From the NCBI GenBank assembly GCA_018402015.1, contig JAGYJL010000004.1:25357-89356 (forward strand): a DNA stretch of 64,000 nucleotides. The letters run 5' to 3'. The position numbers and the translations under genes are program-made. Position 1 is the first letter of the stretch; the number at the start of each line of letters is the position of its first letter. This DNA comes from Flavobacteriales bacterium (GTDB taxonomy: Bacteria > Bacteroidota > Bacteroidia > UBA10329). Shown here piece by piece: positions 1 to 64,000 of this stretch. The notes below the pieces were generated by a model that was not told the DNA's origin, ran no database searches, and saw only the letters and a program-made list of their open reading frames with translations.

Positions 1-1
1 C

Positions 2-2407
2 TATCATTGTAATGATGAGTGCACAGATGAGATCATCGAGCACGATGGTCATGATTTCTGTTGTAACGGCTGCAGTACGGTCTATCAGTTGCTGCAAGAT
101 GTTGGTTTAGACGAGGCATACGCCAACGGTCCGTTGGGTATTCGCCCAGAGGAGAGTTCCAATACCGATTTGGCGTATCTCGACAATCCGGAAGTAAAGC
201 AGAACCTTCTTGATTTCTCAGACGGAAAGAAGGCTCGCATCTCTTTTGAACTGCCGGCCATTCATTGCAGTGCATGTGTGTATTTGCTTGAGCGCTTGGA
301 GCGCTTGAATAAAGGCGTGAAACAATGCGAGGTCAATTTTCCAAAGAAGCGCGCCAATATTCTTTTCGATGAAACAGAAATCACACTGCGCCAATTGGTG
401 GCGCTGTTGCGTTCCATTGGTTACGCGCCCAATCTGAATTTGCAGAACACAACCGAGAAAGGCGATAAACCAACAACCGATAAAGCTTTGCTCTATCGGA
501 TCGGTGTTGCGGGATTCTGCTTCGGCAACATTATGCTGCTAAGCTTTCCAGAATATCTCATCGGAGAAAAAGTTTTGGAAGAGAAATGGTCTGAGCTTTT
601 CAATTATCTCAACCTATTGTTGGCACTGCCTGTTGTACTATTTGCTGGGCGCGATTATCTGGTTTCGGCCTACAAGGGTCTAAAGGTGCGCCACGTGAAT
701 ATGGATGTGCCTGTTTCCATCGGTATTCTGGCCATATTCGGCCGTAGCGCGTATGATATTCTTGCAGGAGTTGGCCCTGGGTTCTTAGACTCCTTGGCAG
801 GATTCGTCTTCTTTCTTCTCATCGGAAAATGGTATCAGGCCAAAACCTATTCAGGGCTTTCTTTTGAGCGCGACTACAAGTCGTTTTTCCCAATTGCGGT
901 GAATAGAATAGGGGCCGATGGGCAAGTGGATGCTATTATGATCAAGCACTTGCTTACGGGAGATGAAATTCAGATACATAATGATGAGCTGATTCCTTGC
1001 GATTGCGAGTTGCTATCGGAAAAAGCTTCCATCGACTACAGTTTCGTTACGGGAGAAGCCGAGCCATCTTCAAAAAATGAAGGGAATCGCATTTATGCTG
1101 GTGGCAAGAATCGTGGGTCTGTTATACGATTACGTGTGATGAAGCCTGTTTCGAGCAGTTATCTTACTTCGCTTTGGAACAGTGCCGATACAAGCAAGGA
1201 TGCAGCGGTTCCTCCATTGCTCAACTTCTCAAACAAGATCGCATCTTGGTTCAGTGCAGCGGTTCTTTCCATTGCGGTCATCACGGCTATTTATTGGCTT
1301 ATTGTAGATCCTACAAACTGGTTGAATACAACAACTGCGGTATTGATCATTGCGTGTCCATGCGCATTGGCGCTCAGTATTCCATTTACTTACGGTTCAA
1401 TGCTTCGACATTTTGGTCGTCATGGCTTTTTTGTGCGCTCCGTGGAAGCAATCGCCAAACTGGGGCAGATCGATAATGTGGTCTTCGATAAGACCGGGAC
1501 CATTACTATTCGTCTGAAAGGAAGTGTGCTTTTTGGCGGGGCTGAACTGACCGTTGATCAATTGGAAGCGTTAGTAAATGTGGCGCGGCAGTCGCTTCAC
1601 CCGCTCAGTAAAACCTTTGCAGCAGCGTTTCCTAAAACACCACAGGAACAGGTAGTCGGTTTTACAGAGAATGCGGGCGTTGGCATTTACGGTATGGTCA
1701 ATGGCACATTGGTTGAACTGAAGAATCCGAACAACCTTTCTGAGCAAGAACGTAAGCAGTTCGATAGTTGGCAGACCGATTTCCACGGTATGGGTAAAAC
1801 AGCCGTGCTCATTAACGGCCATCTGCATGCGCGGGTAGAGTTCACCACCAGTTATCGCGTTGGACTGCACCGAACAATTGAGCAGATGAAGGAAAAGTTA
1901 ACGGTGTGGTTGCTTTCTGGTGATAACGATACAGAGGCCGCGGCACTTTCCAATGATCTTATTGCCGGGTTTGAAAAAGACCACATGTTCTTCAATATGG
2001 ATCCGCACCAGAAGCGCCAATGGGTTGAGGAGAAGCAATCTGATGGAACGGCTAAAGTGCTGATGGTAGGTGATGGACTGAATGACGCTGGTGCATTGCG
2101 TGAGGCCCATTTCGGTATTTCCATTGCGGAAGACAACAGTCAGTTTACACCAGCTTCCGATGGTATTCTCACGGCATCGTCCTTTGAGAAATTACCACAA
2201 TTGATAGCGCTTGCAAAGCAATCGCGAAGCGTGGTTCTCGGTGCCTTCGCCTTATCAATGGTCTACAACGTTATCGGTGTTACAGTGGCCGTACAAGGCC
2301 TGCTTTCGCCTGTTATGGCTGGCGTACTCATGCCCTTGAGTTCCGTTTCCATTGTACTGTTCACTACAGTTAGCACCGCCATTTTGGCGAAGAGCAAGCT
2401 CCAGTAA
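2..2407 (+). CDS. ccoI: Heavy-metal translocating P-type ATPase, cbb3 oxidase maturation (CcoI/FixI-like), 5' truncated by the window edge
   Basis: Frame is open from base 2 (YHCNDECTDE...HDFCCNGCSTVYQLL, N-terminal metal-binding motif); HSACVYLLERL HMA motif, CPCALALS, DKTGTIT, GDGLNDAGAL motifs; next to ccoS/ccoNO. Confidence 0.93.
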   Translation, partial: YHCNDECTDEIIEHDGHDFCCNGCSTVYQLLQDVGLDEAYANGPLGIRPEESSNTDLAYLDNPEVKQNLLDFSDGKKARISFELPAIHCSACVYLLERLERLNKGVKQCEVNFPKKRANILFDETEITLRQLVALLRSIGYAPNLNLQNTTEKGDKPTTDKALLYRIGVAGFCFGNIMLLSFPEYLIGEKVLEEKWSELFNYLNLLLALPVVLFAGRDYLVSAYKGLKVRHVNMDVPVSIGILAIFGRSAYDILAGVGPGFLDSLAGFVFFLLIGKWYQAKTYSGLSFERDYKSFFPIAVNRIGADGQVDAIMIKHLLTGDEIQIHNDELIPCDCELLSEKASIDYSFVTGEAEPSSKNEGNRIYAGGKNRGSVIRLRVMKPVSSSYLTSLWNSADTSKDAAVPPLLNFSNKIASWFSAAVLSIAVITAIYWLIVDPTNWLNTTTAVLIIACPCALALSIPFTYGSMLRHFGRHGFFVRSVEAIAKLGQIDNVVFDKTGTITIRLKGSVLFGGAELTVDQLEALVNVARQSLHPLSKTFAAAFPKTPQEQVVGFTENAGVGIYGMVNGTLVELKNPNNLSEQERKQFDSWQTDFHGMGKTAVLINGHLHARVEFTTSYRVGLHRTIEQMKEKLTVWLLSGDNDTEAAALSNDLIAGFEKDHMFFNMDPHQKRQWVEEKQSDGTAKVLMVGDGLNDAGALREAHFGISIAEDNSQFTPASDGILTASSFEKLPQLIALAKQSRSVVLGAFALSMVYNVIGVTVAVQGLLSPVMAGVLMPLSSVSIVLFTTVSTAILAKSKLQ

Positions 2408-2450
2408 AAGTTGTTTCCAGTTCCTCGTTATTTCTCAAACCACGGCCAGG

Positions 2451-2466
2451 CAAAACGATTGTTTTG
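2451..2466. repeat. Short inverted repeat CAAAAC-gatt-GTTTTG in the ccoI-ccoS gap
   Basis: Perfect 6-4-6 inverted repeat read directly. Confidence 0.4.
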
Positions 2467-2581
2467 TTTAGGGTTTTGAATTCAATAGTGGACAACGCTC
2501 ATTTTTCTGACAACGATCAGTTTTGACTGTGACTGCACTCAGCAAGTGCCCGATGCACGCTTAATTTCTTTGCTGCCTAAG

Positions 2582-2743
2582 ATGGAAGTGATATTTCTAC
2601 TCATAGCAATCAGTATCGTAGCGGCAGTCGGATTTCTGGCTGCTTTTCTATGGGCGGTAAGAAGTGGTCAGTACGATGACGACCAGACACCAGCCATGAG
2701 AATCTTATTTGACGAGAAACAATCAACAGAAACCAATAAATAA
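2582..2743 (+). CDS. ccoS: cbb3-type cytochrome oxidase assembly protein CcoS
   Basis: MEVIFLLIAISIVAAVGFLAAFLWAVRSGQYDDDQTPAMRILFD is typical of CcoS; start chosen at the internal Met of ORF 2546-2743. Confidence 0.9.
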   Translation: MEVIFLLIAISIVAAVGFLAAFLWAVRSGQYDDDQTPAMRILFDEKQSTETNK

Positions 2744-2747
2744 CTCA

Positions 2748-4886
2748 ATGGAAAAGGAAACATTCCGTTACGACAACAGCATCGTCCGCAAGTTCGCGTT
2801 CGCCACCATGGCGTTCGGTATAATCGGTATGCTAGTAGGATTGACCGCTGCCCTGCAGATGGTGGATCCGTGGTTCAACTTTTTAACCCCATATCTGACC
2901 TTTGGTAGGATTCGGCCACTGCATACCAATGCGGTGATCTTTGCCTTTGTGGGGAATGGCATCTTTATGGGTGTTTATTATTCGCTACAGCGTTTGCTGA
3001 AAACCAGAATGTGGAGTGATGCACTGAGCAACATCAATTTCTGGGGTTGGCAGCTCATTATTCTTTCGGCCGTAGTTACGCTTCCATTGGGTATAACAAC
3101 AGGTAAGGAATATGCCGAGTTGGAATGGTGGATTGATATCTGTATCGCTCTTATCTGGGTAGTGTTCGGTTTGAACATGTTCATGACCATACTGAAACGA
3201 AGAGAGCGTCACTTGTACGTAGCTATCTGGTTCTATATCGCCACCTTCGTTACTGTAGCAATGCTTCACATTGTGAACAGCTTTGAGCTTCCTGTTTCAT
3301 TCTTCAAGAGTTATAGCTGGTATGCTGGTGTTCAAGATGCATTGGTGCAATGGTGGTATGGTCATAACGCAGTGGCATTCTTCCTAACCACGCCTTATTT
3401 GGGATTGATGTACTACTTCATCCCTAAAGCATCGAACCGACCTGTTTATTCTTACCGACTTTCAATCGTTCACTTTTGGGCGCTGATCTTCATTTACATC
3501 TGGGCGGGACCACACCACTTGTTGTACACTGCTCTTCCAGATTGGGCTCAGAACCTTGGGGTAGTATTCTCATTCATGCTTATTGCGCCAAGTTGGGGTG
3601 GTATGCTCAACGGACTCCTAACCCTTCGTGGAGCTTGGGATAGAGTTCGCGAAAGCGCTGTACTCAAGTTCATGGTTGTAGCAGTTACTTGCTACGGTAT
3701 GTCAACTTTCGAAGGGCCAATGATGTCGCTGAAGAACGTGAATGCCATCAGTCACTTTACTGACTGGACCATTGCCCACGTGCACATCGGTGGTCTGGGT
3801 TGGAACGGTTTCATGACTTTCGGTATCCTTTACTACTTGATCCCAAAACTGTGGAACACTAAAATGTACTCTGATAAGCTTTCTGATTTCCATTTCTGGA
3901 TCGGAACACTCGGAATCATTCTTTACGCATTGCCAATGTACTGGGCCGGATTCACACAGAGTTTAATGTGGAAAGAATTCACCGCAGAAGGATTCTTGGC
4001 TTACCCTAACTTCTTGGAAACTGTAACCCAGTTAAAGCCGATGTACGCTGCAAGAGCATTTGGTGGAGGTATCTACATTATTGGTGTAATAGCAATGCTT
4101 TACAACCTGATAATGACCATGAAGCAAGGAACTTTCCAACCAGAAGAAGAAGCTTCTGCTGCTCCGTTAACAAATGATTACACGGCTCATAAAGGCGAAG
4201 GATGGCACAGAGCCATTGAAAGAAGACCGATACAGATGTTGGTTTTCAGTTTGGTTGCCGTGGCAATTGGTGGCGCGATAGAGATCATTCCTACTATGTT
4301 GATCGACAGCAACATTCCTACCATTGCCAGTGTAAAACCATACACACCGCTTGAGTTGGAAGGCCGCGACATCTACATCCGTGAGGGTTGCTACAACTGT
4401 CACTCTCAGATGATCCGTCCATTCCGATCCGAAACGGAGCGTTACGGTGAGTACTCTAAGGCAGGCGAATTTGTGTATGACCACCCATTCCAATGGGGTT
4501 CTAAGAGAACTGGTCCAGATCTGCACAGAATTGGAGCCAAGTATTCAGATAGCTGGCACTACAACCACATGTGGGATCCTGCAAGTATGTCGCCAGGAAC
4601 TATTATGCCATCATATCCATGGTTGTTTGACAGTGAACTGAGCACAGACCTTACTGCAGGTAAGATCAGAGCAATGCAAACGCTAGGTGTGCCGTACGAA
4701 GAAGGTTATGATCAGCTAGCTGTAGAAGACCTTAATGCGCAAGCACAGCAGATCGCTGATAACCTGAAAAAGGACGGCATTGAAGTGCTTCCGCAGACAG
4801 AGATCGTAGCGCTGATAGCCTACTTGCAACGTCTTGGTACAGATATTAAAGTGAAGGACGCGCAGGCGGCCATGGTAAACCAATAA
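2748..4886 (+). CDS. ccoNO: cbb3-type cytochrome c oxidase, fused subunits I and II (CcoN-CcoO)
   Basis: CcoN-like multi-TM region followed by CcoO-like region RDIYIREGCYNCHSQMIRPFRSETERYGEYSKAGEFVYDHPFQWGSKRTGPDL in one ORF. Confidence 0.95.
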   Translation: MEKETFRYDNSIVRKFAFATMAFGIIGMLVGLTAALQMVDPWFNFLTPYLTFGRIRPLHTNAVIFAFVGNGIFMGVYYSLQRLLKTRMWSDALSNINFWGWQLIILSAVVTLPLGITTGKEYAELEWWIDICIALIWVVFGLNMFMTILKRRERHLYVAIWFYIATFVTVAMLHIVNSFELPVSFFKSYSWYAGVQDALVQWWYGHNAVAFFLTTPYLGLMYYFIPKASNRPVYSYRLSIVHFWALIFIYIWAGPHHLLYTALPDWAQNLGVVFSFMLIAPSWGGMLNGLLTLRGAWDRVRESAVLKFMVVAVTCYGMSTFEGPMMSLKNVNAISHFTDWTIAHVHIGGLGWNGFMTFGILYYLIPKLWNTKMYSDKLSDFHFWIGTLGIILYALPMYWAGFTQSLMWKEFTAEGFLAYPNFLETVTQLKPMYAARAFGGGIYIIGVIAMLYNLIMTMKQGTFQPEEEASAAPLTNDYTAHKGEGWHRAIERRPIQMLVFSLVAVAIGGAIEIIPTMLIDSNIPTIASVKPYTPLELEGRDIYIREGCYNCHSQMIRPFRSETERYGEYSKAGEFVYDHPFQWGSKRTGPDLHRIGAKYSDSWHYNHMWDPASMSPGTIMPSYPWLFDSELSTDLTAGKIRAMQTLGVPYEEGYDQLAVEDLNAQAQQIADNLKKDGIEVLPQTEIVALIAYLQRLGTDIKVKDAQAAMVNQ

Positions 4887-4898
4887 AGAGAAAAGATC

Positions 4899-5090
4899 AT
4901 GCTAAAGTTTGTAAAACATCATATGGAGACCATTATGGGGATTGAAATATTCCCGATCATCTCCTTCATCATCTTCTTCACATTCTTCATTGTGGTCCTC
5001 GGCTACCTCGTTGTGCAGCGCACATCGTATTTCGATAAGATGAGCCTCATGCCATTGGACGACAACCAAGCATCAACCAATAAACTCTAA
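4899..5090 (+). CDS. ccoQ: CcoQ-like small membrane protein
   Basis: 63 aa single-TM protein between ccoNO and ccoP. Confidence 0.7.
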   Translation: MLKFVKHHMETIMGIEIFPIISFIIFFTFFIVVLGYLVVQRTSYFDKMSLMPLDDNQASTNKL

Positions 5091-5093
5091 GAC

Positions 5094-6284
5094 ATGAAAT
5101 GGTTTAATAATAGAACAAGACTGTTGAGCGCGGTTGCGCTGAGCACGCTTTTGGCCACCAGTGCCAGTGCACAGGAATCAGTAGTTCCGGTTCCGTGGGA
5201 GAACATCGTTTCGGCAAATGACACGGCCGTGTTCTGGGTACTTGCATCATTTGCAGTGCTGTTGCTCATCCTTATATGGGTTGTTGCCGGAGTTACCAAA
5301 GGTCTGCTGTCTGATACAGAACTGTGGAAAGGAAAATGGGAGCAATCTGCTAAAGCGGTGGCTGTATTCATTGGAACGTCAATGTTGTTGAGTGCTACAG
5401 ATACGTTGGCACAGACAGAAGTTGCTGCGTCTCCTTTGTTCGAAATGTCCGATGGACTTTTCTGGATAATGGTAGTAGTTGATGCTTTCCTGCTCTTCGT
5501 ATTGCTAGGTATGCTTTACAATCTGAGTAGCCTTATAAAGTCGCTTAGAACCACAGAAGCCCAGGCAGAAGTTGTTGTAGAGAAATCTATTTGGGAAGGA
5601 AGCCTTTCTGCTGCAGTTCCATTGGAGCAGGAAAAAGACATCTTAATGGACCACGAGTATGATGGTATTATGGAGTTGGACAATAAGCTCCCACCGTGGT
5701 GGTTGTACATGTTCTATTTCACCATTGCATTCGGAGTGGTTTACACGATCTACTATGAGTTTTCTGACGGTCCTAGCCAATTGGATGAATACAATACCGA
5801 AATGGCAATTGCAGCAGAACAGAAAGCCGCTTTCCTTGCCAATGCTGCCAATAATGTTGACGAGTCTACAGCAATGCTGTTAACCGATGCGAGTTCTATC
5901 TCGAACGGTAAAGCCAAGTTCGAGACGCTTTGTGTAGCATGCCATGCCAAATCGGGCGGCTCTACACAGGTGCCAATGGGTGTTGGTCCAAACCTTACAG
6001 ACGAGTATTGGATTCATGGAGGCGGTATGCAGAACATCTTTAAAACCATAAAATATGGTGTGCCAGCAAAGGGTATGATCTCTTGGGAAGCACAATTGAC
6101 CCCAGTACAGATACAAGAGGTTGCCTCGTATATCATTTCGCTTCAGGGCACCAATCCTGAAAATGCAAAGGAACCGCAAGGCGATATATGGGTAGAGGAT
6201 GGTGCTGTTGCACCAGCGGCCCCAACAGATTCTACAGAACAAGCTCCAGTTGCAGAGGCCGAAACGGCCTCCGCAGCGGAGTAA
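5094..6284 (+). CDS. ccoP: cbb3-type cytochrome c oxidase subunit III (CcoP), one CXXCH motif
   Basis: LPPWWLYMFYFTIAFGVVYTIYYE plus CVACHAKSGG...GVGPNLTDEYWIHGG. Confidence 0.93.
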   Translation: MKWFNNRTRLLSAVALSTLLATSASAQESVVPVPWENIVSANDTAVFWVLASFAVLLLILIWVVAGVTKGLLSDTELWKGKWEQSAKAVAVFIGTSMLLSATDTLAQTEVAASPLFEMSDGLFWIMVVVDAFLLFVLLGMLYNLSSLIKSLRTTEAQAEVVVEKSIWEGSLSAAVPLEQEKDILMDHEYDGIMELDNKLPPWWLYMFYFTIAFGVVYTIYYEFSDGPSQLDEYNTEMAIAAEQKAAFLANAANNVDESTAMLLTDASSISNGKAKFETLCVACHAKSGGSTQVPMGVGPNLTDEYWIHGGGMQNIFKTIKYGVPAKGMISWEAQLTPVQIQEVASYIISLQGTNPENAKEPQGDIWVEDGAVAPAAPTDSTEQAPVAEAETASAAE

Positions 6285-6335
6285 GTACTGATAATTAATA
6301 AAGGGCAAATTTTTGTCCGACCCAAAGTAAAGGCC

Positions 6336-7751
6336 ATGGAGACGAAAGATGAAAAAGGGTCATTCAGAGACCACCTGTCAACGCTAGACGATAGCGGAAA
6401 CAGAAAGTGGATCTATCCAAAAATGCCAATTGGTAAGTACTACAATTGGCGTAAGTGGTTGAGCTACGTATTGCTTGCCGTATTGTTTGCGGCTCCGTGG
6501 ATCAAAATAGGTGGAGAACCGCTGTTGATGATCAACGTGTTGCAACGGAAGTTCGTCATCTTCGGGCAGGTTTTCTGGCCACAGGATTTCTACCTGTTCG
6601 GTTTGGCAATGATCACGTTCGTGTTGTTCATTGTGCTTTTCACTGTAGCATTCGGACGTATCTTCTGTGGTTGGTTCTGTCCGCAGACCATCTTCATGGA
6701 AATGCTCTTTCGCAGAATCGAGTATTGGATCGAAGGCGATTGGAAACATCAGCAGCGCTTAGATAAAATGCCTTGGAATGCGGAGAAGATCCGTAAGAAA
6801 GGAATCAAGCATTTTCTGTTTCTGATAGTCTCTTTTCTTATTTCCAACACGTTTCTGGCTTACATTATCGGTAGCGATGAGCTTGTCAACATCATTACCG
6901 ATTCTCCCTCAGAACACATCGTTGGGTTGGTTGCCATCATCATTTTCACCTTGGTTTTCTATGGCGTTTTTGCCAGAATGCGAGAGCAGGTTTGCACCAA
7001 TATCTGTCCGTACGGACGTTTGCAAGGCGTACTTCTCGATCGCAATTCCATGATTGTTGCTTACGACCACAAACGTGGCGAAGGAAGAAGTAAATGGCGC
7101 AAAGGAGAAGATCGCGCAGCAGAAGGCAAGGGAGATTGTATTGATTGCAATGCTTGTGTGGATGTTTGTCCAACAGGAATAGACATTCGTAACGGTACCC
7201 AGCTCGAGTGCATCAATTGCACTGCATGTATGGATGCGTGCGATAATGTGATGGAGAAGGTTGGATTTGAAAAAGCCCTTGTTGGTTACAAGAGCGAAGA
7301 GACCATTTCAACAGGTAAGCCATTTACATACACCGTACGTTTGAAAGCATACACCGTGGTGTTGAGCATTCTCACCGTTGCCATGTTTGCGCTTATTATC
7401 ACAAGAGCAGATATTGGAGTAACGGTTCTCCGAACACCAGGAATGTTATTTCAGGAAGGCGAGAACAATACAATTACCAACCTGTACAACTATAAGGTGA
7501 TCAACAAAACGGCCGAGAACATGGTTTTGGATCTTCGCGTGGTTAAAGGACCAGGCAAGGTGAAAATGGTGGGCGAGATGCTGAAACTGGATGCGCAAGG
7601 AACATCGGAAGGTGTGCTTTTTGTGGAGGTTCCGAAAGATGAGCTGACAGGTAGAAAAACGGATGTAACAGTAGGTATTTACAACGGGGAAAAACTACTG
7701 AAGAAGGTGAAGACCAACTTCATTGGCCCAGCACCCGGCTTAAGCAGATAG
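6336..7751 (+). CDS. ccoG: Cytochrome c oxidase accessory protein CcoG (FixG/RdxA), 4Fe-4S
   Basis: CGWFCPQTIFMEMLFRRIEY, CIDCNACVDVCPTGIDIRNGTQLECINCTACMDACD. Confidence 0.95.
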   Translation: METKDEKGSFRDHLSTLDDSGNRKWIYPKMPIGKYYNWRKWLSYVLLAVLFAAPWIKIGGEPLLMINVLQRKFVIFGQVFWPQDFYLFGLAMITFVLFIVLFTVAFGRIFCGWFCPQTIFMEMLFRRIEYWIEGDWKHQQRLDKMPWNAEKIRKKGIKHFLFLIVSFLISNTFLAYIIGSDELVNIITDSPSEHIVGLVAIIIFTLVFYGVFARMREQVCTNICPYGRLQGVLLDRNSMIVAYDHKRGEGRSKWRKGEDRAAEGKGDCIDCNACVDVCPTGIDIRNGTQLECINCTACMDACDNVMEKVGFEKALVGYKSEETISTGKPFTYTVRLKAYTVVLSILTVAMFALIITRADIGVTVLRTPGMLFQEGENNTITNLYNYKVINKTAENMVLDLRVVKGPGKVKMVGEMLKLDAQGTSEGVLFVEVPKDELTGRKTDVTVGIYNGEKLLKKVKTNFIGPAPGLSR

Positions 7752-7754
7752 ACA

Positions 7755-8177
7755 ATGAATTGGGGATGGCGCATAGCAATATTTTATAGCACGTTTGTCG
7801 TGTTTATGATCGGAATGGTGGTAATGGCTTTTCGACAGGATTTCGACCTTGTTTCAGACGACTATTACGAGCAGGAAATTGCCTATCAAGGCCGCATAGA
7901 CCAGATGACAAACGCATCGGACGATGGCCAGAAAGTCACTGTTTCCAAATCTGATAACGGGTATGATCTTGCTTTTTCAGAAAAAGCGGAAGAGGTAAAG
8001 GTTCACTTTTTTCGCCCTTCAGATGACACCCAGGATTTCAAGCTGGAAGAGGCTGTAGTCGAATCTATTTTGCCGGTTTCTTCAGAGAAGTTTGCCATGG
8101 GCAAATACTTGGTTAAAGTAGAGTGGAAGGCCAATGGTAAAACCTATTTCCAAGAACAGGATCTTTTTGTAAACTGA
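7755..8177 (+). CDS. ccoH: FixH family protein (CcoH)
   Basis: MNWGWRIAIFYSTFVVFMIGMVVMAFRQDFDLVSDDYYEQEIAYQ; position after ccoG. Confidence 0.88.
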   Translation: MNWGWRIAIFYSTFVVFMIGMVVMAFRQDFDLVSDDYYEQEIAYQGRIDQMTNASDDGQKVTVSKSDNGYDLAFSEKAEEVKVHFFRPSDDTQDFKLEEAVVESILPVSSEKFAMGKYLVKVEWKANGKTYFQEQDLFVN

Positions 8178-8884
8178 TGTTTATAACTGCATTTGCCATA
8201 GGGGCTTTGGGAAGTTTCCACTGCATTGGCATGTGTGGTCCAATTGCTTTATCTGTTCCAATGGCAGGCAGATCTGGCCTCGCAGGAATCATTAGAGGTT
8301 TGGCTTACAATCTGGGTCGGGTTACTACTTATGCTGTTCTCGGCCTGATCGTAGGATTCGTTGGCAAGCAACTCATGTTCGGCAATTTCCAACAAGGCCT
8401 TTCCATTGTCGTAGGAATCCTCATTCTTGGCTTTTTGTTCTTGCCAAAAGCCATCACCAAAAAACTTGATCCCACTACAAGATTTGCACAGCTGTTTTTA
8501 AAGTTGAAGTCAACGTTTCAAGGACTTTTTAAAAGCAGGTCCATTTTTGGGCCTCTTTTTCTCGGACTCGTAAACGGGCTCTTACCCTGCGGATTGGTTT
8601 ACGTTGGATTGGCGGGCGCATTGGCACTTGGAGACCCTTTTTCAAGCGCTGGTTTCATGGCTGCATTCGGGTTGGGAACAGTGCCGATCATGATAACTGT
8701 CATACTTGCGGGTGACCTCATTTCGCTTCAATGGCGCGCAAAAGTCCGAAAATTGATGCCAGTAATGTTTGCCATCATGGGCGCACTTTTCATACTACGA
8801 GGAATGAATTTGGGAATACCTTATGTAAGCCCAAATATGGAAGTGCCGGAAGTTGGCGGAATTCCACAATGCCACACGCCATGA
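8177..8884 (+). CDS. Sulfite exporter TauE/SafE-like membrane protein of cbb3 clusters
   Basis: GALGSFHCIGMCGPIALSVP and NGLLPCGLVYVGLAGAL motifs; position in cco cluster. Confidence 0.88.
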   Translation: MFITAFAIGALGSFHCIGMCGPIALSVPMAGRSGLAGIIRGLAYNLGRVTTYAVLGLIVGFVGKQLMFGNFQQGLSIVVGILILGFLFLPKAITKKLDPTTRFAQLFLKLKSTFQGLFKSRSIFGPLFLGLVNGLLPCGLVYVGLAGALALGDPFSSAGFMAAFGLGTVPIMITVILAGDLISLQWRAKVRKLMPVMFAIMGALFILRGMNLGIPYVSPNMEVPEVGGIPQCHTP

Positions 8885-10236
8885 ATACCGATTTTATCAA
8901 GAAATACAATATCCCAAGTCCCAGGTACACGAGTTATCCTACCGTGCCGCATTGGAACAATGCCGAGTTTGATAAACATGAACACCTGAACCGTTTGGTT
9001 ACAAGTTTCAAGAAGGATAAGAAAGAGGGCATTTCACTTTACATTCATTTGCCTTACTGCGAGAGTTTGTGCACTTATTGTGGTTGTAACAAACGCATCA
9101 CAATCAATCATTCGGTAGAAGGACCATACATTGATGCTGTTCTAAAGGAATGGAGGATGTACTTGGATGTGTTGGGTGAAAAACCCAAGTTGGCCGAACT
9201 ACACTTGGGTGGAGGAACTCCAACATTCTTCTCGCCAGAAAATCTCGGCATGTTGATGGATGGTATTTTGGAACACGCCACTACTACCGATAAGTCTGAG
9301 TTCAGTTTTGAAGCACATCCGAATAATACCACTATTGATCACTTGCGCACGCTACGCAAGAAAGGATTTACGCGGATAAGTTTGGGAGTGCAGGATTTTG
9401 ATACGGTTGTACAGCGTACAATTAATCGCGTGCAAACTTTTGCTCAGGTTCGGAAAGTAACCCATGACGCTCGCGCACTGGGTTTCAAGTCGGTGAACTT
9501 CGACCTGATTTATGGATTGCCGAAGCAAACGATGCAGGGGATGTTAGACACCTTTGACAAGGTTTCCGTATTGAATCCCGACCGTATTGCGTTTTACAGT
9601 TACGCACATGTGCCTTGGAAAAGCCCTTCTCAGCGCGGATATGACGATAACGACCTGCCAAATGAGTTAGAAAAGATAGAACTTTACAATGCAGGTCGAG
9701 AAAAACTCCTCGCGAACGGTTATGTAGAGATCGGAATGGATCACTTTGCAAAACCGGATGATGGCCTTGCTTTAGCCGCTCAGAATGGCACTATCCATCG
9801 GAATTTCATGGGGTATACTACCAGCAAGAATGACACGTTGATCGGGCTAGGTGTGTCATCCATTAGCGATGCGTGGAGTTCGTTGGCTCAGAATCCGATT
9901 GTTGTTGAATCGTATTTGGAGAAAATCGAAAAAGGTGAGATTCCGTTAGTTAAAGGACACCTGCATTCCGATCGTGACATGGCTATTAGAAAGACCATTC
10001 TCGACCTGATGTGTACCTTTCATTGTAAGTTGGATTATCTCAAAAACGAGAAAGAGTTTGAGACCATTGTTCAGCGCCTGTCGGAACATCTTACAGATGA
10101 TCTTCTCAGTATTGAGGAGCACGGCATACACGTTAAACCGGAAGGTCGTGCTTTTATTAGAACCATTTGTATGGCCCTTGATGAGTTTGTTTGGAGTAAG
10201 GATTCAGGCCAACAGATGTTTTCTAAGAGCGTCTGA
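8881..10236 (+). CDS. hemN: Oxygen-independent coproporphyrinogen III oxidase
   Basis: MNTDFIKKYNIPSPRYTSYPTVPHW, radical SAM YIHLPYCESLCTYCGCNK; the longer upstream ORF overlaps the preceding gene, so the start was moved to 8881. Confidence 0.94.
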   Translation: MNTDFIKKYNIPSPRYTSYPTVPHWNNAEFDKHEHLNRLVTSFKKDKKEGISLYIHLPYCESLCTYCGCNKRITINHSVEGPYIDAVLKEWRMYLDVLGEKPKLAELHLGGGTPTFFSPENLGMLMDGILEHATTTDKSEFSFEAHPNNTTIDHLRTLRKKGFTRISLGVQDFDTVVQRTINRVQTFAQVRKVTHDARALGFKSVNFDLIYGLPKQTMQGMLDTFDKVSVLNPDRIAFYSYAHVPWKSPSQRGYDDNDLPNELEKIELYNAGREKLLANGYVEIGMDHFAKPDDGLALAAQNGTIHRNFMGYTTSKNDTLIGLGVSSISDAWSSLAQNPIVVESYLEKIEKGEIPLVKGHLHSDRDMAIRKTILDLMCTFHCKLDYLKNEKEFETIVQRLSEHLTDDLLSIEEHGIHVKPEGRAFIRTICMALDEFVWSKDSGQQMFSKSV

Positions 10237-12930
10237 TCAGGCCACCCACTTCTTTATCATCCGCTCTATATCGTTAGAAACAACAGGTTTTAGCAGAAGG
10301 TCGTCCATATCGGATTTTAGGTTGCCGTTTTCATCTCTCTGAAGCACGTTACCGCTAAGCCCGATCACTGGCGGTACGTCTTGGAATCGCTTCTTTATTT
10401 CCGATGTTGCTTCCAACCCATCCATTTCGGGCATTTGAATGTCCATAAAAACGATGTCATACTTGCTTTTGTCGAAGTTGTCAACAGCCTGTTTTCCGTT
10501 AGAAAGAACATCTACCTCGCAACCCATTCTCTGAAGCATGATCTTAAACGCCTGCTGATTGATGAGATTGTCTTCGACCAAAAGCACTTTAACGCCTTTT
10601 ACATCTTTTGCGACTGCCTTTTTCGGTTTGGTAAGTAATAGTTTTTCGGTTTTGGCAATAGTATTACTGAACGGAACAGTAAACCAGAACGTACTGCCTT
10701 TGCCGTTTTCGCTTGTAACGCCAATTTCACCACCTAACAGTTCTACCAACTTTTTGCAGATGGAAAGCCCAAGTCCGGTTCCTTCTAGATTTTGAGCAAC
10801 CGTATGCGTTAGTTGAGAAAAGTCTTTGAACAGTTTAGACTGCTCCTCCTTCGGAATTCCAAGCCCTGTATCGGTTACTTCAAACAGCAATTTGTCGTCA
10901 TCTTGGTTTACAGAGACGCTTACTTGGCCCGATGGGGTGAATTTTATCGCGTTCCTAACAAGATTTGATAGAACCTGGGTCAGTCGCCTTCGGTCTGTAT
11001 CAAGCCTGATTCCTGTAGTAAGTGTTTCAAATACAAGCTCCAGATTTTTAGCATTGGCTTCTACTTTGTACCGCTCGGCAATGGTCTGGATCAGGTCGGT
11101 CACGTCAAAGTTTTCTTTTTGGATAACCACTTTGCCAGCCTCCAACTGCGATAGGTTCAATACATCGTTTACTATGGACCGAAGGTCTTTACTGGCGCCA
11201 AGTATATTCTGAATCTTTGAGCGTTGCTCGGAGTTGAGTTCCGTATCGAGAAGAATTTCACTCAAACCCATGATCCCATTCAAAGGCGTGCGTATTTCAT
11301 GGCTCATACTTGCCAAGAAATCTGACCTGAACTTTAGCGAGCGCTCAGCCAGTTGTTTTTCCTGTTTAAGTTGCTGCGTTTTCCGTTGTTCGGATATATC
11401 GATAACGGTACCAACATAACCCCTGTACTCTCCTAGATGATTGAAAAGTGGCTGAGCCTGTTCAAGAATGTGAACAGTAGCTCCGTCATAACGGGAATAG
11501 CGGTATTCCATGGAGAACGACTCCTTACGGTTTTCAACATCTTTCCAAGTGCTTTTTACTTTCTCAACATCATCTGGGTGTATCTGCTTGGTCCAAGAAC
11601 CATCCAGTATACTCACCATGTTATTACCAAGAATAAGTTGAAGGCTCTCGTTGATATAGGTAGAGTTCCCATTAACATCTACTTGATAGATGCCTACAGG
11701 CAACAATGAAGCTAATTTTCTGAATTTCGATTCATTCTCCTTCAGTGCCTTTTCGGCCAACTTCCGCTCTGTAATATCTATAGACCAAACTGTTACTCGG
11801 TCAATCTCACCCTTTCCGTTCTTTACAGGGTTAATGTGTCTATCGAACCAATATTCTTTTCCGTTAAAAGCGAAGTGTTTTTCAACCTGCACTTTTCTTC
11901 CAGAGAATGCACGCTCTGTTTCTACTCGGAATTGAACAAGGTTTTCTTTGGCCGTAATATCCAATACGTTCATTCCCTCTTTCAGCTCAATTCCGAACTG
12001 ATCCTTTACCATACCGTATGCTGGTTCATTGAAAGCCAGAATATTCAACTGCCTGTCGAGCAGATAGAATGTTTGCGAACTGGAATTGAATACTGCTCGC
12101 AGGTTATCTTCCGATCGTCTTAGGCTCCGCTCAGCATCAACCTTATCGGTTATATCATATGCCCAGATAGATACCATGTTGTGCTTGGCCGATCTGTCTT
12201 TGACCGGAGTGAAGCGTATCTCAATAGTACGGTTGTCGGGAGCCGGCTTGTCAAATTCTACGGAGACCGTTCCGCCCGATCGTGCCACTTTTAGTCCGCC
12301 TTCAAACTCATCTTTCCAATAAGGATGGATGCATTCTATTACATTCTTTCCGAAAGTATCGTCCGTAGCTTCTTCTGTAGCAAGCAGATTGGGTGCCATC
12401 AAATTACAACTGATGATGCGGTCGTCTTCATCGATGAGAATGAATCCCTGCGAATCATTATGGTCGATAGCTTGAAGCACATTGGCCTGTTCTTGTGATT
12501 GTAGCTCTGCCTTTTTCTTATCGGAAATGTTCTTGTAAGAGTAAATTACCCCGTTTATCTCACCGTTTTTTCCGCTTAGTGGACTAAAGCGACCATCGAC
12601 CCAGAGCTCTCCGCCACTATTCTTTGGATTAGGAATGTGCTGCTCAACACTAATGGTTCTGCCCTTTAGCGATGACTGGAAGTTTCTGATAAAACGTTTG
12701 TTATTGTTCTCATCAACATAATCCCAGTAGGAATTTCCTGTTTTCAGTTCTTCTTTGAAAAACGAATACATGTCTTTCGAAGCCTTGCTATTGAACCAAA
12801 GCAAACGGTATTCCTTGTCGAGGATGATGATACTACGGTCAGAGTGCTCCAACAGAGATTTCATCTCAGCACTTGGTGCCAAGGATTCGAAGGTTCTATT
12901 GTTAGAGTCTTTGTTCATCGTTACCATCAC
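10237..12930 (-). CDS. Hybrid sensor histidine kinase with several PAS domains and a C-terminal receiver
   Basis: [17 protein letters not shown] (H-box), [36 protein letters not shown], receiver [12 protein letters not shown]...[14 protein letters not shown]. Confidence 0.93.
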
Positions 12931-13001
12931 GTTCGTAGAACGGAATAGTTACGAAAATCGTGCTTAAAAGTTCAGGTTTTCGACCAACGATGCAATTGGA
13001 C

Positions 13002-14168
13002 TTACGAAGCCTTTCTTCTTGCCTTCTCTTTGATGATGAGCGAAAGTTCGCGCCCGGTCTGGCCAGCTATTGAAGTGTTCTCTTCGGCCCTTCGGATCAG
13101 GTATGGCATTACTTCCAAAACCGGACCGTACGGAACGTATTTGACCACGTTGTATTTATTGGAAGCTAAATTGAAACTGATATTATCGCTCATGCCATAA
13201 AGCTGCGAGAAAAAGATGTGCGCATCGGTAGCTTGAAGGTTTTTCTCAGCCATCAACTCCGTTAGGTATTTCGAGCTTTTCTCGTTGTGAGTTCCAGCGA
13301 GTACATGTATGTGCGGATGATTCTCGATACAGAATTGCAGTGCAAGATCATAGTCTCTGTCGGTATCTGCTTTAGATTCATGAATGGGCGAAGGATAGCC
13401 TTGCTCCTTGGCCCGTTCGCGCTCCTTTTCCATGTATGCGCCCCGCACAAGTTTAACCCCCAATTTATAGCCGTCTTTCTGGGCTTGAGCAAAGCTTTCT
13501 TTCAAGTATTGAAGTCGGTCTTTCCGATAAAGCTGAATGGTGTTGTACACCATTGCTTTTTCCGTGTTGTACTTCCTCATCAATTCTTCTGCTAAACGAT
13601 CTATGGCATCTTGAAACCAGGTTTCCTCAGCGTCAATGAAGATCGGAACATTGTTTTCCTTACTCGCTTCGCAGATCATGGTAATACGTTCCATGGCCAG
13701 TTTCCACTCTAACTCTTCTTCCTCGCTCAGTTTAGAGTGAGCGTTTTTCTTGGCCAGCAGTCGGTAAGGTATAATGCCGGTTGGTTTGAACACAGAAAAG
13801 GGGACTCTTGGGTCTTGATGCGCCATTCTTATTGCGGCAATGGTTTCTGTTGCCGCGTACTCAAAATCGGCAGTGGTTTCCTTGCCTTCGGCCGAATAAT
13901 CCAGTAGCGTGAAAACGCCTGATGAATGCAGTCGCTCGATGGTAGATTCGCAATCTGTTATGTGTTCGCCACCACAGAAATGGTTGAATACGGTGGAACG
14001 GATTATTCCCTTTACTGGGAGTTTAAGCGACAAAGCAACGTTGAGCGCCAATTTTCCCAGTTTAACCAAGGTTGGACTACCAACCAATCGGAATAGCAAA
14101 TGAGCACGGTTCAACTCGCGGTCTGTTCGATCCGAAAAGGCAGTTTGGGTATTGTCAAAAGAGACCAT
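13002..14168 (-). CDS. Proline dehydrogenase
   Basis: KLGVKLVRGAYMEKERERAKEQGYPSPIHESKADTDRDYD, AGTHNEKS; start placed at MVSFDNTQTAF because a TATATTTG promoter box overlaps the longer start. Confidence 0.9.
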   Translation of the reverse strand: MVSFDNTQTAFSDRTDRELNRAHLLFRLVGSPTLVKLGKLALNVALSLKLPVKGIIRSTVFNHFCGGEHITDCESTIERLHSSGVFTLLDYSAEGKETTADFEYAATETIAAIRMAHQDPRVPFSVFKPTGIIPYRLLAKKNAHSKLSEEEELEWKLAMERITMICEASKENNVPIFIDAEETWFQDAIDRLAEELMRKYNTEKAMVYNTIQLYRKDRLQYLKESFAQAQKDGYKLGVKLVRGAYMEKERERAKEQGYPSPIHESKADTDRDYDLALQFCIENHPHIHVLAGTHNEKSSKYLTELMAEKNLQATDAHIFFSQLYGMSDNISFNLASNKYNVVKYVPYGPVLEVMPYLIRRAEENTSIAGQTGRELSLIIKEKARRKAS

Positions 14169-14238
14169 CAGTAGACCATATTGCTGCGGCAAATATAGGT
14201 TGCCGATCTAGCGTTTTTGACTGATTCAGGACAGGTTT

Positions 14239-16347
14239 TCAGAACTTGAATCGTAACTGAACCTTGATGTCGGTTCGGTGTTTGCCGGAAATCGTTTCCA
14301 AGCCCGAACCAACTTGATCGCGATTGCTGAAAAAGACATTGGAAACGCGCACCCAAGCGTCAATATTCTTGTAAATATTGTACCGAAGTGTAACGTATGC
14401 CTTCATGCCGCGATAAAAATATGCTGGAAACGAATACGCGTACAGTACATCGTTCTCGTAAACGTAGATGCGCGCGTTGTAGCTCTCCGTATCGAAATAG
14501 GCCAATCGGGCATTGAAAGAAAGCGGGAAGTTGAGCGGATTGTAAATGATGTCCTGATAAAGCATGAAGCCTTGCTCAACGTCTCGTTCTCCACGCTGAT
14601 ATCTCGAATACTCTATTCGGCTCCTGAGTTTTACCTCTTTGGTAAGGCTATAACTAAGGTTGAGTCGGTAATAAGACCGTAATTCGTTCTCAATTCCGCG
14701 GATGGGCGCATCGCTGAAGGCAGCAGATTCTGTCAACTGTCTGTTCTTCTGCCGGAATCGGAAATAGACCTCAAATGTTTTTGAAGGGCGATAGATCAGC
14801 TGTCCGATGGTCTCGTATCCGAAGGATGGGCCGTTGGCCTGAAAGCGCAGCCATGGAAATTTGAAAATGTCGAAGAATCCATTCAGAAACCAGTTTTTAA
14901 ATGGATTTACGCTGAAACCGAGATAATAGCCGGTTTCATTGTTCATCCTAGAATTCTCAGTAACCGCATTGGCGTAAAGCGCTTGGTATTTTGGTTGCAG
15001 ATGGCGAACCATAGCAGTGATGGTAACTCGGGGGTCAATGGTCATGAAAAGCCCATGTGTTGTGGCAAAACCCAGGTTCTGACTCAAGGCAAACTCTCCG
15101 AAAAAATGGAAGTTTCGGAATATGTAACTGTAGTCAAGACCATAATTGCTGTTCTGTTTTCCAGAGAATTCGAAGATGTTGGACAAGGCATCGCTGCGCT
15201 GAATCGGTTTCGAGAATTGGTAACCAACGGCTGTAATGCCTACAGAAAGTTTCCTGCCTTTGTAACTCACGTTTCCACCGTAAACGGCTTCAGCTATCGA
15301 TTGTCTATCCTGCAATTCTCCTGGCGTGCGGTGAAATCCGCCACTGAAAATAGAACTGACGGTTTCTTCCTGCTCGGTGAGCGTGTCTGTGGTGGCCGTA
15401 ATGTTGCCATCGATCAGTTTGTACGATCCGAATGCCGTCACCTCAAACTTCCCGAATTGAAGCGTTGCTCCGCCACCTCGCAAGAAACGGTTCTCGTCAA
15501 CAGAAGTGTAAGGTCTCAATCCTTGCGCGTTGCGCTTTATGCTCACTCCATCCGATGATTTTCCAAATGCCAGGCCGCTCCAAAATGTCAATCCTTGTCC
15601 GAACTGTGCCTGAAAGTCACCGATACCGGCCGCTTTTACCACACCAAGATTCCGAACAAAAAGATGACCGCTGTAGAAGTCGAACCCTTGCTTCATACTG
15701 CCTTTGAAGAATTCTTCTCCGGCATCTTTTTCCATTGTCAAACCCCAACTTACCTTGTTGGAATACGTGAAACGATAGCGTGCCCAATATTTCTGGGGCG
15801 AGCCCAAATATCTTCGGTTCGGGTTTTCTTCAAGCAGGCTATCGGCAATAGGAGCGTAGCCTTCCTGTTGTTCCAATACTTGCTGGTACCGCATTACAAA
15901 TTCGTGGTTTCCTTCCTTCAGCATTTCCTTAAACGAGAAGGTGAATGCATCTGGATTGTCTGAAACCTTGATAAATGGCTCCAATTGGCGGATAAGACCT
16001 ATGGTGAAGCCTTTGACCGCTTGCAATTCGTAGATGTTCAGCAGTTTTCCGTTGGCATCAATGTGATCGAGCAGATTGGCAATCGCAATATCATCCAACA
16101 TGGGTAATTGGGCCAACTCGTTGGGAGTTGTTGAGTTGATATTGATCGGATGTTCAGAAAAGTAAAGCAACTCATCGAGTAGCGTGTTGTAATCAATGTT
16201 CTCATCGCCTTCGCCAAGCTGTTCCGCAATGGTCTCAATTCTTCGTTGGATCAGTTGTTCCTGGTCGGCCTCTTCAACTTGGCCAAAGGCAAAAATGCTC
16301 CCGAAAAGGAGCACCGCTAAGAGACCGTATCTCAAAAAGAATTTCAC
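14239..16347 (-). CDS. Secreted helix-hairpin-helix protein with C-terminal beta-barrel-like region
   Basis: Signal peptide; NSTTPNELAQLPMLDDIAIANLLDHIDANGKLLNIYELQAVKGFT (HHH); long alternating beta-rich remainder. Confidence 0.7.
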   Translation of the reverse strand: MKFFLRYGLLAVLLFGSIFAFGQVEEADQEQLIQRRIETIAEQLGEGDENIDYNTLLDELLYFSEHPININSTTPNELAQLPMLDDIAIANLLDHIDANGKLLNIYELQAVKGFTIGLIRQLEPFIKVSDNPDAFTFSFKEMLKEGNHEFVMRYQQVLEQQEGYAPIADSLLEENPNRRYLGSPQKYWARYRFTYSNKVSWGLTMEKDAGEEFFKGSMKQGFDFYSGHLFVRNLGVVKAAGIGDFQAQFGQGLTFWSGLAFGKSSDGVSIKRNAQGLRPYTSVDENRFLRGGGATLQFGKFEVTAFGSYKLIDGNITATTDTLTEQEETVSSIFSGGFHRTPGELQDRQSIAEAVYGGNVSYKGRKLSVGITAVGYQFSKPIQRSDALSNIFEFSGKQNSNYGLDYSYIFRNFHFFGEFALSQNLGFATTHGLFMTIDPRVTITAMVRHLQPKYQALYANAVTENSRMNNETGYYLGFSVNPFKNWFLNGFFDIFKFPWLRFQANGPSFGYETIGQLIYRPSKTFEVYFRFRQKNRQLTESAAFSDAPIRGIENELRSYYRLNLSYSLTKEVKLRSRIEYSRYQRGERDVEQGFMLYQDIIYNPLNFPLSFNARLAYFDTESYNARIYVYENDVLYAYSFPAYFYRGMKAYVTLRYNIYKNIDAWVRVSNVFFSNRDQVGSGLETISGKHRTDIKVQLRFKF

Positions 16348-17186
16348 TTTTTCTTCTTCTTGCTGAATACATCGAACCGATAAGCCAACGAAGCTTTTGG
16401 CGAGAAGCCAAGTACTGGATGAATGGATCCAGCAATATCGAAATGAAGGAATTTCAATCGGAGGCCAAGACCAAAATCAGCACGGAATGGCGCTGTGCCG
16501 ACTCCAACTCTAATAGCCACAATATCGGCCGGGAAATACTCTACACCAGCCTTGAAAACGGCAGGCAGCTCCAGATCTTTTTCTGCTTCAACTGCAAGCT
16601 TCACTTTCTTCGAGAAATCGTATTGAGCGCCTAAACGGAAATTCATTGGAACGCGCTCGTCAAATCCATCTGCAAGCCTTGTTCGGGTAAGATTGAACGC
16701 ATGAAATCCGATACGCAGTTTGGAATTTACTTGAGACAGGAGACCGATCTCTGCAATAAAACTGTGTTTAGAACCATAATTCTCGGCCAAAGTTGTGTTC
16801 AAATAACTCAACTGCAGGCCAACCGAAAGGAATTTCCACAGCCGTTTTCCGTACGCAAACCCATAGCGACTCTGATTGTAAAGTTGGTTTCCAAAACGAG
16901 CATAACTAATGCCGAAAACTCCCGCTTTTGGAGTTGGCAGAACAGCAGTGGCCGCCTGTAAATTTAGGTTGGAAAGCAGAAAACGATTTTCGTAGTAAGC
17001 AGCAACACCAGCTTGCTCAAGCCCAACCATTGCTGCTTGATTGTGATGAACGGCCCAAAGATCGGTAAGCGCTACGCTTGCATTTCCCATTCCTGCAGAA
17101 CGTGCACCAATGGGAAAATCGCTGGTTTGAGCACTGACCGCAATAGAGAAAACGAAGGCTAAAAGGAAAAGTAGCGGTTTCTTCAT
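16344..17186 (-). CDS. PorV/PorQ-like outer membrane beta-barrel protein (hypothetical)
   Basis: DFPIGARSAGMGNASVALTDLWAVHHNQAAMVGLEQAGVAAYYENRF; overlaps the next gene by 4 nt. Confidence 0.65.
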   Translation of the reverse strand: MKKPLLFLLAFVFSIAVSAQTSDFPIGARSAGMGNASVALTDLWAVHHNQAAMVGLEQAGVAAYYENRFLLSNLNLQAATAVLPTPKAGVFGISYARFGNQLYNQSRYGFAYGKRLWKFLSVGLQLSYLNTTLAENYGSKHSFIAEIGLLSQVNSKLRIGFHAFNLTRTRLADGFDERVPMNFRLGAQYDFSKKVKLAVEAEKDLELPAVFKAGVEYFPADIVAIRVGVGTAPFRADFGLGLRLKFLHFDIAGSIHPVLGFSPKASLAYRFDVFSKKKKK

Positions 17187-17246
17187 CCAGCTGGTTGGTG
17201 TTGTCGAATTTACAACTATTGCTTTACTCGATTTGTTAAACTTGAG

Positions 17247-17747
17247 TTAAGCAGAATAGCCTTCAACCTCGTCTTTACTTTCCATCACTTTATCTTTCAA
17301 CCCCTCTTTGAAATCGGCAATTCGTTGTAAAACAACTTTGTCTGAAGAACCGATGATCTGAGCCGCTAGAATGCCAGCGTTTTTGGCTGCGTTGAGTGCA
17401 ACGGTGGCAACGGGAACACCATTTGGCATTTGTAGAATGGAAAGAATACTGTCCCAACCATCAATGGAATTGGAACTTTTTACGGGAACGCCAATAACAG
17501 GAAGTGGCGTTAAGGACGCTACCATTCCTGGTAAGTGTGCTGCACCGCCAGCTCCGGCAATGATCACTTTCAATCCGCGGTTGGCAGCGCCTTTTGCGTA
17601 TTCGAACATGCGGTCTGGAGTTCGGTGTGCAGAGACAACCGTCATCTCAAATTCGATTCCCAGTTCTTTTAGAACATCAGCAGCATCTTTCATCACTTTA
17701 AGATCGGAGCTGCTGCCCATGATTATACCAACTTGTGCGTTGCTCAT
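17247..17747 (-). CDS. purE: 5-(carboxyamino)imidazole ribonucleotide mutase
   Basis: VGIIMGSSSDLKVMKDAADVLKELGIEFEMTVVSAHRTPDRM. Confidence 0.97.
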   Translation of the reverse strand: MSNAQVGIIMGSSSDLKVMKDAADVLKELGIEFEMTVVSAHRTPDRMFEYAKGAANRGLKVIIAGAGGAAHLPGMVASLTPLPVIGVPVKSSNSIDGWDSILSILQMPNGVPVATVALNAAKNAGILAAQIIGSSDKVVLQRIADFKEGLKDKVMESKDEVEGYSA

Positions 17748-18877
17748 GCTTTTACTTTCAAGGTTTGTTGCACTTTTTTAGCTGTTGTTTTGGCTTCTTC
17801 TAAGGTTTCCGCAATCACAGTCACATGGCCCATTTTGCGGAACGGCTTAGTGAACCGCTTCCCGTAAAGATGCACATTCACGCCTTTCAGGGCAAGCACA
17901 TCTTCTAAGCCTTCGTATTGGGCTTCGCCCGAAAAACCGTCTTCGCCCAAAAGATTGACCATTACCGATGGCTTTACAATTTCCGTATTTCCAAGGCTGA
18001 TGTTGAGAATTGCTCGAACATGCTGCATGAATTGCGAAGTGTAATTGCCTTCAATACTCTGATGACCGCTGTTGTGTGGGCGTGGCGCAATCTCATTCAC
18101 CAGTACATTTCCCTCTTTATCGAGGAAAAGTTCCACGGCCAAAAGACCAACGATCTGCAATTTCTCGGCAATGGTTTTAGCAATTTTCTGTGAGGTTTTC
18201 TCTACTTCATCGCTCACATTGGCAGGACTGAAAAGGAACTCTACCAAATTGGCTATTGGGTTGAATTCCAACTCAACGGTTGGGAAAGTTTTTATTTCTC
18301 CAGCGGCATTTCTCGCCACGATCACTGAGAGTTCTTTGTCAAGATCAACGGCTTTTTCAAGAACTGATGGTTCTGAGAAAGCTTTGGAAAGATCAGCAGC
18401 CGTTTTCAGCGACTGAACGCCTTTTCCATCATAGCCACCTTTTCTGAGTTTCTGAAAAACAGGGAAGAAATCGCTGTGATTTTCAGCATCGTTTTTCCCG
18501 ATCAATCGATAATCAGATGTTGGAATTCCATGTTTATCGTAAAATTCCTTTTGCGCTCCTTTATCTTGGATCAAACGAATCACGTTCGGTTGCGGATAGA
18601 CTTTCACGCCTTGCTTCTCCAGTACCTCCAGTGCATCAACATTCACATGCTCGATTTCAATCGTGAGCACATCCATTCCTTTTCCGAACGCAAGCACGGT
18701 TTCATAATCATTGAAACTTCCGTTAGTGAATGAATGTGCTATATCGCGACAAGGTGCATCGGGATCGGGGTCGAGTACGTGAACGTCCACATCAAGATTG
18801 ATCGTCTCCTGAATAAGCATACGGCCAAGCTGTCCGCCACCCAAAATTCCAAGCTTGGTCTTTGGTCTGTAACTCAT
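17744..18877 (-). CDS. purK: 5-(carboxyamino)imidazole ribonucleotide synthase
   Basis: KLGILGGGQLGRMLIQETINLDVDVHVLDPDPDAPC; NEIAPRPHNSGHQSIEG. Confidence 0.97.
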   Translation of the reverse strand: MSYRPKTKLGILGGGQLGRMLIQETINLDVDVHVLDPDPDAPCRDIAHSFTNGSFNDYETVLAFGKGMDVLTIEIEHVNVDALEVLEKQGVKVYPQPNVIRLIQDKGAQKEFYDKHGIPTSDYRLIGKNDAENHSDFFPVFQKLRKGGYDGKGVQSLKTAADLSKAFSEPSVLEKAVDLDKELSVIVARNAAGEIKTFPTVELEFNPIANLVEFLFSPANVSDEVEKTSQKIAKTIAEKLQIVGLLAVELFLDKEGNVLVNEIAPRPHNSGHQSIEGNYTSQFMQHVRAILNISLGNTEIVKPSVMVNLLGEDGFSGEAQYEGLEDVLALKGVNVHLYGKRFTKPFRKMGHVTVIAETLEEAKTTAKKVQQTLKVKA

Positions 18878-18881
18878 GTCG

Positions 18882-18889
18882 CAAAAGTA
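18882..18889 (-). promoter_or_regulatory. TACTTTTG -7-like box upstream of purK
   Basis: Minus strand TACTTTTG-CGAC-ATG. Confidence 0.5.
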
Positions 18890-18926
18890 GCCCTTAGAAA
18901 GCTTCGCACCATTGGATATTGGTAAC

Positions 18927-18934
18927 TACCTTTG
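18927..18934 (+). promoter_or_regulatory. TACCTTTG -7-like box upstream of hpt
   Basis: TAnnTTTG match, 12 nt before the ATG at 18947. Confidence 0.5.
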
Positions 18935-18946
18935 CGCGCCTTATTC

Positions 18947-19492
18947 ATGGCCAACACAGTTAAACTTCACGATCTAGAGTTCATGCCTTATCTCACTGAA
19001 AGTGAGCTAAGCGTGATAGTGAGCGGTCTTGCCAACAGGATCAACGAGAAATACAACGGTAAATCGCCCTTATTCGTGGTTGTTCTTAATGGAGCGTTCA
19101 TGTTTGCGTCAGATCTTATGAAGGAAGTTACCATTGATTGCGAAGTAAGTTTCTTGCGCGTTAGTTCTTACAGAGGAACAGCTAGCACAGGCGAAGTGAA
19201 GGAGATGATGCCAATAGGAACAGATGTTTCGGGACGGGACGTTGTGTTGCTGGAAGATATTGTGGATACAGGAAAAACCATGGGAGAGATAAAGAGGAAG
19301 ATGCTTGAGAACAACGCAAGTTCGGTCAGCATCTGCACCTTGCTTTACAAACCAGATGCCTTTCAGGGCGATTATATGGTTGACCTCATAGGAAAAGAAA
19401 TACCAGACAGATTTGTGGTAGGATACGGATTAGACTATGATGGTCTTGGCCGTAATCTACCTTCATTATATCAGATCAAACCAAAATCATAA
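18947..19492 (+). CDS. hpt: Hypoxanthine phosphoribosyltransferase
   Basis: VLLEDIVDTGKTM PRPP loop; VVVLNGAFMFASDLMKEV. Confidence 0.93.
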   Translation: MANTVKLHDLEFMPYLTESELSVIVSGLANRINEKYNGKSPLFVVVLNGAFMFASDLMKEVTIDCEVSFLRVSSYRGTASTGEVKEMMPIGTDVSGRDVVLLEDIVDTGKTMGEIKRKMLENNASSVSICTLLYKPDAFQGDYMVDLIGKEIPDRFVVGYGLDYDGLGRNLPSLYQIKPKS

Positions 19493-19494
19493 TC

Positions 19495-20064
19495 ATGCTG
19501 AATTTAGTGTTGTTCGGACCTCCAGGAGCAGGAAAAGGAACCCAATCGGAAAAACTTATTGCACACTACGGATTGGTGCATATTTCTACAGGCGATGTTT
19601 TTCGAGCGCTTAATCCAGAGTCGGATCTTGCAAAATTGGCCAAGAGTTATTCAGACAAAGGAGACCTTGTGCCAGACGATGTAACCATTAAGATCCTTGA
19701 GAACGAAGTGCTGAAGCACCCAAATGCCAAAGGCGTTATTTACGATGGATTTCCGCGTACAAATGCACAAGCGGAAGCTTTGGATAAATTCCTTGAAGGA
19801 AAAGGAGATTCTATTTCGTTGATGGTAGCGCTGGATGTTCCAGAAGAGGAATTGAAAACAAGACTTCTTAAACGAGCCGAAGTTTCTGGTCGCGCAGACG
19901 ATGCCGATCCAGAGATCATTGCCAATCGAATTGCCAATTACAAACGACAAACCGCACCTGTTGCTGAATTCTACAAGGCACAAGGAAAACTGCGCTTGGT
20001 TGACGGAATCGGAACGATTGACGAAATATTCGGCCGTATTTGCGCTGCCGTTGATAAGGTATAA
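19495..20064 (+). CDS. adk: Adenylate kinase
   Basis: MLNLVLFGPPGAGKGTQSEKLIAHYGLVHISTGD; YDGFPRTNAQAEAL. Confidence 0.97.
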   Translation: MLNLVLFGPPGAGKGTQSEKLIAHYGLVHISTGDVFRALNPESDLAKLAKSYSDKGDLVPDDVTIKILENEVLKHPNAKGVIYDGFPRTNAQAEALDKFLEGKGDSISLMVALDVPEEELKTRLLKRAEVSGRADDADPEIIANRIANYKRQTAPVAEFYKAQGKLRLVDGIGTIDEIFGRICAAVDKV

Positions 20065-20086
20065 TTCATTCAACTAACTGATGAGG

Positions 20087-20120
20087 AGGAGAACCATACC
20101 TTTGGTTCTCCTTTTCTTTT
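20087..20120 (+). terminator. Rho-independent terminator after adk
   Basis: Stem AGGAGAACCA / TGGTTCTCCT (10 bp) followed by TTTCTTTTTT. Confidence 0.8.
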
Positions 20121-20126
20121 TTCATT

Positions 20127-21113
20127 ATGAAAAGTAACTTCATAGACCACGTAAAGATCTGCTGTAGAAGCGGAAATGGAGGATCTGGATCTTCGCACTT
20201 ATTCCGCTCGCGCGGCAACCCCAAAGGTGGACCCGATGGCGGAGATGGCGGACGCGGTGGTCATGTGATCATTCGCGGAAATAAGCAAATGTGGACCTTA
20301 CTTCACTTGCGCTACAAGAAGCACATCATTGCAGGTCATGGGCATAACGGTGGAAAATCTGAAGCCACGGGTGGCTATGGTAAGGACGAAGTGATAGAAG
20401 TGCCACTTGGTACGGTTGTAAAAGATGCCGAGACAGAAGAAGTGTTGATGGAGATAACCGAAGAAGGGCAGGAATTGATCCTGACTCCAGGCGGAAGGGG
20501 TGGCCGTGGTAATACACATTTCAAATCTGCTACTAATCAAACACCTCGCAATGCTCAGCCTGGAGAACCGGGACGTGAAGAGTGGAAAACGCTGGAGTTG
20601 AAAGTGCTGGCCGATGTTGGACTGGTAGGGTTCCCAAATGCCGGAAAATCAACACTGCTTTCTGTTGTGTCTGCCGCTAAACCGGAAATTGCCAATTATC
20701 CGTTTACCACGTTGGTTCCGAACTTGGGAATTGTGAGTTATCGTAATCACAAATCGTTTGTGATGGCAGACATTCCAGGAATAATAGAAGGAGCGCATGA
20801 GGGCAAGGGGCTTGGACTTAGATTCCTGCGTCACATAGAGCGGAATTCTATTCTTTTGTTTATGGTTCCAGCAGATTCGGGAGATGTAGAAAAAGAGTAC
20901 AGGATTCTGTTGAATGAATTGGAGCAGTTCAATCCGGAATTATTGGACAAGGAACGAGTTCTGGCCGTTACCAAGTGCGATATGTTAGATGATGAATTGA
21001 AATCGGAACTTTCGTCAACCATTCAGTTAGACGTTCCGGTAGTTTATATATCATCGCTTACACAAGAAGGAATTCAAGAATTGAAGGATGTGTTATGGCA
21101 AAAAATGCAGTGA
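20127..21113 (+). CDS. obg: GTPase Obg
   Basis: [62 protein letters not shown]. Confidence 0.97.
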
Positions 21114-21191
21114 ACCTTCAAATCTGCCATACATTATGTTGACATATTCTTTACTTTCATCGCTTCATTTAAAACCCTTTAATAACACACA

Positions 21192-22256
21192 ATGAAAAAA
21201 ATCTACTTAAGTCTATCTCTTTTGGTGGCGGCTGGAGCGTCTATGGCGCAAAGCGTTTCAACAATGGAGGTAAATCATTCTTCGGCAAAAGATGTTCCTA
21301 CAATTGAGCACTCTGTAGCGCTTGATGCTACCGATACGCTTGGTTTGGAGGAATTCGGAACCGAAATTTGGCAGTACGGTTCTCCGTCTGGATACGTTTT
21401 CGGAACAAACGATCTAGAGGATTCACAAAGTATTCCTGGACAGACGATTCACCAATTGAACTATGAATATGCTGCTGGTTTCATCGTTAACGGAAGCTAC
21501 AACGTAGTTGGAGCAATGGTATGGTTCGGTGGTAAAGCAGATGTGTCTGGTAGCCCAGCTGACCTGAAAGTAAAGATGTACTCGTTGGCTGACAACAAGG
21601 CTCTTGCCTCAGCACAGTCCACAGCTCCGGATGCGATTGGACCTAACCAGATGTTAGGTTCAGTGAACTTGCCATTTGCTGATGTTGATACTGTTGACGC
21701 TACTTATGCACTTTTCGCTAACCCACTTTGGGCTAACGGAGATTTCGCTCTTGCAGTAGACATCAAAGATCTTTATGGTTCTCCAGCAGATACTGTTTGG
21801 ATCTATGCTAGCGAAGATGGTTCTTCTGATGGTACTTACACTTGGACCAATATTGGATTTGACATTTCTCCGCAAACTTTGTGGGCACGCTCAACTGGTC
21901 TTCTTCAAGGAGGATTGGATGTGAACTTGGGAATTTTTGCCCTTGTTGACGAAAGCGGTGTTGGCATTGAAGAGCAAGGTTTCTTGAACGGTGTTAAAAT
22001 GACAACTTATCCTAACCCAGCTCTTTCTAGCGATGTAGTACGTATTCAGTATGCATTGGAGAACGCTGCTGATAAGGTAGAGATCAGAATCATGGACTTG
22101 AACGGAAAATTGGTATTCGCTGCCTCTGAAGGAGCTAAAGCTAGCGGACTATACACATTGGAAGTTCCTGCAGGTTCACTTAGCGCTGGTTCTTACATCT
22201 ACTCTTTGGAGGCTAACGGTGGAAGAATGGCTAAGAGAATGGAGATTTTGAAATAA
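21192..22256 (+). CDS. Secreted protein with T9SS type A C-terminal sorting domain
   Basis: Signal peptide; TYPNPA...IMDLNGKLVF...GSYIYSLEANGGRMAKRMEILK C-terminus. Confidence 0.8.
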   Translation: MKKIYLSLSLLVAAGASMAQSVSTMEVNHSSAKDVPTIEHSVALDATDTLGLEEFGTEIWQYGSPSGYVFGTNDLEDSQSIPGQTIHQLNYEYAAGFIVNGSYNVVGAMVWFGGKADVSGSPADLKVKMYSLADNKALASAQSTAPDAIGPNQMLGSVNLPFADVDTVDATYALFANPLWANGDFALAVDIKDLYGSPADTVWIYASEDGSSDGTYTWTNIGFDISPQTLWARSTGLLQGGLDVNLGIFALVDESGVGIEEQGFLNGVKMTTYPNPALSSDVVRIQYALENAADKVEIRIMDLNGKLVFAASEGAKASGLYTLEVPAGSLSAGSYIYSLEANGGRMAKRMEILK

Positions 22257-22279
22257 GATTGTTCTTTAAAGCAGAACAG

Positions 22280-22310
22280 AAAGGGCGGCCATTTGGCCGC
22301 CCTTTCTTAT
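22280..22310. terminator. Bidirectional rho-independent terminator
   Basis: Perfect 11-bp stem AAAGGGCGGCC-attt-GGCCGCCCTTT between convergent genes. Confidence 0.9.
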
Positions 22311-22327
22311 TTCAATAAGCTCAAAAT

Positions 22328-23086
22328 TTACTTGGCAAGATCGGCACGCACTCGTTTCATGAATTTGGATGCGTACACAAAATCAACCACCTCCTTATTT
22401 TCGGTTCTGAGAATCTCTTCTTTCGAACCTTCCCACCATTTCTCACCTTCGTAGATAAACTGAATATTCTCTCCGATCTCTATCACAGAGTTCATATCGT
22501 GTGTGATCACAATTGTAGTGATCTGATATTCTTCCGTAATCTCCTTGATCAATTGGTCGATAACCAAGCCTGTTTTCGGGTCGAGGCCAGAGTTGGGCTC
22601 ATCGCAAAACAAATACTTTGGGTTTGTAGCAATGGCACGTGCAATTGCCACACGTTTTTTCATACCACCACTTAATTCTGATGGCAGCAATTTGGCGGCA
22701 TTCGGAAGGTTGACCCGATCCAGACAGAACTGAGATCTTGCCCGTCTTTCGGCCAATGTCTGATCCGTGAACATGGAAAGTGGAAACATGATATTGCCCT
22801 CCACGGTCATTGAATCGAACAGCGCCCCACCTTGGAAAAGCATTCCAATATCCTTACGAATCGACTTCTTTTCTTTGAAACTCATTGAGGCAAAGTCAAC
22901 CCCATCGTATTCAATGGTTCCAGAATCTACATCGTGCAGACCAACCATGCACTTGGTAAGAACCGTTTTTCCAGAACCACTCTGACCAATAATGATATTC
23001 ACCTGGCCTTTGTGAAACTGTGCGCTGATGTCCTTTAGAACATGATGATCGCCAAAACTTTTATTCAGTCCCTTTAACTCTATCAT
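22328..23086 (-). CDS. ABC transporter ATP-binding protein (MlaF-like)
   Basis: IIGQSGSGKTVLTKCMVGLH, LSGGMKKRVAIARAIA, LFCDEPNSGLDP; adjacent to MlaE-like permease. Confidence 0.92.
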   Translation of the reverse strand: MIELKGLNKSFGDHHVLKDISAQFHKGQVNIIIGQSGSGKTVLTKCMVGLHDVDSGTIEYDGVDFASMSFKEKKSIRKDIGMLFQGGALFDSMTVEGNIMFPLSMFTDQTLAERRARSQFCLDRVNLPNAAKLLPSELSGGMKKRVAIARAIATNPKYLFCDEPNSGLDPKTGLVIDQLIKEITEEYQITTIVITHDMNSVIEIGENIQFIYEGEKWWEGSKEEILRTENKEVVDFVYASKFMKRVRADLAK

Positions 23087-23826
23087 TACTGAAGCAGCAT
23101 TTGGGTTAGAATAAGATTGAACGTGAGAATGATGACAATACTGTATACCACAGAAATTGTACTTGCTTTGCCTACTTCCAAGGCACCACCCGAAGTATGA
23201 TATCCGAAGTAAGCGGGAACGGTGGTAATGATGATGGCAAATATCACCGTTTTAATGAGGGCGTACGTAATGTAGAACGGTTGGAACCAATACTGAATTC
23301 CGAAGATGAACGTGTTGCCCGAAACCTCTCCTGTTAGAATTCCCGCAGCGTATCCTCCAACGAGTCCAAGTATCATACTTATGATAACGATGAATGGATT
23401 GCAGATAATGGCAGCGATCATCTTTGGCCCAACCAAGTAATTGGTAGAGTTAACGCCCATGATGTCCAGTGCATCGATCTGATCCGTTACTCTCATGGTG
23501 CCAATTTCGCCAGCAATACTTGAACCTACTTTTCCAGCAAGAATTATGCTGATGATGGTAGGCGAGAATTCAAGTATCAACGAATCTCGCACTCCCAAAC
23601 CCACTGTGTAAAGTGGAATCAAAGGACTGTCTATGTTGTACGCCAACTGAATGGTGAGTACAGCACCCATAAAGCCACTTACAATAGCTACTAATCCAAG
23701 AGACGCGTAACCTAGATTCTGTACCTCTTCAAAGATTCGCTGTCTGTAAATACGCCATTTTTCAGGCCTTTTGAATACCTTACTGATCCAAAGTACGTAA
23801 CGGCCGATGTGGTGGATAATTCCCAT
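23086..23826 (-). CDS. MlaE family ABC transporter permease
   Basis: SLGLVAIVSGFMGAVLTIQLAYN, EFSPTIISIILAGKVGSSIAGEIGTMRVTDQIDAL; start moved to MGIIHHIGRYVL. Confidence 0.92.
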   Translation of the reverse strand: MGIIHHIGRYVLWISKVFKRPEKWRIYRQRIFEEVQNLGYASLGLVAIVSGFMGAVLTIQLAYNIDSPLIPLYTVGLGVRDSLILEFSPTIISIILAGKVGSSIAGEIGTMRVTDQIDALDIMGVNSTNYLVGPKMIAAIICNPFIVIISMILGLVGGYAAGILTGEVSGNTFIFGIQYWFQPFYITYALIKTVIFAIIITTVPAYFGYHTSGGALEVGKASTISVVYSIVIILTFNLILTQMLLQ

Positions 23827-23914
23827 GTAGTTGCGGCTAAATTTAGGGATTCTGCCGATTGCAGAAAACTCCAATTGCAATTCGATGTTGGTTCTTACGT
23901 TACCTTTGCAATCC

Positions 23915-24076
23915 ATGAAAAGCCTACGCACTATTCTCATCCTTTCCATTGCAGTGGTTCTTCTTGTTTCCTGTTCTAGTAGAAGGAGAGGAAAAGGGAA
24001 AGGTTGCGACTGTCCAACGTTCGGAGAATACCTGCCGGAGCATGGTACTTCCAAGCATACCACATTTAGGGTATAA
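23915..24076 (+). CDS. Small (53 aa) lipoprotein, CDCPTF motif
   Basis: MKSLRTILILSIAVVLLVSCSSRRRGKGKGCDCPTFGEYLPEHGTSKHTTFRV: lipobox LVSC; TACCTTTG box at 23901 just upstream. Confidence 0.65.
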   Translation: MKSLRTILILSIAVVLLVSCSSRRRGKGKGCDCPTFGEYLPEHGTSKHTTFRV

Positions 24077-24127
24077 GTTAATCTAACGAAACCTTAACGC
24101 TGTTTTCTAGTTACTTTCGAACTGTTT

Positions 24128-24138
24128 AGAATCATTCT
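24128..24138. promoter_or_regulatory. AGAAT-c-ATTCT palindrome, candidate iron-responsive operator in front of feoA
   Basis: Perfect 5-1-5 palindrome 7 nt upstream of the feoA start, just downstream of a TACTTTCG promoter-like box. Confidence 0.35.
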
Positions 24139-24145
24139 TTATAAG

Positions 24146-24373
24146 GTGACAGCGAAAGACCTCATATTAGGACAACATGCAATTGTAGCTTCATTCTCAG
24201 ACGAGAAGTTGGCTGTATTTCTGGCTGAACGAGGTGTTGTTGCAGGCGAGCGCCTGTGTGTTGAACGCATTGCCCCGATGGGCGATCCAATTGCCATTCG
24301 TGTTTCTGATCATCTTCTTTGTCTCCGCAGAAGAGACGCATCAGCCATCATTGTTCAGCCAGAGGCGCTCTGA
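24146..24373 (+). CDS. feoA: Ferrous iron transport protein A (GTG start)
   Basis: 75 aa SH3-like protein directly upstream of feoB (LAERGVVAGERLCVERIAPMGDPIAIRVSDHLLCLRRRDASAI). Confidence 0.88.
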   Translation: MTAKDLILGQHAIVASFSDEKLAVFLAERGVVAGERLCVERIAPMGDPIAIRVSDHLLCLRRRDASAIIVQPEAL

Positions 24374-24386
24374 GTAAAACTCAACC

Positions 24387-26291
24387 TTGTTCATGAACGA
24401 AGGGAGTAGGAGGCTGAAAGTAGCACTGGTTGGTAACCCAAATAGCGGAAAAACCTCACTTTTCAATAAGCTTACTGGCCTTCATCAGAAAGTTGGCAAT
24501 TTTCCGGGAATTACTGTTGAGAAGAAATGGGGTAAATTCAAGTTCAATGGATTGACAGTTGACTTGGTCGATCTACCTGGAACATACAGTTTGCAACCTC
24601 GTTCCATGGACGAAGAAGTTGCATCCAAAGCCATTCTTAACAGGGATAATCCAGATCATCCAGAATTGGTTCTGATCGTTGTTGATGCTTCTCATCTGAA
24701 GACCAGTTTGTACTTGGCGCTTCAAATAATTGAGCAGAAGATTCCGGCCGTACTCGTAATGAATATGGCCGATCAACTTACCCGGCTTTCGCCCGACCTG
24801 GACATTGATTCGCTTGCTGCGCAATTGGATGTTCCCATTGTGAAAACCGTAGCACGAGATGGTGATGGAATTCAGGAACTGCAGCAAGTAATTGCGCAAC
24901 ACGAACTCAAATCGCCCATTGTTGCTTGGGATTCATTGAAAGAGGAACGTCATGTAATAATTAAGAGGATACTTTCTAACGCCAAGGCCGAAGCTCCAGT
25001 TATGGCGCATGCCACCACTCAGAAGTTGGATGATTATCTCACACATCCGGTATGGGGGGTTGGTTTTTTCGTGCTTCTTCTCGGTCTCATGTTCCAATCG
25101 GTTTACAGTTGGTCGGCATTGCCAATGGAATTCATCGAAGGGTTCTTCTCCAACGCGTCAGAATGGTTTGCGGCCTCTCTTCCTGATTCTTTTCTTACCA
25201 GATTATGGATTGAAGGTATTTGGGCAGGTCTTGGTGGTGTTGTGATTTTTATTCCGCAGATAGCGTTCTTATTTCTCTTTATCTCCTTGCTGGAAGAAAC
25301 GGGCTACATGGCCCGTGTAAGTTTTCTGGCCGATCGTTGGCTGAGAAAATTCGGATTGCAGGGCAGATCCATTGTGCCATTGATCGGGGGCGTGGCATGT
25401 GCCGTGCCTGCCATCTTAGCGGCACGCACCATTGCCGATCGCAAAGAGCGACTGCTCACCATCATGGTAACACCATTCATGAGTTGTTCTGCGCGCTTAC
25501 CGGTTTACACGCTACTTATTGGACTGGTCATACCAATTGGCTTTCAAGGTTTATCCTTACTCTTTCTTTATTTGTTAGGAACGGTTGCTGCCTTGGGTGC
25601 GGCAATTGTCCTTAATAGGATGGTTCCTGCAACAGAGGAAAGCCATTTTCTGATGGAATTACCAGACTACCGAGCTCCAAGGTTCATGAATGTGATCTTG
25701 GAGATCATTCGGAAAGTAACTCAGTTTGTTTCCAGCGCTGGAAAAATAATTGTGCTTGTTTCGGTGTTCCTTTGGCTTGGAGCATCATATGGGCCAGGTC
25801 AAAGATTCGACCAGATAGAAGCTGAATACGCTGGCATTCAAGATGAATCTGCTTTGCATCAAAAGGACGCAGAGCTGCTAGAAAATTCTTACATCGGTAT
25901 CTTAGGAAAGACCATCGAACCCGCCATTGCTCCTTTGGGTTACGATTGGAAGATCGGTATTGCATTGATAACCTCGTTTGCTGCACGCGAAGTGTTTGTT
26001 GGAACCATGGCAACCATATACAGCGTTGGAACGGCTGACAGTGAAGCGGTTTCTGTGCGCGAAAAGATGAAATTGGAACAGAAACCCAATTCGGAAGAGC
26101 CATTATATGACCTCCCGTTCGGACTATCGTTGCTGATTTTCTATGCCTTTGCTATGCAGTGCATGAGCACGCTAGCGGTGGTAAAAACGGAAACGGGATC
26201 TTGGAAATGGCCGTTGATACAGCTTGTAATGATGACCGGGCTAGCCTACGTTGCAAGTTTTGCAGTCTACAATATCATGCGTTTACTTTGA
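24387..26291 (+). CDS. feoB: Ferrous iron transport protein B
   Basis: VALVGNPNSGKTSLFNKLTGLHQKVGNFPGITVEKKWG; DLPGTYSL; CAVPAILAARTI; SCSARLPVY. Confidence 0.97.
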   Translation: MFMNEGSRRLKVALVGNPNSGKTSLFNKLTGLHQKVGNFPGITVEKKWGKFKFNGLTVDLVDLPGTYSLQPRSMDEEVASKAILNRDNPDHPELVLIVVDASHLKTSLYLALQIIEQKIPAVLVMNMADQLTRLSPDLDIDSLAAQLDVPIVKTVARDGDGIQELQQVIAQHELKSPIVAWDSLKEERHVIIKRILSNAKAEAPVMAHATTQKLDDYLTHPVWGVGFFVLLLGLMFQSVYSWSALPMEFIEGFFSNASEWFAASLPDSFLTRLWIEGIWAGLGGVVIFIPQIAFLFLFISLLEETGYMARVSFLADRWLRKFGLQGRSIVPLIGGVACAVPAILAARTIADRKERLLTIMVTPFMSCSARLPVYTLLIGLVIPIGFQGLSLLFLYLLGTVAALGAAIVLNRMVPATEESHFLMELPDYRAPRFMNVILEIIRKVTQFVSSAGKIIVLVSVFLWLGASYGPGQRFDQIEAEYAGIQDESALHQKDAELLENSYIGILGKTIEPAIAPLGYDWKIGIALITSFAAREVFVGTMATIYSVGTADSEAVSVREKMKLEQKPNSEEPLYDLPFGLSLLIFYAFAMQCMSTLAVVKTETGSWKWPLIQLVMMTGLAYVASFAVYNIMRLL

Positions 26292-26294
26292 CGC

Positions 26295-26906
26295 ATGAAC
26301 CGTGAAGAGCGCATACGCAACGCCATAAAACCGTTTCTTCCGCCCGGAACCGAGCACAGATTGGCCAAGCAGATCGTGGATCATCGTTGTCATTTAACCA
26401 TTACGCGAGAACGGAAGACCAAAGCAGGAGATTATCGTCATCCATACGGCAATCAAGGCCATCGTATTTCTGTTAATGGAACGCTTAACCCGTATGCTTT
26501 TCTCATAACCTTGGTACACGAAATGGCGCACCTGGTAACTTGGGAGCAGAACCGAAACCGTGTAAAGCCGCATGGTAAAGAATGGAAGGATGCTTTTAAA
26601 CTGGAGATGCAACCGTATCTGACAGAAGGTGTTTTTCCGAAAGATGTGCTCAGCGAGCTGAAACGGCACATGCGAAGTCCATTATCAGCTACGTCCAGAG
26701 ACCTCAATTTGGTCCGTGTATTAAAATCATACGATGAGCCCAACGCGCAGGTTTTTCTAGAAGATGTACCGTTCAACTCGGAGTTCACCTTGGGTAATAA
26801 GCGCTTTGTAAAAGGAGAACAACTTCGGAAACGATTCAGATGTACCGAAGTAGGTACTGGAAAGGTCTATTTGGTAAGCTCCATTGCGGAGGTACTGACG
26901 GATTGA
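26295..26906 (+). CDS. SprT-like zinc metalloprotease-fold protein
   Basis: ITLVHEMAHLVTWEQNRNRVKPHGKEWK (HExxH and H). Confidence 0.82.
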   Translation: MNREERIRNAIKPFLPPGTEHRLAKQIVDHRCHLTITRERKTKAGDYRHPYGNQGHRISVNGTLNPYAFLITLVHEMAHLVTWEQNRNRVKPHGKEWKDAFKLEMQPYLTEGVFPKDVLSELKRHMRSPLSATSRDLNLVRVLKSYDEPNAQVFLEDVPFNSEFTLGNKRFVKGEQLRKRFRCTEVGTGKVYLVSSIAEVLTD

Positions 26907-26956
26907 TTACGAAGCTACTAGAATGGTTATCTTCGCGTCCCGATCAACACACGCCC

Positions 26957-28240
26957 ATGTCAGAGTCTATTATACAACAGGTACCAACCGTTTCAGATCT
27001 TGCCGAGAATCTTGTAGGTTCAGAGATCATCAAAATAGCTGGAGAGATCAATGCTCGGATTTCGCAGGGCGAGGATATCACTAATCTTACCATTGGCGAT
27101 TTCAATCCGGCAATTTATCCTCTACCTAAGGGTTTGCTCAACGAGATAATTGCTGCCTACGAGGCTGGTCATACCAACTATCCGCAGGCAAACGGTATGG
27201 AGGTGTTGCGAGAAGCGGTAAGCAATTACATTTCAAGTAGACAGAACCTGAAGTACTCTAAAGAGGATATCCTGATTTCGGGTGGAGCGCGACCATTGAT
27301 CTATGCAGCTTACAGAGCATTGGTGAATGAAGGCGAAAAGGTCATTTTTCCAATACCAAGTTGGAACAACAATCATTACACCTACCTCAATTTTGCTAAG
27401 CCGGTAGAAGTGGAGTGCACTCCTGAAAATAAATTTCTCCCAACTGCAGATGACATAAGACCACACGTTCAAGATGCAGCGCTGATTGCCTTGTGTTCTC
27501 CTCTTAATCCAACCGGAACGTCATTTACCAAAAAGGCGTTGGAGGAGATTTGTGATCTGATAATAGCTGAGAACAAAAGACGAGTAGGGCAGAAGCCACT
27601 TTATCTTCTTTACGACCAGATCTATTGGGCACTTACCTTAGGAAAGTCCAAGCACTACGACCCGGTTTCTTTACGCCCGGAAATGCGTGAATACACGGTT
27701 TATGTTGATGGAATTTCTAAAGCATTTGCAGCTACTGGTGTACGTGTTGGTTGGGCGTTTGGTCCAACAAGGGTTATTGCCAAAATGAAAGCATTACTTA
27801 GCCATGTTGGAGCTTGGTCGCCAAAGCCCGAGCAAATTGCCACTGCAGCATTCCTTCAACGCGAAGATGCTGTAGAAGCAACCATTCAGAAGCACAGAGA
27901 CATGATCTCTGAACGAGTGAACAAACTATTCAACGGATTTTCTGCATTACGAGAAGTTGGCTATCCGGTAGATGCTATTCAGGCAGAAGGTGCCATGTAT
28001 CTCACTGTTAAAATTGACCTCGTTGGAAAAACAACCTCCGATGGAGAGTTGCTTCAAGACGCACAAGATGTAACCATGTTCCTTATTAAAAAGGCCAAGG
28101 TTGGAATTGTGCCATTCTATTGTTTCGGAGCTTCTAGACAGAGTCCGTGGTTCAGAATTTCAGTAGGAACACTCAAGACCGAATCGATCTCTGTTGTAAT
28201 TGAGAATCTCCGCGAGGCGTTAAGCCAATTCAGAAAATGA
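26957..28240 (+). CDS. Pyridoxal-phosphate-dependent aminotransferase, class I/II
   Basis: LCSPLNPTGTSFTK, LLYDQIYWAL, YVDGISKAFAATGVRVGWAFGP. Confidence 0.92.
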   Translation: MSESIIQQVPTVSDLAENLVGSEIIKIAGEINARISQGEDITNLTIGDFNPAIYPLPKGLLNEIIAAYEAGHTNYPQANGMEVLREAVSNYISSRQNLKYSKEDILISGGARPLIYAAYRALVNEGEKVIFPIPSWNNNHYTYLNFAKPVEVECTPENKFLPTADDIRPHVQDAALIALCSPLNPTGTSFTKKALEEICDLIIAENKRRVGQKPLYLLYDQIYWALTLGKSKHYDPVSLRPEMREYTVYVDGISKAFAATGVRVGWAFGPTRVIAKMKALLSHVGAWSPKPEQIATAAFLQREDAVEATIQKHRDMISERVNKLFNGFSALREVGYPVDAIQAEGAMYLTVKIDLVGKTTSDGELLQDAQDVTMFLIKKAKVGIVPFYCFGASRQSPWFRISVGTLKTESISVVIENLREALSQFRK

Positions 28241-29328
28241 GCAAAAGAAATCCAAATCACTATGTAGTGATAATGGCCGGTGGAGTCGGATCACGATTCT
28301 GGCCAATGAGCCGAACACCACATCCAAAGCAATTCATCGATATTCTAGGAACTGGAAAATCGTTGCTCCAACAGACCTACGAGCGATCGAAGAAAGTCGT
28401 TCCTGTTAAGAACATATTTATTGTTACCAATGCGGATTACAGATCGTTGGTAATGGAGCAATTGAAGGGAATAAAACCTTCTCAGATTCTTCTTGAGCCT
28501 GGTCGCAGGAATACTGCCCCATGCATTGCCTATGCAGCTTTCCGCATCAATGCCATCAATCCCGAAGCAAGTATGGTCGTAGCCCCTTCGGATCACCTTA
28601 TTTTGAAGGATAAGGAATACGTTGATCTGATAAATAAGGCCTTGGCCGAAGTAGAGCAGAAAGATGCGTTGATAACGCTTGGTATTACACCAACCCGACC
28701 TGATACTGGCTACGGCTATATTCAGTTTGAAGAAAGTGATGATGATCAAGGCGTACATAAGGTGAAAAGTTTTACCGAAAAGCCCGATCTGGCCATGGCC
28801 AAAGAGCTGGTAAAAAGCGGTGAATTCCTGTGGAATGCCGGTATTTTCATCTGGTCTGTAAAGAGCATTTTGAAGGCATTGGAAACGCACATGCCAGAAG
28901 AATTCCAGCTGTTCAACGAAGGAGCGGACAGGTTCAATACGCGCGATGAGAAGAAATTCATCCAAACGGCCTACATGCAGTGCAAAAGCATTTCCATCGA
29001 TTATGGTATCATGGAAAAAGCCAAGAACGTATTTACTCTTGCAGCCGATATTGGTTGGAGCGACCTAGGAACTTGGGGCTCGCTCTATTCTTATTCAAAC
29101 AAGGATGAGGAAGGCCACGTAATTCAAGGTCGGAACGTGTTGACCTATGATTCTAAGAACTGCATTGTGAATGTTCCAAAGCATAAATTGGTCGTTCTTC
29201 AGGGAATGAAGGATATGATCGTGGTAGAAAACGATGATATTCTGCTCATTTGCAAGCAATCAGACGAGCAGCAGATCAAGCGAATCGTTAACGATGTAAA
29301 AGCTACAAAAGGCGAGAAGTTCGTTTAG
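28237..29328 (+). CDS. Mannose-1-phosphate guanylyltransferase
   Basis: VIMAGGVGSRFWPMSRTPHPKQFIDILG, ILLEPGRRNTAPCIAYAAF, FTEKPD. Confidence 0.95.
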   Translation: MSKRNPNHYVVIMAGGVGSRFWPMSRTPHPKQFIDILGTGKSLLQQTYERSKKVVPVKNIFIVTNADYRSLVMEQLKGIKPSQILLEPGRRNTAPCIAYAAFRINAINPEASMVVAPSDHLILKDKEYVDLINKALAEVEQKDALITLGITPTRPDTGYGYIQFEESDDDQGVHKVKSFTEKPDLAMAKELVKSGEFLWNAGIFIWSVKSILKALETHMPEEFQLFNEGADRFNTRDEKKFIQTAYMQCKSISIDYGIMEKAKNVFTLAADIGWSDLGTWGSLYSYSNKDEEGHVIQGRNVLTYDSKNCIVNVPKHKLVVLQGMKDMIVVENDDILLICKQSDEQQIKRIVNDVKATKGEKFV

Positions 29329-29672
29329 TCCTTTTGGTCTTCGGTTGGCTTTTTGCTGAACCCATATTTGGTGAGCCCAGCCACGTTAACCCAAAACATA
29401 GCGAAGTAATGCCCAGGAGCGAATACAGCTTCTAGGGCTTTCCCTTTTTTCTCTCCGTGTTCTGATACGCATGCTTTTCCTATGTAAGACATCCGTTTCC
29501 AGTGGTGCGACCACTTACCATTTGAACCATCTTCAAAAACTTCTTTAGCGGTTATTTTGATGCACAACGCATGCCCCTTGTGGTTACAATACTGCACGGG
29601 GTTTTCAGCCTCCTGAGAAAATCCAACAAAAGAGGCGCCAACAAACGTTATGACCAAAAGAAAACGGAGCAT
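29325..29672 (-). CDS. Hypothetical secreted protein, 115 aa
   Basis: Signal peptide MLRFLLVITFVGASFVGFSQ; no family recognised. Confidence 0.65.
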   Translation of the reverse strand: MLRFLLVITFVGASFVGFSQEAENPVQYCNHKGHALCIKITAKEVFEDGSNGKWSHHWKRMSYIGKACVSEHGEKKGKALEAVFAPGHYFAMFWVNVAGLTKYGFSKKPTEDQKD

Positions 29673-29692
29673 GTTTGAATTAACATGCTCCG
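29655..29692 (-). terminator. Rho-independent terminator downstream of fumC
   Basis: On minus strand CGGAGCATGTT-aattca-AACATGCTCCG (perfect 11-bp stem) then TTTTCTTTT, 27 nt after the fumC stop. Confidence 0.82.
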
Positions 29693-29719
29693 CTCAGTAA
29701 AGTTTGTCGGTTGGGCGTC

Positions 29720-31117
29720 TTACAAACTACCGATCATCTTTTTAGGGTCAACCCACTCATCATATTCTTCAGAAGTAAGGTAGCCAAGAGACAGCGCAGC
29801 AGCTTTCAAGGTCGTTCCTTCTTCGTGTGCTTTACCAGCAATTTCGGCTGCTTTGTAGTAACCGATCTTGGTATTCAGCGCAGTCACAAGCATCAAGCTA
29901 TTGTTCACTAATTCGGTGATTCGTGAATGATTTGGTTCAATGCCTTGCGCACAATGCTCATCAAAAGAAACGCACGCATCTCCGATCAACCTTGCTGACT
30001 GAAGCACGTTGTAAGCCATTACTGGTTTGAACACGTTCAATTCGTAATGTCCTTGTGTTCCGGCAATGGTAACGGCCGTGTCGTTACCCATCACTTGCGC
30101 ACAGACCATCGTCAAAGCCTCGCATTGAGTTGGATTTACTTTTCCTGGCATAATAGAAGAACCTGGTTCGTTTGCCGGAATGATCAATTCGCCAATTCCT
30201 GAACGCGGTCCAGAAGCCATCATTCTGATGTCGTTGGCAATTTTATTCAAAGAAACCGCCAATTGCTTCAACGCTCCGTGTGTTTCAACCAATGCGTCAT
30301 GAGCTGCCAAAGCCTCAAATTTGTTCTCGGCAGATACGAATGGAAGACCCGAGAATTCAGCAATCTTTTTCGCTACCAGATCAGCGTATCCTGCTGGTGT
30401 GTTAATTCCTGTTCCAACAGCGGTTCCACCAAGTGCCAGTTCAGAAAGGTGGGCTAAGGTGTTGTTCAAAGCTCTTAAACCATGATCCAATTGCGAAACG
30501 TATCCGCTGAACTCTTGACCAAGTGTTAATGGTGTAGCATCCATCAAATGCGTACGCCCAATTTTTACCACATCTTTAAATGCTTCAGACTTGGCTTTCA
30601 GCGTATCACGCAGTTGCTTTACTCCAGGAATGGTATTCTCAACGATCAGCTTATAGCACGCAATGTGCATTCCTGTAGGATAGGTGTCGTTAGATGATTG
30701 ACTCTTGTTTACATCGTCATTCGGTTTTAAAACCTTTTCCTTGTCTGTTAAGCTTCCACCATTCAATACATGACCTCGGTTGGCAATTACCTCGTTTGCG
30801 TTCATGTTACTCTGCGTTCCCGAGCCAGTTTGCCATATAACCAACGGAAATTGGTCATCGTGCTTTCCTGCCAAAATCTCATCGCAAACGGCAGAGATCA
30901 AGTCTCTTTTTTCCTCAGCCAAAACGCCTAATTCGCAGTTGGTGTGTGCAGCTGCTTTTTTCAAATAGGCAAAACCATATACCACTTCTAAGGGCATGCT
31001 GGCCGCTGGTCCAATTTTGAAGTTGTTTCTAGAACGCTCCGTTTGCGCTCCCCAGTATTTATCGGCAGGTACTTGTACCTCGCCCATCGTATCTTTTTCT
31101 ATTCTGAAATCTGACAT
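29720..31117 (-). CDS. fumC: Class II fumarate hydratase
   Basis: [53 protein letters not shown]; start moved to MSDFRIEKD. Confidence 0.97.
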
Positions 31118-31217
31118 AATGAATGTTTTATCCGTGAGAATTGGCCGCAAATTTACCTGCCGTTTCGCAGCTTCCAAACTCGGGTTGAAATATGGCTACT
31201 TTTGAGGCTTACCATCA

Positions 31218-32375
31218 ATGATATTCCTCATGACAAGATTATTACCAATTGTAATTGCGCTTTTTGTTTCGCTAAGTGCGCTAGCACAGGTTCCATCCCT
31301 TCCTGGAACAATAACACACGAAGGATCGCAAAGAGCTTATCGCTTATATGTTCCAACGGTTTATGATGGTTCCGAAGCTGTACCCTTGGTTCTCAATCTT
31401 CATGGTTATGGCTCTAATGCCTTTCAGCAAGAGTTGTATGGCGATTTTAGAAGGATTGCCGACACGGCCAACTTCATTATTGTACATCCTGAAGGAACGT
31501 TGGATCCAACGAACAGCCAGTATTGGAATTCTTTTGGTGCAATGGGCGGAGTGGATGATGTGGATTTTCTCTCTGCTTTGATCGATTCCATTTCTGATGA
31601 GTATAACATTGACGCTGAGCGTATCTATAGCACAGGCATGAGCAACGGTGGTTTTATGAGCTACAAATTGGCCTGCGAATTGGGCGATCGCATTGCAGCC
31701 ATTGCTTCGGTTACAGGAACAATGGTTCAGACTGAATTGAACGCGTGCAACCCTGCACATCCTACTCCGATTTTGCAAGTGCACGGCACAAACGATCCAA
31801 CCGTACTCTACAACGGGAACCCTGCGCAGCAGATGGTTGCAATTGAATCGGTAGTGGATTTTTGGGTTCAGTTTAACAATTGTAACTCTACGGCTGCAGT
31901 TACAAGCGTGCCTGATATTGACATGACAGATATGTGCACTGCTGAGCATTATGTGTACACAGGTGGAGATAACGGCACTTCGGTCGAGTTCTTCAAAATC
32001 ATTGGTGGCGCGCATACGTGGCCAGGTTCTCCGGCCATCATTGCTTTTGATGTTACGAATCAGGATTTTTCTGCTTCGCTGGAAATCTGGAGATTTTTCA
32101 GTCAGTACAATCTTACCGATGTAGTAAGTGTTGAAGACCAACAGACACAACAAGATTGGTTCACCGTGTTTCCAAATCCAAGTTCAGAAGATATTACCAT
32201 ACGCTTGAATCAGCCTATGGCAAGCACATACAAACTCGTAAATACAGTTGGACAATTGATTGATGAAGGAACAATTGTTGGCAGTTTACAACTGGATATT
32301 GCAAAGGCAGGTATTTATTTCCTCACGATTTCCTCAGAACTCGGAACGGTAACGGAAAAATTGATTCGGGAATGA
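31218..32375 (+). CDS. PHB depolymerase/feruloyl-esterase-like secreted hydrolase with T9SS type A sorting domain
   Basis: PLVLNLHGYGSNAFQQ, IYSTGMSNGGFMSYKLACE (GxSxGG), C-terminal FPNPSSEDITIRL...GIYFLTISSELGTVTEKLIRE. Start 31218 or 31230. Confidence 0.85.
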   Translation: MIFLMTRLLPIVIALFVSLSALAQVPSLPGTITHEGSQRAYRLYVPTVYDGSEAVPLVLNLHGYGSNAFQQELYGDFRRIADTANFIIVHPEGTLDPTNSQYWNSFGAMGGVDDVDFLSALIDSISDEYNIDAERIYSTGMSNGGFMSYKLACELGDRIAAIASVTGTMVQTELNACNPAHPTPILQVHGTNDPTVLYNGNPAQQMVAIESVVDFWVQFNNCNSTAAVTSVPDIDMTDMCTAEHYVYTGGDNGTSVEFFKIIGGAHTWPGSPAIIAFDVTNQDFSASLEIWRFFSQYNLTDVVSVEDQQTQQDWFTVFPNPSSEDITIRLNQPMASTYKLVNTVGQLIDEGTIVGSLQLDIAKAGIYFLTISSELGTVTEKLIRE

Positions 32376-32433
32376 CGATTATCACTTGCTCGAATCCGCT
32401 ACAAGCCTTACTTTCGCCTCAAATTCTAACAAG

Positions 32434-32598
32434 ATGAGTGTCGGTATCGTTGTAATTTTCGCATATATGCTAATGGGATTCTGGATGTTGGTTTTCCTCG
32501 GACTTTGGATTCCGTTGATGGCAACATTGCTTTTCATGGAGCGGTTCAGCCCAGAAATGGGAGAGAAGTTGGCTGCGTTTATCGCACCACGCGACTAA
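32434..32598 (+). CDS. Small hypothetical membrane protein (54 aa)
   Basis: MSVGIVVIFAYMLMGFWMLVFLGLWIPLMATLLFMERF...; TACTTTCG box at 32409 and terminator after the stop. Confidence 0.5.
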   Translation: MSVGIVVIFAYMLMGFWMLVFLGLWIPLMATLLFMERFSPEMGEKLAAFIAPRD

Positions 32599-32601
32599 GA
32601 C

Positions 32602-32940
32602 TTAAAGTAACGTTATAAAGTTTTCAGGAGGCCGTCCCAAGACGGCCTTTTTTTGTTTCACAACAATAGGTCGCTCAATCAATTTCGGGTATTTCACCAT
32701 TGCCGCGATCCACTCATCATCTGAAAGTTCTTTGCCCTTGAAGTGATCTTTGAAATCGGCCTCGCCACGTCTTAATAGATCGTAAGGTTTGATTCCCAGC
32801 AGGGCAATTAATTCCTTCAATTCCGCTTCTGAAGGAACGTCATTCAAGTATTCAATGATCTCTGGTTCAATTCCTGCAGTGCGTATCAATTCCAAAGTTT
32901 GTCTGGATTTTGTGCAACGAGGGTTGTGATAGATCTTCAT
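32602..32940 (-). CDS. ArsC/Spx-family arsenate reductase-like protein
   Basis: MKIYHNPRCTKSRQTLELI ... VLGRPPENFITLL. Confidence 0.93.
   Translation of the reverse strand: MKIYHNPRCTKSRQTLELIRTAGIEPEIIEYLNDVPSEAELKELIALLGIKPYDLLRRGEADFKDHFKGKELSDDEWIAAMVKYPKLIERPIVVKQKKAVLGRPPENFITLL
32629..32654 (+). terminator. Rho-independent terminator inside the 3' coding end of arsC-like gene
   Basis: AGGCCGTC-ccaa-GACGGCCT followed by T7 on the plus strand. Confidence 0.75.
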
Positions 32941-34040
32941 CCTTCTGATTTTTCTTCGTTTCCGAACTGCAACAAGTATCCTTTGATGAATTTATTCAGG
33001 TTACCATCCATTACGCCCTGAATATCGGAGGTCTCAATACCTGAACGCAGGTCTTTGACAAGTTTATACGGATGGAAAACGTAGTTCCTGATCTGCGCTC
33101 CGAACTCAACTTTCATTTTTGAGCCTTCCACTTCGGCTCTCTTCTCCAATCGTTTTCGTAGTTCAATGTCGTAAAGTTGCGACTTGAGCAATTTCAAAGC
33201 AGCCTCTCGGTTGGCCAACTGTGATCGGCTTTCGGTGTTTCGAATAATGATACCACTTGGATGATGCGTTACACGAACTCCGGTCTCAACCTTATTCACG
33301 TTCTGTCCACCTGCACCGCCCGATCGGAAAGTATCCCAAGTAATATCGGCCGGATTGATCTCGATATTGATGGAGTCATCGACTACCGGATAAACGAAAA
33401 CAGAAGCGAACGAAGTGTGTCGTCTGGCATTACTATCGAACGGAGAGATTCGAACCAATCTGTGAACACCGTTCTCGCCTTTCAGGTTTCCGTAAGCGTA
33501 TTCTCCTTCTATCTGTAAAGAGCACGAACGTATTCCTGCAATATCGTCTTCCTGAATGTCGTTTTCTGTGACTTTGAAACCGTTCTTTTCGGCCCACATG
33601 ATGTACATACGCATGAGCATTCCTGCCCAATCACAGCTTTCTGTACCACCTGCACCAGAGTTGATCTCTAGCACTGCGCTCAGCTCGTCTCCTTCATCTC
33701 CTAGCATATTTCTGAACTCAAGGTCTTCCAAAAGTTCTGTGAATAATGCTTGTTGTACGCTAACCTCTTCTTCCGATGCCTCGCCTTCTTTATTGAATTC
33801 GTAAAGTACCACTAGGTCTTCTAAAGCGGTTTCTGCTTTAGCATAGGCTTTTGTCCATTCCTTTTTGGCATTGGTTTTTTTCATTAATGCTTCGGCCCGT
33901 TGTGGTTCGTCCCAAAAACCAGGGGCAAGGGTGGTTTGCGTTTCCTCTTCGATCTCTCGCAGTTTGCGGTCAATTTCCAAATAGCCGCGTAGGTCGGAAA
34001 GACGTTTTTTCAGATCTGTAAGTTGATCGTTTGTGATCAT
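32937..34040 (-). CDS. prfB: Peptide chain release factor 2, single frame
   Basis: FRSGGAGGQNVNKVETGVRVTHHPSGI; SGAGGTESCDWAGMLMRMY; SDIQGVMDGNLNKFI. Confidence 0.96.
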   Translation of the reverse strand: MITNDQLTDLKKRLSDLRGYLEIDRKLREIEEETQTTLAPGFWDEPQRAEALMKKTNAKKEWTKAYAKAETALEDLVVLYEFNKEGEASEEEVSVQQALFTELLEDLEFRNMLGDEGDELSAVLEINSGAGGTESCDWAGMLMRMYIMWAEKNGFKVTENDIQEDDIAGIRSCSLQIEGEYAYGNLKGENGVHRLVRISPFDSNARRHTSFASVFVYPVVDDSINIEINPADITWDTFRSGGAGGQNVNKVETGVRVTHHPSGIIIRNTESRSQLANREAALKLLKSQLYDIELRKRLEKRAEVEGSKMKVEFGAQIRNYVFHPYKLVKDLRSGIETSDIQGVMDGNLNKFIKGYLLQFGNEEKSEG

Positions 34041-34074
34041 AGTATTTCAGTTTTGGGGAGCTTTTCCCGTGCCG

Positions 34075-34082
34075 CAAATGTA
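34075..34082 (-). promoter_or_regulatory. TACATTTG -7-like box upstream of prfB
   Basis: Minus strand TACATTTGCGGC, ~34 nt before the prfB ATG. Confidence 0.45.
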
Positions 34083-34105
34083 AGACAAGTGCTGTTGCTT
34101 GAAAG

Positions 34106-34561
34106 TCAGCTTTCGCGAAGCATTTCGTTGATCAAAGAACTTTCAAAACCACGTTGAGCGGCAAAACGATAAATGGCAGATCTGCGCTTCCAAGGGTTCT
34201 TTTCTTTCAGCTTAGACTTCTTTTCTTCAATTGTATCTCGAAGTACACTTAGATAGCGGTCTTCATCAATTTCCGTAAGTCCGAGTTTCACGCACTTCGC
34301 ACTAACTTGGTGTTGTTTCAATCCTTGAATGATCTTTACACGCCCCCATTTTTTGATGTTGAATTTGCCGCGCACGTAGGTTCGGGCAAAGCGCTCTTCG
34401 TTGAGGAAATTTTCTCGCATCAAATCTAGAATGAAGTCGTCTCTCCATTCCATCGGAATTTCCAAATCCCACATTTTCTGAACAACATCCTGATGGCTGC
34501 GTTCCTGATAGGCGCAATACTTCTTCAGTTTTTCCAATGCCTCTTTTGGGCCTCCATCCAT
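34106..34561 (-). CDS. recX: Regulatory protein RecX
   Basis: LNEERFARTYVRGKFNIKKWGRVKIIQGLKQHQVS. Confidence 0.9.
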   Translation of the reverse strand: MDGGPKEALEKLKKYCAYQERSHQDVVQKMWDLEIPMEWRDDFILDLMRENFLNEERFARTYVRGKFNIKKWGRVKIIQGLKQHQVSAKCVKLGLTEIDEDRYLSVLRDTIEEKKSKLKEKNPWKRRSAIYRFAAQRGFESSLINEMLRES

Positions 34562-34618
34562 GCTTGAAAATTAACGATATGCGAAACAAAAAGCGGCATA
34601 GCTTTGCTGCCTATATCC

Positions 34619-35899
34619 ATGGAAAATAAACGCGCGCTAGCCCTTCTGTTCACATCCCATGTGGTTTCGAGTTTCGCGCAGGGCATTACCATGCTTTCCA
34701 TTCCATGGTATTTCGCTTCCATTGTCAACGAATCGGTGGTGTTCGGAAAAGTACTTGCCGTTGCCACATTCATCAGCATTTTTTGGAGCCTTTTTGCAGG
34801 AACACTCATCGACCGTTATCCACGAAAGAACATTTTCTGGATTGCATCTGTGGTTGGTTTTGTGGTGCTTGGAGCAGCTGGTATCTACGGAGAAGTGTAT
34901 CAGGAATCTCCCATTTGGTTGGTGGCCGCCATCTTCGTTTTCACCTTTTTCGGCTTCAATATCCATTACCCTAATCTCTACGCGTTTGCGCAGCAGCTGG
35001 CAGCCCGTGGCGATTACGGTCGGGTCAATTCGTTGATAGAAGTTTTAGGACAAAGCACGAATGTGCTTTCTGGGGCATTCGGAGCGGTTCTGCTTTCTGG
35101 AACAACGAGTGGTGCGATCGATCTGATGGGAGTTCAAATTTCTTTTCCGTTTGAGATTGAACGCTGGAGGATTTGGGAAATATTTCTGCTTGATGCAAGT
35201 ACGTACGCTTTGGCTGCGTGCATCATTCCGTTCATTAAATATGTTGATGCCAATCCGCTCCCTATCGATCTTGACCGAATTGCAGAACGGTTTAAGCGCG
35301 GATGGAGGTTTCTAATGATGAACAAGGAATTGCTCGTTTTCGGACTGGCGTCCTATTCCATCTTCGTTGTGCTTTTGGTAGAAGTCCAATTCTTGCTACC
35401 CATTTTTGTGGATAACCAACTGGAAGCAGGTGCAGATGTGTACGCAAGTAGCGAGGTTTATTTCGCGTTGGGAAGTCTGGCTGCTGGATTCCTCATTATG
35501 AAGCTGACCCGCAATCTGGCCCCTTCGAAAACCATTGTACTGCTCATGCTTATAGCTGGAACTTCATTTACAGTTATAGCATTTACCAAAAGCATTATAG
35601 GATTTTACCTCTTCTCCATTCTTATTGGTTTTACCAATGCAGGAACGAGAATCACGCGTGTTACCTTTCTGTTCAATCACGTGCCGAACAACATTATTGG
35701 CCGTGCCAACAGCATTTTTTACATCTACAACATTGCTAGTCGAGGTGTGCTCATCACCATTTTCTCGATGCCTTTCTTTTCGGCATCAAACAATATCATT
35801 TACAGCTATATGATCTGTGGCGGATTTATCCTTGTATCTGTAATTCCGCTGTTTCTTGCCTTGCCGAGATTGCAGACGATGAAAGTTCGCACCGAGTGA
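34619..35899 (+). CDS. MFS transporter
   Basis: Multi-TM; FAGTLIDRYPRKNIFWIASVVGF loop motif. Confidence 0.85.
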   Translation: MENKRALALLFTSHVVSSFAQGITMLSIPWYFASIVNESVVFGKVLAVATFISIFWSLFAGTLIDRYPRKNIFWIASVVGFVVLGAAGIYGEVYQESPIWLVAAIFVFTFFGFNIHYPNLYAFAQQLAARGDYGRVNSLIEVLGQSTNVLSGAFGAVLLSGTTSGAIDLMGVQISFPFEIERWRIWEIFLLDASTYALAACIIPFIKYVDANPLPIDLDRIAERFKRGWRFLMMNKELLVFGLASYSIFVVLLVEVQFLLPIFVDNQLEAGADVYASSEVYFALGSLAAGFLIMKLTRNLAPSKTIVLLMLIAGTSFTVIAFTKSIIGFYLFSILIGFTNAGTRITRVTFLFNHVPNNIIGRANSIFYIYNIASRGVLITIFSMPFFSASNNIIYSYMICGGFILVSVIPLFLALPRLQTMKVRTE

Positions 35900-36823
35900 T
35901 CACTTCAGCCAAACAATCTTGCTGAAGATCCATGCAGGATGCTTTGGAGGAATGGTGGAAGTTTGAAATTGAAGGTTTTCAAGAATCGATTTCAGCTCAT
36001 TGCTCTTTTCCTCGTTCATGGCATTGGTTGCAAGGTCGTAAATCGTTGTGTTGCGCCACTCGGTATGGCCGCTTACATCCAATTTGAATTCAATTTCCAT
36101 CCTGAACTTTGCTTCATTCGGAATTGTTTTTTCAATTTTCAGTAAGGCGGAAACGGCATCTATCAAACTTCCACCGGACTTTGTTTGAGGAAAAGACTGA
36201 GGAAAGTATTCTTCAGAAGAATATTCTACTCGGTAAGGCGCATTTGGCAGCGAGTAGTAATTCTGATGAAAGTGATTGGCTCCATCTCCTGTGTAAATGT
36301 GAAACAGTTGATTCAGGTCGAAAACGGCCAATGTCGGCTTATCGAACGAGAGATACAGTCTGTCTTCCGTAATGTAGAACGGATGAGTAGCCATTTGGTG
36401 GTAGATGCTATCGTTCCGCAGCCAACCGCTTGTTGGAAGACGGTCTCTGCTTTTTGCAGAAACCAGTTCGTAATGAACAAGTCGCTCTAACTGAGCCGTG
36501 TCAAACTTCTTTCCGTTCCTGTACATACTCAATAGGCTATGATCCAATGGTTCCTTGTCTTTTTCAGAAACTAGGTGAGCAATGGTTTGGCCGTTATTGC
36601 TTAATGCCACCCAACCATTGAGGAATTCCTCAAGTTGATAAACGGTATCGCCATCCTGTTTATGAATGACGTAGGTAATACCTTCTGAATTGTCTAGATC
36701 GTGCGAGAACGTAAGTGAGATCAGCTTGTAAGTTCCGACCTCATTCATCAATTCGTACGACACACTTTTGTGCTGAGCTTTGGATAGAAAAGGTATCAGA
36801 ATGAGAACAAGAACAAGTCGCAT
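35900..36823 (-). CDS. Hypothetical secreted protein
   Basis: Signal peptide MRLVLVLILIPFLSKAQ; long clean ORF. Confidence 0.65.
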   Translation of the reverse strand: MRLVLVLILIPFLSKAQHKSVSYELMNEVGTYKLISLTFSHDLDNSEGITYVIHKQDGDTVYQLEEFLNGWVALSNNGQTIAHLVSEKDKEPLDHSLLSMYRNGKKFDTAQLERLVHYELVSAKSRDRLPTSGWLRNDSIYHQMATHPFYITEDRLYLSFDKPTLAVFDLNQLFHIYTGDGANHFHQNYYSLPNAPYRVEYSSEEYFPQSFPQTKSGGSLIDAVSALLKIEKTIPNEAKFRMEIEFKLDVSGHTEWRNTTIYDLATNAMNEEKSNELKSILENLQFQTSTIPPKHPAWIFSKIVWLK

Positions 36824-36862
36824 TTGAATTGATTTTGAACTCAGCATGACAAAAATTATACC

Positions 36863-38041
36863 CTATGTGAAGGCGTTGAACCCGGTCACATCCATTCCAG
36901 TAATGAGCAAATGGATGTCGTGCGTGCCTTCGTAGGTCACAACGCTTTCCAAATTCATCATGTGGCGCATGATCGGATATTCGCCTGTAATGCCCATTCC
37001 GCCAAGCATTTGGCGTGCTTCACGAGCAGTTCGCAGAGCAATTTCAACGTTGTTCCTTTTAGCCATGGAAATCTGCTGCGGAGAAGCGCGATGGTCGTTT
37101 TTCAAAACTCCTAAACGCCAAACCAACAACTGAGCCTTGGTGATCTCGGTGATCATTTCGGCCAATTTCTTCTGTTGGAGCTGGAAACTTCCGATCGGTT
37201 TTCCGAACTGGATACGTTCTTTGGAATAACGCAAAGCGGTATCGTAGCAATCGAGTGCCGAACCCAATGCGCCCCAAGCAATGCCGTAGCGAGCAGAGTT
37301 CAAACAGCTCAACGGCCCTTTCAGTCCGCGGATATCTGGGAAAAGATTTTCCTTCGGAACCTTCACATTATCGAACACCAACTCGCCAGTGGCTGACGCA
37401 CGCAAACTCCACTTTCCGTGGGTGGTTGGCGTGGTGAACCCTTCCATTCCACGTTCTACTACAAGACCGCGGATGGTTCCTTCTTCATCCTTTGCCCAAA
37501 CAACTGCAATGTCTGCAAACGGGGCATTACTGATCCACATTTTGGCTCCGTTAAGAATAACGTGGTCGCCAGCATCTTTAAAGTTGGTAACCATTCCGTT
37601 TGGGTTAGAACCGTGGTCTGGTTCGGTAAGCCCGAAGCAACCCAACAATTCTCCGGTGGCCAAACGTGGCAGCCATTTCTGCTTCTGAGCTTCTGTTGCA
37701 TAGCTCCAAATTGGAAACATGACCAATGAACTTTGAACAGATGCCGTGCTTCGTAGTCCGCTATCGCAACGCTCCAATTCCTGCATAATGATACCGTAGG
37801 ATATTTGGTCCAAGCCTGGTCCACCGTACTCTTGAGGGATATAAGGTCCGAATGCCCCTATCTCGCCTAAACCAGGAAGCAAGTGGCGCGGGAACTCGGC
37901 TTTTTGAGCGTATTCTTCAATGATCGGTGATACGTTCTGCTTTACCCAACTTCTAACGGTCTCTCTAATGAGTTTATGTTCTTCGGTAAGGAGTTCGTCA
38001 ATGAGGTAGTAATCGTGTCCTTGATATCTATCGTCAGCCAT
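36863..38041 (-). CDS. Acyl-CoA dehydrogenase (glutaryl-CoA dehydrogenase-like)
   Basis: CFGLTEPDHGSNPNGMVT, LNGAKMWISNAPFADIAVVWAKDEEG, QMLGGMGITGEYPIMRHMMNLESVVTYEGTHDIH. Confidence 0.93.
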   Translation of the reverse strand: MADDRYQGHDYYLIDELLTEEHKLIRETVRSWVKQNVSPIIEEYAQKAEFPRHLLPGLGEIGAFGPYIPQEYGGPGLDQISYGIIMQELERCDSGLRSTASVQSSLVMFPIWSYATEAQKQKWLPRLATGELLGCFGLTEPDHGSNPNGMVTNFKDAGDHVILNGAKMWISNAPFADIAVVWAKDEEGTIRGLVVERGMEGFTTPTTHGKWSLRASATGELVFDNVKVPKENLFPDIRGLKGPLSCLNSARYGIAWGALGSALDCYDTALRYSKERIQFGKPIGSFQLQQKKLAEMITEITKAQLLVWRLGVLKNDHRASPQQISMAKRNNVEIALRTAREARQMLGGMGITGEYPIMRHMMNLESVVTYEGTHDIHLLITGMDVTGFNAFT

Positions 38042-38059
38042 GTTTATTGCTTTGGTGGG

Positions 38060-38067
38060 CAAATGTA
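38060..38067 (-). promoter_or_regulatory. TACATTTG -7-like box upstream of acyl-CoA dehydrogenase
   Basis: Minus strand TACATTTGCCCACC just before the MADDRYQG start. Confidence 0.45.
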
Positions 38068-38217
38068 GAAAAAGCCTATGTTGGAAATTGTCTTAATTCA
38101 GGCAACCCGAACGTAGATTAATGGTCTATTGTTCGAACCTTTTTGAACATTGTCCGTAAGGCGATGTTTTGTCAGTCATCCAATTCTAATTTCGTAAAAC
38201 CATTTAAAACAAATTAT

Positions 38218-39042
38218 ATGAAGAAGAAGTTTACCATCGCCTTATCGTTGCTATTGATGACCGGAATGGTCTATGATTACAATATGCGAACGGTTCAATC
38301 GAGTAGTTCAGGTGCTCCAAACGGTTATACTGGAGATCCTGCTGTTAACAATGGAGCTACATGTGGTTCTGGAGGCGGATGCCACGGAAGTCAGCCAGGT
38401 ACCCCATCTGGAAACGAGTCTTCTATGATAACCTCCAATATTCCTCAAGCAGGATACGTTGCCGGACAGACCTATGATATGACTGTTTCTGTATCTGGTG
38501 GTGGTAATAAATTTGGGTTTTCGCTTTCTGCTCAAGGAAACGCGGGTTCGCTTATCGCTTCCTCTTCTACGCAGCTCAATGGAAGCGGTAACTTCGTTAC
38601 GCACACCTTTAGTTCAAATACGGGTTCTGGTGGCCGATCTTGGAATTTCCAATGGACCGCTCCTACCGCTGGTACAGGTGATGTAACGTTCTACGCCACA
38701 ACCTTATATGCTTTCAATGGCGGTGATGGTGGCGATGTTGCTGTTCCAGTGAGTATAACAGTTTCTGAAGCTACTGGTGTAGGTATAAGCGAAGCAGCAT
38801 TGGAAGCACTTTCTGTTTACCCGAATCCGGTAATTGATGAGATTCATGTTGCAGCCAAGGATGTAGATGAGGAGATATTGTTCACATTGTACAGCATGGA
38901 TGGCAAAAAAGTGTTGGAAGAGAAGCACGATGGAGGTGATATCACCATTGATCTTTCAAGCAAAAGCCTTACTACTGGCGTTTACTTCCTTCAGATGGAG
39001 GCTGTTGGTAGTAGCACCATCAAAAAGTTGTTGGTTAAATAA
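38218..39042 (+). CDS. Choice-of-anchor-V-like protein with T9SS type A sorting domain
   Basis: SSSGAPNGYTGDPAVNNGATCGSGGGCHGSQ and YNMTV-like/KFGFSLSAQ region; C-terminal VYPNPVIDEIHVAAKD...GVYFLQMEAVGSSTIKKLLVK. Confidence 0.75.
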   Translation: MKKKFTIALSLLLMTGMVYDYNMRTVQSSSSGAPNGYTGDPAVNNGATCGSGGGCHGSQPGTPSGNESSMITSNIPQAGYVAGQTYDMTVSVSGGGNKFGFSLSAQGNAGSLIASSSTQLNGSGNFVTHTFSSNTGSGGRSWNFQWTAPTAGTGDVTFYATTLYAFNGGDGGDVAVPVSITVSEATGVGISEAALEALSVYPNPVIDEIHVAAKDVDEEILFTLYSMDGKKVLEEKHDGGDITIDLSSKSLTTGVYFLQMEAVGSSTIKKLLVK

Positions 39043-39066
39043 TCTGATAACAATTGCAATACAAGG

Positions 39067-39096
39067 AAGGTGCTTAACGGCACCTTTTTTGTTTTT
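39067..39096 (+). terminator. Rho-independent terminator
   Basis: AAGGTGC-ttaacg-GCACCTT then T-rich run. Confidence 0.75.
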
Positions 39097-39103
39097 TAGC
39101 GGT

Positions 39104-39700
39104 ATGTATCAGATGGTCGTTACTCGATTATTTCTTAGACAGATCTTTTCCATCATCCTAGGGATAGCGGTGATGTTTTTCGGTTCTACCACTGCATTTA
39201 CGCAAACCGTTTATGTAAGTGATACAAGCTCGGTGGGATTCAATTCTACCACGCCTATCGAATTCATTTCCGCTATAAATCATGCATCTACAGCCATGAT
39301 TGAGATGGCAGCACGCACGGTTAAGGTGCAAGTGCCGGTTTCAGCATTTCAGTTTGAGAATAAACTGATGCAGGAACATTTTGTAGAGGGTTATTTGGAG
39401 CCGAAGAAGTTCCCTTATGCCACCTTCCGAGGTAAACTCTCCGATTCGTTAGATTTTTCTGTGGACACGATATATATTGTGGAGGCTACCGGAATGATGA
39501 ACGTGCATGGTATTGATCGCGTGCATTCTTTTAAGGGATTGATGATCTGTAAAGACAGCGTTGTTGATCTTACCACAGACTTTAGCCTGCTTCTTTCAGA
39601 TTACGGTATAAAGGTTCCTGGACCCGTGTTTGAGAACATTGCCAAGGAGGTTGGCGTGGAAGTTTATTTCCGTTTGATCCCCTTTAAGAAGGAGGATTGA
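39104..39700 (+). CDS. YceI-like secreted protein
   Basis: Signal peptide then VYVSDTSSVGFNSTTPIEFISAINHASTAMI...FENKLMQEHFVEGYLEPKKFPYATFRGKL. Confidence 0.75.
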   Translation: MYQMVVTRLFLRQIFSIILGIAVMFFGSTTAFTQTVYVSDTSSVGFNSTTPIEFISAINHASTAMIEMAARTVKVQVPVSAFQFENKLMQEHFVEGYLEPKKFPYATFRGKLSDSLDFSVDTIYIVEATGMMNVHGIDRVHSFKGLMICKDSVVDLTTDFSLLLSDYGIKVPGPVFENIAKEVGVEVYFRLIPFKKED

Positions 39701-40144
39701 TCACTGCGCATTTACCGTAACCGTGCTGGAGCTAACACGGTTGCTCTCGTTGCCAGCTCTGTCTACAACCCAAATGGTGTACGTAACCGATTCGCTTGCA
39801 TTGCCATTAACAATAGCGGTATTTGGAAGCGTAACGTTAAGGTTGCCTTGTATAGAGATGTTGGCATTATCTGGCGCTAGTTGTTGAATGCGGAAACCAT
39901 AGGCCACCTGATTTCTCGAATCTTGGATGTACAGGTTATCGTTATCCGTATTGTTCTGCCCGAGGTCGCCATCTCCATCTAAATAAGAAATGGTGAATAC
40001 CAGCGAATCCTGATACTCGGTAACCACATTGGGAACCACACTTACGAACGAAATTTCAGGCACTTCGCTTATCTCGGTAGTCTCGTTGCAAGAAGATAAG
40101 CCGAATGCGGTGGCCGTAAATAGAAGAAGCAACAATTGTTTCAT
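39701..40144 (-). CDS. Hypothetical lipoprotein, last gene of DUF1501-like operon
   Basis: MKQLLLLLFTATAFGLSSCNE lipobox; ATGA overlap with 40141-41127. Confidence 0.7.
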   Translation of the reverse strand: MKQLLLLLFTATAFGLSSCNETTEISEVPEISFVSVVPNVVTEYQDSLVFTISYLDGDGDLGQNNTDNDNLYIQDSRNQVAYGFRIQQLAPDNANISIQGNLNVTLPNTAIVNGNASESVTYTIWVVDRAGNESNRVSSSTVTVNAQ

Positions 40145-41127
40145 GGCAGAACGTAGAATGACCAAAAGGTCTTGTATTGAATGACCATTTCATCACGCGG
40201 CATCTCTGTTTGGCTTTCGCCATCGCTTACATAGTAGCGCATGTAAACCACGTTATCTGGGTTGAACAGGTTGGTGTTGAACTGAACGTACCAAAAGGTG
40301 AACCCTGGGTAATTGATGAATTGCGCATTCTGTTGATGGAAACCGGGAGCTGATGCTGAGAAATCGTCTGGGTCGTAAGAGAATTTCATCATGGAGCCTT
40401 GAAGTTGAGCAAGGGCCGTGCTATCGTCTTCTACGCCAATTACCAAGGCCACATTGCGGTTATCTGCCAAAATGAACGGGTTGTAGTATACACCATCAAT
40501 TCTGTTACCCGTTGCCGTAAGTGGGAAGTTCTGGTTGGCAGCTGCAATCACTCCGTCAATACTCATGGTATCCACGCCCACATAGAAACCGATCTGAGGT
40601 GCCTGGTTGGGATAGGAAGGAATCTCTCCGAACATGTTCTTGGCGCCATCCATTATCCAATTCTCGATGCGTTGGATGTAGGACGATTCCAACGGAACAC
40701 CGATGTTATCCTGCGGCATGCGATCGTTGGTGTTTGCAAAACAGCAATTGGTCAAACGTTCGTGCAGTACGCTCTGCGCAGTATCAAAAGGCACTACTCT
40801 AAAGGTGAAACTTGAATCAGGATCGTTCTTGACAATGTTGGCATAGACCATGGTTGACGAAGAACTCTGAACGGTTCTGAAATCAGGCTCGAAGTTGCCA
40901 TCATGACACCCAGGCACAGCACAACGCGGTTGCAGAATATCGCGATGTATAGCCACGATCGTATTCGGGCTGAGCGTATCAATGGGTGCCGGAGGTGTTG
41001 GGTAAACGATATTGTCGTACGGGTTTGGCGGAATCTCCGTTTCCGAGTTACACCCAACGAACGAGGCTACCACTGCCATCGAAAAACCGAAAGCAGCTAC
41101 CAAAGCAATGTTCTTCATCTTCATCAT
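40141..41127 (-). CDS. Hypothetical lipoprotein with CX4CH (CAVPGCH) heme-like motif
   Basis: VASFVGCNSETEIPP lipobox; IVAIHRDILQPRCAVPGCHDGNFEPDFRT. Confidence 0.7.
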   Translation of the reverse strand: MMKMKNIALVAAFGFSMAVVASFVGCNSETEIPPNPYDNIVYPTPPAPIDTLSPNTIVAIHRDILQPRCAVPGCHDGNFEPDFRTVQSSSSTMVYANIVKNDPDSSFTFRVVPFDTAQSVLHERLTNCCFANTNDRMPQDNIGVPLESSYIQRIENWIMDGAKNMFGEIPSYPNQAPQIGFYVGVDTMSIDGVIAAANQNFPLTATGNRIDGVYYNPFILADNRNVALVIGVEDDSTALAQLQGSMMKFSYDPDDFSASAPGFHQQNAQFINYPGFTFWYVQFNTNLFNPDNVVYMRYYVSDGESQTEMPRDEMVIQYKTFWSFYVLP

Positions 41128-42419
41128 ACTAAAGCTGCATCAAGCGGTTGACCAGGAAGCAATCCCGAAACATCATCATAGAAACCGAGGATCTTAGCAA
41201 TGGTGGGCACCACATCGATACTCTCGCCCATTACCTGACTGATAACCTGATTTTGAACCACCTTGCCAGATGGTCCTGCAACGAGACAGAAGATCTCTCT
41301 CGACATATCATCATTGGTATGATCCAACGCATAGCGACCAAAGGCATCTACCACGGTATTCGGTTGGGCGTTTCGGCCGTGTTCCGGAACGGCTATCAGA
41401 ATGGTATTGTCGGCCATTCCCGGGGTCGATTGGATGGTCTGCCAGAGGTGAGCCAAGGCATAATCGGCACGCACCAAATTGTTGGCGTATGCAGTAAAGT
41501 TGGTGTGGCAGATATCCACATCCTGCATGTTTACTACCAATAGTTCAGGCTTGAATTGCTCGATGATCTTCTCGGCAGCCAACACATTGAATTGATCACC
41601 ATTCAACCCACCTATTCCCCACGGGTTGTTGTAAGCACCAGAAGCCGCTTCTGTGTACGTTTGAAGAATAAATGCCTCTATGGCTTCCTTATCGGTAGAG
41701 GTGTTGCTTATTCCGGCCGAACCTTCTATAAACTGATTATTGAAGTTATTGTCGAAGAAGCTGCGCATCTCATTGGTCAGATTCTTCTGATTCTGTGTGA
41801 ACGTTTTCGGTTCGTTCAGTGCATTGTATGCCTCTGTACTGATAAGCGAAGCAGGCTGCATGTAATTGGCGCCATATAGAGGGCCATAGTTTGGATGCGT
41901 ACTGTAGTTCAATGCCGGATAAGGTCCTAAGGCGTTGCTTACCCACCACGCATTCTTGGCACTGGCCTCGGGGCTGGTGTGCTTTCTGTACAGCTCAAAA
42001 ACCGTTGGGCTGGCAGGCCGCTGGCGGATATTAATGTCCTGCTGATTGTAAACACCAGTAATAACAGATGTATGTCCACTGAAGTGACCCGTTGGCCCTT
42101 GCTGAAAGCGGAATTCTTTGAAAAGTGTACCCACTTCCTGTAGTCGTTGGCTGCCAACCTGACCAAGTAGATTAACTCCGCCAGCAATATCATTCGAAAT
42201 GCTTTCAGAACCTGTAAGTGTGTTGGGCATGAGGTTGCCATCTGCCTTATGCACCGATTCCAGATTACGTACACCACCCGCAAACAGGCAGAACACCACG
42301 TGGTCTACCACTCGTGCTCCGGTAGCGGCAAACAGTCTGCCCGAAGGAAGAATGTACGGTGCTGCAAATGCTCCTGCTGTTGCGGCCGCTGCTTTTTTTA
42401 TGAATCCTCTTCTTTTCAT
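41124..42419 (-). CDS. DUF1501-like, Tat-exported protein
   Basis: MKRRGFIKKAAAATAGAFAAPYILP Tat-type leader; DHVVFCLFAGGVRNLESVH, NTILIAVPEHGRNAQPNTVVDAFGRYALDHTNDD. Confidence 0.75.
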   Translation of the reverse strand: MKRRGFIKKAAAATAGAFAAPYILPSGRLFAATGARVVDHVVFCLFAGGVRNLESVHKADGNLMPNTLTGSESISNDIAGGVNLLGQVGSQRLQEVGTLFKEFRFQQGPTGHFSGHTSVITGVYNQQDINIRQRPASPTVFELYRKHTSPEASAKNAWWVSNALGPYPALNYSTHPNYGPLYGANYMQPASLISTEAYNALNEPKTFTQNQKNLTNEMRSFFDNNFNNQFIEGSAGISNTSTDKEAIEAFILQTYTEAASGAYNNPWGIGGLNGDQFNVLAAEKIIEQFKPELLVVNMQDVDICHTNFTAYANNLVRADYALAHLWQTIQSTPGMADNTILIAVPEHGRNAQPNTVVDAFGRYALDHTNDDMSREIFCLVAGPSGKVVQNQVISQVMGESIDVVPTIAKILGFYDDVSGLLPGQPLDAALV

Positions 42420-42428
42420 GGCTGCTTC

Positions 42429-42929
42429 TTAATAGTAACGGTATTCATTGGAGGTCATAATGGCAAAATAGACCAACTCGGGCGTGATATCTTCATTCTC
42501 CTCTATCACATTCTTCATATGCCACAACTCGAATTCGTTCGGGTAGCGGTTCAGAAATTTCTGATAGGTGTCTAACAGAAACTGATCTACGTTGGCACGC
42601 ATCTGTGCATCGGTTGGAATGATAACGGTTGGCTCGTTCAAGAAATTCTTGATAATGAGTTCCTCAATGAGTTTCAGATCGCCAAAACCAGCATACGGAA
42701 CAGCCAATGTTTGCAATTGCGCTTGGCTGATGTTCTGCCCAAAAAGGTCGGTGTAAGCAATGGAGATGAACTCCGAAAGGCTCTTTACATAATCCTTATT
42801 AGCATTGGGTTGCTGTACGTTCACATCATTCACATCGTAAATGATGTTCTGCTCTTTCTGGCACCCGGAAACAACGGTAAGCATCAGCGCTGCCGATAGA
42901 ACCAACTGTATGTGCTTTATCATTTTCAT
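42429..42929 (-). CDS. Hypothetical lipoprotein with one 'YQKFLNRYPNEFE' DUF1553/DUF1800-like tail
   Basis: MLTVVSGCQKE lipobox; LDTYQKFLNRYPNEFELWHMK...FAIMTSNEYRYY. Confidence 0.65.
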   Translation of the reverse strand: MKMIKHIQLVLSAALMLTVVSGCQKEQNIIYDVNDVNVQQPNANKDYVKSLSEFISIAYTDLFGQNISQAQLQTLAVPYAGFGDLKLIEELIIKNFLNEPTVIIPTDAQMRANVDQFLLDTYQKFLNRYPNEFELWHMKNVIEENEDITPELVYFAIMTSNEYRYY

Positions 42930-43804
42930 AATCCTGCAAATTCGTCAAGCGAAAGAATGTCTTTCTGTAATCGGTCGTAATTGCCAGAATCGCGGTAGCG
43001 AATGGCGTGGTAGCTTTGTTCCTCCGATGTCGGTTCACGGAAGAGGTACTTGAAATACAGCTCGCGCACCTGTCCTTCAAAGTAATCGTCCGAGTTGAGG
43101 AAGATCTCTACGAACTGTTCTTTGGAGTTGCCTGTTTCGTAGAATACCACCGCCACAAAACCATCTACCATGGTTATGCCTGCATCGTGTTCCTCGGAAG
43201 TGGGGTCTCTGTATAGGAAGTTATTGAACAGACTCAGTACAAAATTGAACGATCCCATGTTTATCTGATCGTAGATCTCGTTGCTTACCAATCTGCGGTG
43301 CATTTCCTGCATACCAATGGTGCCGTTTCTGAAATCGTTTGGCGTTGCCAGAAGCGTTTCCAGGTTGTCGATCACCTCAATAATGAGGTCGTAAAACTGC
43401 GCGTACTGCGGATCGTTCAGGAGTGAGTTGTAGATGAAGATCTGTGTTTGGATCTCTGTAGTGTCGAAAGCCGAGTTAAGCAGTTTAATGGAGTTGAATT
43501 CTAGGATCTTATCGCGGTATTCGCTATAGCTCAGAATCTCGTCTATCATCTCGTTTCTGCTGGCCACGCTCATGTTGCTGGCGCGTAAGAGCGCTACCGC
43601 ATCTGCCTCTTCGGTAGGCGATGGGTCTCTACCCAGCAGACTGATGTAGCATTTGGCCACATAATTTTCGAGTATAAGTGTTGAGATGGTTGAATCTGGC
43701 GGAGCCGTGTTATCATCTAATATGATATCGTCCTTTTTGCAACCTGTTGCGGCAATAATTACCAGCAACATAAGAATGGAAAAACCCGAAAGGATACTTT
43801 TCAT
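42926..43804 (-). CDS. Hypothetical lipoprotein with three LGRDPTxEE-type repeats
   Basis: MKSILSGFSILMLLVIIAATGCKKDD; ISLLGRDPSPTEEADAV, NNFLYRDPTSEEHDAG, KYLFREPTSEEQSYHA. Confidence 0.65.
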   Translation of the reverse strand: MKSILSGFSILMLLVIIAATGCKKDDIILDDNTAPPDSTISTLILENYVAKCYISLLGRDPSPTEEADAVALLRASNMSVASRNEMIDEILSYSEYRDKILEFNSIKLLNSAFDTTEIQTQIFIYNSLLNDPQYAQFYDLIIEVIDNLETLLATPNDFRNGTIGMQEMHRRLVSNEIYDQINMGSFNFVLSLFNNFLYRDPTSEEHDAGITMVDGFVAVVFYETGNSKEQFVEIFLNSDDYFEGQVRELYFKYLFREPTSEEQSYHAIRYRDSGNYDRLQKDILSLDEFAGL

Positions 43805-43903
43805 AGGGTAGAGAAGCATGTTATTAGGTACGATAATACACAAAAATGGTCGGTCAGCAATTGATGAGACCGACCATTTAACGAAAGGTTTAAACCGAAA
43901 TTG

Positions 43904-45277
43904 TCAGCTAAGTTCTGCTAGATAGTGATAGAAGAACGGAATGGTCTGAATGCCTTTGAGGTAATTGAAAATACCGTAATGCTCGTTGGGTGAGTGAATG
44001 GCATCGGTATCCAAACCAAAGCCCATTAATACAGATTTCAATCCCAATTCGCGCTCAAACATGGCCACAATAGGAATGCTACCACCACCACGCATTGGTA
44101 TGGGTGCCTTGCCAAAAGTGGTTTCCATGGCCTTGTGAGCCGCTTGGTAGCCCGTAAAATCGGTAGGAGTTAGAAATGGTTCGCCACCGTGGTGCGGTTT
44201 GGCCTTTACCTTAACAGAAGCAGGCGCAATGGCCACCAAATGATTGAGCACCAGGTTGGTGATCTTATCGGGGTCTTGCCCGGGTACCAATCGGCAGCTG
44301 ATCTTGGCATAAGCCTTAGATGGCAACACGGTTTTAGCGCCTTCGCCAATGTAGCCTCCCCAAATACCATTCACGTCCAACGTAGGGCGAATGGTGGCAC
44401 GCTCCAAGGTGGAGTAACCTGCTTCGCCTTGCGTGGCATTGATATTCAGGTCGGCCTTGTATTCTTCTTCGCTGAAAGGTGCTTTGGCCATTTCTGCACG
44501 GTCTTCGGCACTCACCTCATTCACATCATTGTAAAAACCAGGAATGGTAATGCGCTTGTTCTCATCGTGCAACGATGCGATCATATCGCAAAGCACATTA
44601 ATGGGGTTGGCAACAGCACCACCGTAAAGCCCAGAGTGCAGGTCGCGTTTCGGGCCAGTAACTTCCACCTCCATGTAGCTCAGTCCGCGCAGCCCAACAG
44701 TAATAGAAGGAATATCGTTGGCAATCATTCCTGTATCAGAAATAAGTACCAGATCGGCCTTCAGTTTCTCTTTATTCTCCTGAACGAAGATACCCAGGTT
44801 GTCGGAACCTACTTCTTCTTCGCCCTCTATCATGAACTTCACGTTACACGGAAGTCCATCGGTTCTCATCATCAACTCCACGGCCTTCACGTGCATATAC
44901 ATTTGGCCTTTATCATCGCACGCACCACGGGCATAGATCTTCTCGTCTTTAATAACCGGCTCGAAGGGAGGCGAATCCCAAAGGTCCAACGGATCGGGCG
45001 GTTGCACATCGTAATGGCCGTAAACAAGCACCGTAGGTAGGTTCGGGTCAACGATCTTATCGCCATAAACAATGGGGAATCCGGCTGTTGGGCAGATCTC
45101 TACGTTATCAACACCTATCTCCTCCAAGCGCGTTTTCAGCAACTCGGCCGTACGGTGCACGTCTTTGCTATATGCTGGGTCGGCACTGACCGATGGAACT
45201 CTGAGAAGATCTATCAGTTCTTCTAGAAATCGGTCTTTGTTCAACTCTATGTAACTATCAACGGTATTAATGTTCAT
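43904..45277 (-). CDS. M20 family dipeptidase
   Basis: VYGHYDVQPPDPLDLWDSPPFEPVIKDEKIYARGACDDKGQMYMHVKA; start moved to MNINTVDSYIELNK. Confidence 0.93.
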   Translation of the reverse strand: MNINTVDSYIELNKDRFLEELIDLLRVPSVSADPAYSKDVHRTAELLKTRLEEIGVDNVEICPTAGFPIVYGDKIVDPNLPTVLVYGHYDVQPPDPLDLWDSPPFEPVIKDEKIYARGACDDKGQMYMHVKAVELMMRTDGLPCNVKFMIEGEEEVGSDNLGIFVQENKEKLKADLVLISDTGMIANDIPSITVGLRGLSYMEVEVTGPKRDLHSGLYGGAVANPINVLCDMIASLHDENKRITIPGFYNDVNEVSAEDRAEMAKAPFSEEEYKADLNINATQGEAGYSTLERATIRPTLDVNGIWGGYIGEGAKTVLPSKAYAKISCRLVPGQDPDKITNLVLNHLVAIAPASVKVKAKPHHGGEPFLTPTDFTGYQAAHKAMETTFGKAPIPMRGGGSIPIVAMFERELGLKSVLMGFGLDTDAIHSPNEHYGIFNYLKGIQTIPFFYHYLAELS

Positions 45278-45388
45278 GTTCTGTGCTTTAATGCGCCCAA
45301 ATTTAGTTTTTAATGGATGCGAAACATATCCGCTAGAAACGAGTTCAATGCATAGCAAGCGCGTGGTTACTTTTACTGTCCGCTTTAA

Positions 45389-47470
45389 ATGAGAGGATCG
45401 ATAACATACATTCTGGCTTTGCTGCTTTGTGGTAATACTGCAATGGCACAACTGGTGGTTGATGCTGGTTACAGCCCGCAGCAATTGGTAGAAGACGTGT
45501 TGGTTGGGCAAGGAGTAGAAGTAAGTAACTTCTCGTTTTCTGGAAATGCCGATGCCAGAGGTTATTTCGATGGCAGCAATTCCAACATCGGTCTTTCCGA
45601 AGGAATCATCATTTCCACGGGGCGTGCCTCTGATGCACCCGGACCTAACGGAACTCCCTTGAGTGATTACGGAACCGAGTTTGGTGGTAATGGCGACTTT
45701 ACATTGACCAATATTTCGGGCTCTCCAACCTTTGATGCGGCCATTCTCGAATTCGATTTCGTCCCTTCGTCCGACACTGTTCAGTTCAAATACGTTTTCG
45801 CTTCCAACGAATACATGTTGTATGTAGGTGCTCAGGTGAATGATGCCTTCGCATTCTTAATAAGCGGACCCGGCATTGTTGGCGAACAGAATGTGGCCTT
45901 GATTCCCGGTACGGGCACTCCTGTTACCATCGATAATGTGAATGCCAACGTCAACGCGCAGTATTACATCGATAACGAGAACCCACCTGGTGCTACGGTA
46001 GAGTACAACGGATGGACGCAACCATTCACGGCCAAAGCCATTCTTGAACCCTGCGAAACGTATCATATCCGATTGGCCATTGCCGATGGTGGCGATGAGC
46101 AATTTGACAGTGCCGTGTTCCTGGAAGCAGGAAGTTTTACCAGTCCATCCATCAGCATTAATGCAGAATCGTCTTATTCTGCATCAAGCACCGCCCTGCA
46201 ATTGGTAGAAGGTTGTAGCTCGCTCACCCTCAGTTTCGAAAGGTCGGAGCCGTACGATAATCCACTAAGCGTTGGTTTGAATATTACTGGCTCGGCCACG
46301 GTAGGTTCAGACGTAACCAATATTCCATCCAACATCAGTTTTGCGCCTGGCGCTTCCACTACTTCCATCACATTCAGTGTTATAGAAGATGGCGTAATTG
46401 AAGGAGTGGAGGACATGACCATTTCTATCGATCAGTTGAATCCCTGTGCTACTGGACCTGCCACTTCGGTAACCTTTACCATAGAAGATGCAGCTCCAAT
46501 GGCTATTCAGATCACGCCCGATGTAAACCTTGATTGCCCTGAAGAATTAGACATTACTGTTACAGCTACTGGCGGTTATCCGGAATATACCTACAATTGG
46601 AATGGTTCTCCCGATTCAGACGAATCCATTACTGTTTTCCCATTCAATACAACTACTTACACGGTGAATGTCACCGATGCTTGCGGCTTCACACAATCGG
46701 CTTCGTCCACCGTTTCAGTGCTTACGTATCAGACCATGAACGTATCTGTAAACGATGCAGTGGTCTGTAATGGCGATGAAGCCACCTTTGAGGTAGTGGT
46801 TACTGGCGGCAGGCAGCCGGTTACTTACAGTTGGTCGGGCGGAGGTAGCGGCCCGATCTTTACCTATACGCCAATGCAGGATGAGACCGTTACCGTTACC
46901 GTTACGGACGATTGCAATATTTCTGAAGACGCCATAGGACAGGTTGAGGTTGATGAGGTGCAGGCAAGTTTCACCTACCAATTGATAGCGCATAGCACGG
47001 TCCAATTCACACCAACTACCGTTGATGTGTTCGATTTTTTCTGGGAATTCGGAGACGATTCTACAGGTGTCAGGGAAAACGCGGTCCATGAATATCAGGA
47101 GGCTGGAGATTATCCGGTTGCGCTTACGGTGGTCAATCAGAACGGTTGCGAAACCACTTTGTATGATACCGTAACGGTTTACGACCCGCTACATGTGTAC
47201 ATTCCAAACGCCTTTACACCCAATGGAGATAGTTTGAATGAGTGGTTCGGTGTAATAGGAGAGGGCTACCTTTATTACGATCTTGAGATTTACGATAGGT
47301 GGGGTAAACTGCTTAAGCACGGTCGGTTCAGAGACGATAGCGCTTGGGATGGTACCTTCAATGGCAGGTTGGTCCCAACTGGGATGTATGTCTACAAAGT
47401 TTGGGTTGAGCCGCCCATTGGAATTGAGGTGAAGGAAACAGGCGTGGTCCACGTGCTCTCGGGGGAATAA
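45389..47470 (+). CDS. Choice-of-anchor L / PKD protein with gliding-motility-type (T9SS type B) C-terminal domain
   Basis: QLVVDAGYSPQQLVEDVLVGQGVEVSNFSFSG...; IPNAFTPNGDSLNEWFG...IYDRWGKLLKHG...GMYVYKVWV. Confidence 0.85.
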   Translation: MRGSITYILALLLCGNTAMAQLVVDAGYSPQQLVEDVLVGQGVEVSNFSFSGNADARGYFDGSNSNIGLSEGIIISTGRASDAPGPNGTPLSDYGTEFGGNGDFTLTNISGSPTFDAAILEFDFVPSSDTVQFKYVFASNEYMLYVGAQVNDAFAFLISGPGIVGEQNVALIPGTGTPVTIDNVNANVNAQYYIDNENPPGATVEYNGWTQPFTAKAILEPCETYHIRLAIADGGDEQFDSAVFLEAGSFTSPSISINAESSYSASSTALQLVEGCSSLTLSFERSEPYDNPLSVGLNITGSATVGSDVTNIPSNISFAPGASTTSITFSVIEDGVIEGVEDMTISIDQLNPCATGPATSVTFTIEDAAPMAIQITPDVNLDCPEELDITVTATGGYPEYTYNWNGSPDSDESITVFPFNTTTYTVNVTDACGFTQSASSTVSVLTYQTMNVSVNDAVVCNGDEATFEVVVTGGRQPVTYSWSGGGSGPIFTYTPMQDETVTVTVTDDCNISEDAIGQVEVDEVQASFTYQLIAHSTVQFTPTTVDVFDFFWEFGDDSTGVRENAVHEYQEAGDYPVALTVVNQNGCETTLYDTVTVYDPLHVYIPNAFTPNGDSLNEWFGVIGEGYLYYDLEIYDRWGKLLKHGRFRDDSAWDGTFNGRLVPTGMYVYKVWVEPPIGIEVKETGVVHVLSGE

Positions 47471-47482
47471 CCGTCACCTTAT

Positions 47483-49657
47483 ATGCTTAAACGAATACTT
47501 GCGTTTTCTCTCGTGCTAATTGCGATGGTCTTTCAGGCCAACGCAGCGCATCTTGTTGGTGGTGAGATATTCTACGAATGCCTCGGTAATGATCAATATC
47601 GCATAACACTCAAAGTTTATCGCGATTGTTACACGGTTACAGGTGCTGATTTTGATAATCCTGCCAACATTGCGGTTTACGATGATGCAGGTAACCTGAT
47701 AGAAAACCTGACAGCACCATTCACAGGTTCTCAGCAATTACCGGTCATTATCAATAATCCATGCTTGCAAGCTCCGCCAGATGTATGTGTAGAAGAGGCA
47801 ATTTATACCGTTACAACAACTCTACCATTCATTTCTGGAGGATATCATATTGCGTATCAAAGGTGCTGCCGTAATCCTACTATTCTCAACCTGATAGCAC
47901 CCGATGATCTTGGCTCTACGTATTACGTTCGAGTGCCCGAACTAGCGCTCAATTCGTGTAACTCCAGTCCATCGTTCAACAGTTTTCCTCCGTTGGCACT
48001 GTGCATTGGCGATCAACTCATTTTCGACCATTCTGCTACCGATGCCGAAGGGGATATGCTCGTTTACACGCTTTGCACGCCTTACCATGGAGGAAGTTCA
48101 ACCAATCCGCAGCCAATACCAGCGCAAGGGCCACCATACAGTTTCATCAACTGGGATGCAGGTTATTCTGATGCCTATCCGTTAGATGCATCCACCCAAT
48201 TGACAATAGATCCCAGCACGGGTTTGCTTACTGGAGTTCCTTCTCAAGCGGGCCAGTACGTGGTGGGAGTGTGTGTGGAGGAGTATCGGAACGGAGAACT
48301 CATCAGTGTAAATAAGCGAGATTTTCAGTTCAATGTGGTCAACTGTTCTTCCAATATTGAAGCTATCATTCCACCACAGCCCATTTTTCATGATCCATGC
48401 GATGGGCTGACGGTTGACTTCGGCAATCAGAGTATCAATGCCCAATATTACCATTGGGATTTTGGTGTGCTGGGAGTAACGGACGATACATCGAATCTTG
48501 AAGACCCTGTGTACACTTATCCCGATACAGGTTCATACCTCGTTACATTGGTTGCTAACCCTGGTTTCCCGTGTGCAGATACCACGCAACGCACAGTTCT
48601 AGTCTACAATGATATTGAAGTGGAAATATTCAGTCTTGGCGAGCAGTGTTTCGATGCCAGTGCCATCGATTTCTCTCCTGTTGGGGATTTCGGGGCGGGA
48701 GCAACTTTCTTTTGGGAATTTGAGAACGGGATACCTGCCACGTCAACAGAAATGAACCCACAGGGAATCGTCTTCGGCACAGTTGGTTCGTATGAGGTTA
48801 CAGTAGCTGTAACGGAAGCTGTGTGCGTAGCTTCTGCTTCAAGTACCATTGAAATGTATCCTCGGCCACAGGCATCATTCATTGGCGATACCATTACAGG
48901 CTGCGCACCATTGGGTGTCCTGTTCATTGATAGTTCGTTGGCGTACACAACTCATTTTGCATCGTGGGATTTTGGAGATGGAACCACGGCTACTGGCGAA
49001 CGCGTCTTTCATGGTTACTTGCAACCCGGATCGTATGATGTGTCGCTTACCATCTGGACTACAGAAGGTTGTGTGGATACATCGGTTTTTGTGGTAGAGA
49101 ATGGTGTGGTAGTATTACCATTACCAACGGTTGAATTGTCGGTTGACACCAACATTCGATTTGTTTTTGAGCCTACCTTCCTATTTTCTGGTACAAGTAA
49201 CGCCTCATCGTACGAGTTTTATCCGGGAGATGGAAGTTCGTATGCTGATGTTGGGTCGCAATGCGAGATCGAACATTTCTACACAGACACAGGAAACTAC
49301 GAGGCCATCATTTATTTCACAGATGATTATGGCTGTGAGGCATCCGATACCGTTTGGGTACGTGTAGAACCCGAAGTAAGATTCTGGGTGCCGAATGCAT
49401 TTACCCCCAACGATGATCGGTTGAATGACGAGTGGGGTCCGAAGGCTTTTGGCTTCAGCGAATATGAGATATGGGTTTTTGACCGATGGGGAAAGATGAT
49501 GTTCCATTCCACAGACCCGTTTGAAAAATGGAACGGCAGGTTAAATAACGAAAGCAACCATGAACCGGTGTTGGGCGTCTATTCATATCGAATACTGGCG
49601 CGTTCTGTTAAGAATACTGTAATAAAGGAGTTTGGACACGTAACCATATTGAAATAA
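47483..49657 (+). CDS. Large secreted PKD protein with T9SS type B C-terminal domain
   Basis: AHLVGGEIFYECLGNDQYRITLKVYRDC; PKD-like FASWDFGDGTTATGERVFHGYLQPGSYDVSLTI; VPNAFTPNDDRLNDEWGP...VFDRWGKMMF. Confidence 0.85.
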   Translation: MLKRILAFSLVLIAMVFQANAAHLVGGEIFYECLGNDQYRITLKVYRDCYTVTGADFDNPANIAVYDDAGNLIENLTAPFTGSQQLPVIINNPCLQAPPDVCVEEAIYTVTTTLPFISGGYHIAYQRCCRNPTILNLIAPDDLGSTYYVRVPELALNSCNSSPSFNSFPPLALCIGDQLIFDHSATDAEGDMLVYTLCTPYHGGSSTNPQPIPAQGPPYSFINWDAGYSDAYPLDASTQLTIDPSTGLLTGVPSQAGQYVVGVCVEEYRNGELISVNKRDFQFNVVNCSSNIEAIIPPQPIFHDPCDGLTVDFGNQSINAQYYHWDFGVLGVTDDTSNLEDPVYTYPDTGSYLVTLVANPGFPCADTTQRTVLVYNDIEVEIFSLGEQCFDASAIDFSPVGDFGAGATFFWEFENGIPATSTEMNPQGIVFGTVGSYEVTVAVTEAVCVASASSTIEMYPRPQASFIGDTITGCAPLGVLFIDSSLAYTTHFASWDFGDGTTATGERVFHGYLQPGSYDVSLTIWTTEGCVDTSVFVVENGVVVLPLPTVELSVDTNIRFVFEPTFLFSGTSNASSYEFYPGDGSSYADVGSQCEIEHFYTDTGNYEAIIYFTDDYGCEASDTVWVRVEPEVRFWVPNAFTPNDDRLNDEWGPKAFGFSEYEIWVFDRWGKMMFHSTDPFEKWNGRLNNESNHEPVLGVYSYRILARSVKNTVIKEFGHVTILK

Positions 49658-49673
49658 CCCCTAGATTATTAGG

Positions 49674-49681
49674 TAATTTTG
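49674..49681 (+). promoter_or_regulatory. TAATTTTG -7-like box upstream of 49702 gene
   Basis: Match to the Bacteroidota TAnnTTTG consensus, 20 nt before the GTG start. Confidence 0.5.
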
Positions 49682-49701
49682 CGCCCCCGAAAAATCGACC
49701 T

Positions 49702-52700
49702 GTGAGAATTTTACAACCCATTTTTCTTTGCTGTTTTCTGTTTTTATTATCAATTGGTGCCAAGGCGCAATTGGTGGTCGCAACAGGGCAAACAGCACAA
49801 CAATTGGCAGAGATAATTGCGGGTCCTGGTGTGGTAGTTTCTAATGCCAGCATTACTGGAGACCCAAGCGCTATTGGTGCTTTTTCAAGTGGCGCCAATA
49901 ACCCTGGTCTTGGAATTCCGAGCGGTGTTATCATGTCTTCTGGAGATGTGAACGATGCTGTTGGTGGTAGTGCTGGATTCGCCTCCACGTCCTTCAACCT
50001 TCCTGGTGATCCCTTTCTGCAGGCGCAAGCTGGAGAGCAATCGAACGATGCGATAATCTTGGAATTCGACTTTGTTCCGAATGCCGACTTCGTCACCTTC
50101 AGTTATGTTTTTGGTTCGGAGGAATATCCGGAATGGACCTGTTCTTTCAATGACATTTTTGCCTTTACTATTCAGGGTATTTCGGTCCCATCTCCACAAG
50201 TGAACATTGCTCTCATTCCTGGAACAAATATTCCAGTGGCCATCAATACAGTTAGCAATGATATTGGCTGCATGCAGCAATCCGCAGGGATGAACAACAT
50301 TCAGTACTACGTTGATAACCAGGATTTTGCTGCACCAGCTTTTCCCTATGTGATCTATGATGGTCTTACGGTGGTCATGTCAGCAGAGGCCACGGTTATC
50401 TGTGGCGAAACATATCGATTACGGTTAATGCTTTCTGATGGTGGTGATTGGTCTTTCGATTCGGGCTGTTTCATAGAAGAGAACAGTTTGACAACAGGTA
50501 GCGTAATCGTTGAAACCGCTACTGCCGCTGCCGATTCCACAGCTTACGAAGGTTGCAATGACGCAACGGTTACACTTACTCTTAATGGCCCGGCAATCGC
50601 TCAGGCTTTTCCTGTTCCTATTTGGATCAGCGATTTTACCGCAGAAATGGGTGTAGATTACAATAACATCCCAGAGTTGAATCTGACTGATAGTACCATC
50701 ATTATTCCTGCGGGTCAGAATACGGTATCTTTTACCATAACACCTGTAAACGATAATATTCCTGAAGGAGCTGAATACATTGAGTTCACTGTAATTACGT
50801 CCACCTGTGGTCTTACAAGTACGTTCAGAATTTATATCAACGATCTTGAGCCCATAACCACGGTTACCAGTAACGATACCACCATTTGTATTGGAAACGC
50901 CATTGGTTGGTGCGAAGCCACAGGAGGTGGAGGTAACTACACTTACACTTGGGACAACGGAATTGGAGTTGCCGATACTATTTTCCCGGCTCCTACAGAA
51001 ACAACCACCTTTACGGTAACTGTTACAGACAACTGTAACTCCACTCCTGCGGTAGATGAGGTTACGGTTACAGTTGATAATGGTCCAACGCCATTTGCTG
51101 GAAACGATGTTTCAGTTTGCATTGGTGGAAGTGTTCTTCTTAACGCAAGTTCAGATGCTCCAGGAAGTACCTTCTCTTGGGACCCACCTACCGATCTTTC
51201 CAATCCAAGTATCTACAATCCGCTGTGTACACCACAAATGGATATGGAGTACACGGTAACGGTAACCCGACCTGATGGATGTTCGAACGAAGATGCCGTG
51301 TTGGTTACCTTAACACCGCCACCAACAGCAGACTTCGATTTTCCTGCCGTGGGTTGCGCAGGAGAACCACTTATTGTAGAGTATGCTGGAAATGCCTCTA
51401 TCGCAGCGCAATATCTCTGGGATTTCGATGGAGGTATTGTTACCAATGGCAATGGAGGCGGTCCGTTGGCAGTGTATTGGGCCACACCTGGTATTTATGA
51501 TGTTGTGCTGACCGTTTCTTGGAATGGATGTATCTCTCCAACAGAAACCAGACAAATCGAGATCCTTGGACCTCCGGCAGTGAATGCGGGTAGCGATATC
51601 TCATTTTGCTCTGGAGGTTCAGGTCCAATTGGTTCTGCTCCACTTCCTGGAGTTACTTACAACTGGAGCCCGATAAATGGAGTTGCCGATGCTACTGCTA
51701 GTCTTACAACAGTGAGTTTGGTCAACCCTACGCACGACATTCAGGTGATAGATTACGTGCTTAGAGCAACTGAGCAAGGCTGTAAGAATTACGACACAGT
51801 TGAAGTAACCGTTTTTCCAACGCCAACTGCAGAATTCGCTATTCCAGATGGAATGTGTTTCACCGTTAATTCCTTCGATCTTTTAGCAGAAGGATTTTTC
51901 GGGCCTAACGCCAGTTACGATTGGGATTTTGGACCGGTCGGATTTCCATCTGGCTCAACACTTTTACAGCCGCAAGGTGTCATTTTCAATGCGCCAGGAC
52001 CTCAGTCCGTTACGCTTACTGTTACCGATAATGGATGTGTGAGCCAGCCGTTTGTTGGAATTATAGATGTGTATGAGATGCCTGTGGCCGATTTCACCTT
52101 TGATCTGGAAGATGGTTGCGAGCCCTTGACGGTCAATTTTGAAGATGCTTCTTATAACGGAGGCAGCACTCTTTACTACAATTGGAATCTGGGTAATGGA
52201 AGTTCTTCAACCCAAGCTGATCCATCTGCAACCTACGAGCAAGGTGTTTACACCATTTCGTTGAATGTGGTAACGGCTCAAGGATGTGCTCATTCGGTCA
52301 CTCGTTCAGATGCCGTTGAGGCTTATTGGAAACCGAACGCACTTTTCAGTCTAAGCAGAAGGGTACTGTCTATTTTGGATCCCGATGTTGTGGTTACTAA
52401 CCTGGCCGATAGCATTGTTTCAAGCGAATTCACCTTCCATCCTTTCGGAGAGGTGGTTAATGCATTTCAAACGGAATATGAGTACCCAGATACGGGGGTT
52501 TACACTATTTCGCAGATAGTTACCACTGCAAATGGTTGTACAGATACCATTTCAGGAAACTTGGAAGTTAAACCGTACTACACGTTCTATATCCCAAATG
52601 CGTTTACGCCAGATGCGGATGGTATTAATGAGATATGGGTGCCGCAAGGACAAAGCCTGAAGAGTTTCAACATGACCATCTATAACCGCTGGGATCAGGA

Positions 52701-52851
52701 ACTTTTTTATTCTGCCAGTTTAGACGATGGCTGGGATGGGTCCTTTATGGGAAAACAGGTTCAGCAAGGAACCTACATCTACAGTATTGAAGTGGTGGAT
52801 ATTCTAGGCGAACCACACATTTATCGCGGTACGTTCTCCCTTCTTCGCTAG
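49702..52851 (+). CDS. Choice-of-anchor L / PKD protein (1049 aa, GTG start) with T9SS type B C-terminal domain
   Basis: QLVVATGQTAQQLAEIIAGPGVVVSNASITG...; IPNAFTPDADGINEIWVPQGQSLKSFNMTIYNRWDQELF. Confidence 0.85.
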   Translation: MRILQPIFLCCFLFLLSIGAKAQLVVATGQTAQQLAEIIAGPGVVVSNASITGDPSAIGAFSSGANNPGLGIPSGVIMSSGDVNDAVGGSAGFASTSFNLPGDPFLQAQAGEQSNDAIILEFDFVPNADFVTFSYVFGSEEYPEWTCSFNDIFAFTIQGISVPSPQVNIALIPGTNIPVAINTVSNDIGCMQQSAGMNNIQYYVDNQDFAAPAFPYVIYDGLTVVMSAEATVICGETYRLRLMLSDGGDWSFDSGCFIEENSLTTGSVIVETATAAADSTAYEGCNDATVTLTLNGPAIAQAFPVPIWISDFTAEMGVDYNNIPELNLTDSTIIIPAGQNTVSFTITPVNDNIPEGAEYIEFTVITSTCGLTSTFRIYINDLEPITTVTSNDTTICIGNAIGWCEATGGGGNYTYTWDNGIGVADTIFPAPTETTTFTVTVTDNCNSTPAVDEVTVTVDNGPTPFAGNDVSVCIGGSVLLNASSDAPGSTFSWDPPTDLSNPSIYNPLCTPQMDMEYTVTVTRPDGCSNEDAVLVTLTPPPTADFDFPAVGCAGEPLIVEYAGNASIAAQYLWDFDGGIVTNGNGGGPLAVYWATPGIYDVVLTVSWNGCISPTETRQIEILGPPAVNAGSDISFCSGGSGPIGSAPLPGVTYNWSPINGVADATASLTTVSLVNPTHDIQVIDYVLRATEQGCKNYDTVEVTVFPTPTAEFAIPDGMCFTVNSFDLLAEGFFGPNASYDWDFGPVGFPSGSTLLQPQGVIFNAPGPQSVTLTVTDNGCVSQPFVGIIDVYEMPVADFTFDLEDGCEPLTVNFEDASYNGGSTLYYNWNLGNGSSSTQADPSATYEQGVYTISLNVVTAQGCAHSVTRSDAVEAYWKPNALFSLSRRVLSILDPDVVVTNLADSIVSSEFTFHPFGEVVNAFQTEYEYPDTGVYTISQIVTTANGCTDTISGNLEVKPYYTFYIPNAFTPDADGINEIWVPQGQSLKSFNMTIYNRWDQELFYSASLDDGWDGSFMGKQVQQGTYIYSIEVVDILGEPHIYRGTFSLLR

Positions 52852-54119
52852 AAGATGTAGAACACTTCTTTCAATTTATCCAAGTAACTGCACCATGTCC
52901 AGTTAGGGCCATCCCAAAGGCCGTGGTAAATATCCGACATGCGAATATTGACATAGATCGCTAGTACGGCCAATACAACAAAAGCGTATCGGGCCAGAAA
53001 ATCCCTATTGATGAATGTATTTGTTCCAACCGCAAATGGAACAGCCAGAATCGGTAGGAAGTCTACATAGCATCGGTGTCCGTAAGCACCTCCGAACCAC
53101 CACGCCCACCAGCTGGCAAAAACGTACGTTGCAAGCAAGATTAGAACCGTTGGCATTTGCCACCCTGAGATGCGTTTCCGTATCATGACCAACAGCCCGA
53201 AAAGCGCAGTTAGCATAATGGGCGAGTAGATGAGCCAACCGTTCTGCACACTCAGTAGTACTTCCAAAATTTTGGGTCTGTTCCAGTAAACGAATCCCTC
53301 GTCTCCGTATGAGTAGAAAAGGTATTTGCCCGTTACCATTTTCCAGTACAGAAGTTGAGGAGTGAAAAGCACAACCGCAGCGAACACAAAGGCAATGATC
53401 CATCTTCCGTCTTTCAAGAACTTCAGTATTCTACTTGGAATGTCAGAAAAAGAAGCACCCCACATTAAAGGAATGATTCCGGCTATTGCATTGGTTGGCC
53501 GAATAAGGATGATCAGTGCTAAAGGAACTGCGGTAAGTAGATTCCAAATAGCACCACTAGAATTGGATTTTCTGTGCGATGCGTATGTAAGTAAGGAGAT
53601 CAGAAAGAATGAGTAGACGTGCGACATTCCTGCTTCGCGGAACGTGTAATAGAAAAGATTGGTACCGAGAAGAATGGCAATTGGCACAATCCATTGGATC
53701 GATCTAGAGAATTTCAACTCGCTCAACAACTTGGAAATCAACCAAAGACCCACCAACATATAACTGATAGCGGCAATGATCACCGCCCAGATGTAAGGCA
53801 GCGAGCGGCCGTCTCTCGGATATCCGAAAATGGGAGACATGGCATGAGCAACTAGAAAGAAAGGACTTTCCATGAGCGCTACGCCATACGTATATTTGGT
53901 GAAGATCATTGGGCCGTTAGGAGTTTGAACCTCGTTGCAACCATTGCCGCAAGGCACGTTCTCAAAACCCCCATGAATGAACACAGCTGGCAAATAGATG
54001 TAATAACCTTCTTGATCGGACCAGATAACTCCCTTTATGTTCTGCCCAGAATGGAAATAACCCGTAATGAGTAAGCAGGAGATAAATGCCACAAGCCACT
54101 GAAGTCTCGTTCTCAGCAT
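52848..54119 (-). CDS. Polytopic membrane protein, GT-C-like (hypothetical)
   Basis: Multi-TM, early acidic loop SDQEGYYIYLPAVFIHGG; operon with GT2. Confidence 0.6.
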   Translation of the reverse strand: MLRTRLQWLVAFISCLLITGYFHSGQNIKGVIWSDQEGYYIYLPAVFIHGGFENVPCGNGCNEVQTPNGPMIFTKYTYGVALMESPFFLVAHAMSPIFGYPRDGRSLPYIWAVIIAAISYMLVGLWLISKLLSELKFSRSIQWIVPIAILLGTNLFYYTFREAGMSHVYSFFLISLLTYASHRKSNSSGAIWNLLTAVPLALIILIRPTNAIAGIIPLMWGASFSDIPSRILKFLKDGRWIIAFVFAAVVLFTPQLLYWKMVTGKYLFYSYGDEGFVYWNRPKILEVLLSVQNGWLIYSPIMLTALFGLLVMIRKRISGWQMPTVLILLATYVFASWWAWWFGGAYGHRCYVDFLPILAVPFAVGTNTFINRDFLARYAFVVLAVLAIYVNIRMSDIYHGLWDGPNWTWCSYLDKLKEVFYIF

Positions 54120-54120
54120 A

Positions 54121-56358
54121 TTACTTCAGTGGAACATTATTGATGAAAACAACACCGTCTGCTTGGGAATGAACAACCGTTTCATCGGCCTTACGTAATT
54201 GTACTCTGCTGATTATTCCACTACGTGCGTGTATGGTGAATGTGTGTCGTTTGCCTGATTCGGTAGCAAGGTTTTCTGAGCATAATAACCAGCCATCTCG
54301 CAGATTGGGACTTGAACCGATTCCGCCACCGGTTTTCCACTCGCGGTCAATGCTGTAAACCCGGTTTGGTAGAAGTTCTTTGTCCGGGTCCACTTTTACC
54401 CAATAGCTTAGCACGTAATTGGTTGAGGTGTCGAAAACCGAATCAAGGAGGTGGTCAAGTGGTTTTGCTTCAAATGTCGGTGCACCCCACAAGCTTTCAT
54501 CATTTGATTTGAGTGAACTAGGATACAGATAATGGTCATTGTTTTGCGTAATGAGCGAATCGGCTGAAGCTCGGATCTGCTCATACATCGATTTGATATC
54601 GGCTACAGAAATGGCGTGTAAACTGTACTGTTCGTTTTTAAAAATGAGTGTTGAATGGTCTATTAATCGTTGTTCTTCCAGATTGAGCGGTTCGTCAGAC
54701 TGTAGGAGAAGCAATTTCTTTTCCTGATCCAGTTCATCCAAAATAGGTCGCGGAAAAAGCGAATCGGCAACAAGTTGAGCTGTCTTTTCGGTTACACCAA
54801 GCGATGTGCGCGACATGGCGCCACCGATCATTGGAAGTCCTGAAGAGAACGAACCTTTCATGGCGTAAAGCAAACTCTTGTGGCCAATTTCCAAACCGAT
54901 CTTTTCCGACCCGATCAACGCCATTGGCAGAGGAAGAATAGCTTGGTACTCTTGGATATTGACTCCGGCAGCTTGCCATTGCGAAACATAATTGTCTGAA
55001 AACATTTCGCGCGCAGAGCGACCGGCCATTTGCGATTTGTTGTACTTGATATTGACAATGGCGTCCAACATCCAGAGAAAGGCACACAGCGCAACAATAA
55101 CCGAAATGTGGTAAGTGTATCGACCTTGGCGAACGCCCCTGAAATGCCGCCACAGAGCATATAGATGATACGCGGTCCAGACCGAGAAAACATAATAGAA
55201 TATCCAAGCAACTCTGCCCAGCGATCGGAATTGCTTTAGCGGAGCAACGAAATCGGAAAGCCAGTATAATCCAAGGTTGTGAAAAACGCCCATGGAAAAC
55301 AGAAGGGCGATCACCCCAGGAATAAAAGCCATTTTCAAAGCTGGTGGCAGTACAGGATGCGTTAGGATTTTCCAGCGTCTTTTCAATGCTCTTTTTCCAA
55401 AAGCGAGTACCGAAACGAAGGCTGTGAACGAAGCCACCATTCCTACATAGGCGTTGCCCTCCCAACTGGTTGGAATGAAAATGCGGAAGAAATAATTGTG
55501 GAACAGATTTCTGAATGGATCGGCCACTGGCACAAATACGCTTTGAAAACTGGCCATCAGGCTGAAAATGCCCGCAGGCGAAGTTGGCCTATCGGTATAA
55601 ACATCGGCTATTTTCTGATAGATCATGAACAAAACCAGCGGGACAATCACTGCAAAGACCTTTGGAAAAAACTGATCTATTGCCTTCCAATTGAACTTGT
55701 TTATGAGCAATTCCAAACCAATTACTGCACCTAGAAAAATGACGAAAAGGAAGAGATAGTAAGGATGAAGAAATCCGAACAGTAAAACAACGATGGAAGT
55801 GATGAATGCCACCAACCATGGCCATTTGGCACGCGAAAAGCTCGCAATGAACAACCAGGTCATCGGAATGAAAAACGCATATCCCAACGCATAATGACCT
55901 ATGAAACGTGCTACTTGCGGACTCAGAAATGCGATGGTAAGTGCGAACGGAACAGCAAACCAAGGGTTTACGTAATTCCACACCAGTAGTCGATGTAAGC
56001 ACCAAGCTGTAATAGCGAGACTGCCGATCATCAGCAAATTCATTATGCCTATGATCTGTGTACCGTTGTTTACATCGGGCTCAATAAACCACGAAAGGAT
56101 CTTTGTAAGCAATGGCTGTCCATCTGCAAAAATGATGTTGTCGCCATACGGATAAAGCATGCCTTTGAACCACATGCCATCTCCATGAATTACCTGATAT
56201 GCAACGGAGAAGTAATTTTTCAGTCCATCTCCTTCGGCACCGAATAGAAATTCATTCGGCAGTAGAATCATCTCACCAAAAAAACGGAAGCACACCGCAA
56301 CAGCAAGTAGCAGCACTACAAGCGAAGAAAGAAAAACGTGTTTGTTGCTTTGGAACAC
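54121..56358 (-). CDS. Large polytopic membrane protein, YfhO/GT-C-like (hypothetical)
   Basis: Multi-TM N-terminal two-thirds, soluble C-terminal domain; operon with GT2. Confidence 0.6.
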   Translation of the reverse strand: MFQSNKHVFLSSLVVLLLAVAVCFRFFGEMILLPNEFLFGAEGDGLKNYFSVAYQVIHGDGMWFKGMLYPYGDNIIFADGQPLLTKILSWFIEPDVNNGTQIIGIMNLLMIGSLAITAWCLHRLLVWNYVNPWFAVPFALTIAFLSPQVARFIGHYALGYAFFIPMTWLFIASFSRAKWPWLVAFITSIVVLLFGFLHPYYLFLFVIFLGAVIGLELLINKFNWKAIDQFFPKVFAVIVPLVLFMIYQKIADVYTDRPTSPAGIFSLMASFQSVFVPVADPFRNLFHNYFFRIFIPTSWEGNAYVGMVASFTAFVSVLAFGKRALKRRWKILTHPVLPPALKMAFIPGVIALLFSMGVFHNLGLYWLSDFVAPLKQFRSLGRVAWIFYYVFSVWTAYHLYALWRHFRGVRQGRYTYHISVIVALCAFLWMLDAIVNIKYNKSQMAGRSAREMFSDNYVSQWQAAGVNIQEYQAILPLPMALIGSEKIGLEIGHKSLLYAMKGSFSSGLPMIGGAMSRTSLGVTEKTAQLVADSLFPRPILDELDQEKKLLLLQSDEPLNLEEQRLIDHSTLIFKNEQYSLHAISVADIKSMYEQIRASADSLITQNNDHYLYPSSLKSNDESLWGAPTFEAKPLDHLLDSVFDTSTNYVLSYWVKVDPDKELLPNRVYSIDREWKTGGGIGSSPNLRDGWLLCSENLATESGKRHTFTIHARSGIISRVQLRKADETVVHSQADGVVFINNVPLK

Positions 56359-57074
56359 TATCTCGAAATAAGGAGCGAAATGAAATTATGTAATTCTTTC
56401 AGCAAGATCATCGGACTTGGCGATGGAAGAATAATGTCTGGTTTCAATTGAACGTCCAAGGCCTTTAATCTGAGCTTGGCTTTCGATGCTTTCTGAATGA
56501 ATTCAAGGTCGAACAGGTACCGATTCACGGTGGTTTTCAGGAATACTTCGCGGCCTGCGGTATTGAAACCTTTCAACCCACCTTGCGTGTCTTTTATTTT
56601 CAGTCCAAATAGCAAACCGTTCAGCCAACGCAACGATTTCGATAATATTCTACGGAATGCAGAAAGAGAGTTGTAGTAAGAATCTCCGCGGCTTGCCACA
56701 ACCAAATCTGCCGTACCATCTGCAAGCAATCTGTAAAATTCAATGATCGATTCTTCTACGTACGGAATGTCGATATCGGTGTAGATCTGTAACTCGGCAT
56801 CGCTACTTTTTACGCCAGCACGCACCGCAAATCCTTTGCCTTTATTCTGCGGATATTCTATGAGTTTCATCTCAGAACATTTGCTGATGAGGTTTTCAAT
56901 GGTCGTTTCGGTCACGCCATTGGTTGAACCGTCATTTACAACGATCACGCTATTCAGAACGCCTTCTGGCAATTGCGTTTTGATCCGATTGATAGCGTCT
57001 CCAAGAATGATTTCCCAACCCGGTCGTGGGTTGAAACATGGAACTACAATATCAAGGCTTTTAGGCGCGTTCAT
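56358..57074 (-). CDS. Glycosyltransferase family 2 (dolichyl-phosphate-glucose-synthase-like)
   Basis: LDIVVPCFNPRPGWEIIL...VVNDGSTNGVT...YPQNKGKGFAVRAGVKSS...IYTDIDIPY; KDTQGGLKGFN. Confidence 0.9.
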   Translation of the reverse strand: MNAPKSLDIVVPCFNPRPGWEIILGDAINRIKTQLPEGVLNSVIVVNDGSTNGVTETTIENLISKCSEMKLIEYPQNKGKGFAVRAGVKSSDAELQIYTDIDIPYVEESIIEFYRLLADGTADLVVASRGDSYYNSLSAFRRILSKSLRWLNGLLFGLKIKDTQGGLKGFNTAGREVFLKTTVNRYLFDLEFIQKASKAKLRLKALDVQLKPDIILPSPSPMILLKELHNFISLLISR

Positions 57075-57159
57075 CGGCTTGGCGAAAATAGGCAATCGCG
57101 GTTGTAGCTGGGTTATACTGCAAACGTCTGCCAAACTGACAGATTCGTATATATTTAAG

Positions 57160-57167
57160 TACCTTTG
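57160..57167 (+). promoter_or_regulatory. TACCTTTG -7-like box upstream of miaB
   Basis: TACCTTTGCGC, 17 nt before the miaB ATG. Confidence 0.5.
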
Positions 57168-57184
57168 CGCTCCAATTTTTACAG

Positions 57185-58627
57185 ATGCAGAATCAAGATA
57201 TTTCCGTTAAAGAGATAGACGAAACCAGACAGGGCGAGGCGTTGGAAATGGTCGCTAAGGGCGGTTCGGGCAAGAAACTTTACATCGAATCGTACGGTTG
57301 CGCCATGAATTTTTCAGATAGTGAGATTGTTGCCTCAGTGCTTATTGACGAAGGTTTCGAGACCACTAAAGTGATGGAAGAGGCCGATGTCATTTTCGTG
57401 AATACCTGTGCCATTAGAGATAACGCAGAACAGCGCGTTCGTGGCCGATTGGATCAATTCCGCAAGGTAAAAAAGAGTAAGCCAGACATGGTGATAGGTG
57501 TTATGGGCTGTATGGCAGAACGCCTCAAATCCAAATTGCTGGAAGAAGAAAAACTGGTTGATATTGTTGTTGGCCCAGACAGCTACCGCGATCTGCCGAA
57601 TCTGGTTCGCGTGGCAGAATCGGGTCAGAAAGCGGTGAACGTATTGCTTTCGCGAGAAGAGACCTATGCCGATATAAATCCTGTTCGATTAGGCGGAAAT
57701 GGCGTTAGCGCATTCGTTTCCATTACACGTGGTTGCGATAATATGTGCAGCTTCTGTGTAGTTCCTTTTACAAGAGGACGAGAGCGTAGCCGCGATCCAG
57801 AATCGATTGTTGCCGAATGCACCCAATTACTTGCAAATGGTTACAAAGAAGTTACGCTTCTTGGACAGAATGTAGACAGTTACCTCTGGGGTGGAGGTGG
57901 TCTCAAAAAAGACATCATTGCCCGTGGAGATCTTACAGGAACGGTAAGTTTTGCCGAGTTGCTGATCATGGTTGCCAAGATCAGTCCGGAATTACGTGTG
58001 CGCTTCTCAACGTCTCACCCAAAGGATATGCACGATGATGTGCTTTACGCCATGGCCGAATACCACAACATTTGCAGTTACATCCATCTGCCGGTTCAGT
58101 CTGGTAGCACGCGGTTGTTGGAATTGATGAACAGAGGATATAGTCGCGAATGGTATTTCGAGCGTATGGCCAAGATCAAAGAGATCGTACCTAATTGTGG
58201 CCTTTCAACCGACATCATCACTGGTTTCTGTACTGAAACGGAAGAAGATCATCAAGACACCTTAAGTCTGATGCAAGAAGTTGGGTTCGATTTCGCCTAC
58301 ATGTTCAAATACTCCGAGCGACCAGGAACAGCTGCTGCGAAGAAGATGGAAGACGATATTCCAGAAGAGATTAAGCAGAGGCGACTTGCTGAAGTGATCG
58401 AGATACAAGCGAAAAACTCGCACGAAAGCAATAAGAAAGATCTTGGAAAAACATTCGAAGTGTTGGTTGAAGGAACTTCCAAGAAATCGGAAGAAATGCT
58501 GCAAGGAAGAAATCCGCAGAACAAAGTGATCGTGTTTCCGAAAGAAAATTTCAAAAAGGGCGATTACGTAAATGTTCTTGTTACCGACTGTACATCGGCA
58601 ACACTTTTAGGAACAGCTGTTAAATGA
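57185..58627 (+). CDS. miaB: tRNA (N6-isopentenyl adenosine(37)-C2)-methylthiotransferase
   Basis: [47 protein letters not shown]. Confidence 0.97.
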
Positions 58628-58637
58628 GGATAAGAGG

Positions 58638-59885
58638 ATGACGGTAGATCAGATAAAACAACGGTTCGGGATCATTGGCCATTCGCCATTGCTGAACCAC
58701 GCCATTAACACGGCCATGCAAGTGGCGCCAACCGATATTTCGGTGCTGGTAACGGGCGAAAGTGGAACTGGAAAGGAAGCTTTACCGCAGATCATTCATC
58801 AAATGAGTTCGCGGAAGCACGGACAATACATTGCAGTGAACTGCGGTGCAATTCCAGAAGGAACCATCGATTCAGAATTATTCGGTCACGAAAAAGGGTC
58901 ATTTACCGGAGCACACGAAGCCCGAAAAGGTTACTTCGAAGTGGCAGATGGCGGAACAATATTCTTAGATGAAGTTGCCGAATTACCCATGTCAACGCAA
59001 GTACGTTTGCTTCGTGTTCTCGAAACGGGCGAATTCATCAAAGTAGGATCGTCCAAGCCATTGAAAACCAATGTGAGAACGGTTGCTGCCACAAACGTCA
59101 ATATTCCTGAAGCCATTAGTAAAGGCAAATTCAGAGAAGACCTTTATTACCGTTTGAATACGGTGCCGATTATCATTCCACCATTGCGCGAAAGGCAGGA
59201 AGACGTTCCGTTGTTGTTCAGAAAGTTTGCAGGCGATTTTGCTGAGAAGTATCGTATGCCAACACTTCGATTAACAGAAGACGCCCGTGTTCTTCTCATG
59301 AACTACCGATGGCCAGGAAACATCCGTCAGCTTCGAAACATTACAGAGCAGATATCCATCATTGAGCAAGAGCGCGAGATTGATGCGGAAACACTCAAAA
59401 AGTATCTTCCGGATCAAGGGAAAGCGAATCTTCCTGCTGTTCGAGCTTCTAATGCTCCATCAGGAAGCGGTGAAGCGCAGACCGATTTCTCTGAACGAGA
59501 GTTGATGTATAAAGTGCTTTTTGACATGAAGCGCGACATCAACGACCTTAAAAAATTGGTTCTCGATGTGGTTTCCGGTCAGAATGACGAGGATATTACG
59601 GAGCATCACGCTTCTACCATTCGCAGGTTACACCAAGATGTGGATCCAGTTGGTGCTTCAGACTTTGGCTCGAGTGTTCACGAAGTTCAGATACACAGAC
59701 CCGGACAACAGCCTTTTGAGGAGCACGAGGAAGTAGAGGAGTCGCTTTCTCTCGAAGATCGCGAAATAGAACTCATCAAAAAGGCTTTGGAGAAACACCG
59801 CGGAAAGCGAAAAGCAGCGTCTAACGAATTGGGAATTTCTGAGCGAACACTTTATAGAAAGATAAAGGAGTACAACCTTGATTGA
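58638..59885 (+). CDS. Sigma-54-interacting transcriptional regulator with Fis-type HTH
   Basis: [55 protein letters not shown]-terminal [22 protein letters not shown]. Confidence 0.95.
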
Positions 59886-59955
59886 AAAAGGGATATTCGA
59901 AAAAGGAAAAATGAATAATGTTGAATTCAGCGAAGGTTTGCGTCATCATCTCGGG

Positions 59956-60456
59956 ATGGTACGTTTTATCTTTTTCTCCTTTCTCCTTTTTTCAACTTTA
60001 AGTGGATGCGGAGTCTACTCATTCACGGGTGCCAGTATATCACCAGAGGTCAAATCGGTTAGTATTGATTTCTTTCCCTCATACGCAGCGTTGGCGCCTA
60101 CCAACATGCCACAGTCGTTCACTGAATCGTTGCGAGAGCTATTTATCAGCAGAACCAACCTTGATCTACTGACCAAGAACGGTGATATTCGTTTCGAAGG
60201 ATACATTTCCGACTATCAGACTCGGCCAGTAGCTATTCAGGGTAACGAAACCGCTGCAAAGAACCGACTCACAGTTACGGTAAATGTTACGTACACCAAT
60301 ACCAAGGAAGAGGATAAGAGTTTCGAAAAATCGTTCAGTCGATTTGCCGACTTCGATGCCACTCAGAACCTTACCGATGTGGAGCAGGCGCTTATCGCAG
60401 AGATCAACGAGCAGTTGATCCTCGATATTTTCAACGAAGCTGTAGTTAACTGGTAA
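59956..60456 (+). CDS. lptE: LptE-like LPS-assembly lipoprotein
   Basis: LLFSTLSGCGVYSFTGASISPEVKSVSIDFFPSYA; syntenic position. Confidence 0.82.
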   Translation: MVRFIFFSFLLFSTLSGCGVYSFTGASISPEVKSVSIDFFPSYAALAPTNMPQSFTESLRELFISRTNLDLLTKNGDIRFEGYISDYQTRPVAIQGNETAAKNRLTVTVNVTYTNTKEEDKSFEKSFSRFADFDATQNLTDVEQALIAEINEQLILDIFNEAVVNW

Positions 60457-61287
60457 ATGACACAGGATCAGTTCTATACGTGGCTGAAAGATCCATCCAC
60501 AATGGATTCGGCATCCATTGCACAGATTCGTGAAGTGCTGAAGCGCTACCCATATTTTCAGTCTGCGCAGGCCATGCTTGCTAAAAATCTGAAACAGGAG
60601 AATCACATTGATCAACTTGACCAGCTACAGTTGGCAGCTGTTCATGCTCCAGACCGAAAGGTTTTCCACGATTACCTTTTCGATAAAACGAAACGTACGG
60701 TTTTGGCCGAAGAAGAGCCATTGCAAGTAGAAGATGAAGTTCCGATCATTGAATTGCCAGAAACCATTGTTGATTCACCCCCCGAACAAGAAAAGATAAC
60801 GCATCTTTTTCCTGACGAGCTGATTCCTGAACCAATTATTTACCAATTGGAAACGGCAGACCTTCCAGAACTTCCACCAAAAGAACCAGAAGTTCAAGAG
60901 CCGGAAGAACTGAGTTTTAGCCAGTGGTTAGACTTTACAGAATCACAAAAGGTTAACACGGATAAGCGTTCCATAACCGCAACAGAATCAGCCGATACGC
61001 AGGCCAATCGTACAGGAATTGAGCTCATTGACCACTTTTTGACCCAACAGACCAACGCGCCTAAAAAGCGGGCAGAGTTCTTCAATCCACAGAAAGTTGC
61101 AGCCCGCGGCAATCAGGATGATTTTACCGTGGTGTCCGAAACTTTGGCCAAGATCTACGTTCAGCAAGAGAAATACGAATTGGCACGACAGGCATACGAA
61201 GCGTTATCCTTGAAATATCCAGAGAAAAGCGTTTACTTTGCCGCCCGTTTAAAAGAAATAGACGATTTACTGAATTCAGCTAATTAA
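60457..61287 (+). CDS. Conserved hypothetical protein, C-terminal TPR-like helix pair
   Basis: LKRYPYFQSAQAMLAKNLKQ; VSETLAKIYVQQEKYELARQAYEALSLKYPEKSVYFAARLKEI. Confidence 0.7.
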   Translation: MTQDQFYTWLKDPSTMDSASIAQIREVLKRYPYFQSAQAMLAKNLKQENHIDQLDQLQLAAVHAPDRKVFHDYLFDKTKRTVLAEEEPLQVEDEVPIIELPETIVDSPPEQEKITHLFPDELIPEPIIYQLETADLPELPPKEPEVQEPEELSFSQWLDFTESQKVNTDKRSITATESADTQANRTGIELIDHFLTQQTNAPKKRAEFFNPQKVAARGNQDDFTVVSETLAKIYVQQEKYELARQAYEALSLKYPEKSVYFAARLKEIDDLLNSAN

Positions 61288-61288
61288 G

Positions 61289-61606
61289 ATGTACACACTT
61301 ATCATCATATTGATCATCATCGTTTGCATACTGCTAGTAGGAGTTGTGATGGTGCAGAACAGCAAAGGAGGCGGTTTGGCTTCCGATTTTTCATCTTCAA
61401 ACCAGATCATTGGGGTACAAAGAACCGGTGATTTCCTAGAAAAGGCAACTTGGTATCTAACCATCGCATTGATGGTTCTTACCTTAGGTTCTAACTTCTT
61501 TATCGATAGAGGAGAAGTGGTTCAGGAAGAATCTGCCATTCAAGAGCAGATCGATAATGCGGCATTGCCTGCAACAGACGATCTGGGCGAGCCTGCTGCA
61601 GAGTAA
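61289..61606 (+). CDS. secG: Preprotein translocase subunit SecG
   Basis: VGVVMVQNSKGGGLASDFSSSNQIIGVQRTGDFLEKATWYLTIALM. Confidence 0.93.
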   Translation: MYTLIIILIIIVCILLVGVVMVQNSKGGGLASDFSSSNQIIGVQRTGDFLEKATWYLTIALMVLTLGSNFFIDRGEVVQEESAIQEQIDNAALPATDDLGEPAAE

Positions 61607-61626
61607 ACAGTAGCGATACAGACTTT

Positions 61627-61664
61627 AAAATGTCAGGATGTCACTTCATCCTGACATTTTTTTT
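61627..61664 (+). terminator. Rho-independent terminator after secG
   Basis: AAAATGTCAGGATG-tcactt-CATCCTGACATTTTTTTT. Confidence 0.88.
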
Positions 61665-61773
61665 GTCCTTATGCCATCATTTCAGCCCTATTGTCCGCCT
61701 TTTGGCAATGGCACAGAATATGACTGTTGCGCAACATCAAACCTTAAATTTTAATCATTAATTATAATTCAAA

Positions 61774-62052
61774 ATGGGAGCTATTAAAATCAAACCATTG
61801 GCTGATAGAGTAGTAGTTGAAGCTGCTAAGGCCGAAGAAAAAACAGCTTCAGGAATTTACATTCCAGACACGGCAAAGGAAAAGCCACAGAAAGGGAAAG
61901 TGGTTGCTGTAGGAGCTGGTAAAAAAGACGAACCGATGACCGTGAAAGTGGGCGATACCGTCCTGTACGGAAAGTACTCGGGAACAGAGATCAACGTTGA
62001 CGGAACCGATGTGCTCATTATGCGTGAGTCTGACATTTTCGCAATTGTTTAA
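61774..62052 (+). CDS. groES: Co-chaperonin GroES
   Basis: [42 protein letters not shown]. Confidence 0.98.
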
Positions 62053-62074
62053 TCCATCAAACTTTAAAATCTAA

Positions 62075-63721
<1,647 letters not shown>

Positions 63722-63742
63722 TCCGTAAGCCGAAAATTTGAG

Positions 63743-63776
63743 AAGCCTCTTCGCGTTTTGCGAGGGGGCTTTTTTA
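63743..63776 (+). terminator. Rho-independent terminator after groEL
   Basis: AAGCCTCTTCGC-gtttt-GCGAGGGGGCTT (12 bp with two G-U) then T run. Confidence 0.8.
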
Positions 63777-63850
63777 TTTTCTGTGGTTAGAATAACATCT
63801 GAAATCATGATTTATCCAGTATTAATTTAGCCAAATATTTTCTAGGTAGG

Positions 63851-64000
63851 ATGATTAGACGGATTGGAGTGATTATGCTGGTTATCGCAGTGGCGATTAC
63901 TTCGTTTTACGTTGGGTATTCAGGAATCCTATTCAACAAGGAGAAGATTGAATCTCGGCCTATCTCTGCTCAAACTCAAGAGACACGTGTTCTAGGAAAG
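63851..64000 (+). CDS. Hypothetical N-terminally anchored protein, 3' truncated by the window end
   Basis: ATG at 63851, MIRRIGVIMLVIAVAITSFYVGYSGILFNKEKIESRPISAQTQETRVLGK open to the edge. Confidence 0.6.
   Translation, partial: MIRRIGVIMLVIAVAITSFYVGYSGILFNKEKIESRPISAQTQETRVLGK

Follow-up and report, generated by a model that had tools for sequence, protein, structure and literature searches.

Pairs of a DUF1501 protein with a partner of PSCyt1-DUF1549-DUF1553(PSD1) architecture occur in planctomycetes, Verrucomicrobia and some Bacteroidota (for example loci L155-L166, and RB10051 of Rhodopirellula), and DUF1501 is also paired with DUF1800 (loci L168-L183); in Dickeya such a DUF1501 and DUF1800 pair adjoins chitin synthase (PMC5122149). 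In planctomycetes, few gene families have multiplied as much as DUF1501 and its partners; Rhodopirellula baltica has the DUF1549 and the DUF1553 domain in 41 copies each (PMC2754498). These families are functionally uncharacterised (PMC5615132, PMC4452313), and the literature on DUF1501, DUF1549, DUF1553, DUF1800 and DUF4214 is sparse. All the PSD1 proteins examined here adjoined a protein with an RR leader, and 12 of these 13 neighbours had DUF1501 motifs. The original prediction for the present locus had given the name PSD1 to the cytochrome-like domain of the planctomycete-type partner, but the haem domain is PSCyt1 and PSD1 is DUF1553 itself.

In the window, the whole 64-kb stretch of Flavobacteriales DNA analysed here, five minus-strand genes span positions 39701-43804 and overlap or nearly touch their neighbours; all features located below lie on the minus strand. 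P1 (42926-43804) is a predicted lipoprotein of 292 aa with three helical repeats similar to DUF4214 and phycobilisome linkers. P2 (42429-42929) is a predicted lipoprotein of 166 aa, the C-terminal half of which is one further copy of the P1 repeat. P3 (41124-42419, 431 aa) is a DUF1501-like protein with a Tat-type export signal and a predicted alkaline-phosphatase/sulfatase fold, P4 (40141-41127, 328 aa) a lipoprotein with a PSCyt1-like N-terminal cytochrome domain, and P5 (39701-40144, 147 aa) a small lipoprotein. ATGA overlaps are located at 42926-42929, 41124-41127 and 40141-40144, and P2 and P3 are spaced by 9 bp. Lipoboxes are present in P1 (...ATGC22), P2 (...SGC23), P4 (...VGC26) and P5 (...SSC19), and P3, which has none, starts with the Tat-type sequence MKRRGFIKKAA, with RR as residues 3-4. 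The coordinates, frames and overlaps, the four lipoboxes and the Tat-type leader were all as first described, and the three P1 motifs, the P2 sequence YQKFLNRYPNEFE...SNEYRYY and the P4 sequence HRDILQPRCAVPGCHDG were found in the translations. What is new is the cassette variant, the DUF1501-plus-partner kind being known already.

The five-gene arrangement is not accidental, and the cassette is inherited as a unit. P3 was detected in 57 of 247 Bacteroidia genomes, about a quarter, and P1 was present in all 57. On the same contig, 70 of the 77 P1 matches adjoined a P3 match, and the exact five-gene order recurred in 94 of 109 loci, the exceptions being mostly contig ends. Failure of the five genes to co-occur in other genomes had been named beforehand as a ground for abandoning the original prediction, and the genome-neighbourhood survey found them together. 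Against this, in the Cytophagales loci L099 and L107 P3 was present with none of P1, P2, P4 and P5 recognised nearby. An upstream M20 peptidase adjoined the cassette in 26 of 95 loci, mostly of the version termed A below, and was counted as a neighbour rather than as a part of it. One carrier, Phaeocystidibacter luteus (locus L114), is a cultured species.

We consider it reasonably probable, though far from assured, that the cassette is a subunit-split DUF1501-plus-partner system, forming an envelope complex with candidate redox chemistry. P3 is the DUF1501-like component, P4 has as a lipoprotein of its own the PSCyt1 domain normally carried by the large partner, and P1 and P2 are lipoproteins of linker-like helical repeats akin to the PSD1 tail and DUF1800. 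The split or diverged partner originally proposed was borne out for P3 and P4; for P1 and P2 the resemblance was weak and confined to short stretches of 30-72 columns. As a counterpoint to the split-system reading, P3 and P4 fell below the cut-off of curated Pfam models or had no match to them.

The repeat motifs of P1 are LLGRDPSPTEE (43607-43639), FLYRDPTSEE (43190-43219) and YLFREPTSEE (43019-43048), and that of P2 is YQKFLNRYPNEFE (42528-42566). Because the three P1 repeats matched one another as profiles (7.6e-9, 3.1e-7 and 2.5e-5) and also matched the C-terminal repeat of P2 (2.7e-6, 9.7e-6 and 3e-4), their likeness is beyond chance. A P1-P2 match obtained with untrimmed sequences was driven partly by signal peptides and was discarded, and all profile tests were redone with signal peptides removed. 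DUF4214 (PF13946) was the best Pfam match for 20 of 25 P1 members (best 3.1e-7) and 17 of 25 P2 members, P1 itself scoring 22.1 bits against a cut-off of 23.2. The best PDB match of P1 was to phycobilisome linkers (4.9e-6), and its model aligned to linker domains over approximately 94 columns with a probability of 0.96-1.0, the whole-protein TM-scores being low (0.24-0.32). For P1 and P2, only faint forms of the predicted relationship to DUF1549, DUF1553 and DUF1800 were recovered. P1 matched the DUF1800 (PF08811) profile at 7e-5 over 72 of 501 columns, with no domain-length match and with the DUF1800 core absent. P1 repeat 3 matched the PSD1 tail (1.3e-4) and P1 repeat 1 the start of DUF1549 (1e-3); the best repeats covered 30-50 columns (1.3e-4 to 0.0014), with no domain-length match to DUF1549/DUF1553 (PSCyt2/PSD1). 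By these comparisons P1 and P2 consist of helical repeats like those of DUF4214 and phycobilisome linkers, with a fainter kinship to the PSD1 tail and DUF1800.

It is possible, if somewhat doubtful, that P1 and P2 have no relation to DUF1549, DUF1553 and DUF1800 but are adhesion or linker modules of DUF4214 type that independently became associated with a DUF1501-like protein. In favour of this, the best matches were to DUF4214 and to phycobilisome linkers, and those to PSD1 and DUF1800 are weak. However, several P1 and P2 repeats independently selected the same PSD1 tail segment, the PSD1 and DUF1800 profiles weakly selected each other in a nearby segment of DUF1800, and weak Pfam PSD1 matches were present in 9 of 25 P1 members. 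Since the likeness to DUF1549, PSD1 and DUF1800 is limited to short stretches, common descent there is unproven.

Under the split-system reading, P3 carries the DUF1501 part. It resembled the canonical DUF1501 profile over its whole length (374 columns, 95% probability, E 3.7e-8), with PEHGRN aligned on GEFGRT, ALDH on GRDHH, and the motifs GG, NH-x7/8-TG, WDxH, GEFGR and RDH in register, as expected of the relative originally proposed; with the signal peptide trimmed, E was 5.8e-5 over the C-terminal 129 columns. It also has the Tat leader and the neighbouring partner gene of DUF1501 proteins. Curated Pfam DUF1501 (PF07394) did not match P3 itself and matched 1 of 28 family members (0.0032). 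P3 is termed DUF1501-like rather than DUF1501 because the full-length profile similarity was found and the PF07394 match was not. A direct PDB search with the P3 sequence alone gave no match and its profile reached only 0.2, to a sulfatase, so the fold is taken from the AlphaFold model, for which Foldseek returned 461 PDB matches with E<=0.001, sulfatases and phosphatases (best 1p49, E 5.8e-11), placing P3 in the alkaline phosphatase superfamily by predicted fold.

Catalytic positions in P3 were assigned by motif spacing, using the sulfatase signature, and not by structural superposition. His112 (42084-42086), at the position of the superfamily nucleophile, and the putative metal ligands D302-x2-H305 (41505-41516) were each conserved in 94 of 94 aligned homologues. 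E346-x-G-R349 (41373-41384) corresponds to DUF1501 GEFGR and to DHGR in a sulfatase, and D366-H367 (41319-41324) to DUF1501 RDHH. Neither a Ser, Thr or formylglycine nucleophile nor the first Asp metal ligand was found in any of the 94 homologues, the Asp position being Ala47-Gly48-Gly49 throughout. The H-x8-TG register at His112 is common to canonical DUF1501, and this shared histidine makes ordinary hydrolysis doubtful.

P4 has the CX4CH motif CAVPGCH (40903-40923), noticed in the original prediction and kept in 86 of 88 distinct homologues in place of the CXXCH haem site of PSCyt1. CX4CH is accepted as a haem motif in other cytochromes (PMC10734462). With signals trimmed, the N-terminal half of P4 matched Bacteroidota PSCyt1 domains (96.4%, E 1.1e-9; unrelated control pairs nearly all above 0.01, lowest 0.0067), which agrees with the proposal that a haem-like part of the partner resides on a separate lipoprotein. 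P4 bears the full PSCyt1 pattern, including RMP and WIxxGA segments that match the c-type cytochrome FoxE; FoxE was matched by the P4 profile at 0.0014 and by the PSCyt1-DUF1549-PSD1 profile at 5.5e-6. Pfam PSCyt1 (PF07635) matched none of 27 P4 members, and the C-terminal region had no family match. P4 is likely a cytochrome. P5, with no family match, is by its sequence pattern a probable beta-sandwich (Ig-like) protein. Mn_catalase, DUF2574, TraY and similar Pfam/NCBIfam names for single proteins were far below cut-off and were rejected. The host genome encodes a CcsA-type haem assembly protein, SprA and TatC.

Two paralogous versions of the cassette, A and B, were separated identically in all five gene trees (support 0.86-1.0). 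Nearly all version B loci have a sixth gene, encoding a type IX secretion cargo of approximately 1,160 aa with CUB/PKD/CHU_C, and a CHU_C-bearing protein cluster of approximately 730 aa is represented near version A in 31 of 95 distinct loci, with two such genes inside the window. Such neighbours, and the lack of canonical catalytic residues in P3, would fit a cassette that assembles or anchors type IX secretion cargo, with P3 as an inactive binder of alkaline-phosphatase fold. We regard this as unlikely, as the D/H/E/H set of P3 was invariant in 94 of 94 homologues, which is unusual for a dead enzyme, no cargo gene adjoins most version A loci, and DUF1501 systems are established in planctomycetes and proteobacteria without type IX secretion (PMC5122149). 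SprA was present in 239 of the 247 genomes, so co-occurrence with type IX secretion says little and was discarded as uninformative. That P3 is an ordinary phosphodiesterase- or sulfatase-type hydrolase, to which the lipoproteins present substrate and in which complex the P4 cysteines are structural, is improbable, for although P3 exceeds the Pfam Phosphodiest cut-off (26.4 against 23 bits) and its model matches sulfatases and phosphatases, the nucleophile and first metal-ligand positions are altered in all 94 homologues and P4 has the complete PSCyt1 pattern. Those two altered positions also leave a classical form of the hydrolytic complex, one of the options first envisaged, unsupported.

The subunit-split system may be depicted as follows. 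P1-P5 would assemble at the outer membrane. P1 and P2 would form the scaffold and P5 a small adaptor or spacer; P3 would be the metal protein that faces the substrate, and P4 would carry electrons for P3 with a single haem. In version B the same complex would work with the cargo of approximately 1,160 aa at the cell surface. Mature P1 starts with CKKDD, which fits C-X-K-(D/E)2-X, published as the optimal pattern for surface export (PMC5080379), and acidic residues following K at +3 are common across all four lipoprotein families. Against a joint complex, P3, having no lipobox, may stay periplasmic, whereas P1 looks surface-directed. A redox-coupled reaction appears likelier than ordinary hydrolysis of phosphate or sulfate esters because of the histidine at the nucleophile position and because the cytochrome always accompanies the complete cassette, and a redox-type complex of the cell envelope is the most likely candidate. 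Since DUF1501-DUF1800 pairs have no obvious cytochrome, the core function may lie outside redox chemistry. Only as a speculation with little chance of being right do we suggest that DUF1501-type proteins in general are alkaline-phosphatase-fold proteins turned redox or histidine-nucleophile enzymes, in which His occupies the former nucleophile position and a cytochrome of their own supplies the D/H/E/H metal site, and the cassette the same machine with its parts separated.

With the putative haem, scaffold and catalytic parts as separate proteins, each may be expressed, stained, deleted or pulled down alone, and the DUF1501-plus-partner system becomes easier to study piecewise, including in the cultured P. 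luteus. In DUF1501 proteins, the histidine that occupies the former nucleophile position suggests itself as a site testable by mutation, and the cassette ties together three unexplained families, the DUF1549/1553 partners, DUF1800 and DUF4214.

Compared with known systems, P3 shares its modelled fold with the sulfatase/phosphodiesterase branch of the alkaline phosphatase superfamily, but together with canonical DUF1501 has a His at the nucleophile position and has lost the first Asp ligand. FoxE, an Fe(II)-oxidising cytochrome c (5mab), has the Met-ligand/RMP and WI-x-x-GA segments in common with both P4 and PSCyt1; it has two haems, against a single CX4CH site in P4, and the match is modest, with no sign of iron oxidation. 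The helical repeat and LGRxPxxxE loop of P1 are those of DUF4214 and phycobilisome linkers (PF13946, PF00427; 8imk, 3osj), whereas P1 is a Bacteroidota lipoprotein with no phycobilisome and low TM-scores to linker structures. DUF1501 and DUF1800 pairs resemble the cassette in their DUF1501-type protein and in an all-helical partner sharing a stretch of approximately 70 residues with P1, but P1 is without the DUF1800 core and the cassette adds a cytochrome domain and has four lipoproteins. The PSCyt1-DUF1549-PSD1 pairs likewise have a DUF1501-type Tat protein beside a PSCyt1 cytochrome domain, and the R-x-P-(T/S)-x-x-E motif recurs, located in those pairs on the PSD1 tail of the partner; in the cassette, however, most of DUF1549 and PSD1 is unrecognisable, the haem motif is CX4CH rather than CXXCH, the partner pieces are separate lipoproteins, and an additional, probably Ig-like, lipoprotein is present.

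The five genes of the cassette are all on the minus strand, P1 at 42926-43804, P2 at 42429-42929, P3 at 41124-42419, P4 at 40141-41127 and P5 at 39701-40144, and the genes, overlaps, leaders and named motifs of the original prediction were all found in the sequence at these coordinates. P1, P2, P4 and P5 are lipoproteins, and P3 is a Tat-type exported protein. The end of P5 abuts the end of a convergent YceI-like gene (39700/39701). Upstream, the same strand carries an M20 peptidase gene (from 43904), followed by two type IX secretion cargo genes (CHU_C, PKD) that run divergently on the plus strand at 45389-47470 and 47483-49657. Another type IX protein, with a Por_Secre_tail (38209-39042, plus strand), contains CGSGGGCHG (CX5CH); its positional counterparts carry CARSGCH in locus L042 and CXXCH in L043.

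The genome holds two paralogous copies of the cassette, version A in the window and version B on another contig (locus L031). The one-strand order P1-P2-P3-P4-P5 was present in 94 of 109 loci (29 from related genomes and 80 further from GTDB genomes, some contigs being fetched twice), and departures were mostly contig ends. Median intergenic gaps were -4, 9, 1 and -1 bp in 83 distinct complete loci, based on longest ORFs. P3 was detected (E below 1e-100) in 57 of 247 evenly sampled Bacteroidia genomes, and the same 57 contained P1 when the sets were compared by hand; one further genome had a P1 fragment only. A P3 match adjoined the P1 match on the same contig for 70 of 77 P1 matches. The A and B sets separated in the tree of each of the five proteins with support from 0.86 to 1.0, which indicates that the five genes have been passed on together since the cassette was duplicated. 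True exceptions include two Cytophagales loci with P3 alone, L058, and L118 with dispersed cassette genes. In the Cytophagales loci (L099 and L107) P3 has 54% identity, and none of P1, P2, P4 and P5 was recognised nearby. The P3 of L058 (6627-7724) is a decaying remnant, shortened by an internal deletion of about 70 residues, without other cassette genes and still adjoining the M20 peptidase. Close relatives of this Flavobacteriales cassette occur in several MAGs titled Chitinophaga pinensis or Chryseobacterium gleum, whose names therefore look wrong.

The P3 profile matched 13 proteins adjoining PSD1 genes over 374 columns (E 3.7e-8; 5.8e-5 with signal regions removed); 12 of the 13 have clear DUF1501 motifs. 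The Pfam match of P3 itself is Phosphodiest, and its AlphaFold model (pLDDT 85.9) matched sulfatases, phosphatases and lipoteichoic-acid synthases. A47-G48-G49, H112, D302, H305, E346, R349, D366 and H367 were invariant across 94 homologues, with conservation inflated around FAGG and ILPxGRLFA because some loci were chosen by a search pattern containing either segment; the same invariants appear in 28 sequences chosen without it (alignment A1). At the end of the Tat leader, PYILPSGRLFA (residues 21-31) hardly varies in either paralogue, which is unusual, as a leader that is simply cleaved off would have no need of such conservation. Canonical DUF1501 proteins display the same residue pattern and, like P3, a histidine nine residues ahead of the TG (or QG) closing the nucleophile helix. 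The place of this histidine is presumably that of the nucleophile in sulfatases and phosphodiesterases, judged from the sulfatase signature and by spacing, not superposition. The DUF1501 E-x-G-R falls on the sulfatase D-H-G-R in a computed alignment. These comparisons suggest that P3 has probably kept one metal site and probably not the classical nucleophile.

The N-terminal half of P4 matched the PSCyt1 domain of canonical DUF1501 partners (E 1.1e-9 after trimming of signal peptides; unrelated pairs 0.0067 or worse), and aligned ILQPRC with ILSDRC, RMP with MPP and WIMDGA with WIEQGA. The putative haem motif CX4CH is present in 86 of 88 P4 homologues, and CX4CH has been counted as a haem motif elsewhere (PMC10734462). 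The genome encodes a CcsA-type haem assembly protein. The P4 profile also matched the cytochrome c FoxE (0.0014), and its C-terminal part matched no family. A third P4-like PSCyt1-type stretch is located at 3455-3883 of contig C7 in the same genome (L186, E 1.1e-8).

P1 is predicted to be an all-helical chain with three repeats (pLDDT 94.9), which match one another and the second half of P2. Phycobilisome linker domains were matched in sequence (4.9e-6) and by Foldseek (probability 0.96-1.0 over approximately 94 columns, with E-values above 0.1), and 20 of 25 P1 relatives matched DUF4214. The signal to known DUF1501 partners was weaker, but repeated: P1 matched DUF1800 at 7e-5, repeat 3 the PSD1 tail at 1.3e-4 and DUF1800 at 1.6e-4, and repeat 1 DUF1549 at 1e-3 and PSD1 at 1.4e-3. 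PSD1 and DUF1800 matched each other at 5.4e-4. Common descent of P1 and P2 with these partners is probable, not proven.

P1 starts with CKKDD, fitting the published optimal surface-export pattern C-X-K-(D/E)2-X (PMC5080379), and in all four lipoprotein families a lysine at +3 with acidic residues after it is the most frequent arrangement. In version B, a sixth gene directly behind P5 encodes a protein of about 1,160-1,190 aa that combines CUB, PKD and CHU_C (type IX secretion) domains; it was found in nine loci of the first set and in most further B loci fetched as a check. The B loci without it were mostly contig ends or mis-called ORFs, with L205 an outright absence. This type IX cargo suggests that, at least for B, the work is done at the cell surface. 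P3, which lacks a lipobox, would be periplasmic unless carried further, and this is the weak point of a surface complex. In the genome's own cassette B the sixth gene (1392-4768 of L031, contig C188) matches in pieces in different frames, owing to a frameshift or assembly error.

The literature searched yielded no description of the divided arrangement, the lipoprotein with CX4CH, the A/B pair of cassettes with type IX cargo or the histidine correspondence; the component families are already known, though unexplained. A redox-type complex, suggested by the cytochrome domain and the apparent loss of the hydrolase nucleophile, is inferred at even or slightly lower odds. The best explanation of the cassette is a DUF1501 system in which the partner has been split into lipoproteins and the haem domain stands alone, an anatomy that is quite likely for P3 and P4 and evenly balanced for P1 and P2.
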